A stretch of DNA of 34,101 bases from Chryseobacterium gleum. GTDB taxonomy: Bacteria > Bacteroidota > Bacteroidia > NS11-12g > UBA955. A program made the translations under genes and the position numbers. Location: NCBI GenBank assembly GCA_945870885.1, contig CAMBTR010000007.1:1-34101 (forward strand), read 5' to 3'. Positions within the stretch are counted from its first letter, which is position 1. Every line of letters begins with the position of its first letter. The notes beneath the pieces were generated by a model. That model made no database searches. It was not told where the DNA came from and saw only the letters and a list, made by a program, of their open reading frames with translations. Below, piece after piece: positions 1-34,101 of the stretch.

Positions 1-48
1 GTTGTGCCCGAAACGGATATAAACGTTTATATCCGTTTCGGGCACAAC
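1..48. repeat. 48-bp perfect palindrome at window edge
   Basis: Positions 1-24 are the exact reverse complement of 25-48, with the centre at AAACGTTT. As RNA it would fold into a hairpin of about 22 bp. It lies 18 bases past the stop codon of the minus-strand acyl-CoA dehydrogenase, so it could be that gene's terminator, but a T-tract beyond it would fall outside the window. It starts exactly at base 1, so an assembly fold-back or a repeat-caused contig break is also possible. Confidence 0.8.
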
Positions 49-66
49 CCTATAAATTCAGAAATA

Positions 67-1209
67 TTACTTCAAAATATCACGAGAAATAACCACGCGC
101 TGAACTTCGCTGGTTCCCTCATAAATCTGTGTAATCTTGGCATCACGCATCATTCGTTCTACGTGATATTCTTTCACATAGCCATAACCACCATGAATCT
201 GAACAGCCTCAACCGCCGTCTTCATCGCCACCTCAGAAGCAAATAATTTTGCCATTGAACTCGCACGATCGTAATTCATGTTTTGATCTTTCATCCAGGC
301 CGCCTTAAAACACAACAAACGCGCTGCCTCAATCTCAGTAGCCATATCAGCCAATTTAAATGCAATTGCTTGGTGGTTTTTGATTTCCGTACCAAAAGCC
401 TTGCGCTCTTTTGAATACTTCAACGACAACTCATAGGCTCCACTAGCGATACCTAATGCTTGTGCGGCAATTCCAATTCTGCCCCCACTCAATACCTTCA
501 TCGCAAACCTGAATCCAAAACCATCCTCGCCGATGCGATTTGCCTTTGGAACCTTAACATCTTGAAACATAATACTATGCGTATCGCTACCGCGAATACC
601 TAATTTGTCTTCCTTCTTTCCAACAGTTACGCCGTCCCAAGCTTTCTCTACGATAAATGCGTTGATTCCCTTGTGCTTTTTTTCGACATCCGTTTGAGCC
701 ATTACCAAATAATAACTCGCCGAATTTCCATTGGTGATCCAATTTTTTGTACCATTCATTAAGTAATAATCCCCCATATCAACCGCAGTTGTGCGCTGAC
801 TTGTAGCATCGCTACCGGCCTCTGGCTCACTCAACAAAAATGCTCCGATTTTCTGACCGCTCGCCAATTCAACCAAATATTTTATTTTTTGCTCTTCGGT
901 TCCGTACTCCTCTAAACCCCAACACACCAATGAGTTGTTTACACTCATACAAACACTCGCAGAAGCATCAATTTTTGAGATCTCTTCCATCGCCAAAACA
1001 TATGAAATTGCATCCATTCCGCCACCACCATATTTGGGGTCAACCATCATGCCCATAAAGCCCAATTCGCCCATTTTTTTAATTTGCTCATTGGGGAATC
1101 TTTGCTCGTTATCACGCTCAATTACGCCCGGCAATAATTCTGTTTGTGCAAAATCACGCGCCGCCTGCTGAACTGCCAAATGCTCCTCGCTTAATTCAAA
1201 ATCCATCAT
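67..1209 (-). CDS. Acyl-CoA dehydrogenase (short/medium-chain type)
   Basis: This is a 380-residue flavoprotein of normal family length. It oxidises fatty acyl-CoA to trans-2-enoyl-CoA in beta-oxidation and passes electrons to an electron transfer flavoprotein. The family signatures LLSEPEAGSDA and KNWITNG are present in the FAD-binding middle region. The C-terminal IYEGTSEVQR places the catalytic base at Glu364, as in short- and medium-chain enzymes. Two adjacent ATG codons open the frame at 1209 and 1206. A TAATTTTG promoter element sits 20 bases upstream, so the gene can be transcribed separately from iscX. Chain-length preference cannot be read from sequence; a branched-chain acyl-CoA substrate is possible. 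Confidence 0.95.
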   Translation of the reverse strand: MMDFELSEEHLAVQQAARDFAQTELLPGVIERDNEQRFPNEQIKKMGELGFMGMMVDPKYGGGGMDAISYVLAMEEISKIDASASVCMSVNNSLVCWGLEEYGTEEQKIKYLVELASGQKIGAFLLSEPEAGSDATSQRTTAVDMGDYYLMNGTKNWITNGNSASYYLVMAQTDVEKKHKGINAFIVEKAWDGVTVGKKEDKLGIRGSDTHSIMFQDVKVPKANRIGEDGFGFRFAMKVLSGGRIGIAAQALGIASGAYELSLKYSKERKAFGTEIKNHQAIAFKLADMATEIEAARLLCFKAAWMKDQNMNYDRASSMAKLFASEVAMKTAVEAVQIHGGYGYVKEYHVERMMRDAKITQIYEGTSEVQRVVISRDILK

Positions 1210-1229
1210 ATTTTTTTTATTTATAATTA

Positions 1230-1237
1230 CAAAATTA
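1230..1237 (-). promoter_or_regulatory. -7 promoter element of acyl-CoA dehydrogenase
   Basis: TAATTTTG on the minus strand matches the Bacteroidota -7 consensus TAnnTTTG. It ends 20 bases before the start codon, in the gap after iscX. No clear -33 TTTG was identified. Confidence 0.5.
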
Positions 1238-1243
1238 AACCCT

Positions 1244-1474
1244 TTACTTGTTGTCTCGCCATTCGTAAACCCATTGGGCCTGGATCATCTCTAAATGGCC
1301 TTCATTGCTATCTTCTCGAGTCCCAGCAAAATTCGGCGTCTCCAAAACCCATTCTAACAAGTCCGTAAAACGAATCCTGTAAATTTTAGCCTCGTTAAAA
1401 TCATCGCCAAATCGCTCATAAAGCTTCATGGCAATGTCCTCGTAATCTGTCCATTGAATCGGTGGTTCGTACAT
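1244..1474 (-). CDS. iscX: IscX-like Fe-S assembly protein
   Basis: This 76-residue acidic protein has the IscX/YfhJ pattern: an early WTDYEDIA motif, RFTDLLEWV in the middle and a C-terminal segment ending near WVYEW. IscX binds the cysteine desulfurase IscS and iron, and modulates Fe-S cluster assembly. It lies 11 bases downstream of the 2Fe-2S ferredoxin, the usual fdx-iscX pairing, so the two are probably cotranscribed. The rest of an isc operon (iscS, iscU, hscA, hscB) is not in this window. The assignment rests on the motif pattern and this neighbour. Confidence 0.88.
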   Translation of the reverse strand: MYEPPIQWTDYEDIAMKLYERFGDDFNEAKIYRIRFTDLLEWVLETPNFAGTREDSNEGHLEMIQAQWVYEWRDNK

Positions 1475-1485
1475 TCTCTTTCTTA

Positions 1486-1815
1486 TTAGTGTCCTATGAT
1501 TCCGCTTTGATCTGGTACAACGACAACCAAGTCGCCACCACCAGATAATCTACATTGACAGGCCAATCGGCTGTTATATTTGGGGTCCCTTGCCCGGTCC
1601 ACATACTCTTCCTCGCGGTCACTCATCTCCGGTAAAAATTCCTCACCTTGCTCAACATAAACATGACAAGTACTGCAACCACAAACACCTCCACAATTGT
1701 GATTTAGGTGAATCTCATGATCAAGCGCCACATCTAAGATAGATTCGCCCTCAAACATTTTCACCTCCATCGATGCACGATTTTTCTCTTCAAATTGAAA
1801 TGTAATCTTGGCCAT
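1486..1815 (-). CDS. fdx: 2Fe-2S ferredoxin, adrenodoxin/Isc type
   Basis: This 109-residue electron carrier has the 2Fe-2S ligand pattern C41-x5-C47-x2-C50 followed by C86, as in adrenodoxin-type ferredoxins that serve Fe-S cluster assembly. Two further cysteines (C45, C88) are not expected ligands. The open frame extends 22 codons upstream, but I take the ATG at 1815. The peptide from there (MAKITF) begins the fold directly, and a TAATTTTG promoter element ends 8 bases before it. The upstream extension overlaps the divergent nusB control region and looks non-coding. iscX follows 11 bases downstream. Confidence 0.93.
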   Translation of the reverse strand: MAKITFQFEEKNRASMEVKMFEGESILDVALDHEIHLNHNCGGVCGCSTCHVYVEQGEEFLPEMSDREEEYVDRARDPKYNSRLACQCRLSGGGDLVVVVPDQSGIIGH

Positions 1816-1823
1816 ATGAAATG

Positions 1824-1831
1824 CAAAATTA
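1824..1831 (-). promoter_or_regulatory. -7 promoter element of fdx-iscX
   Basis: TAATTTTG on the minus strand ends 8 bases before the fdx ATG. It is back to back with the nusB promoter, forming a compact divergent control region of about 90 bases. It supports the ATG at 1815 over the longer reading frame. Confidence 0.6.
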
Positions 1832-1887
1832 ATACTTCGCAACCGCATTGCTTCACCAATTTTTGGAAATAGTACGACCAATTTTTG

Positions 1888-1895
1888 TATCTTTG
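1888..1895 (+). promoter_or_regulatory. -7 promoter element of nusB
   Basis: TATCTTTG on the plus strand has a TTG at 1863-1865, 22 bases upstream, that could serve as the -33 element. It ends 12 bases before the ATG at 1908. This argues against the longer frame starting at 1848, which would begin upstream of its own promoter. Confidence 0.65.
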
Positions 1896-1907
1896 CACCC
1901 TCGTTCT

Positions 1908-2891
1908 ATGATATCAAGAAGATTGGTGCGCATCAAAGCCCTTCAGGCACTTTACTCCTATCAACAAGGAGGAAATACGGACAACGTTTCGTTGCAGAAT
2001 CTCACCCCCACGCAACAAGAACATTATCAAAACACCCTGGCTAATCTAAACGATAGCATCAATCAGAGTTACGATTTTTTCCTTTTCCTTCTCGATTTGC
2101 CGTTTCAACTTTCAACCTATTTGTTGGAAAAACAAACCATTGAAAAGTCTAAATTTTACCCCGATCAACAAAAAATTCGCGACCTGTCAATTCTAGACAG
2201 AATGCCGCTAGTCAAATACTTACATCGCGCAGTAGAAGACAATAAAAGCAAACATTTTTCTTTCGATTGGAGCGAACTCGTAGGTCAGTTCGATCAATAT
2301 TATGAATGGATGCAAGCCTGGGAATTCGTTCGTGACATTAGCATATTTGATGCCCCATCGTTCCAACAACAACAAGCATTTTTGGAAGAGTTTTACGCAA
2401 ATTTGTTTGAAACCAAAGAGTTGTTTTTCGACAATTTAAACGATTATTATTCCGGTTGGTCAGACGACGAACTTTATACTACTCGAGAAATTGAAAAAAT
2501 GATTCAAGGCGCCAAAGAGAATGGTGTTGTTCCAATTCCCGAAAAACCCACTCACAGTTCAGAGGAAATGGAAATGGCTAATCAGCTTTTTACCACCACT
2601 TGTAAAAATAGTAAAGTCTACGAATCGCAAGTCGCTGAAATTTCCGACAACTGGGACCCATCAAGGATTGCGATCATGGACCTGCTCATTATCAAGCTTA
2701 CATTGACCGAGTTTCTTCATTGCCCCACAATTCCAGTAAAAGTAACCATCAACGAATATTTGGAAATCACCAAAAATTATAGCACACCAAATAGCTCTCG
2801 ATTTGTAAATGGCGTACTCGACAAACTGCGAATTGTAATGGAATCTCAAGGGCTCATTCAAAAGAGTGGCCGCGGGCTACGCGATAAATAA
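1908..2891 (+). CDS. nusB: NusB transcription antitermination factor, enlarged form
   Basis: The predicted protein has 327 residues, over twice the roughly 140 of E. coli NusB. NusB pairs with NusE/S10 on boxA RNA to prevent premature termination in rRNA operons. The opening SRRLVRIKALQALYSYQQGG matches the first NusB helix. The C-terminal part from about residue 249 (WDPSRIAIMDLLIIKLTLTE, then the segment around NEYLEITKNY) matches the rest of the fold. Residues about 60-210 are a charged, aromatic-rich insertion, a feature known in Bacteroidota NusB proteins. The ATG at 1908 fits both the homology start and the promoter. It converges on coaE with 10 bases between the stop codons. Confidence 0.9.
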   Translation: MISRRLVRIKALQALYSYQQGGNTDNVSLQNLTPTQQEHYQNTLANLNDSINQSYDFFLFLLDLPFQLSTYLLEKQTIEKSKFYPDQQKIRDLSILDRMPLVKYLHRAVEDNKSKHFSFDWSELVGQFDQYYEWMQAWEFVRDISIFDAPSFQQQQAFLEEFYANLFETKELFFDNLNDYYSGWSDDELYTTREIEKMIQGAKENGVVPIPEKPTHSSEEMEMANQLFTTTCKNSKVYESQVAEISDNWDPSRIAIMDLLIIKLTLTEFLHCPTIPVKVTINEYLEITKNYSTPNSSRFVNGVLDKLRIVMESQGLIQKSGRGLRDK

Positions 2892-2901
2892 TCCCACAAT
2901 C

Positions 2902-3510
2902 TTAGGCTTTCGCCCTGGCCAACAAAGCCTCGTGAATCGTTAATGCCTGCGCTTCCAATGGCAGTTGGCCATCATTGTTAATGATATAATCACATCGATC
3001 CATCCATTGCTCTTGTGGCGTTTGAGACTGAACTCTCAGCATCACAGCTTCCTCGTTTCCTCCGTCACGACCCATTACCCTGGCCAATCGCAACGGCAAT
3101 GGAGCCACTACGCCTATCACCAAATCCACCGTTTTGTCGGCCCCCGATTCAAATAAAATCGCCGCCTCCTTAATCACATACGGTTTTCCCATTACCCTTT
3201 TTTGGTCGCACCATTCCTTGAAATCGGCGAATACGCGTGGATGCACCAGTTCATTTAAAGCCTCGCGCAATTTGGGGTCGCGATAAATCGCATCAGATAA
3301 AACCTGTCGCACCAATTCACCGTCGCTGTCATAAGAAGCATCGCCAAAGAGATTTAATACACCTTCCTTTAGTTCAGAATCCGTTTGATACAATCGTTTA
3401 GCCATGGCATCGGCATAATAGATATCTAACCCCAACCCCTCAAAGATTTTACAAACAGTGGTTTTGCCACTGCCAATGTTTCCGGTGACACCAATGGCCA
3501 GCAAAAGCAA
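2902..3510 (-). CDS. coaE: Dephospho-CoA kinase
   Basis: CoaE phosphorylates the 3'-hydroxyl of dephospho-CoA with ATP, the last step of coenzyme A synthesis. The 202-residue protein has the normal length. It opens with the P-loop GVTGNIGSGKTT at residues 7-18, followed by YYADAMAKRLY and the helical lid region ELVHPRVFADF. No ATG lies near the homology start. The frame uses TTG at 3510, two bases after the yajC stop (TAATCTTG), so translation is probably coupled to yajC. It is the last gene of the 5583-2902 run. Confidence 0.95.
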   Translation of the reverse strand: MLLLAIGVTGNIGSGKTTVCKIFEGLGLDIYYADAMAKRLYQTDSELKEGVLNLFGDASYDSDGELVRQVLSDAIYRDPKLREALNELVHPRVFADFKEWCDQKRVMGKPYVIKEAAILFESGADKTVDLVIGVVAPLPLRLARVMGRDGGNEEAVMLRVQSQTPQEQWMDRCDYIINNDGQLPLEAQALTIHEALLARAKA

Positions 3511-3512
3511 GA

Positions 3513-3827
3513 TTATTTTACGTCGTCCGACGTGGTTTGTGGGTATGCCGATTGAGTATATTCCATGCTAATGGCAGATTTTTCGATTTTTGCTTTGCCC
3601 TCTTCCATGTCGATCACAAAATGTGTATCCGCAATCACGCCAATCTTACCATGGACACCACCCGTAGTTACGATGCGGTCACCCTTTTTTAAGCTCTCCA
3701 TATACGTTTTGGCTTTCTTTTGCTTGCGCATTTGTGGCCAAATCATAAAAACAAAAAATACGGCCATGATGAGTAACATCATTACCATTTGCGATCCGCC
3801 ACCTGATTGTGCTTGTAGTATATTCAT
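3513..3827 (-). CDS. yajC: Preprotein translocase subunit YajC
   Basis: YajC is a small inner-membrane protein that associates with the SecDF complex. From the ATG at 3827 the protein has 104 residues: a short glycine/serine-rich periplasmic N-terminus, one membrane helix at about residues 14-32 ending in FMIWPQMRKQKK, then the cytoplasmic domain with GDRIVTTGGVHGKIG. The frame is open a further 13 codons upstream, but that part would overlap the previous gene's stop codon. The upstream lipoprotein gene ends 10 bases before this start, which indicates an operon. Confidence 0.95.
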   Translation of the reverse strand: MNILQAQSGGGSQMVMMLLIMAVFFVFMIWPQMRKQKKAKTYMESLKKGDRIVTTGGVHGKIGVIADTHFVIDMEEGKAKIEKSAISMEYTQSAYPQTTSDDVK

Positions 3828-3837
3828 ATTGATTTTT

Positions 3838-4356
3838 TTAATGTGCATGTTCATCGCTACCGCCATTCAATTCCTCTTCAGAAACAGAGCCTGCGGGTGC
3901 AATTACGTTGGCTTTAAACTTTAATACCACCTCTGTGGTTTTGCTATTTTCGAACTGAACCGTGATGCTCTTTTCGTTTAAGATACCTGCCGGTCCGCCA
4001 CGAGAAGAACTATTAAAAGTGGCCGTAACGTTTCCTGTTTTTCCCGGAGCAATCACCTCGTGTGTGTATTCCGGCGTAGTACATCCACATTGAGCCGTAA
4101 CGTTTGAAATACTTAGCGGTGCCTGACCAACATTCGTAAAAACATACGTATGCTGTACCATTTCGCCATCCTTCACATCGCCGAACATAAATGACGTGTC
4201 CTTAAATCGGACATCGCCCAATGGACCCTTATGTGTGTTTTTGGGTTGATCCGCAGTGGCAGTATTATTCTCGATATCTTCCGTCTCGAATTCGCTTTGA
4301 CCGCAAGAAAACAAAGCCAACGAAACCACCGCTATAGATAAAAATAATTTACGCAT
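3838..4356 (-). CDS. DUF1573 lipoprotein
   Basis: This is a predicted 172-residue envelope lipoprotein. Residues 1-18 form a lipoprotein signal ending in LALFSC, with Cys18 as the lipidation site. After a charged linker comes a DUF1573 immunoglobulin-like domain with FMFGDVKDGE, TNVGQAPLSISNV and CGCTTPEY. The tail is acidic and histidine-containing (DEHAH). The frame could begin at 4371, but the ATG at 4356 gives a normal signal peptide and follows TACTTTTG by three bases. DUF1573 proteins are common in Bacteroidota; their function is unknown to me. It lies between a crotonase and yajC in a same-strand run. Confidence 0.88.
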   Translation of the reverse strand: MRKLFLSIAVVSLALFSCGQSEFETEDIENNTATADQPKNTHKGPLGDVRFKDTSFMFGDVKDGEMVQHTYVFTNVGQAPLSISNVTAQCGCTTPEYTHEVIAPGKTGNVTATFNSSSRGGPAGILNEKSITVQFENSKTTEVVLKFKANVIAPAGSVSEEELNGGSDEHAH

Positions 4357-4359
4357 TTT

Positions 4360-4367
4360 CAAAAGTA
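4360..4367 (-). promoter_or_regulatory. Possible internal promoter of DUF1573 gene
   Basis: TACTTTTG on the minus strand ends 3 bases before the ATG at 4356. It lies in the short gap after the crotonase stop codon. If used, the transcript would start at or near the start codon. Confidence 0.4.
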
Positions 4368-4379
4368 ACAACTTGATAG

Positions 4380-5156
4380 TTAATCTCTAAAACTGGGTTT
4401 CCTTTTGTTTAAAAATGCATCCGTTCCCTCCTTAAAGTCTGCGGTTTCAAATGCCTCTCCAAATTCGTAGATTTCACGCTGCATCCCGTTCACATTGGGG
4501 CGGAAATAATCATTCACGCATTTTATCACCTTGTTCACCGCACTTGGGCTTTTCCCGATGATTTTCGACATCATCTTCTTGCTTTCTTCTATGAGTTCGG
4601 CTTGGTCTACCACCTTGTTTACCAAACCCAAGCTCAACGCCGTCTGGGCATCGATAGCGTCGCCGGTCAACAATAACTCCAACGCCTTTCCTTTCCCAAC
4701 CAGCTGAACCAAACGCTGAGTTCCGCCATAACCCGGAGGGACGCCCAAATTAACCTCGGGCTGACCAAACTTTGCGTTGCTACTCGCGATTCTCAAATGA
4801 CAAGCCATCGCCAATTCGCAACCACCACCCAAAGCAAAGCCATTCACCGCTGCCAAAACAACCTTAATTCCGTTTTCGATGGCATTCATCACATCGTGTC
4901 CATCCGCACTCATTCTGGTCGCCTGCTCAATATTGAAATGAACAAACTCCGAAATATCAGCGCCCGCCGCAAAAGCTTTCTCGCCCATCCCCGTCAAAAT
5001 CATCCCGTGGACCTCCGAATCGCCCTGAGCCTCGTCAACCACCTGCTTGATTTCGTTTAAAGTCTCCAAAGTAAGCGCGTTCAATTTGCTTTCGCGGTTA
5101 ATCCGAATGATTAAAATATGATCCTCAAGAGAAGTTAAAATATTATTATACGCCAT
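4380..5156 (-). CDS. Enoyl-CoA hydratase (crotonase)
   Basis: This 258-residue crotonase adds water to trans-2-enoyl-CoA, step two of beta-oxidation. The oxyanion-hole segment AFAAGADISE and the NGFALGGGCELA segment are intact. Both catalytic glutamates are present: Glu114 in GGGCELA and Glu134 in FGQPEVNLG, matching Glu144/Glu164 of the mitochondrial enzyme. Having both favours a hydratase over an isomerase-only member. It follows the B12-binding mutase subunit gene by 10 bases, suggesting a shared acyl-CoA pathway. The substrate is not determined; short-chain or amino-acid-derived enoyl-CoA is plausible. Confidence 0.93.
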   Translation of the reverse strand: MAYNNILTSLEDHILIIRINRESKLNALTLETLNEIKQVVDEAQGDSEVHGMILTGMGEKAFAAGADISEFVHFNIEQATRMSADGHDVMNAIENGIKVVLAAVNGFALGGGCELAMACHLRIASSNAKFGQPEVNLGVPPGYGGTQRLVQLVGKGKALELLLTGDAIDAQTALSLGLVNKVVDQAELIEESKKMMSKIIGKSPSAVNKVIKCVNDYFRPNVNGMQREIYEFGEAFETADFKEGTDAFLNKRKPSFRD

Positions 5157-5166
5157 GTTTCTATTC

Positions 5167-5583
5167 TTAATTGCGGTTTTCTGATGCCCAATTTTCTATG
5201 TACGATGCGATTTCTCCCATACTCGTTCCCGGAGGAAACAACTTCGCAACACCAATGCCATTCAACGCCTCAACGTCAGCATCAGGAATGATGCCTCCAC
5301 CCGTTAGCAAAACATCGTCCATGCCCTTGTCCTTTATCAAATCCAATATTCTTGGAAATACCGTGTTGTGTGCCCCCGATAAAATGCTAACACCAATGGC
5401 ATCAACATCCTCTTGAAGCGCGGTTTGAACCACCATTTCTGGGGTCTGTCGCAACCCCGTATAAATCACCTCCATCCCCGCATCCCGCAATGCCGTTGCA
5501 ATCACCTTTGCACCACGATCGTGACCGTCTAAGCCAACCTTTGCAATCAACACCCTAATTGGTCTGTTTAATTTATTACCCAT
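5167..5583 (-). CDS. Stand-alone B12-binding subunit of acyl-CoA mutase
   Basis: This 138-residue protein is only the cobalamin-binding Rossmann domain of the methylmalonyl-CoA/isobutyryl-CoA mutase family. It has the base-off B12 signature D19-x-H21-x-x-G24 in [11 protein letters not shown], with His21 as the predicted cobalt ligand, then VSILSGAH and LLTGGGIIP, which line the nucleotide tail. These small subunits work with a separately encoded catalytic TIM-barrel subunit, and none is in this window. The crotonase directly downstream fits branched-chain or propionate metabolism. A TATTTTTG element 14 bases upstream makes it the likely first gene of the run to coaE. An alternative is the small subunit of another carbon-skeleton mutase. 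Confidence 0.9.
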
Positions 5584-5597
5584 GGTTTTTGATACAA

Positions 5598-5605
5598 CAA
5601 AAATA
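5598..5605 (-). promoter_or_regulatory. -7 promoter element of mutase subunit operon
   Basis: TATTTTTG on the minus strand ends 14 bases before the start at 5583. It lies in the gap after comB and is the probable promoter for the 5583-2902 gene run. Confidence 0.45.
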
Positions 5606-5610
5606 CATAT

Positions 5611-6330
5611 TCACGGCCGTTCTGTCACCAATTCTCCACCCACATAATAAACCACCTTTTTACTCGTGTCGATTTTTAGACAAACATCAAGGTCCGATTC
5701 TGCATGCATGCTCTGAAAACGCTGAACATGATTCGCATCAGACAGAAAACCAGCGACATCCGTTTTGGCTTGATTCCACAAGTGAATCGCAGCCCTAGTA
5801 GCATCGTCGGCCACCTTAGCGCCCATTTGCAACAAACTCGCCGCCATCGCACCGGCTAACAAAGTGTCTTCTAAATTAAAAAAGCCCTTCCACCCAGAAC
5901 AAAGCAAGTAAATATCACCCTCATCATTCATCAACGCATCACAAGTAACAGCGGAATTTAAAAAGGCCCCAACGCAAACAGTTTTGGCCATTTGACATAA
6001 ACTTAAGGCATGCGTGCCATTGGTAGTTGTCATAACAACCGACTTGCCACTCACTTTGTCTATCGTAAATTCTTGGGGCGAGTTACCAAAATCAAAACCC
6101 TCTACCTTAAAGCCATTTCTCTCGCCAGCCATCAAACAACCTTTTTCGCCCCACGCCCTTGCCTCGTCAAGACTTGCAACCGGAATCACCCGTTTGGCAC
6201 CATTCTCCAACATAACAACCATGCTCGTTGTAGCCCGAAGGACGTCAATTACAACTACCTGCTTTTGCACTACCGCATCGGCATACAGTGAAAATAATTC
6301 GGGTGTTAAAATCGTATAAACATTCTTCAT
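5611..6330 (-). CDS. comB: 2-phosphosulfolactate phosphatase family (ComB)
   Basis: ComB family enzymes hydrolyse 2-phosphosulfolactate to 3-sulfolactate with magnesium; the best known role is coenzyme M synthesis in methanogens. The 239-residue protein has the family hallmarks VVVIDVLRATTSM near residues 25-37, a GER-x-G segment followed by GFDFGNSPQEF, and TTTNGTHAL. I chose the ATG at 6330 because it overlaps the pth stop as ATGA and starts at the homology boundary; 14 upstream in-frame codons overlap pth. Bacteroidota do not make coenzyme M, so the physiological substrate is uncertain; sulfonate metabolism is an inference. Confidence 0.88.
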   Translation of the reverse strand: MKNVYTILTPELFSLYADAVVQKQVVVIDVLRATTSMVVMLENGAKRVIPVASLDEARAWGEKGCLMAGERNGFKVEGFDFGNSPQEFTIDKVSGKSVVMTTTNGTHALSLCQMAKTVCVGAFLNSAVTCDALMNDEGDIYLLCSGWKGFFNLEDTLLAGAMAASLLQMGAKVADDATRAAIHLWNQAKTDVAGFLSDANHVQRFQSMHAESDLDVCLKIDTSKKVVYYVGGELVTERP

Positions 6331-6887
6331 GTGTTTGTGTAATTCATCGCAAAACCCGCCCCCAAAGTGCAATACTGAAGTATGCCCTCCACGGCCCGCG
6401 GAACTGTTAAACCCAATGCTGCCATTTCTTCTTCTTTCCAGGTACCCAATACAAAGTTCACCTGTTCGCCTGTCCTAAAATCACTGCCGATTCCGAATCT
6501 CAGCCTAGAGTAATTCTGCGTACTTAGACTCGCCTGAACACTTTTTAATCCATTGTGCCCGCCATCACTGCCCTTGGTTTTGAGCCTTAATTTCGCCAGT
6601 GGCAACGCCAAATCATCCGTAACAACCAAAATATTTTCCAATTTGATCTTCTCCACCTGCATCCAGTAGGAAACCGCCTTGCCACTTAAATTCATATAGG
6701 TATTGGGCTTCAACAAAATGAGTTTTCTCCCCTTGTGCGATACCTCGCAAATCCAACCGTGCTTTACCACATTCCAACTTCCGTCAAACTTTTTGGCCAA
6801 TTGGTCTACCACGTCAAATCCAATGTTGTGACGCGTGTGTTCGTAATCCTCACCGATGTTTCCCAACCCTATGATTAAATATTTCAT
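6327..6887 (-). CDS. pth: Peptidyl-tRNA hydrolase
   Basis: Pth releases tRNA from peptidyl-tRNAs that drop off the ribosome. The 186-residue protein has the family's usual length. The active-site set is visible: Asn10 in GLGN, His20 in TRHNIGF, Asn66 in PNTYMNLSG, Asp91 in TDDLALP and Asn112 in GGHNGLKS. Its stop overlaps the comB start as ATGA, so the two are probably translationally coupled. The permease gene upstream ends 13 bases before the start, consistent with a permease-pth-comB transcript. Confidence 0.97.
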   Translation of the reverse strand: MKYLIIGLGNIGEDYEHTRHNIGFDVVDQLAKKFDGSWNVVKHGWICEVSHKGRKLILLKPNTYMNLSGKAVSYWMQVEKIKLENILVVTDDLALPLAKLRLKTKGSDGGHNGLKSVQASLSTQNYSRLRFGIGSDFRTGEQVNFVLGTWKEEEMAALGLTVPRAVEGILQYCTLGAGFAMNYTNT

Positions 6888-6900
6888 GGTTTCTCTCTGA

Positions 6901-8160
6901 TTATTTTTGGGCGATAACCCTCGTTTGATTGCTCAATACCGTAGCACGTCGTGCCGGAATAATTGCACTAACGGCTCCAAGTGCGACATTTAGAATCAAA
7001 ATTAACACTATATCCGCGGAACGCAACTCAACCGGGTACGACATATTAAAAGTTCCCTGCGTTTGAATAATCCCTGTTTTTTGCTGAATAACAACCAACA
7101 ACACGCCCAATCCAATTCCTATCAAACTGCCACAAATACTAACCCAAACCCCCTCCCAAAAAACAATCCATCCCACCATCGATTCTTGCATTCCCAAATT
7201 TCGAAATAAAATAAAATCATTCCGCTTGTCCAATACCATCAACGTGAGCGCCCCCACCAAATTGAAGGAAATTAGCATCAAAACAAAAGTCAGTATCGCA
7301 AACGAAATCCACTTTTCCGTATTAAACATTTTATACATTATCGGGTGCTGCTGCTGCTGATTGAAAACCGCAAGCTTGCTACCAACCAAATCTTGAAGTT
7401 GCTTCTGCAAATCCAACATTTTACCATTTCGCCCCCTTATTTCCGCCTTAACCCTAACCTCCAACGCTGTCGCCTCTTTCTCGGGGTCCAAATCGTAAAG
7501 ATAACCCGCGTCCTTGGCCGAAATAAAAACCGTATGGTCGTTCTCTTCTTCCGGCAACTGAACAATGGCCGACGGAATAAAGATTTGCGTTTTTAATGCA
7601 TCCGCACGGTGAATACCCGACGCTTTGTCCACCACCAACAATGATATCGGCTCGTCTATTTTTCCCACCCCTAGCCGATATACCAGGCCCTCCGACAAAA
7701 TCGCCATCGACGAAACACCGCCCAAAGAATCACGTTGTGCATCGTATAACATCGGTTTTCCCGCGGTAATCAAAGAATCCATTTGAATGCGCTTAAAAAA
7801 ATACTCATCAACCCCAACCACCCTACAAACCGTTTGCTGGTCGCCGTATTGCAAAATCGACTTCCCCTCTAATGTTCTCGAAACCACCTCAATACCAGGC
7901 GTTTTTCTCATTTTTAAGAGTGTTTGATCTGAAACCTCTATCGACTTTCCCTTGACCGCCGTGATTTTAAAATCAGGATCCGACTTTTGATACGATGAAA
8001 AAATGGACGACTCAAAGCCATTCAACGCGCTCATCAAAACCACCAAAGCCAAAGCGCCTACAGAGTAACCCAACAAGGAGATACCCGTAATTATGTTGAC
8101 AACGGTTGGGTTGGATTTGGAGAAAAAATATCTGCGCGATATGTGAAACGATAGTTTGAT
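6901..8160 (-). CDS. LolC/LolE-type ABC transporter permease
   Basis: This inner-membrane permease resembles LolC/LolE, which with LolD releases lipoproteins to the outer-membrane pathway. A first membrane helix (around SVGALALVVLMSALNGFE) is followed by a large periplasmic domain, then three C-terminal helices including LTLMVLDKRNDFILFRNLGM, a typical FtsX/MacB coupling segment. Homology continues upstream of the first TTG (8076): in-frame codons encode KLSFHISRRYFFSK and NIITGISLLGYSVG, as in the family. That extension has no ATG, GTG or TTG before an in-frame stop at 8179-8181. I place the start at the ATC at 8160, where family members have Met, giving 419 residues; this is uncertain. No ATPase gene is nearby. 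Confidence 0.8.
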   Translation of the reverse strand: MKLSFHISRRYFFSKSNPTVVNIITGISLLGYSVGALALVVLMSALNGFESSIFSSYQKSDPDFKITAVKGKSIEVSDQTLLKMRKTPGIEVVSRTLEGKSILQYGDQQTVCRVVGVDEYFFKRIQMDSLITAGKPMLYDAQRDSLGGVSSMAILSEGLVYRLGVGKIDEPISLLVVDKASGIHRADALKTQIFIPSAIVQLPEEENDHTVFISAKDAGYLYDLDPEKEATALEVRVKAEIRGRNGKMLDLQKQLQDLVGSKLAVFNQQQQHPIMYKMFNTEKWISFAILTFVLMLISFNLVGALTLMVLDKRNDFILFRNLGMQESMVGWIVFWEGVWVSICGSLIGIGLGVLLVVIQQKTGIIQTQGTFNMSYPVELRSADIVLILILNVALGAVSAIIPARRATVLSNQTRVIAQK

Positions 8161-8202
8161 GCTATTGCTTGATTTTATTCACAACAAATATCCATCAAAA
8201 AT

Positions 8203-8565
8203 CTATTCGTTGTCGGTTTTGGGTGTATTCAACGTTTTAAGCAACTCTTCCATTTTGGTTACATAATCCAATGTATCGTCCTCATAGAAGTGTACCTCCG
8301 GCATTTTCTTCACACTGTTACGCAATCGCTGCGCCAACGCATGTCGGATTTCTTTGTTACACGCATCCAACTGAGCCATGATCGCAGCCCTGTTTGGGTT
8401 GTTATAAAGACTCAAATATACTTTTACGTGGCCCAAATCGGGGCTTACCAACACATTACTAATCGTGACAAAGGCACCACCAAGCCAATCGTTCTTTTTG
8501 ATGTTGAACAATTCGCTCAAATCACGTTGAACCTGTTTTCCGAATTTCTCCTGTCTCAATCCCAT
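8203..8565 (-). CDS. rbfA: Ribosome-binding factor A
   Basis: RbfA binds the 30S subunit and helps 16S rRNA 5'-end maturation, especially in the cold. From the ATG at 8565 the protein has 120 residues and begins MGLRQEKFGKQVQRDLSELF. The KH-type region follows with VTISNVLVSPDLGHVKVYLS and LRNSVKKMPEVHFYEDDT. The open frame extends five codons upstream, but the ATG at 8565 matches the family start and follows TATCTTTG by only four bases. This suggests a leaderless message. Downstream, 42 bases separate it from the permease reading frame. Confidence 0.95.
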   Translation of the reverse strand: MGLRQEKFGKQVQRDLSELFNIKKNDWLGGAFVTISNVLVSPDLGHVKVYLSLYNNPNRAAIMAQLDACNKEIRHALAQRLRNSVKKMPEVHFYEDDTLDYVTKMEELLKTLNTPKTDNE

Positions 8566-8569
8566 ATCG

Positions 8570-8577
8570 CAAAGATA
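8570..8577 (-). promoter_or_regulatory. -7 promoter element of rbfA, 4 bases from ATG
   Basis: TATCTTTG on the minus strand is followed by CGAT and the rbfA ATG. With this spacing the RNA would begin at or next to the start codon. Confidence 0.6.
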
Positions 8578-8586
8578 CAACCCATA

Positions 8587-9012
8587 TTACATCAAAAGCG
8601 CGCGCACCGCAAGCTCATACCCTCCGAGGCCCAAACCCGAAATCATTCCCTTGGCCGAACCCGCCAACAAATCGGTGTGGCGCTCCACCTCGCGGGAATA
8701 AATGTTGCTAATATGAACCAATACGACCGGTTTACTTATCGATTTTATCGCATCGGCGATGGCAATGCTGGTGTGTGAATATGCCGCCGCGTTTAGAACG
8801 ATACCGGTGCAAGACTCCGATTGTCCCGCGGCCTGAATCATATTGACAATCTCCCCCTCAACGTTGCTTTGATTATAGCCAATTTCAACCCCAGTGTAAC
8901 GAGCGCGCAGCCCAACCAAAAAATCCTCAAAAGTTTGATCTCCATATACGGCCGGCTCTCGTGTACCCAACAAATTTAGATTGGGCCCATTGATGATTTC
9001 TATTTGCACCAT
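8587..9012 (-). CDS. aroQ: Type II 3-dehydroquinate dehydratase
   Basis: AroQ dehydrates 3-dehydroquinate to 3-dehydroshikimate in the shikimate pathway. The 141-residue protein has the type II pattern: NGPNLNLLGTREP near the N-terminus, catalytic Tyr23 in the flexible loop (AVYGD), the NQSNVEGE segment, NAAAYSHTS and VHISNIYSREVERH with the catalytic and substrate-binding histidines. Its ATG lies four bases after a TACCTTTG element, and the spacing to rbfA leaves room for a separate rbfA promoter. It diverges from the epimerase gene at 9084. Confidence 0.97.
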   Translation of the reverse strand: MVQIEIINGPNLNLLGTREPAVYGDQTFEDFLVGLRARYTGVEIGYNQSNVEGEIVNMIQAAGQSESCTGIVLNAAAYSHTSIAIADAIKSISKPVVLVHISNIYSREVERHTDLLAGSAKGMISGLGLGGYELAVRALLM

Positions 9013-9016
9013 AACA

Positions 9017-9024
9017 CAAAGGTA
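9017..9024 (-). promoter_or_regulatory. -7 promoter element of aroQ, 4 bases from ATG
   Basis: TACCTTTG on the minus strand is followed by TGTT and the aroQ ATG. A TTG (complement of 9042-9044) lies 17 bases further upstream and could be the -33 element. Confidence 0.6.
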
Positions 9025-9064
9025 GCACGGGAAAAGTTTTTCAACGACTTCACTTTTTATTCAA

Positions 9065-9072
9065 GATTTTTG
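9065..9072 (+). promoter_or_regulatory. Imperfect -7 element upstream of epimerase gene
   Basis: GATTTTTG matches TAnnTTTG at all but the first base. It ends 11 bases before the ATG at 9084, in the divergent gap with aroQ. Confidence 0.3.
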
Positions 9073-9083
9073 CAACAGAAACA

Positions 9084-10118
9084 ATGAATAAACCTTTGGT
9101 CTTAATTACGGGCGCAACCGGCTTTTTGGGTTCACACCTCAGTTGCCTGCTATTGAAACAAGGCTATCGTGTTGTGGCGCTGAGAAGAAATCCCAACTCG
9201 GAGGGTCTTTTTAAACGGGTTCACGAATTTTATCAATTGCCATCAAGCTACCAACCCACGTGGATTACCGGCGATATTCTAACTGTGGACGATATCATCC
9301 CCGCCCTTGATGGTGTTTCCGTTGTATTTCATTGCGCCGCATTGGTTTCGTTTGCCAAAAAAGACAAACAGCGACTCATGGAAAACAATGTGGTGGGAAC
9401 CCGTAATGTGGTGAACGCCTGTTTGAAAACGGGTGTGAAACAGTTTGTTTATGCTAGCTCTGTTGCCGCTTTGGGAAGAGCCACCGGCGACGATGATCCC
9501 ATTACCGAAAACTCGGTTTGGGTAGAAAGCAAATACAATAGCCGCTATGCCATCAGCAAATACTTGGCAGAGCAAGAAGTTTGGCGAGGGCAGGAAGAAG
9601 GCCTTCAAATAACAATGGTAAACCCCGGCATTATTTTAGGTTTTGGCGATGGTAGTTCGGGGTCAAACGAAATCTATCATATGATTCAAAAAGGACAGCC
9701 CGTCTACCCTGTTGGAAGCAATGGTTTTGTAGGTGTAGAAGATGTTGCCAAAATGATGCTTTTTTTGTTCGAGAACAACCATTGGGGTAAACGGTTTTTA
9801 TGCGTTGCCGAAACAATTGAATACAAAAAATTATTCTTTCAACTTTGCGAAGCCATGGGACAAAAACCACCTCGCATCGCCCTGGATGGTGGTGTGCTTT
9901 GGCTGGTGTATCGGTTAGCGCGTACTGCGGAATTTTTGAAAATACCTTTTCCTATTCCCTCCGACAATATCATTACATCGTCCAAGATGAGCGTTTACCA
10001 AAGCATCAACCAACACCTTTTGGATGGATTTCAATACACACCCATTCGCGCCGTAAATTATTATGCCCTTTTGGCACTTGGGCTTCTACATAAAGACTTA
10101 ATCAATCAAAACAATTAA
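9084..10118 (+). CDS. NAD-dependent epimerase/dehydratase (extended SDR)
   Basis: This 344-residue extended short-chain dehydrogenase has an N-terminal Rossmann fold with TGATGFLG at residues 9-16. The catalytic Tyr155 and Lys159 lie in SRYAISK, and the preceding YASSVAALG supplies the serine. The order and length resemble dihydroflavonol-4-reductase-like SDRs, which act on sugar nucleotides, steroid-like or other ketone substrates. The actual substrate cannot be inferred. It is transcribed divergently from aroQ. purQ begins 14 bases downstream, with its own promoter element overlapping that gap. Confidence 0.85.
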   Translation: MNKPLVLITGATGFLGSHLSCLLLKQGYRVVALRRNPNSEGLFKRVHEFYQLPSSYQPTWITGDILTVDDIIPALDGVSVVFHCAALVSFAKKDKQRLMENNVVGTRNVVNACLKTGVKQFVYASSVAALGRATGDDDPITENSVWVESKYNSRYAISKYLAEQEVWRGQEEGLQITMVNPGIILGFGDGSSGSNEIYHMIQKGQPVYPVGSNGFVGVEDVAKMMLFLFENNHWGKRFLCVAETIEYKKLFFQLCEAMGQKPPRIALDGGVLWLVYRLARTAEFLKIPFPIPSDNIITSSKMSVYQSINQHLLDGFQYTPIRAVNYYALLALGLLHKDLINQNN

Positions 10119-10126
10119 TACCTTTG
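10119..10126 (+). promoter_or_regulatory. -7 promoter element of purQ, 6 bases from ATG
   Basis: TACCTTTG starts directly after the epimerase stop codon and ends 6 bases before the purQ ATG at 10133. It also argues against an alternative TTG start at 10124, which lies inside the motif. Confidence 0.55.
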
Positions 10127-10132
10127 CAAACA

Positions 10133-10831
10133 ATGAAATTTGGCGTTGTAATTTTTCCTGGATCAAACTGTGATAACGACCTAATTAAGGTTTTACAAAC
10201 GTACACAACACATCCCGTGCTTAAACTCTGGCACAAGGACACCAACACAGAAGACTGTACACATATCTTTATTCCCGGTGGATTCTCCTATGGGGATTAT
10301 CTCAGAAGTGGGGCGATTGCCAAACTTTCTCCAATGATGCAAAGCGTTGCTCAACACGCCGCAAACGGAGGGTTTGTTTTGGGGGTTTGTAACGGCTTTC
10401 AAATTTTGTGTGAAAGTGGTTTGTTGCCCGGAGCCCTGTTGCGAAACACCAACATGAAATTCAATTGCAAAAACGTTTTTCTTACTCCCGGAAATACAGA
10501 TTTGGTCGCCACCCAAAACATCGAAGAAAACCAAGTTTTGTGCGTACCTATCGCACATGGTGAAGGTCGTTTTTACTGCGATACCGTGACACTTAAATCC
10601 ATAGAAGACAATGGTCAGGTGTTTTTTCGCTACTGCGACGAAAACGGGAACGTTACGAACGAATCCAACCCCAATGGATCAATAAACAATATTGCCGGTA
10701 TCTGTAACGCAGGTAAAAACGTGTTTGGCATGATGCCCCACCCAGAACGTTGTGCAACAGACTACCTCTTAAACACGGACGGTAAGCTGGTGTTTGATAG
10801 CTTTATTCTCGGCGCTAGCGTAGTTGCCTAA
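10133..10831 (+). CDS. purQ: Phosphoribosylformylglycinamidine synthase subunit PurQ
   Basis: PurQ is the glutaminase subunit that feeds ammonia to PurL in step four of purine synthesis. From the ATG at 10133 it has 232 residues and begins MKFGVVIFPGSNCD, the standard family start. The class I glutamine amidotransferase triad is visible: Cys86 in GVCNGFQ, then His203 and Glu205 in MMPHPER. IPGGFSYGDYLR is also typical. The protein is stand-alone rather than the PurL-fused form, so purL must be elsewhere. Its stop faces a 295-base gap before convergent prfA. Confidence 0.96.
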   Translation: MKFGVVIFPGSNCDNDLIKVLQTYTTHPVLKLWHKDTNTEDCTHIFIPGGFSYGDYLRSGAIAKLSPMMQSVAQHAANGGFVLGVCNGFQILCESGLLPGALLRNTNMKFNCKNVFLTPGNTDLVATQNIEENQVLCVPIAHGEGRFYCDTVTLKSIEDNGQVFFRYCDENGNVTNESNPNGSINNIAGICNAGKNVFGMMPHPERCATDYLLNTDGKLVFDSFILGASVVA

Positions 10832-10869
10832 TACGGCGTAACATTTCCGTCCGGCACGGCCACCTTTTC

Positions 10870-11082
10870 TTCCAAACCGGTTCCAACAATCGCTGCTTGG
10901 ATATTTCACGACCTCTTCTGTTTATCGGATATTCCGAGCAATTGGTCTTTGTTTTCGTTTTTATTACAACATTTTGGGGGTCGTTCGCGTCTATGGTGTA
11001 TTAGCACTTATCTAATCGGCAGACCATGAAGACAGCAACCAAACACCACGGCAAAGGATTACCAATTCGTAAGATTATTCCT
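10870..11082 (-). pseudogene. Possible decayed vsr-like endonuclease relic in gene-poor gap
   Basis: The 295 bases between purQ and prfA hold no intact gene. Read on the minus strand, short segments recall the Vsr mismatch endonuclease in the right order: a DIVLP-like stretch near 11070-11080, AVVFGCC..HG at 11025-11050 (Vsr has VVFVHGCFWHGH), an IKTKTKTN stretch near 10951-10964 (Vsr has KI..N..RD), a GREI segment at 10905-10913 (Vsr has GW.V), and bases resembling the code for IVWEC at 10879-10893. Spacing between landmarks is close to Vsr, but stops and frame changes interrupt it. This was judged by eye, and chance similarity is possible. Nothing else was recognised in the gap. Confidence 0.25.
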
Positions 11083-11126
11083 AGACAACACACAGACCGT
11101 GGGGCTTCACAAAGTGCCGCCGGCGT

Positions 11127-12197
11127 TTAAATTTGAGTTTCTTTCAGCCGCTCCGCATTTTCCGCCACCTGAAGAGCATTTAATATTTCTTGAATATCCC
11201 CATTTACTATCGCCGATAAATTATAGAGTGTTAACCCAATGCGGTGGTCAGTAACCCGACCCTGTGGGTAATTGTAGGTTCTAACCTTTGCGCTCCGATC
11301 TCCAGTACTTACCAATGTTTTTCTTCTAGACGATATTGCTTCGACGTGCTTGGCGTATTCAATCTCATACAATTTGGTCGCCAACATTTTCATCGCCTTT
11401 TCTCTGTTTCCCAACTGATTTCTTTCGGTCTGACAAATAACAACCAAACCAGTGGGAAGGTGTGTCAGTTGAACTTTGGTTTCCACCTTATTTACATTCT
11501 GTCCCCCGGCGCCACCAGATCTGCTCGTTTCCATTTTAACGTCTGCCGGATTTAGCTTAGCGTCTACCTCATCCGCCTCAGGCATTACAACCACACTGAC
11601 AGCCGATGTGTGAATCCTGCCTTGGCTTTCTGTCGCAGGAACACGCTGAACGCGATGTACTCCACTTTCATATTTCAAAATGCCGTATGTACCCACGTTG
11701 GGTACTTCAAAAATCACCTTGCTATATCCACCCGCGGTGCCCTCAGTTTCATCGACAACATTAATTTTCCAGCCTTGGTTTTCACAATATCGCTGATACA
11801 TCCGAAAGAGATCTCCAGCAAAAATACCCGCCTCGTCACCACCGCTTCCAGCACGAATTTCTACTACCGCCGGCTTCGCGTCCTCAGGGTCTTTTGGCAA
11901 AAGTTGAATTCTTATCACCTCTTCCAATGGTTCCAACTTGGGCTCGAGCTCTTCCAACTCTTCCTTGGCCATGTCCCGCAACTCCCTGTCCTTTTCGTTT
12001 TTTAATATGTCTTTGGCCTCAACGATGCGATGAAATAGGTTTTTGTATTCAAAATATGACTCTACGATTTCCTCAAGGTCTCTGTATTCCTTATTAAGCT
12101 TAGTAAATCGCTGAATATCACTAGAAATTTCAGGACTACTCAAAAGCAATTCTATTTCTTTGAAATGTGCATATACCGCTTCTAGTTTTTCTAACAT
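11127..12197 (-). CDS. prfA: Peptide chain release factor 1
   Basis: RF1 recognises UAA and UAG stop codons and triggers peptide release. The 356-residue protein has normal length. The codon-recognition tripeptide P187-A188-T189 lies in [11 protein letters not shown], diagnostic of RF1 rather than RF2 (SPF). The catalytic GGQ is at 231-233 in [14 protein letters not shown]. The N-terminal third is a charged helical domain typical of the family. It lies 46 bases after lpxH, probably in a pheS-lpxH-prfA transcript; no clear promoter motif was seen in that gap. Confidence 0.97.
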
Positions 12198-12243
12198 TTT
12201 AATTCAATCCTTTCAACTTGTACTCTGCTAAACAAAATCAGAA

Positions 12244-13005
12244 TTATGAAACCCAGGCTTTAAGGCGCAACTCCACGCCGTCGTATTCCGCGTATTGACT
12301 CCCGTGTAACCACTCTCCTAGATTAATATATCGGACACCCTCACCTAGATCAATGTCCAAAACCAGGTGCCTGTGCCCAAAAATAAAATATTTTGGCTTT
12401 GGGGTCTTGCAATTCAATAAATACTGTTTGCAAAATTGTGTTAGATGTTCTTTTGAGTCCCCGAGGTAATTGTCTTCTTTTGGATTTTGTGCCAAACGAC
12501 TTTTTTTACTTAGTTTTTGAGCAAACGAAACCCCAATTCCAGGGTGGATCATCGCAAACGCTTTTTGAGCAATTTTTGATAGAAAAACCTTTTTTAACCA
12601 TTTATATCCCGCATCACCGGGACCCAAACCATCCCCATGGTGTAAATAGCAAATGTCGTTGCCGAGTTCTATCGTTATTGCATCTTTAATCACAACTACC
12701 CCACATTCCGCTTCTAGATATTTACCAACCCACAAATCATGGTTGCCTGGAAATAAATAAACCGGGATGCCAGCATCAGTAAGCCGGCTAATTGCTCCCA
12801 AAAATCTTACAAATCCTTTTGGTACAACGGTTTTATACTCAAACCAAAAATCAAATACATCGCCCAACAAATAAATTGCAGATGCATCGTTCGCAATGGC
12901 GTTTAACCAAGAAACTATTGATTTTTCCCTTTCTAAAGATCGCTCCAAGTCCGGCATTCCAAGGTGGAAATCGCTGGCAAAATATATTTTTTTTTCTACT
13001 GTCAA
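12244..13005 (-). CDS. lpxH: UDP-2,3-diacylglucosamine diphosphatase (LpxH-like)
   Basis: LpxH cleaves UDP-2,3-diacylglucosamine to lipid X and UMP in lipid A synthesis at the inner membrane. The 253-residue metallophosphoesterase shows the metal-binding motifs in order: SDFHLG (residues 11-16), GDVFDFW, GNHDLW, LHHGDG and GHRH. The GDVFDFW form and the long helical insertion resemble LpxH rather than general phosphodiesterases. No ATG is available; the frame starts with TTG at 13005, 11 bases after the pheS stop, pointing to cotranscription with pheS. Confidence 0.85.
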   Translation of the reverse strand: MTVEKKIYFASDFHLGMPDLERSLEREKSIVSWLNAIANDASAIYLLGDVFDFWFEYKTVVPKGFVRFLGAISRLTDAGIPVYLFPGNHDLWVGKYLEAECGVVVIKDAITIELGNDICYLHHGDGLGPGDAGYKWLKKVFLSKIAQKAFAMIHPGIGVSFAQKLSKKSRLAQNPKEDNYLGDSKEHLTQFCKQYLLNCKTPKPKYFIFGHRHLVLDIDLGEGVRYINLGEWLHGSQYAEYDGVELRLKAWVS

Positions 13006-13016
13006 TCGATTGTGGT

Positions 13017-14027
13017 TTACACTCCTGAAAATTGAGATAATAAACGTTTATCGTTTACAAACAAGTCCCTAATATCATTAATACCATATTTTAACATGGT
13101 AATTCTGTCGATACCCATCCCAAAAGCAAAGCCTGTATATTCTGAAGAATCGATGTGACAAGCATCTAAAACATTTGGATGCACCATTCCACAACCTAAA
13201 ACCTCTAACCAACCCGTTCCTTTGGTTAAACGTCTGTTTTCTTCCGTTTCTAATCCCGCCCAAATATCCATCTCCGCACTGGGTTCGGTGAAAGGAAAAT
13301 AGCTCGACCTAAATCTAACTTTAGTTCCTTCACCAAAAAACTGTTGGACAAAGTAATAAAGTGTTTGTTTTAGGTCCGCAAAACTCACGCCTTTGTCAAT
13401 ATATAACCCTTCAATTTGATGAAAAAAGCAATTGCTTCTAGCACTCACCGCTTCATTTCGATAAACCCTTCCCGGCATAACCAATCGTAAAGGAAGTTTG
13501 CCTTTTTCCATTTCTCTAATTTGTACCGAACTAGTGTGTGTCCTTAAAATGTATTCAGCAATAAAAAATGTGTCTTGCATGTCGCGGGCTGGATGATCTT
13601 CCGCAAAGTTTAACGACGCAAAATTGTGTTTATCATCTTCAATTTCTGGCCCTTCCGCCAAATCAAAACCCAAAGAAAAGAAAATCTCCAGTAACCGATC
13701 TTCCACAATTCTTAATGGATGATATGAACCTGGACCCTCTTGATAAACCGGTAACGACGAATCCTCCCTTTTTAAATTTGCTTGATTTGAATTGTCTTCC
13801 AATTCTTTTTGTTGTTGATGTATTTCCTCCGCTCTTTGTTTTAATACATTCAATTGAGCACCGACCAATTTCTTTTGATCGTTTGGTATTGTTTTGAATT
13901 CATCAAACAATTGAGTGATGATTCCCTTTTTTGACAAATACAGCAAACGGAAAGATTCCGCATTGTTCTCCTTTTCAAAAACAACATCATTTACTTGTTT
14001 CAGTATCTCCGCTATTCTGTTAATCAT
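13017..14027 (-). CDS. pheS: Phenylalanyl-tRNA synthetase alpha subunit
   Basis: PheS is the catalytic subunit of the alpha2beta2 enzyme that charges tRNA-Phe. The 336-residue protein has an N-terminal coiled-coil region for tRNA binding (about residues 1-90), then class II motifs: HPLRIVEDRLLEIFFSLGF, motif 2 around VMPGRVYRNEAVSARS, and motif 3 in GFAFGMGIDRITMLKYGI. pheT is not adjacent. The ATG at 14027 follows a TAGATTTG element by four bases. The gene is the first in a likely pheS-lpxH-prfA transcript. It borders the long AT-rich gap that contains the candidate origin. Confidence 0.97.
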   Translation of the reverse strand: MINRIAEILKQVNDVVFEKENNAESFRLLYLSKKGIITQLFDEFKTIPNDQKKLVGAQLNVLKQRAEEIHQQQKELEDNSNQANLKREDSSLPVYQEGPGSYHPLRIVEDRLLEIFFSLGFDLAEGPEIEDDKHNFASLNFAEDHPARDMQDTFFIAEYILRTHTSSVQIREMEKGKLPLRLVMPGRVYRNEAVSARSNCFFHQIEGLYIDKGVSFADLKQTLYYFVQQFFGEGTKVRFRSSYFPFTEPSAEMDIWAGLETEENRRLTKGTGWLEVLGCGMVHPNVLDACHIDSSEYTGFAFGMGIDRITMLKYGINDIRDLFVNDKRLLSQFSGV

Positions 14028-14031
14028 TCTA

Positions 14032-14039
14032 CAAATCTA
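14032..14039 (-). promoter_or_regulatory. -7 promoter element of pheS, 4 bases from ATG
   Basis: TAGATTTG on the minus strand is followed by TAGA and the pheS ATG. The spacing implies a leaderless transcript, which would leave no room for a tRNA-sensing leader such as that of E. coli pheST. Confidence 0.55.
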
Positions 14040-14172
14040 AAGATTGCTGTTTGTTTTATTCTATCTGTCATCATTTCTAATTTCCAACAATCCACGATTT
14101 CGTTCTTAGCTATAGTAATAATAAGAATTATTAATTTAAAGAAAAGGTATTACGTAGTATATAGTATAGCTG

Positions 14173-14181
14173 TGTGGATAT
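14173..14181 (-). promoter_or_regulatory. DnaA-box-like site
   Basis: TGTGGATAT on plus, which is ATATCCACA on minus, differs from TTATCCACA at one base. It lies in the AT-rich gap. Confidence 0.35.
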
Positions 14182-14308
14182 CGTGATAACTTGGTGTGAA
14201 TTTTATATTTCGTTCACGGTTGTATTAATATATATATTGATATACAATGAGTTAAAAGGAAAAATAGATTACTATTGATGTCAATATTGGTAAGATTATG
14301 TCCATGTG

Positions 14309-14317
14309 TTATACACT
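14309..14317 (+). promoter_or_regulatory. DnaA-box-like site
   Basis: TTATACACT matches TTATNCACA except at the last base. It lies 77 bases before the first parS-like palindrome. Confidence 0.35.
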
Positions 14318-14393
14318 TTTGGTTTTGGTTGTTTGTGTCCTTTAGTGGCTGTTATAAACGAAATTGAATTTGAGTAAACGTGTCGCGGAAACG

Positions 14394-14407
14394 GTTTCAC
14401 GTGAAAC
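14394..14407. promoter_or_regulatory. parS: parS-like centromere site
   Basis: GTTTCACGTGAAAC is a perfect 14-base palindrome identical to the core of the broadly conserved ParB-binding site TGTTTCACGTGAAACA; only the two outer bases differ. Chromosomal parS sites cluster near the replication origin in most phyla. This copy is six bases from the stop codon of the 14413-15825 gene. No parA/parB genes are in the window. Confidence 0.75.
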
Positions 14408-14412
14408 GGATG

Positions 14413-15825
14413 TTATTTAGATATTGTCCCTGTATTAAACGCTGAGATATCTGGTAATATTAACGTATTTTCCAACTTAGAACTCACAACTATTTGTTTT
14501 AATGGCTTGTATATGTAATCTGTGTCAAGAAGTGGTATTTGGTTTTGATAGTCAATTGTACGTGGTGATAATGATTTAATGGATGAATCACCCGGTATCC
14601 AACAGGTATAACCATATGCTCCCTCAGGTAAATAAAAATTTTCAGCCTGATGGGCGGTTATAGGTATATAAAGCCTAGAACTTCCAATATTGATTGTAAT
14701 ATGAATAGTAAATGTATTTGGGTTGGTGATGTTAATCCTACCAGCTTTGGAACGAGGTTTGATGATGCCTGGATAATTTGCTGTATCTGATTCAGAATTT
14801 ATTGTTAGTGGGTAGTGATAAAAAAGTTTCACGGGTATTGTATCGGATGAATTATTGATAGTATATGAATTGATTGGATTACTGATAGAATAGTTTAGTT
14901 TTTTTATTTTAGTAAAACTGTCCAACATCAACGCATTTTTAATTTGTTTGATATGTTTGTTTAATACAATTAATGTGTCTTTGTTGAATTGATGAACGAT
15001 GTTTTTGTTAAACCAATCAATGTCTAGCGTGGGTTCAGTAATGATGTATAGACTATCATGGTAATTAAAAGCGGATTTATAACTCTTTGTTTTATATGCA
15101 TTCGTACTTTTAAATGTATCTCTGTAATTGTTTGTTAAATAAAAACAAGTCGCTTTTTCGTAATCAGAAATAATATAATCGTTATCTTCATATACTACAT
15201 ATACCACGTGCAAGCTATCGGTAAGGCCATGAAAGTGATACGTTATATTGTCTGATGTAAATGGTAGGTATATTGGCGATGAATCAGTTTGTTTTTCTTG
15301 TAACTGATATCTATTGGCGTCTCTAATAAATACCCGTTTTTTTGTTTTGGCTTTATCATTAGAACCGGGTAAAGAATTCGCATCGTCCAGTGATGTCGAA
15401 ATGATCAATTCTCCGGTATCGTTTTTTAATAAAACTGTGGGTTGGTCAATCGCGTTGTTTTCGTTTAGGTCAAAGACAAAACCATTTAAATAAATAGCGC
15501 TCGTAATTTTTGGTGTGCTTATTTGAATTTTTTGCCTCTCAATAGTCGTCGTTGTTTGTTCTTTCGATGAATTAACGATAGGCGACACAACCAATGCGTT
15601 TTTGGTTTGTATGTTTTCACTGAATTCAAGCCTAATGTTTTGTTGATTCTCTTTAGGCCTGTTGGTTACACTAATTAAGGTCGGTTTCAAGGTGTCCTTG
15701 TCGCCACCCAAGGGTGGAATAGGGTTAGCGCAATAAGCGCACGTCATGACGACAACAGCTACGATTGCGCCCCCAATCAACAGCGATATGTTTTTGTATT
15801 TATACAACGCGTTCTCTTGAAGCAA
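14413..15825 (-). CDS. Probable Ig-like (Big_5-type) envelope protein
   Basis: This 470-residue protein begins with a hydrophobic segment (about residues 13-28) and then NPIPPLGGDKDTLKPTLISV. That resembles the PPTGGPKDTIPP opening of Bacteroidota lipoproteins with an N-terminal SbsA/Big_5 Ig-like domain. IRLEFSENIQ and FVFDLNENNA fit the same domain. The remainder is rich in Asn, Thr, Ser, Tyr and Ile and was not recognised. The lipobox is unusual: MTCAYC offers Cys29 or Cys32, neither with an ideal preceding residue. The start is TTG at 15825, five bases after the mnmG stop. It is the last gene of the operon from 22501. Domain call moderate, function unknown. Confidence 0.65.
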   Translation of the reverse strand: MLQENALYKYKNISLLIGGAIVAVVVMTCAYCANPIPPLGGDKDTLKPTLISVTNRPKENQQNIRLEFSENIQTKNALVVSPIVNSSKEQTTTTIERQKIQISTPKITSAIYLNGFVFDLNENNAIDQPTVLLKNDTGELIISTSLDDANSLPGSNDKAKTKKRVFIRDANRYQLQEKQTDSSPIYLPFTSDNITYHFHGLTDSLHVVYVVYEDNDYIISDYEKATCFYLTNNYRDTFKSTNAYKTKSYKSAFNYHDSLYIITEPTLDIDWFNKNIVHQFNKDTLIVLNKHIKQIKNALMLDSFTKIKKLNYSISNPINSYTINNSSDTIPVKLFYHYPLTINSESDTANYPGIIKPRSKAGRINITNPNTFTIHITINIGSSRLYIPITAHQAENFYLPEGAYGYTCWIPGDSSIKSLSPRTIDYQNQIPLLDTDYIYKPLKQIVVSSKLENTLILPDISAFNTGTISK

Positions 15826-15830
15826 TGGTT

Positions 15831-17690
15831 TTAACGCCCTAGGTGAATGAGCAATACTTGTATATCAGCTGGACTTACTCCGCTAATTCTGGTGGCTTGA
15901 CCAAGTGTTTGAGGTTTGGTCTTGCCGAGTTTTTCGCGCGACTCGTGGCTGAGGCTCGTAATCAAGTGATAGTTGTAATCTCTTGGAATAGGGGTGTGCT
16001 CTAACCGTTGAACCTTACTGGCTAGCTCTATTTCTTTATCGATATATGATTGGTACTTTATCTTTATCGATGCTCTTTCTTTCGATTCCTGACTATAAGC
16101 TCCGATTGATTCCCCGATAGACGGAATTTCTTCTAAGTTGTGTAACTCGATTTGGGGCCTTAGCAGCAGCTTGTTGGCCCGCTGTTTTTCTGATATTTCC
16201 GCAACATCGATAGGCAAGAAGGTTTTTAGTTCTTCTGGTGTGACGTTCGTGGAGCCGAGTATTTCTTTGATTTTGTGAGCATCTTGGTTGATCTTGTCCA
16301 ACTCTGTCATCCGATCACCCTTCGCCAATCCGATGTTATATCCCCTGGGCGTGAGCCTTTCGTCGGCATTGTCTTGTCTCAAACTGATGCGATATTCGGC
16401 CCGAGAGGTAAACATTCTATAGGGTTCGTCGGTCCCTTTATTTATCAAATCATCGATCAAAACACCGATATAAGCTTCGTTTCGTTGTAAGATGAGTGGT
16501 TCTTTTTCTTGTACCAACAATGCAGCATTTATTCCAGCCATTAAACCCTGACATGCGGCCTCTTCGTAGCCTGTGGTTCCGTTGATTTGTCCAGCAAAGT
16601 AGAGCCCATCCACAACCTTCGTTTCTAGGGTGTTTTTAAGTTGGGTGGGTTGGAAATAATCATACTCGATGGCATATCCAGGCCTAAAGATTTTAGCTTT
16701 TTCAAATCCGGGAATTAAGCGCAGGGCCTTTGTTTGCACGCTTTCGGGTAGAGAAGTGCTGAAACCGTTGACATATACCTCTACGGTGTTCCAACCTTCA
16801 GGCTCTACGAATATTTGATGCCGGTCTCTCTCGGCGAATCTGTTGATTTTATCTTCGATGCTCGGGCAGTAACGCGGCCCTAACCCCTGAATGCTTCCGT
16901 TATACATCGGGCTGTCTTCAAACCCTGTTCTCAACACGTCGTGAACAGCCTCGTTTGTATAGGTGATGTGGCACGGTCGCTGCGTTACAAGTGGTTTAGT
17001 TGTTGTTGAAAAGCTGAATTTTGCAGGTTCCACGTCGCCAGCCTGTTCTTCCATTTTGCTGTAATCCAACGATCTACCATCTACCCGTGGTGGTGTGCCC
17101 GTTTTCATTCTACCCGTGGTGAATCCTTTTTCTGACAACTGTTCCGTAATGCCCATCGATGCTTGTTCTCCCATTCTGCCACCACCGAAGTTTTGTCTAC
17201 CGATATGAATTAAACCATTCAGAAAAGTTCCTGTTGTTAGTACGACAGATTTTGACTTGAACGACATGCCCATGTTTGTGACAACTCCGCTAACTCGTTG
17301 ACCATCAAACAGTAAAGAGGACACCCCGTCTTGAAAAAAGTCAATTAACGGGTTCGATTCGAGGGCCAATCGCCACGCTTCTGAGAAACGCCACCGATCG
17401 CTTTGAGCTCGCGGACTCCACATAGCGACCCCTTTGCTTCGATTAAGCATCCGGAATTGAATCATCGTGTTGTCTGTGATGATTCCAGACATGCCACCCA
17501 ATGCGTCTATTTCTCTAACAATCTGGCCCTTAGCAACACCGCCCATGGCGGGATTACAACTCATTTTGGCTATGGTTTCAAGGTTCATTGTGATAAGCAA
17601 AACGCTACAACCCATGGTTGCCGCCGAATGGGCAGCTTCACAACCAGCGTGGCCGGCACCAACTACAATGACGTCGTATTTTGATTCCAT
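15831..17690 (-). CDS. mnmG: tRNA U34 carboxymethylaminomethyl-modifying enzyme MnmG
   Basis: MnmG (GidA) works with MnmE to install the cmnm5 group on U34 of certain tRNAs, using FAD. From the ATG at 17690 the protein has 619 residues and begins [20 protein letters not shown], the dinucleotide-binding motif at the usual place. [11 protein letters not shown], the [11 protein letters not shown] segment and the [13 protein letters not shown] segment are all typical. An upstream in-frame Met at 17708 would extend the protein through the parS-like palindrome and is less likely. The gene lies between two parS-like sites; gidA is a classic origin-proximal gene. It is part of the 22501-14413 operon. 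Confidence 0.97.
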
Positions 17691-17700
17691 AAAAATTCGG

Positions 17701-17716
17701 GGTTTCACGTGAAACC
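17701..17716. promoter_or_regulatory. parS: parS-like centromere site between ybeY and mnmG
   Basis: GGTTTCACGTGAAACC is a perfect 16-base palindrome with the parS core GTTTCACGTGAAAC at 17702-17715. It fills the short gap between the mnmG start and the ybeY stop, and its last base is part of the ybeY stop codon. It is the second exact core copy within 3.3 kb. Confidence 0.75.
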
Positions 17717-18147
17717 TACTGAATCGATCTCCACAAAGATAAGCACTCCTCTTCTTTGCTTCTCATAATGGCTGCATCTTTTGATGTTTTGTCTTTGAAG
17801 CCAATTAGGTGCAACAAACCATGAGAAACCACACGAATTAGTTCTTCAAAATAGGGTGTATTCAGCAGGGTACTATTTTCTTTTACTCGATCTAGGGAAA
17901 TGTAAATCTCCCCGTCTATTGCGGTCTCTGTTGTGCCGAGGTCAAAAGTGATAATGTCTGTGAGCGTGTCGTGATTTAAAAACTCTAAATTGATTTTATG
18001 TAAATCGCCGTCGCTAACAAAAACATATTGAAGAGATTGTATTGTTTTCGAGTGTTTTTTGGCTGTTGTGCCGAGTAACGACCGAATTTGTTTTCGTTCG
18101 GCCAAATTCAAAAACCGATGTTTTCCCGTGAACTGGATAGTCTCCAT
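17716..18147 (-). CDS. ybeY: Endoribonuclease YbeY (rRNA maturation)
   Basis: YbeY is a zinc-dependent endoribonuclease in 16S rRNA 3'-end maturation and ribosome quality control. The 143-residue protein has TDIITFDL at 63-70 and the metal-binding segment H109-GLL-H113-LIGFK-D119. The canonical motif is H-x3-H-x5-H; here the third position is Asp, which I believe is common in Bacteroidota and can still bind zinc. The start overlaps the upstream stop as TAATG, so translation is probably coupled. The parS-like palindrome lies between this gene and mnmG. Confidence 0.93.
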
Positions 18148-19931
18148 TAGTCAATTATTAAAAAAGTACCAGACTTGCTAATTCGTTTGTTGTTGTATGA
18201 TGCATCAAACAAATAAACATAAACACCTCCAGGATAGCGGTTGCCCGAAGGGTCGATACCATCCCAACCAACCAACGCATCCACCTTTGCAACTATTTCA
18301 CCCCAACGGTTTATGATAGTTAGGGTTGACTGACCAAGCGATATGGCTGGGTTGCTGATCTTAAAAACCTTGTTTTCCCGTATTTCTCCCTTTGAGGTAA
18401 TCGCGTTAGGTATCAATAGTGTATCGAAACGACTCGTGTCGATTCCTAAATCCAATGTGATTTCATTAGAATAAAGGATATAACTAGGAGAGAAAACGCC
18501 ATTTTTGCTAAAAATGCTTATTCGAAACAGCTGTTTTCCGTAAAGGTTGTTTGGAATAGCATAGAGTGTGTCGGTCGTAATTTGGTGTTGTTTCCACGTG
18601 GAACCCTCTTTTATTTCGACCGTGTAGTCGAAGATGCTCGTTGTGAAAGGGCACATCCAACCAAGATAGCTATTCCATTTTAGAGTCCCTGGTAAAGAAG
18701 GGGCAAGGAGCATGTTTTGGTGTAAGCAGCAACTGTCGTCGACATAGCCACAGTCGTTTTTGCGCAAGGTTCGATACGTGTATTTTGTGTTCGCAGCACT
18801 CACCGAGTTGTCGCTGAAATTGAATACGCCAGTCGTTGACGATGTTTGGATGGTTTGCCAAGAAGCGCCCACTCTTTTTTGTATTTGCAGCGACGACGAA
18901 GTGCCGTCTTTTTGCCATTGTCCATCTATAACTAGTTGATTATCAGACAACACACTCACTCCATGTAAGACAGATAGTGGGGGTGCTAGGGTAGAATGTA
19001 CATATGCAATAGATACAGTGTTGGATGTTGAGGTCGTTGATGATGCCATCCTATGGGCTCTGACGAAATACAAATAATCATGGTTTAAAATGTAGGTTGA
19101 GTCCTTAAATTGGTATGACCCAGGGTTGTTTGTCAGATCGGTTGTTTTGCTACCCAAAAATGCCCATGTGTTCGATGTGACATCGAAACGAAAAACATCA
19201 TATTGTTTGACCAACCAGCCTTGATAAATTCGCCATGACAGGGTGGTTTTTTTTGAACACCAAAACTTAGGATCAACTTGAACATCTAGTTTAATAGGAG
19301 AATGATAATTACTTATTAAACCACCATTTAGACAACTATCAAATGCGGCTAAAGCAAACTGGTTATTCGCAACAGTTGGGTCGAATTGTGATTTGTTAAA
19401 TATGTATTGGGTTGAAAATGTGTCCACCAAAAGGGCGTTGCCACCACCTTGAAACTTAAACAGACTGTAGCCTAAAATATCGGGCTCGTTGGGCCTGGTC
19501 CAACCCGCAATTACGCGTTGAGTACCAAAATCAATGCTTACACTATCTGGTTCGAACTGTTTGGGTGCAATATCATCTATGAATAAATGATTAGAACTGA
19601 AAGTGTCTTTTCCGTTACACGCAAAAGAAGTGACTATGTATACCTCCCACTTTTTTTTGCTGCTTAGTGTTGTATTTATGATGCTGGTATTCAGCGTGTT
19701 GACCTGTTTTAATAGCCTCCAACTGGAGGAGGCGTCTTCTCTTCCATATAATCTGTGGTAAACAAAACTTCCGCATGCGTCGGCTGGTGGCGTTAGTGTC
19801 AATGTTAGTTCAGCCGTGATCCGATCTTGGCAAGCACGGCGCAAAATCGCAGGACCCGTTACCCCATATGTATTCATCGTGGCTAGGATGCTAAGCCAGA
19901 AGAAAATAATATGTTTAAATGGGGTTTTCAA
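18147..19931 (-). CDS. T9SS cargo protein, gliding-motility-type C-terminal domain
   Basis: This is a predicted secreted 594-residue protein. Residues 1-23 form a signal peptide (KHIIFFWLSILATMNTYGV). The central region resembles fibronectin/Ig-like modules, with repeated aromatic strands and paired cysteines. The last 90 residues match the CHU_C, gliding-motility-associated type B sorting domain: IPNAIT, INRWGEIV, GWDGIDPSG and PGGVYVYLF. Such domains direct export by the type IX secretion system and attachment to the surface. Its function beyond secretion is unknown. The stop overlaps the ybeY start, and the M16 gene upstream ends 12 bases before its start. Confidence 0.87.
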   Translation of the reverse strand: MKTPFKHIIFFWLSILATMNTYGVTGPAILRRACQDRITAELTLTLTPPADACGSFVYHRLYGREDASSSWRLLKQVNTLNTSIINTTLSSKKKWEVYIVTSFACNGKDTFSSNHLFIDDIAPKQFEPDSVSIDFGTQRVIAGWTRPNEPDILGYSLFKFQGGGNALLVDTFSTQYIFNKSQFDPTVANNQFALAAFDSCLNGGLISNYHSPIKLDVQVDPKFWCSKKTTLSWRIYQGWLVKQYDVFRFDVTSNTWAFLGSKTTDLTNNPGSYQFKDSTYILNHDYLYFVRAHRMASSTTSTSNTVSIAYVHSTLAPPLSVLHGVSVLSDNQLVIDGQWQKDGTSSSLQIQKRVGASWQTIQTSSTTGVFNFSDNSVSAANTKYTYRTLRKNDCGYVDDSCCLHQNMLLAPSLPGTLKWNSYLGWMCPFTTSIFDYTVEIKEGSTWKQHQITTDTLYAIPNNLYGKQLFRISIFSKNGVFSPSYILYSNEITLDLGIDTSRFDTLLIPNAITSKGEIRENKVFKISNPAISLGQSTLTIINRWGEIVAKVDALVGWDGIDPSGNRYPGGVYVYLFDASYNNKRISKSGTFLIID

Positions 19932-19943
19932 TAATTTTAGTTT

Positions 19944-21260
19944 TTACGCTGTTGTGTCACCGGAAAGTACTGTTATAAACGAAGTTGTATGTAAATAATT
20001 GTTGGCCGTCTCCATTATTTCCTCTGCGGTTATTGCCCAGACACTAGGTAGAATAGCATTGTAATAGTCTTTGGGTAAGCCGCGGTAGATTAAATGTTGC
20101 ACCTTGGAATTCATCGCAAAAGGCCCGTCAAAACCACTTCGAAACTGTCCGGCATAATATTGTTTGATTTTATAGAGCTCTTCATCGTTGATTTTATTTT
20201 GTTTCAATGATTGGAAAATCTCACCGATGCACTCTATTGATTCTTTAATGTGCGTGCTGTTTAGTTCACCAGATATGGTCCAGGTGTAATTTTGAAATGC
20301 GGGTCTGAAATATGATCCGACACCATAGGTTAACCCCCGGTCTTCTCGCAGAATTTGCATCAACCGTGACCCAAAATAACCACCGAGAACCAAATTTAAT
20401 AGGGTGAGTCGATGTCGTTCATTTTGGTTTTTCGGTACAATATGTGAAACCATTTGTAAACTAGTTTGACTCGTGTTTTCCATTGGGTGATGAACAATCA
20501 ATGGGGTTTGATTATTTCCTTGTTGACTTTCTATTGAGGGATTAGAATCATTAGGGTCAAAATTTATTTTAAAGCCACTGGAAGGAAATTCATTCAGCAT
20601 CTCTTCTAGGTGTTCCACGGTTTCTTGGTCGTAATCACCGGAAACCAGCAACATGATTCCGTTTAGAGCAAGATGTTGTTTCTTGAAATCCATCAAATGG
20701 CCACGCTCAATGGTTTGGTAATCAGACAAATTTCCATGTGCTCCAAGAACGTGTGATTTGCCGTAAAGGGATTCCAGTGAGATGCAGCTCGACCAGTATT
20801 TTGGCGTTTGTTGCTGACGTTCTAGCGATCCGCGCCTAATCATTACGGCGTTTTCAAACTCTGTGATAGGATAACTAGCCGCGTGAACATGTTTAAAAAC
20901 CCAATTTGCGACATCGTTGACGTGTTTTTTAGCACATCGAAATACCAAAGAAGAGCCCAACAAGTTTGTTTCGGTGCTGTGGGTGGCGCCAAGATGGTCT
21001 AAATATCTAATCACATCATATTCCGAATGAAATTCATCACCTGAAAGTAAGAGGTCTACCGCCAAAGAGGCTTGATATGGTGTTGTCTGTTGTTTTGTTC
21101 CCGCGGGCCAAAATAACTCTACCCGAACAACGCCAATCGAACTTGGCTCACCGAGAAAAACGGGGTGCCCTGTTCTTAGGTTTTCAATGGTTAGGTTTTT
21201 CAACGCTAACGATTCAATCGTTTTCGCTTGGGGTCTAGTAGCTCTGAATGAAGTCGTCAT
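19944..21260 (-). CDS. M16 peptidase-like protein, non-catalytic partner
   Basis: This 438-residue protein has the M16 (insulinase/mitochondrial processing peptidase) two-lobe fold: an N-terminal VRVELFWPAGTKQQ strand region and a C-terminal GGYFGSRLMQILREDRGLTYGVGS segment typical of the partner subunit. The zinc motif HxxEH is absent; the equivalent region reads SLAVDLLLSGDE. It is therefore likely the inactive, substrate-holding partner of the catalytic protein encoded just upstream, overlapping it as ATGA. Such pairs are common in bacteria, and the physiological substrates are unknown. No signal peptide is evident, so it may act in the cytoplasm. Confidence 0.9.
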   Translation of the reverse strand: MTTSFRATRPQAKTIESLALKNLTIENLRTGHPVFLGEPSSIGVVRVELFWPAGTKQQTTPYQASLAVDLLLSGDEFHSEYDVIRYLDHLGATHSTETNLLGSSLVFRCAKKHVNDVANWVFKHVHAASYPITEFENAVMIRRGSLERQQQTPKYWSSCISLESLYGKSHVLGAHGNLSDYQTIERGHLMDFKKQHLALNGIMLLVSGDYDQETVEHLEEMLNEFPSSGFKINFDPNDSNPSIESQQGNNQTPLIVHHPMENTSQTSLQMVSHIVPKNQNERHRLTLLNLVLGGYFGSRLMQILREDRGLTYGVGSYFRPAFQNYTWTISGELNSTHIKESIECIGEIFQSLKQNKINDEELYKIKQYYAGQFRSGFDGPFAMNSKVQHLIYRGLPKDYYNAILPSVWAITAEEIMETANNYLHTTSFITVLSGDTTA

Positions 21261-22501
21261 TTTTTTGGGTGGTAATAAATCACAGACACGTTATTTTCTT
21301 TGAATGTTGCCGTTGCGGTTGACATTACATCAGCCAACGAAAGACCTTCAATTATTCCTGGTTCATGATTAATTTGTTCGATATCCCCCGCATTTGCATA
21401 GTAACAGAGTTTCTGTGCCAATTGCATTGGTTGCGTTGCTTCAAAAAGCAAGTTGGTGACATGTCGGTTTTTCACACCCTCATAGGCAGATGAAATATCC
21501 TCACCCCCAGCGGTTACCTGTTGAACGATATCATAAAGTGCCTTTTCTCCGTCGGCATGAGAAATATCGGGGTTTAAGATTCCATACAAAACAAATAAAC
21601 CCTCGCCGAGACCACGCAAATAGAAGCACTCAGATGAATTAAAGAGTTGTTGTTTTTTAACGAGTTCCATTTGGAGGGGCGATACATCTGAACCACCCAG
21701 AACCTCAGAGAACATTTCTAGGTGCAGAGATTTGGGATCATTAAAAACAGGCCCCCGCCAAACCAGAAAAACAGCCGGATTAGGACTTAAATCCTCGGTT
21801 TCTAAAAAACGTCTTTCAGTTTGATCAGGCTCTTGGATATATATGTTTTTGTTTGGTAGGGCACTTTTTACAATTCCCCCAAACCATTTATCAGCCAAGG
21901 ATTTTGTTTCGTCAAGGGTGATATCACCAACCACGGAAATGATGGCGTTTTGCGGACAATAAAACATATCATAAAACGACCTAACATCTTCGATTTTGGC
22001 CTCTTCCACGTGGTGGAAATTCAAGCCTATTGTGGGCCACTGATAGGGGCTGGTTTTATATACCAACGATCTAACATGGTGCCACAATAACCCAAAAGGA
22101 GCATTAAAGCAACGCTGTTTAAACTCCTCTACAACAACACCCTGCTGAATAGAAAGAGATTTTTCATTGATATTTAGCGCTAGCATTCGATCACTTTCTA
22201 GCCAAAATGCAGTTTCCACATTTTCATTTGGCATTACCAAATAATAATTGGTAATTTCATTGTTTGTGAAAGCATTGTTTTGCCCCGCCGCCTCTTCAAC
22301 TTCTTTGTCAAAAACGGGTACATTTTCTGAACCCGAAAACATTAGATGTTCAAATAGGTGAGCAAATCCAGTTCTCTCAGCACTTTCATCCCTTGCACCA
22401 ACGTTGTAAAGGGTGTTTAAAACGATAGTGGTTCGAGTCTTGTCTTCTAAATGAATTACTCGGAGGCCGTTATTTAAAACAAATTGATTGTATGAATACA
22501 C
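21257..22501 (-). CDS. M16 zinc peptidase, catalytic subunit
   Basis: This 414-residue M16 metallopeptidase carries the inverted zinc motif H48-LF-E51-H52 in FAHLFEHLMFSG. The third ligand is probably Glu125 or Glu126 in GVVVEEFKQR, at the expected distance. The start is GTG at 22501, four bases after a TAAATTTG promoter element; no ATG lies near the homology start. It forms a heterodimer candidate with the non-catalytic M16 protein that follows (ATGA overlap). It leads a likely six-gene operon: M16, M16, T9SS cargo, ybeY, mnmG, Ig-like protein. There is no signal peptide. Its substrate is unknown. Confidence 0.93.
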   Translation of the reverse strand: MYSYNQFVLNNGLRVIHLEDKTRTTIVLNTLYNVGARDESAERTGFAHLFEHLMFSGSENVPVFDKEVEEAAGQNNAFTNNEITNYYLVMPNENVETAFWLESDRMLALNINEKSLSIQQGVVVEEFKQRCFNAPFGLLWHHVRSLVYKTSPYQWPTIGLNFHHVEEAKIEDVRSFYDMFYCPQNAIISVVGDITLDETKSLADKWFGGIVKSALPNKNIYIQEPDQTERRFLETEDLSPNPAVFLVWRGPVFNDPKSLHLEMFSEVLGGSDVSPLQMELVKKQQLFNSSECFYLRGLGEGLFVLYGILNPDISHADGEKALYDIVQQVTAGGEDISSAYEGVKNRHVTNLLFEATQPMQLAQKLCYYANAGDIEQINHEPGIIEGLSLADVMSTATATFKENNVSVIYYHPKK

Positions 22502-22505
22502 ACCA

Positions 22506-22513
22506 CAAATTTA
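22506..22513 (-). promoter_or_regulatory. -7 promoter element of M16-mnmG operon, 4 bases from GTG
   Basis: TAAATTTG on the minus strand is followed by TGGT and the GTG start. It is the likely promoter for genes from 22501 down to 14413. Confidence 0.55.
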
Positions 22514-22531
22514 TTCCATTTGCAGGGCTGA

Positions 22532-22568
22532 TAAAAAACGCCTTGTTGGTGATTACCAACAAGGCGTT
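22532..22568 (-). terminator. Rho-independent terminator of ssb
   Basis: A perfect 14-bp stem (AACGCCTTGTTGGT with its complement) and a 4-base loop at 22537-22568 are followed on the minus strand by a T-tract (complement of 22533-22538). It lies 17 bases past the ssb stop codon and before the M16 operon promoter. This is the clearest intrinsic terminator in the window. Confidence 0.93.
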
Positions 22569-22582
22569 ACACTGTACAGTGT
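22569..22582. repeat. 14-bp palindrome after ssb stop
   Basis: ACACTGTACAGTGT is a perfect palindrome between the ssb stop codon and its terminator hairpin. It may be a protein-binding site or an extension of the terminator structure; nothing shows which. Confidence 0.5.
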
Positions 22583-22585
22583 GGG

Positions 22586-22978
22586 CTAATCTAAAACCGG
22601 GTTTTGTTCTGCCGATTCTGTTTCTGTGAACAAAACGGTTTTTCCTTTCGCTTCTATCAAAAGGATGTTTTTCACAACAACCTCCGACTTCTCTCTCTTA
22701 GTACCGTCTGCACCCAAATAAGATCGATGTTGTAAACGCCCTTCAATCATGAGTTTGCAGCCTTTTTTCACCATTTTTTCCATCAAAGTCGCAACGCCTC
22801 CCCAGGCCACCAGTCGGTGCCACTGAGTGTTTTCGACTACCGTTCCTGTACCCAATGTAACCTTCTCATTGGTAGCCAAATTTAGCTTTGCGAGCTTTTT
22901 CCCGCCTTCAAACTCTCTTACTTCAGGGTTTCCACCCACGTTTCCAATTAACCTTACGGAATTCAATAAATTTTTCAT
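22586..22978 (-). CDS. ssb: Single-stranded DNA-binding protein
   Basis: SSB coats single-stranded DNA in replication, repair and recombination. From the ATG at 22978 it has 130 residues with the OB-fold order: NSVRLIGNVGGNPEVREF, TQWHRLVAWG and KGCKLMIEGRLQHRSY. The frame opens 10 codons further upstream, but MKNLLNSV is the usual family start. The protein is shorter than E. coli SSB, and its C-terminus (EQNPVLD) lacks the acidic DDDIPF-like tip that recruits partner proteins. It may therefore be an accessory SSB rather than the main replicative one. It is transcribed alone, with a strong terminator. Confidence 0.93.
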   Translation of the reverse strand: MKNLLNSVRLIGNVGGNPEVREFEGGKKLAKLNLATNEKVTLGTGTVVENTQWHRLVAWGGVATLMEKMVKKGCKLMIEGRLQHRSYLGADGTKREKSEVVVKNILLIEAKGKTVLFTETESAEQNPVLD

Positions 22979-23196
22979 AACTCTTTTCTCGTCAATTACT
23001 TTATACATTCTTTAAAACTATTGCGAAACAAACAATCACCTTGGCCTTCGGCGATTTATTTAAATCACAATTCAAAAATACAAAGGCAAAAAGCAGTCAA
23101 TCGTCCATTAATCGACTCTATTCGTTTTTAAACGTTTAAACACCAGTGGCACTTTTGGGGGATGGCGCCAGAAATTTTGTTTTAGGCAAAAAAGTT

Positions 23197-23577
23197 ATGG
23201 ATAACAGCAACTACGACAAACCCGTTTGCCTTGAATGTGGCGATAAAATAAAGGGGCGATCAGACAAGAAATTTTGCAATGATGCCTGTAGAAGTGCACA
23301 CCACAACAAGAAAAACAAGGTGGTGAGCAACCCACAGAAAACAATAAACAATCTCTTAAGCAAGAATCGCAGAATTTTAAAAGATTGTTTTGAGCAGTCT
23401 GAACACAACACCGTTCCAATAATAAAATTAGAAAATAAAGGGTTTGTTTTTAACTTTTATACCCATTTGATTGATTCAAATAAGGGCCAATCGTATAGAT
23501 ATTGTTATGATTTTGGATACTATCCTGGTACTAATGGCGAGGTCCACATTGCTAAATACCCAGGAACGTATTTGTAA
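23197..23577 (+). CDS. Small zinc-ribbon protein of unknown function
   Basis: This 126-residue protein has an N-terminal zinc ribbon with Cys11 and Cys14 (CLECG) and Cys27 and Cys31 (KKFCNDACRSAHHN). It is followed by a basic helical part (INNLLSKNRRILKD) and a C-terminal aromatic region around RYCYDFGYYPG. The pattern resembles a small Bacteroidota family related to DUF2116 zinc-ribbon proteins; its role is unknown to me. I take the ATG at 23197, because the 17 codons upstream start with a non-ATG codon and do not fit the family. It is divergent from ssb; the gap between them (22979-23196) holds only weak promoter-like bases and a small palindrome at 23127-23140. Confidence 0.75.
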   Translation: MDNSNYDKPVCLECGDKIKGRSDKKFCNDACRSAHHNKKNKVVSNPQKTINNLLSKNRRILKDCFEQSEHNTVPIIKLENKGFVFNFYTHLIDSNKGQSYRYCYDFGYYPGTNGEVHIAKYPGTYL

Positions 23578-23602
23578 ACAAGTTCATCCCCCGATTTTAC
23601 AC

Positions 23603-23610
23603 TACCTTTG
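23603..23610 (+). promoter_or_regulatory. -7 promoter element of rluB-like gene
   Basis: TACCTTTG ends 22 bases before the ATG at 23633, in the gap after the zinc-ribbon gene. Confidence 0.55.
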
Positions 23611-23632
23611 CACTTTAATTTAACATTGAATT

Positions 23633-25789
23633 ATGGCAAAGTCTCCAAAGAAAGAACAGGGTAATGGTAAAAAGTTTCAAAACCGACTTCCAGGGGAAAA
23701 ACGCAACCGAAAAGTGGATGCGGATAAACCAGAACCGAAGAAGACAAAATTTTATACTGATTCAAAACCCGGCGCTTCTGGCGTAGATAAGCCTAGATTT
23801 GAATCTAGGGGTGGTGATGTAAATGAAAGACCTCGTTTTTCATCAGGTGAAAATAGATCAGACAAGCCCAAATTTGGAACCGACAATAGGGGTGGTGATA
23901 GACCGAGATTTGGTGGTGATAACAGGGGTGGAGATAGAACCGATAGGCCAAGATTTGGTGGCGACAATAGGGGCGGTGATAGAAGTGAAAAACCAAGATT
24001 TGGTGGTGATAGGCCTTCATTTGGTGCAAGAGACCGTGGAACGGAACGACCCAAATTCGGCGGTACAGATCGTGGAACAGAGCGTCCTAGGTTTGGCGGC
24101 GATAATAAATTTGGAGATAGGGGTGATAAACCGAGGTTTGGCGCAGATAGTAGAGGGGGAGATAGACCCAAATTTGGAAGCACTGGAAACAGCAATGACA
24201 GACCCAAATTTGGAAATACATCAAGGAGTTTTCCAGACAAAAACCGTGCACCCTTTGGTGGTAGCCCAAGAGGGTCGTTCAAAAAACCAGGTGAAGGATT
24301 TACCGGTGGCGACCGCAATGGCAACCCTAGATTTGCAGGTGATAGAAGTGATCGACCAAAATTTGGTGGATCAGAAAATAGCCCTGCACCTAGGAGTGGT
24401 GACCGCCCCGCGTTTAATAGAGAAGGGGGATTTGACAAACCAAGGCCTTCAACAGCATACAAAGGAAACGATGCTCCAAAATTTGGAGATAACAAAGGTG
24501 GAGATAGAGGCGATAGGCCAAGATTTGGCGCAGATAACAAAGGCGTTGACCGCCCGAGATTTGGTGGCGACAAGCCGTCATTTGGACCAAGAGATCGTGG
24601 AACAGACCGTCCTAAATTCGGAGGCCTAGACCGCGGTGGTGATCGTCCAAAATTTGGAGGTGCTGATCGTGGATCGGATCGTCCAAAGTTTGGTGGTGAT
24701 CGCGGAACTGGTAAACCAAAATTTGAGAGGGAAGAACGACAATTCGACAAGCCTCGCACTGAGCGCAACGACACATTTGAGTCTGCCGAAAAATTCAATA
24801 AGCCCAAAGCAGCACCCGGAGCAGGTCTGTCTAAATTTAAGCCTATTGGATCTGAGCCAGCAGCACCTAAGCGAGAATACAACGAATCAACAGAACAAAA
24901 AAGAACGCAATATTCTGACGACGAAAAACCAAAAACCTTTGGCATTCCGAAAGCAGACAAGGCAGATACTCCCGTTGCATTTAAAGGTAGCAAAAGAGAA
25001 TTTAATCGCGTTGTAAACAACCTAGAGAAGAGTGCAAATCACGCGAAAAGTGAAGAGATTAGACTTAATCGATATATTGCAAATAGTGGAATTTGTTCGC
25101 GTAGAGAAGCCGATGACTTGATTACTCAGGGATTGGTAAAAGTGAACGGCGACGTAGTAAAAGAATTGGGCACCAAAATTCGCCCATCGGACAATGTAAA
25201 AGTGGAGGATCGTAAAGTGATCCCCGAAAAACCAGTATATATCATCATGAACAAACCCAAGGGATACATCACAACAACAGATGATCCAGAGGGTAGAAAA
25301 ACGGTGATGGAATTGATTGATTTGCCAGGAAAAGAACGCATTTATCCCATTGGCCGTTTAGACCGAAATACCACAGGTGTTTTGCTATTAACAAACGACG
25401 GTGAAATGTCGCAAAAATTGATGCACCCGAGCTTTGAAATCAAAAAGGTGTATAGGGCAACGTTGGATAAAAAACCCAGCAAGGACCACATGCTTCAACT
25501 CGTTGAAGGTATTGAACTTGAGGATGGCATGATGGCTTTTGAACAGTGCGGATTTGTGGAAGAGGGCAAAGAAAATGTGTTGGGTATAGAAATCAAAAGT
25601 GGTCGAAATCGCATCGTAAGGCGAATGTTTGAACATTTCGGATATGAGGTAACCGCCTTGGACCGCGTATTGTTGGGTGAATTTGACAAAGTGAAATTGG
25701 GCCGAGGGAAATGGAGATTTTTAACCGAAAAAGAAATGAACTACGTTGATCGGTTGAAGCGAACCAAACCCAAAGCAATCAAGGCTTAA
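23633..25789 (+). CDS. rluB: RluB-family 23S rRNA pseudouridine synthase with long disordered repeat tail
   Basis: The 718-residue protein has a normal RluB/RsuA synthase in its last third: an S4 RNA-binding domain at about 476-535 (IRLNRYIANSGICSRREADD), then the catalytic domain with Asp577 in IGRLDRNTTGVLL, and SGRNRIVRRMFEHFGYEV. By family it should convert a specific uridine of 23S rRNA, U2605 in E. coli RluB. Residues 1 to about 470 are low-complexity: roughly two dozen variants of GDRPRFGGDNRGG, rich in Gly, Arg, Asp, Phe and Lys, resembling RGG-type RNA-binding disordered regions. The end overlaps the convergent methyltransferase gene by 11 bases. Confidence 0.92.
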   Translation: MAKSPKKEQGNGKKFQNRLPGEKRNRKVDADKPEPKKTKFYTDSKPGASGVDKPRFESRGGDVNERPRFSSGENRSDKPKFGTDNRGGDRPRFGGDNRGGDRTDRPRFGGDNRGGDRSEKPRFGGDRPSFGARDRGTERPKFGGTDRGTERPRFGGDNKFGDRGDKPRFGADSRGGDRPKFGSTGNSNDRPKFGNTSRSFPDKNRAPFGGSPRGSFKKPGEGFTGGDRNGNPRFAGDRSDRPKFGGSENSPAPRSGDRPAFNREGGFDKPRPSTAYKGNDAPKFGDNKGGDRGDRPRFGADNKGVDRPRFGGDKPSFGPRDRGTDRPKFGGLDRGGDRPKFGGADRGSDRPKFGGDRGTGKPKFEREERQFDKPRTERNDTFESAEKFNKPKAAPGAGLSKFKPIGSEPAAPKREYNESTEQKRTQYSDDEKPKTFGIPKADKADTPVAFKGSKREFNRVVNNLEKSANHAKSEEIRLNRYIANSGICSRREADDLITQGLVKVNGDVVKELGTKIRPSDNVKVEDRKVIPEKPVYIIMNKPKGYITTTDDPEGRKTVMELIDLPGKERIYPIGRLDRNTTGVLLLTNDGEMSQKLMHPSFEIKKVYRATLDKKPSKDHMLQLVEGIELEDGMMAFEQCGFVEEGKENVLGIEIKSGRNRIVRRMFEHFGYEVTALDRVLLGEFDKVKLGRGKWRFLTEKEMNYVDRLKRTKPKAIKA
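23870..24735 (+). repeat. Coding tandem repeat, GDRPRFGG-type units
   Basis: Imperfect repeats of about 24-48 bases encode the RGG-like tail of the RluB homologue. Units differ mostly at third codon positions (for example AGATTTGGTGGTGAT and AGGTTTGGCGGCGAT), so the peptide is conserved more than the DNA. Such arrays are prone to changes in length and to assembly collapse. Confidence 0.85.
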
Positions 25790-27167
25790 TAGGTCTTTCA
25801 ATAAGCAAACTGTTTGCTTGAATTTTGGATTGAATGATGCGCCAATTCATCGGCCATAAATTGTTAAACCCATTGTTCACAGCGTTTGCTGTTCCTAGTG
25901 CAATAGAGTTCCAACGCAAACCAGAGATTCCTTTTTGGACCGATTGTATCGATAGAAACGCTCGCTTGTAATACTGCAATGCCTCGTCTTTTGTTAAATC
26001 ATAGAGAGGGTAATTCACAGTTTTGTCTGCCAATAAATCATATTCTGGATGCGTTTTCCATTGATTTTTTATCAATTGTCCAGCATTCACGCCTGTTTGT
26101 TTGATGCCCGGTAACAAGGCTGGAAGATTAAAGTAATAGTCATTCCATTTCCCATTTTTGACAATCATTAAACCCTCCTGTAAATCATAACCAAAGAATT
26201 CACCACGCAAAAAGTCGGGTAGGTTTTTACTCGGTTTGATTCTTCCCACCTTCGGTAATCTCAAACGGGTTTTTGATGTTTTCTGCAGTATCGCAAAAAA
26301 GAAACCTTCGCCCTGCGTATGACTTGGCAACATCCGGTATTTGCCAGGCTCTACTTCAATTATTCCGAGAGATTCAGGAAAATCAAATTCAACAATATTT
26401 GCACCTAGCTCTATGGCGATATAACTGACATTGTCTTCGTTTTCACAACGATTGTATGTGCAAGTGCTGTAAATCATTACCCCCCCCTCAGCCAAACTTG
26501 GCCATATGTCGTGCGTAATACGTTTTTGTCGATCCGTACATAAATCCACGTTACTTAAACTCCACTCGCCGATGGCATCCGGTGTTTTACGAAACATACC
26601 CTCTCCGCTGCATGGCATATCCGCCACGATGATTTGGAAAAGGCCCTGAAGTTCTCCAAGTTGCTTTGCATCGGCAGAAGTAACGACGTGATTTCCCTGG
26701 CCCCATTTGCAAAGGTTTTCTATCAGTGTATTGCATCTACCCGAAATCACTTCGTTTGCAACAAGTAAATCTCCCGGCCTTAAATTTGTCGCAACATGCG
26801 TACTTTTTCCTCCTGGAGACGCACATAGATCCAATACAACGGCCCCCTCATCGTAATTGTTGATGATCCGCTTCACCAATTCCCCAATCACCATGCTATT
26901 GGCTTCTTGTACGTAATAAGCACCAGCATGAAATGCGGGATCGGCGGTAAACAATGGCCTCGTGTTTAGCAAATATCCATCAGGACAATGAGCGATAGGA
27001 GGGCCCAAGGTATCGTCTAAAAAATGGTTGGATGTGATTCCTTTTGATGCGTTTAATCGAATGCTAACTTTAGGCGATTCTTGTATTGCCAAAATCAAAT
27101 CATCTACCTCATTGCTGGGCAGTGCGCGGTTAACAGAATCAATAAAATCTTGAGGTAACTTAAGCAT
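25779..27167 (-). CDS. RsmF-like rRNA cytosine-C5 methyltransferase (NOL1/NOP2/Sun)
   Basis: This 462-residue enzyme transfers methyl from S-adenosylmethionine to C5 of cytosine in RNA. The SAM-binding motif is VLDLCASPGGKSTHVA. Motif IV is ADMPCSGEGMF and the catalytic cysteine is in YSTCTYNRCEN, as in the NOL1/NOP2/Sun family. The C-terminal part after about residue 290 resembles the extra RNA-binding domains of E. coli RsmF (16S C1407), so 16S rRNA is the likely target. The start overlaps the menC stop as TAATG, suggesting coupling, and the 3' end overlaps the convergent rluB-like gene. Confidence 0.9.
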   Translation of the reverse strand: MLKLPQDFIDSVNRALPSNEVDDLILAIQESPKVSIRLNASKGITSNHFLDDTLGPPIAHCPDGYLLNTRPLFTADPAFHAGAYYVQEANSMVIGELVKRIINNYDEGAVVLDLCASPGGKSTHVATNLRPGDLLVANEVISGRCNTLIENLCKWGQGNHVVTSADAKQLGELQGLFQIIVADMPCSGEGMFRKTPDAIGEWSLSNVDLCTDRQKRITHDIWPSLAEGGVMIYSTCTYNRCENEDNVSYIAIELGANIVEFDFPESLGIIEVEPGKYRMLPSHTQGEGFFFAILQKTSKTRLRLPKVGRIKPSKNLPDFLRGEFFGYDLQEGLMIVKNGKWNDYYFNLPALLPGIKQTGVNAGQLIKNQWKTHPEYDLLADKTVNYPLYDLTKDEALQYYKRAFLSIQSVQKGISGLRWNSIALGTANAVNNGFNNLWPMNWRIIQSKIQANSLLIERPIKP

Positions 27168-28252
27168 TATTCTTGGGGTAAATACCAGATTTTGTTTTGA
27201 ATCACACGGGTTCGAGAATTATAATTTTCTTTAAATAGCGAGCCAGTTCCTAGGCCCTGCGGCATGTTGGGATTGTATTTTGATACCCATTGGGCGATTG
27301 CCGCCAAACCTATATTTCCCTCCAAGGCACTCGTGCTCCACCATCCAATATCTAACGCCGATGCCAAATTTATCCATCGATCGGCCATGTCTAAACCACC
27401 TAATAGTGTTGGCTTTAAAATGATGTATTTCGGTTTGGCCCAAGTCAATAAAGCCTTGCCAGTAGTTGAATTGTTTCCCATTTTGTTAGGGTGTATGCCA
27501 ATTAATTCTTCGTCTAAAGCGATGTCAATTTTGCTAAAACGACAAATGCGATCTAGTTCGTGGAAGCCTGATTTTATGGGCTGTTCCAGCGAGTGTATCT
27601 CAAAACGATGCAATTCTTGAATCTGTTCAAGCGCTGTATCCGACCCAAAACCACCGTTGGCATCGAGACGAATTTCTAGCTTAAACGCATCGTATTTCTT
27701 TCTTATTTTTTCTATCAATTTGCATTCTTCGTCAAAATCTAAAGCGCCCACTTTGAATTTTATGCAATCAAAGCCCGCATCGATTTTCAAAAGCGCCTCT
27801 TCATACATGGCTTCAATATCACTCATCCACACCAACCCGTTTATAGGAATACCTGATTTACCAGAAGTAAAATCGTTTTGTATCCAATAGGTGGGCTTAG
27901 TAGGGTGGTGGGCAATGCTGGGTTGAGTTTGTAAAAATTGCAAATGTTGCCAAGCGCAATGAAGTGCAAATCGCAAGGCTGGCAACGACTCGGAAGTTCC
28001 TGGTTCCCAATGTTCTAGGAGTGATTCGATATCCGATTTTTCTAGGTGACTATCTAAAAGCGATGCGGTTTTATTATAAAAATCCACATTGCCGTCGATG
28101 CTGAGATCTGCCAGGGGAGCCGCCTCGCCCACGCCCTCAAAAATGCCATCACCCAATCGAATGAGATGACTTGTTTTTTGATGGTATTCACCTCTACTTG
28201 TCTTGGCGGACTTAATAAATTCCATGGTGTGTGGAGTGATCTCGAAACGCAT
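27167..28252 (-). CDS. menC: o-Succinylbenzoate synthase (enolase superfamily)
   Basis: MenC dehydrates SHCHC to o-succinylbenzoate in menaquinone synthesis. The 361-residue protein has the enolase-superfamily barrel signature: Lys165 and Lys167 in CIKFKVG, metal ligands Asp197 (RLDANGG), Glu223 (LEQP) and Asp247 (ALDEEL), and Lys280 in IILKPTLLGG. The early GEAAPL is also typical. Sequence alone does not exclude a dipeptide epimerase, but the neighbouring menA on the same strand supports MenC. The stop overlaps the methyltransferase start. The 68 bases between it and menA hold no clear signal. Confidence 0.88.
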   Translation of the reverse strand: MRFEITPHTMEFIKSAKTSRGEYHQKTSHLIRLGDGIFEGVGEAAPLADLSIDGNVDFYNKTASLLDSHLEKSDIESLLEHWEPGTSESLPALRFALHCAWQHLQFLQTQPSIAHHPTKPTYWIQNDFTSGKSGIPINGLVWMSDIEAMYEEALLKIDAGFDCIKFKVGALDFDEECKLIEKIRKKYDAFKLEIRLDANGGFGSDTALEQIQELHRFEIHSLEQPIKSGFHELDRICRFSKIDIALDEELIGIHPNKMGNNSTTGKALLTWAKPKYIILKPTLLGGLDMADRWINLASALDIGWWSTSALEGNIGLAAIAQWVSKYNPNMPQGLGTGSLFKENYNSRTRVIQNKIWYLPQE

Positions 28253-28320
28253 GGTTTTTATATTTGAATATTTAAAGTTAGCCTGGCTCGATATGACTTG
28301 TAGACGTATAGCGGTATTGA

Positions 28321-29388
28321 TTAATGACCGAAAAAATTAAGAATGAAAAGCGCCAAAAACACGTACAATAATACCATAGCTAGAACCGTTAGAGACAGTT
28401 TTTTTAATTGCGGATTTAGTGCTTCACGATCGCCAGGTTCTGCCGCTTTAACCGCCTGATAGTGACTAGAAAGCAATAAGAAAATGGGTGAAAAAATCCC
28501 AATAAGGAAAACAGATTGAAGGTCTAAGATCTCGGGCCATTCGAAATATCGTTTTTCAAATGTAAGAAACGACATTGGTATCAACGCTCCACCCAAAAGC
28601 AAAAGTAGTCTGTGGTATACGATGGTTTTTTGTGCGCCTAGTCTTACCGCCAGTGTTTGCTTGTTTTGCTCTTTGTCTGTTGGAATATCTCGGTAATTAT
28701 TTACGTTTAATACGCCAGTGCTTAACAAACCCAAACCCAATCCTGCCAAAAGAAAAACATCTAAGTACTGGCAGGTTGCTTCATTAACAAACAATCCATT
28801 TAATAAGCCCATTCCCAAAACGGGGACAAAGCCAAAAAACATCAAAACAAACAAATCGCCCAATCCTAAATATCCGTAAGCGTTCTTACCCACGGTATAA
28901 GTGATGGCGGCAAACAATGCCAACAAACCAATGGCCAGCAAATAGAATCCACCCCTGGTTTCAAATAATCCTGAGACATAAATTAATGAAATTCCCAATA
29001 TTAAAGTGATGAGGCTCATGAACCAAATGGCTCGCTTCATGGATTTTTCAGATATTTTGCCAGATGCTAACATTCGATCACTTCGATTCGCTTTGGTGTC
29101 GGTGCCTTTGCTAAAATCGCCATAATCATTGGCAAAATTGCTTAATACTTGTAATGCTGTGGCTGTTAGAATGGCCAACAGTGTAATTACAAACGGTGAA
29201 GCGTGAAATCCCAAAATTAAACCCCCAGGTCCGATAGGATTGCCTGAATTTGATAAAGTCTGGGTAAGTTGGCCGTCCGATAGAATTGCTGCCGAAACGC
29301 ACATGTGCGATAATGCAGCGCCCAATAGGATACCAGACAAGGCCAGAGGAAGAGTTCGCAAACGAGCCGCTTGTATCCAGGGATTCAT
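28321..29388 (-). CDS. menA: 1,4-Dihydroxy-2-naphthoate polyprenyltransferase
   Basis: MenA attaches the isoprenoid chain to 1,4-dihydroxy-2-naphthoate in the inner membrane, forming demethylmenaquinone. The 355-residue protein has about eight or nine membrane helices and starts with PWIQAARLRTLPLALSGILLG, a MenA hallmark. The first prenyl-diphosphate motif is NDYGDFSKGTD at 87-97, followed by NRSDRMLASG. The second is VNNYRDIPTDKEQNKQTLAVRLG. The loop at residues 30-55 is longer than in typical MenA. It lies 35 bases after the GNAT-like gene and upstream of menC. Confidence 0.95.
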   Translation of the reverse strand: MNPWIQAARLRTLPLALSGILLGAALSHMCVSAAILSDGQLTQTLSNSGNPIGPGGLILGFHASPFVITLLAILTATALQVLSNFANDYGDFSKGTDTKANRSDRMLASGKISEKSMKRAIWFMSLITLILGISLIYVSGLFETRGGFYLLAIGLLALFAAITYTVGKNAYGYLGLGDLFVLMFFGFVPVLGMGLLNGLFVNEATCQYLDVFLLAGLGLGLLSTGVLNVNNYRDIPTDKEQNKQTLAVRLGAQKTIVYHRLLLLLGGALIPMSFLTFEKRYFEWPEILDLQSVFLIGIFSPIFLLLSSHYQAVKAAEPGDREALNPQLKKLSLTVLAMVLLYVFLALFILNFFGH

Positions 29389-29423
29389 TACGCGAAGATA
29401 ATCACTGCCATGAGAATCAAAGT

Positions 29424-30341
29424 TCAGAAGCCGCGATTGAAACAGAAAAAAGGCTCTTCATTGGCACCGAATTTTTTATAAAACGATGCAACGGAAGCAA
29501 TACTGCTGCCCTCGAAATCAAAAAGCATATTTCCACCTTGATACCGTTCCAAAACAAAATCAACAATCCCATGCATTACCCCAATGGATTTGCCAGGTTC
29601 TGTGGGTCCCGCACAAACATAATGTAAACTGCGATTGGCGTTTTCCGGCGTAATTAAAAAAATTGCAGCCCCCAAGAGAGTGCCTTCTGTTCGGTGATGT
29701 GCGGTTACTGTAAACGATAATTTTTCCGAGCAGGCATTTGCAAAAAGTTGATAGTGTTCGTCTCGAATTTCTGGGTTTTGTTTGCCCCAAGCATTTCGAT
29801 ACGTGTCAATTGCATCCCTAATTGAAACCGCATTGATTTTGTATTCTATGGGTAGTTCCGCAAGTCGATGTAAGTTTTTCTTGCAATCTTTATTATAATC
29901 AAGAGGTTGCGACAGCTGGATTGTCATGTTGGTTTTAGTTGTCAATTTTCCGCTTGATGCCCCCTTTCCCGAGGGTTTTATTTGAATCGATTCTACTTCA
30001 TTGTTTTGATCGAAATATGGGTTTAACTGAAGTCGAACCCGAAAGAAACGTTTTGGAATGGCAGATAAAAAATTGTGAGTACTTACGTTAGCGTTTGAAC
30101 CGAAAGCACCCAATTGTTGACAGAACACAGGCTGTACGAGATATTTGATACCGAATTTTTTCTTGAAAGGCAAAGGAAAAACCGCTTCATAATCTTTATA
30201 TATCAATGCGTCCCATTGCGAACTGCAGACTGCGTTAAGGTATTCGAACAGGCCATAAACCAACGGCTGTGGACTTCGCAAAATGGCAGCATCCCATTTG
30301 GTGGGGTCTATCTGATGGTGGTCGACATATTGAATACTCAT
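29424..30341 (-). CDS. GNAT/FemAB-like N-acyltransferase family protein
   Basis: This 305-residue cytoplasmic protein resembles the double-GNAT (FemAB-like) transferases of Bacteroidota. It has two lobes: an N-terminal part with WDAAILRSPQPLVYG and FPLPFKKKFG, and a C-terminal part ending in LFDFEGSS (about 273-280) and FYKKFGANEEPF, the acceptor-side signature of this family. Related proteins add amino acids or acyl groups to cell-wall or surface molecules, but the substrate here is unknown. It lies 11 bases after the polysaccharide deacetylase gene and is probably cotranscribed with it. Confidence 0.7.
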   Translation of the reverse strand: MSIQYVDHHQIDPTKWDAAILRSPQPLVYGLFEYLNAVCSSQWDALIYKDYEAVFPLPFKKKFGIKYLVQPVFCQQLGAFGSNANVSTHNFLSAIPKRFFRVRLQLNPYFDQNNEVESIQIKPSGKGASSGKLTTKTNMTIQLSQPLDYNKDCKKNLHRLAELPIEYKINAVSIRDAIDTYRNAWGKQNPEIRDEHYQLFANACSEKLSFTVTAHHRTEGTLLGAAIFLITPENANRSLHYVCAGPTEPGKSIGVMHGIVDFVLERYQGGNMLFDFEGSSIASVASFYKKFGANEEPFFCFNRGF

Positions 30342-30352
30342 AACTTATTTGA

Positions 30353-31861
30353 TCAAAGGTTTGTTTGTGATATTGGCTTTTCTGACCAATTGACAATGGT
30401 GTTTTTCCAATTCTTCCAAGGAAATGCGTTTGAAACGGATTCGTTATGGAAAATGAAACAAAATGTACCCCCAATAACTTCTAGTTTTTGTTTAATTTTA
30501 TTTCCTTTTTCAATTGATATAGTATGTGATAGATTTAAATAATTTTTACAAGTGACATCCATAATGGAAAACGGATGAATCTTTAAACCCATAGATTTTT
30601 CGTCGATTAGATCATACCAAACATAGGGTTTTGAAGTTCCAGCTCTAAAACCGGTAGCTTCAGGATATCCCATACTCCAATCATTGGTAATACCAATTTG
30701 CTGCAGAATTTGATAACTATTTGGCAGCCTCAAATGGATATAATGTAACCGAGAGTGTTTTACCGGTATTTCCAAATTGTTCTCTAATTCGGTTTTTTCC
30801 CACTGCCATTCGTTTTGGGTGGCCTTAGCGTTTGATTCGTTTTGCCAAGAAGGATGCATGCCCCAGTTTTCTGTATTGGCACCAAAAATTTCCTTGCTAC
30901 GTTTAAGTTCTAATGCCAAAGCCTCTGAATGTATCTGTTTGTTTTTATCAGTTCTTTTGCGATGATTTAGAACAAAGACTTTAAAATTTTCTGTAGTTGT
31001 TAGAATGGGCAAAGTGGCAATTTCCATCTGGTAGGAATCCTTTTTACTCAGCATAGCCTTTACCCTGTCGATTAGCAATGTGGGCCTAAACAAAACATCC
31101 TGGATCAAACTGCCAGTTTTAACAAAAAATGGTCTTCCGCCAAAACGCAATGCCATATCAATATCAGCGGTGGCAATAATTTCGAATTGATCCAAAGGTT
31201 TTTTGTCGATGCAATAGCCCAAGAGCCAAATCAGTTTATCTACGATTGGAGTGTCCAACCAACCGCATTGAAATAATATACTCTGTTTGGCCGGATATCT
31301 TCCGTGGGAATCTGGCGAATACAATTGTTGTATATCCATTTCATTAGAATCACCTTGGTTGTTATTGAAAGTAGCCGATGGGTTATTGATTTCATTTTCC
31401 CATTGATATTCTTCATATCTCGATAGGCACCAAAATATTTCTGAAAATGCATCAAAAGGGATGGATTTTTTGGAAAAAACAGCGTTGGAAGTAGAGTGTT
31501 GGGTGTTATTTATGAGGATTGGGGAGATAAATAGCGCTTCAAATTGATAAAAAGGGAGAGAAAACAATACGTCTGCTTCCGGTTGGTGATGAAATTCAAT
31601 AAGCTTTTGGGTAATCGGCATCGACCAATCCCGGATGAAATTTTCATGTAACAGGCCCTCGTTATAAATCCAGATACAATCCGTCAATTCGCTGTCAAGT
31701 GGCTGAATATCAGTATATGCGATTTTTATTTCGTTGTTTGAATGCTTAAAAAAAGACCAATCCGTTGTAATTTGGAAAGTTTCTCCCAAGCGTGCGCCTA
31801 TCACTTCATTAAAAATGTAGTGAACTCGTTGCGAATTTTGGTGGGTAAACAATAACACCAT
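30353..31861 (-). CDS. Polysaccharide deacetylase family protein
   Basis: This 502-residue protein has an N-terminal module (about 1-210) of the type that precedes the deacetylase domain in Bacteroidota. The deacetylase part carries ATADIDMALRFGG (about 228-240, first metal aspartates), GMHPSW (about 332-337) and GYPEATGFRAGTSKP (about 395-410). Family enzymes remove N- or O-acetyl groups from surface glycans. No signal peptide is evident. I choose the ATG at 31861; the frame extends 14 codons upstream into the gmd promoter. It diverges from gmd, sharing a 29-base gap, and is followed by a GNAT-like gene, so a role in surface polysaccharide is inferred. Confidence 0.8.
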   Translation of the reverse strand: MVLLFTHQNSQRVHYIFNEVIGARLGETFQITTDWSFFKHSNNEIKIAYTDIQPLDSELTDCIWIYNEGLLHENFIRDWSMPITQKLIEFHHQPEADVLFSLPFYQFEALFISPILINNTQHSTSNAVFSKKSIPFDAFSEIFWCLSRYEEYQWENEINNPSATFNNNQGDSNEMDIQQLYSPDSHGRYPAKQSILFQCGWLDTPIVDKLIWLLGYCIDKKPLDQFEIIATADIDMALRFGGRPFFVKTGSLIQDVLFRPTLLIDRVKAMLSKKDSYQMEIATLPILTTTENFKVFVLNHRKRTDKNKQIHSEALALELKRSKEIFGANTENWGMHPSWQNESNAKATQNEWQWEKTELENNLEIPVKHSRLHYIHLRLPNSYQILQQIGITNDWSMGYPEATGFRAGTSKPYVWYDLIDEKSMGLKIHPFSIMDVTCKNYLNLSHTISIEKGNKIKQKLEVIGGTFCFIFHNESVSNAFPWKNWKNTIVNWSEKPISQTNL

Positions 31862-31873
31862 AAATGTTTTCCT

Positions 31874-31881
31874 TAATTTTG
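31874..31881 (+). promoter_or_regulatory. -7 promoter element of gmd-fcl
   Basis: TAATTTTG ends 9 bases before the gmd ATG at 31891, inside the 29-base divergent gap. It rules against the longer gmd frame from 31864. Confidence 0.55.
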
Positions 31882-31890
31882 TGCAAAATA

Positions 31891-33027
31891 ATGAAGGTTG
31901 CATTAATCACCGGTATAACCGGACAAGACGGAGCCTATTTGGCTGAATTTCTTTTGAAAAAGGGTTACATGGTGCACGGCATCAAACGTCGTAGCTCTTT
32001 GTTTAATACGGATAGGGTAGATCATATTTACGAAGATCCACATATTGAGGGCAATAGATTTAAAATGCACTACGGGGATTTAACAGATTCTACCAACTTG
32101 ATACGCATCATTCAAGAAGTACAGCCCGATGAAATTTATAATTTGGGTGCGATGAGTCACGTGCATGTGAGTTTTGAAACCCCAGAATATACCGCCAACT
32201 GTGATGCAATTGGCACGTTGCGTTTGTTGGAGGCCATTCGAATCCTTGGACTTACCAAGAAAACAAGGATATATCAGGCATCAACCTCCGAATTGTATGG
32301 GTTGGTACAAGAAATTCCTCAAAAGGAAACCACGCCATTTTATCCGCGCAGTCCTTATGCGGTAGCCAAAATGTATGGTTTTTGGATAACAGTTAATTAC
32401 CGTGAAGCGTATGATATTTTTGCTTGTAGCGGTATTTTGTTCAACCACGAAAGTCCTATTCGCGGAGAAACTTTTGTAACACGCAAAATTACTCGCGCCA
32501 CTGCGCGCATCGCTTTGGGCCTTCAACATAAATTGTACCTAGGAAATCTAAATTCTAAGCGCGATTGGGGTCATGCCAAAGATTATATCGAGGCGATGTG
32601 GTTGATTCTGCAACAAGAAAAAGCCGAAGACTTTGTAATTGCTACGGGCGTAACTACCGAAATCAGAGAGTTTGTTCGCATGAGTTTTAAGCATGTGGGT
32701 ATCGACATGTCTTTCAAAGGTGAGGGCATCGATGAAATCGGTTATGTGGCAGGAGTGGATGATGCAATTTTTGAGGCCGCAACAGGTCAAAAGAATCAAT
32801 TGTCGATTGGCCAAGAAGTAGTATTCGTGGATCCTAAATATTTCCGACCAACAGAAGTGGAATTGTTGATTGGAGATGCTACAAAGGCTAGAACCAAACT
32901 AGGATGGACACCCAAATATAAATTGCAAGATTTGGTTACCGATATGATGCAAAGCGATATCAAAGTGATGCAAAAAGAAACCTATTTGAAAGAAGGTGGT
33001 TTCCAAACGAAGAACTATTTCGAATAA
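31891..33027 (+). CDS. gmd: GDP-mannose 4,6-dehydratase
   Basis: Gmd converts GDP-D-mannose to GDP-4-keto-6-deoxy-D-mannose, the first step toward GDP-L-fucose. The 378-residue protein starts with [19 protein letters not shown], the NADP-binding GxxGQDG motif. [14 protein letters not shown] is specific to this enzyme. The catalytic region reads STSELYG and [10 protein letters not shown] with the Tyr and Lys of the SDR triad. A frame start at 31864 adds nine residues not found in the family, so I use 31891. The stop overlaps the fcl start as TAATG. Confidence 0.97.
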
Positions 33028-33968
33028 TGGAAAAACTAGCGAAGATTTACGTTGCGGGGCACCGAGGTATGGTTGGCTCAGCCATCGTTCGTGAACTGAA
33101 TCGTTTGGGCTACTTTAACGTGATAGTAAGGACAAGTGCCGAGTTGGATTTGAGAAATCAATCAGCGGTTGAAATGTTCTATCAACAGGAAAAGCCAGAC
33201 TATGTCTTTGTTGCTGCCGCTAAAGTGGGTGGTATATTGGCGAACAATACGTATCGTGCTGAATTTCTGTACGATAACCTTTGCATTCAAAATAATTTGA
33301 TTCATAATGCACATGTTGTTGGCGTGAAAAAACTGTTGTTTTTAGGGAGTTCTTGTATCTATCCAAAATTGGCGCCACAACCCCTGAAAGAAGAGTATTT
33401 GCTCAGCGGATATTTGGAGCCTACCAATGAGCCCTATGCCATTGCAAAAATTACGGGAATCAAAATGTGTGAGGCCTATCGCGATCAATATGGGTGCAAT
33501 TTTATTTCGGCGATGCCTACAAACATGTATGGTCCGAACGATAATTATCATCCAGAAAATAGTCACGTTTTACCCGCATTGATTCGTAAGTTCCATGAAG
33601 CGGCAGAGAATAATAGCCCTGAAGTAGTAGTTTGGGGCGATGGCACACCGATGCGTGAGTTTTTATATGCCGATGATTTGGCAAATGCATTGGTTTATTT
33701 GATGCTCAATTACGACGAAAAAGAATTTGTGAACGTGGGTTATGGCAGCGATATAACGATTGGAGATTTAGCTAAAATGATAGGCGAAATCGTTGGATTT
33801 AAAGGCGAAATCGTTTTTGATGCCTATAAGCCCAACGGAACGCCCAAAAAATTGATGGATTCAGGCAGGTTGTTTGCTACGGGATGGCAGCCAAAAACAC
33901 ACTTGAAGGAAGGTATATCATTGGCCTATGAGGATTTTCTTACCAAGCACTCCACAAAAAACAACTAA
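33027..33968 (+). CDS. fcl: GDP-L-fucose synthase
   Basis: Fcl (WcaG) epimerises and reduces the Gmd product with NADPH to GDP-L-fucose, the donor for fucosylated surface glycans. The 313-residue protein has [16 protein letters not shown] near the N-terminus, [16 protein letters not shown] and the catalytic Tyr/Lys in [38 protein letters not shown] is a further hallmark. Translation is coupled to gmd (TAATG overlap). gapA follows 32 bases later with its own promoter element. Confidence 0.97.
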
Positions 33969-33973
33969 ATTTG
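33966..33973 (+). promoter_or_regulatory. -7 promoter element of gapA
   Basis: TAAATTTG overlaps the fcl stop codon and ends 27 bases before the gapA ATG. Confidence 0.5.
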
Positions 33974-33994
33974 CAAAACAAAACGAATAATTAA

Positions 33995-34101
<107 letters not shown>

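Follow-up and report, generated by a model that had tools for sequence, protein, structure and literature searches.

A conserved ATC codon as the likely translation start of a LolC/E/F-like permease gene in one genus of Bacteroidota

The window, by which we mean the whole stretch of 34,101 nucleotides analysed here (contig CAMBTR010000007.1, assembly GCA_945870885.1), carries on its minus strand a gene for an ABC permease, preceded by aroQ and rbfA and followed by pth. The features on which the argument turns are as follows.

6901–8160, minus strand: coding sequence of the LolC/E/F-like ABC permease, 419 codons plus stop, with FtsX and MacB_PCD domains (Pfam)
8158–8160, minus strand: ATC, proposed start codon of the permease (among 13 readable genus N-termini, 12 with ATC and one with ATA; 64/64 N-termini from outside the genus canonical there or one codon off)
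8077–8157, minus strand: codons +1 to +27, ahead of the first canonical start; pS and pN point to purifying selection
8074–8076, minus strand: TTG at codon +28, the first in-frame canonical codon and an unlikely main start (CTT in L004 and L014)
8179–8181, minus strand: in-frame TGA closing the permease frame upstream, as read from the sequence
8161–8202, minus strand: 42-nt spacer from the rbfA stop to the ATC, with A at -3 and -6 of the ATC; length not conserved
8203–8565, minus strand: rbfA, ribosome-binding factor A, upstream neighbour, with canonical ATG (Pfam RBFA, 9.3e-26)
6327–6887, minus strand: pth, peptidyl-tRNA hydrolase, downstream neighbour, with canonical ATG (Pfam Pept_tRNA_hydro, 2.4e-60)

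The identity of the permease can be given with confidence only in a wide sense. Its best-matching solved structures are E. coli LolE (PDB 7arh, 3.2e-18, chain 7arh_E residues 5–406) and LolF (PDB 9w35, 6.2e-15), and this similarity over nearly the full length, together with the FtsX and MacB_PCD domains, likens it to LolF, LolC and LolE (PDB 9w35, 7arh; PMC11784454) and would make it a member of the LolC/E/F group in the wide sense. It differs from them in that its score against the NCBIfam lolCE profile (TIGR02212) is 154.5 bits, below the curated cut-off of 362.45, although profile positions 2–401 of 411 align, and in its surroundings. Whereas lolF is described in an operon with lolD (PMC11784454), the permease adjoins rbfA and pth, and in the window's assembly the strongest LolD-like matches lie elsewhere, on contigs C46 and C41, none of them above a cut-off strict enough that only 1 of 14 control genomes passes it. 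Because of these neighbours and the location of the LolD-like matches on other contigs, the protein is named here, from sequence similarity, LolC/E/F-like only.

The mechanical open reading frame of the permease begins at 8076. Read on the minus strand from 8181 to 8076, the sequence is TGA ATA AAA TCA AGC AAT AGC ATC AAA CTA TCG TTT CAC ATA TCG ... TTG, and it contains no ATG, GTG or TTG from the TGA at 8179–8181 up to the TTG at 8074–8076, which confirms the observation of the preliminary description from which this work started. Its further claim that the stretch upstream of this TTG encodes the N-terminus of the family holds as well, since residue 3, counted from the ATC, falls opposite residue 5 of the LolE chain of E. 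coli in the alignment. To account for the missing start, that description had left three options side by side: initiation at a rare ATC (8158–8160, where Met is expected) or at the ATA at 8178, a mutation or sequencing error at 8158, and a shorter protein from 8076.

Comparison with close relatives, which had been suggested as a check, separates these options. The genus, as sampled here, comprises 15 genomes, 13 of which match the permease at 1e-20; 12 of these have a readable N-terminus, and with one genome (G007) giving two, 13 N-termini could be compared. Left out were G001, in which only the C-terminal part is present, and G008 and G009, which gave no match at 1e-20, and duplicate records of the same contigs (L038–L046, L048) were counted once. 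The start column holds ATC in 12 of the 13 and ATA in the remaining one (G002, UBA955), on which ground we take the observation to be beyond chance. The permeases of the genus are 97 to 53% identical to the window protein, so that the same non-canonical codon is kept across species, and this strongly supports the ATC among the starts that had been considered. The ATA at 8178, by comparison, is AGA in the 89%-identical L003 and is not kept in farther relatives, which refutes it as the start. The suggestion of a sequencing error, or of a single ATG-to-ATC mutation in the window genome, has in its favour that ATC differs from ATG by one base, and we found nothing further to support it. Eleven other N-termini of the genus, with protein identities as low as 53%, show the ATC as well, and they come from MAG records of several accession groups (for example Baikal-G2, UBA2234, pond_E1, Loc081215 and the RE/RH isolates), and these relatives refute the suggestion, leaving it a practically negligible chance.

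One of these genomes, G007, carries two divergent copies of the gene block (L003 on contig C19 and L035 on contig C2), whose permeases are 89% and 57% identical to that of the window; the first contig has Baikal-G2 in its title (L039). Perhaps G007 consists of two species binned together.

Outside the genus the same column is occupied by ordinary start codons. Among 44 distinct N-termini from the same family, two from elsewhere in the order included (49 rows before five with identical N-terminal DNA were collapsed), the start is ATG in 21, TTG in 12 and GTG in 11, lying in the column of the ATC, or one codon beside it in 4 of the 44. A second family of the order adds 20 N-termini, ten with ATG and ten with GTG; these rows were not collapsed (L188 and L189 look identical over the stretch shown), and for six of them, which had no script anchor, the start was read by eye from the translation, with M at the start. 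Thus, none of these 64 N-termini from other genera has ATC, ATT or ATA as the only start of the permease. In the tree, which carries a long-branch warning for its outer rows, the genus forms one supported clade (98/96) whose neighbour is a genus that uses ATG and TTG; the ATA species is nested among the ATC species. From these positions, ATC was probably gained once, and the ATA was probably derived from it.

Because the near-cognate AUN starts are also Ile codons, conservation alone does not separate a start from a merely conserved internal Ile, and we need to pay attention to what surrounds the codon. For this purpose seven divergent lineages of the genus, the window included, were compared. 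In five of the seven the frame holds no ATG, GTG or TTG from the preceding stop up to the ATC or ATA, so that a canonical start at or above the homology start is absent from them. The other two have in-frame TTG codons upstream, at -20 and -26 in L009 and at -6, -9 and -32 in L010, and in these translation could begin at such a TTG. The upstream in-frame stop, too, lies at different distances within the genus, from -4 to -37 codons. Downstream of the ATC, codons +1 to +27 of the window compared with the six other lineages give pS of 0.74–0.98 and pN of 0.065–0.098, a mark of purifying selection that argues for translation of the stretch, albeit inferentially. Upstream, codons -6 to -1, where sites are few, give pN of 0.50–0.81 when divergent lineages are compared (and 0.21 for the more closely related L011 and L035), which suggests that protein constraint begins at about the ATC.

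The same evidence bears on the shorter protein, in which translation would begin at the TTG at 8076 (codon +28) and the homology upstream would be untranslated. This TTG is indeed the first canonical in-frame codon, and each lineage of the genus has some TTG or GTG at codons +19 to +29. However, codons +1 to +27 show the substitution pattern of coding sequence, and the lineages have no downstream start column in common, codon +28 being TTG in six of the seven and CTT in the seventh (L014), as it also is in L004. A start at +28 would, moreover, cut off the N-terminal stretch matching E. coli LolE from its residue 5 on. As the main product the short form is therefore very unlikely, although a minor short form from 8076 may be made beside the main one.

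Codon choice at the start column is also informative, within limits. Among the Ile codons in the body of the gene ATC is the least used (ATT 116, ATA 56 and ATC 37 of 209), yet the start column holds ATC in six of the seven lineages; the chance of at least six of seven being ATC is 1.8e-4 if the lineages are treated as independent. Caution is needed here, as a single codon is retained by six or more of the seven lineages in 34 of 131 invariant-residue columns, and by all seven in two other columns among the 12 with invariant Ile. The codon may reflect one event, the genus being one clade, but synonymous sites are saturated (pS near 0.9), which speaks against its having persisted by simple inertia. 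We note separately that codons +6, +7 and +10 of the permease (within 8128–8142) are ATA, TCG and TAT in 7/7 genus lineages; the ATA at +6 is met again in many of the family's rows, even though the gene encodes Ile more often with ATT.

Two other ways of entering the permease frame from upstream deserve consideration. Ribosomes might start at a GTG, TTG or ATG in another frame and reach the permease by a programmed frameshift; out-of-frame upstream starts do occur in several lineages (for example GTG at -22 in L003, TTG at -19 in L007 and ATG at -7 in L035), and in the window a GTG (8182–8180) runs into CAA TAG C, which we take to resemble the +1 site of prfB. However, the TAG of this site is absent in L003, the upstream start positions vary from -7 to -47, and the lineages have neither a slippery site nor a frame in common, so that the common slippery site, or upstream start in one shifted frame, expected of a programmed +1 frameshift was not found. 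In the window and in L010, furthermore, both shifted frames stop before the ATC and no start codon follows that stop. A frameshift thus appears extremely unlikely. Alternatively, stop readthrough might fuse RbfA to the permease, and in the window rbfA does end in the permease frame (phase 0). Two in-frame stops intervene there, however, and in the genus loci that extend as far as rbfA (12 of 13) the spacer to the ATC or ATA ranges from 42 to 122 nt in all three phases, which leaves this explanation hardly any credit. The same spread of spacer lengths rules out translational coupling to rbfA at a fixed distance.

If the ATC is a start codon, is the permease alone in using one? Among 26 syntenic window genes compared with up to nine genus contigs, the permease is the only one without a canonical start at its homology start. 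Four rows or genes of this survey could not be fully judged (G002 in genes 66 and 87, N-masked; G014 in gene 61, at a contig end; and gene 86, whose starts do not align), and six genes besides the permease that have no shared start column near the N-terminus were read by eye. The neighbours are conventional, the ATG of rbfA being common to 10 of 10 genus members and pth starting with ATG in eight and GTG in one of nine. A broader comparison paired 62 orthologs of G013 and G012, adding the G007 copy wherever there was one, and spans a small part of the 1.8-Mb genome; in 52 pairs the members agree on a canonical start close to where the homology begins, and in ten, the permease included, they do not. 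By individual member, 24 of 156 are without a canonical start up to three columns past the homology start. The next 12 codons supply one in 22 of the 24, and the two members that still lack one are both the permease. The infC gene begins with ATG AAA in every one of the 11 genus members where it can be read (a twelfth match is cut by a contig end), so that an AUN start of the kind that goes with infC-type self-regulation of IF3 is absent from all eleven. In a separate observation, a gene at 21257–22501 has a GTG start common to all six genus members compared; we take it to be peptidase-like from its HLFEHLM motif.

These surveys also speak to the idea that the genus possesses a special initiator tRNA or a start rule relaxed over the whole genome, for which we found no supporting evidence. 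The window's assembly, 91% complete, yields 29 tRNA hits with ordinary anticodons, among them three CAU and one Ile GAU, and ATG, GTG or TTG is used by the rest of the syntenic genes examined, which make up a small part of the genome. We give such an idea a very slim chance.

The sequence just upstream of the ATC may offer some, not uniform, help to initiation. Bacteroidota are said to lack Shine-Dalgarno sequences, and in Flavobacterium johnsoniae A at -3 and -6 helps initiation, while changing the -3 base from A to G was harmful in one reporter (PMC6847099). Across the seven lineages the -3 base is A in four, G in two and T in one, and the -6 base is A in five, so that the context reads as partly Kozak-like. 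RNA structure was considered as an explanation of the start and dropped, since three regions folded there were not clearly better than shuffles (z -1.03, -0.22 and -0.10). A match to TAnnTTTG lies 30–32 nt before the ATC or ATA in three of the seven lineages (L009, L010, L014), possibly an own promoter of the permease. Elsewhere in the window, a TATCTTTGC-like sequence, presumably the -7 promoter box of Bacteroidetes, stands a few bases before the ATG of several genes (for example at 8569–8577), where it is visible as YLC before M; its position suggests very short leaders or leaderless mRNAs.

Taken together, we consider it very likely that the permease starts at AUC, or AUA in one species, by means of the ordinary initiator fMet-tRNA, and that its synthesis is low. 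In such a scenario fMet-tRNA, with its anticodon CAU, would pair with the first two bases of AUC or AUA and leave the third mismatched, and the product would begin Met-Lys-Leu-Ser-Phe. CTG, ATA, ATT and ATC are reported to function as starts in E. coli at reduced rates, with a reporter ranking of ATG > ATA > ATT (PMC13068326), and IF3 excludes weak third-base pairs (PMC10158994); IF3 would then be the factor that discriminates against the AUC or AUA and limits synthesis, which would be weak, steady and at a low level. Selection for a scarce permease might lie behind this, since relatives outside the genus also use GTG and TTG unusually often for this gene. Permease starts are GTG or TTG in 23 of 44 cases outside the genus, compared with 4 of 28 distinct rbfA genes (Fisher p 0.0012, shared ancestry ignored; the control drew on 34 longer loci of the same set, 33 of them with rbfA, giving the 28), an excess suggesting that weak starts suit the permease.

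Known conserved non-canonical starts provide a frame for this reading. The closest parallel is perhaps sigR of Streptomyces, where a non-canonical start is likewise kept in one genus (GTC in 32 of 34, GTT in 2); in the account of PMC5472188 nothing indicates that other actinobacterial genera use it, the start keeps the protein scarce, and IF3 represses sigR. It differs in being GTC and not ATC, in belonging to a sigma factor and not a permease, in being experimentally proven, and in having an extensive conserved Shine-Dalgarno sequence, where none is obvious at the permease. The self-regulated infC (ATT in E. coli, ATC in Streptomyces, as stated in PMC5472188) belongs to the same AUN near-cognate class; in the genus, by contrast, infC has ATG and the odd codon sits on a Lol-like permease, which gives no feedback loop on IF3 itself. 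In Listeria monocytogenes, rnhC with ATC, and infC with ATT, are described (PMC13068326), the ATC of rnhC being likewise a fixed, conserved start and said to be experimentally confirmed, although within one species, in a different gene and in a Firmicute. On the comparative evidence, we regard the permease as a further case among these conserved starts (sigR, infC and Listeria rnhC).

The gene order invites a bolder speculation. IF3, besides rejecting weak third-base pairs, helps the release of RbfA from 30S subunits (stated in PMC10486304), and the permease gene follows rbfA. One might therefore imagine the AUC or AUA start as a regulatory valve: a disturbance of initiation fidelity or of 30S maturation would raise permease output and, with it, lipoprotein export. 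We consider this unlikely, and any role of IF3 or rbfA in regulating the permease is conjecture at present. If true, however, it would couple envelope building to the state of the ribosome in Bacteroidota that lack Shine-Dalgarno sequences.

Irrespective of such details, the finding has several consequences. Few AUC starts are cited in the sources drawn on here (Streptomyces infC and Listeria rnhC), and among the literature matches listed none, judged by title or abstract, is an AUC-start case of this kind in Bacteroidota; the permease would bring in a membrane transport gene from that phylum. Gene finders restricted to ATG, GTG and TTG would begin the window protein 28 residues too late. The ATC start appears to have been kept across a genus whose permease copies differ at up to nearly half of their residues, and the genus would thus offer a natural test of how ribosomes accept AUN starts without Shine-Dalgarno pairing.
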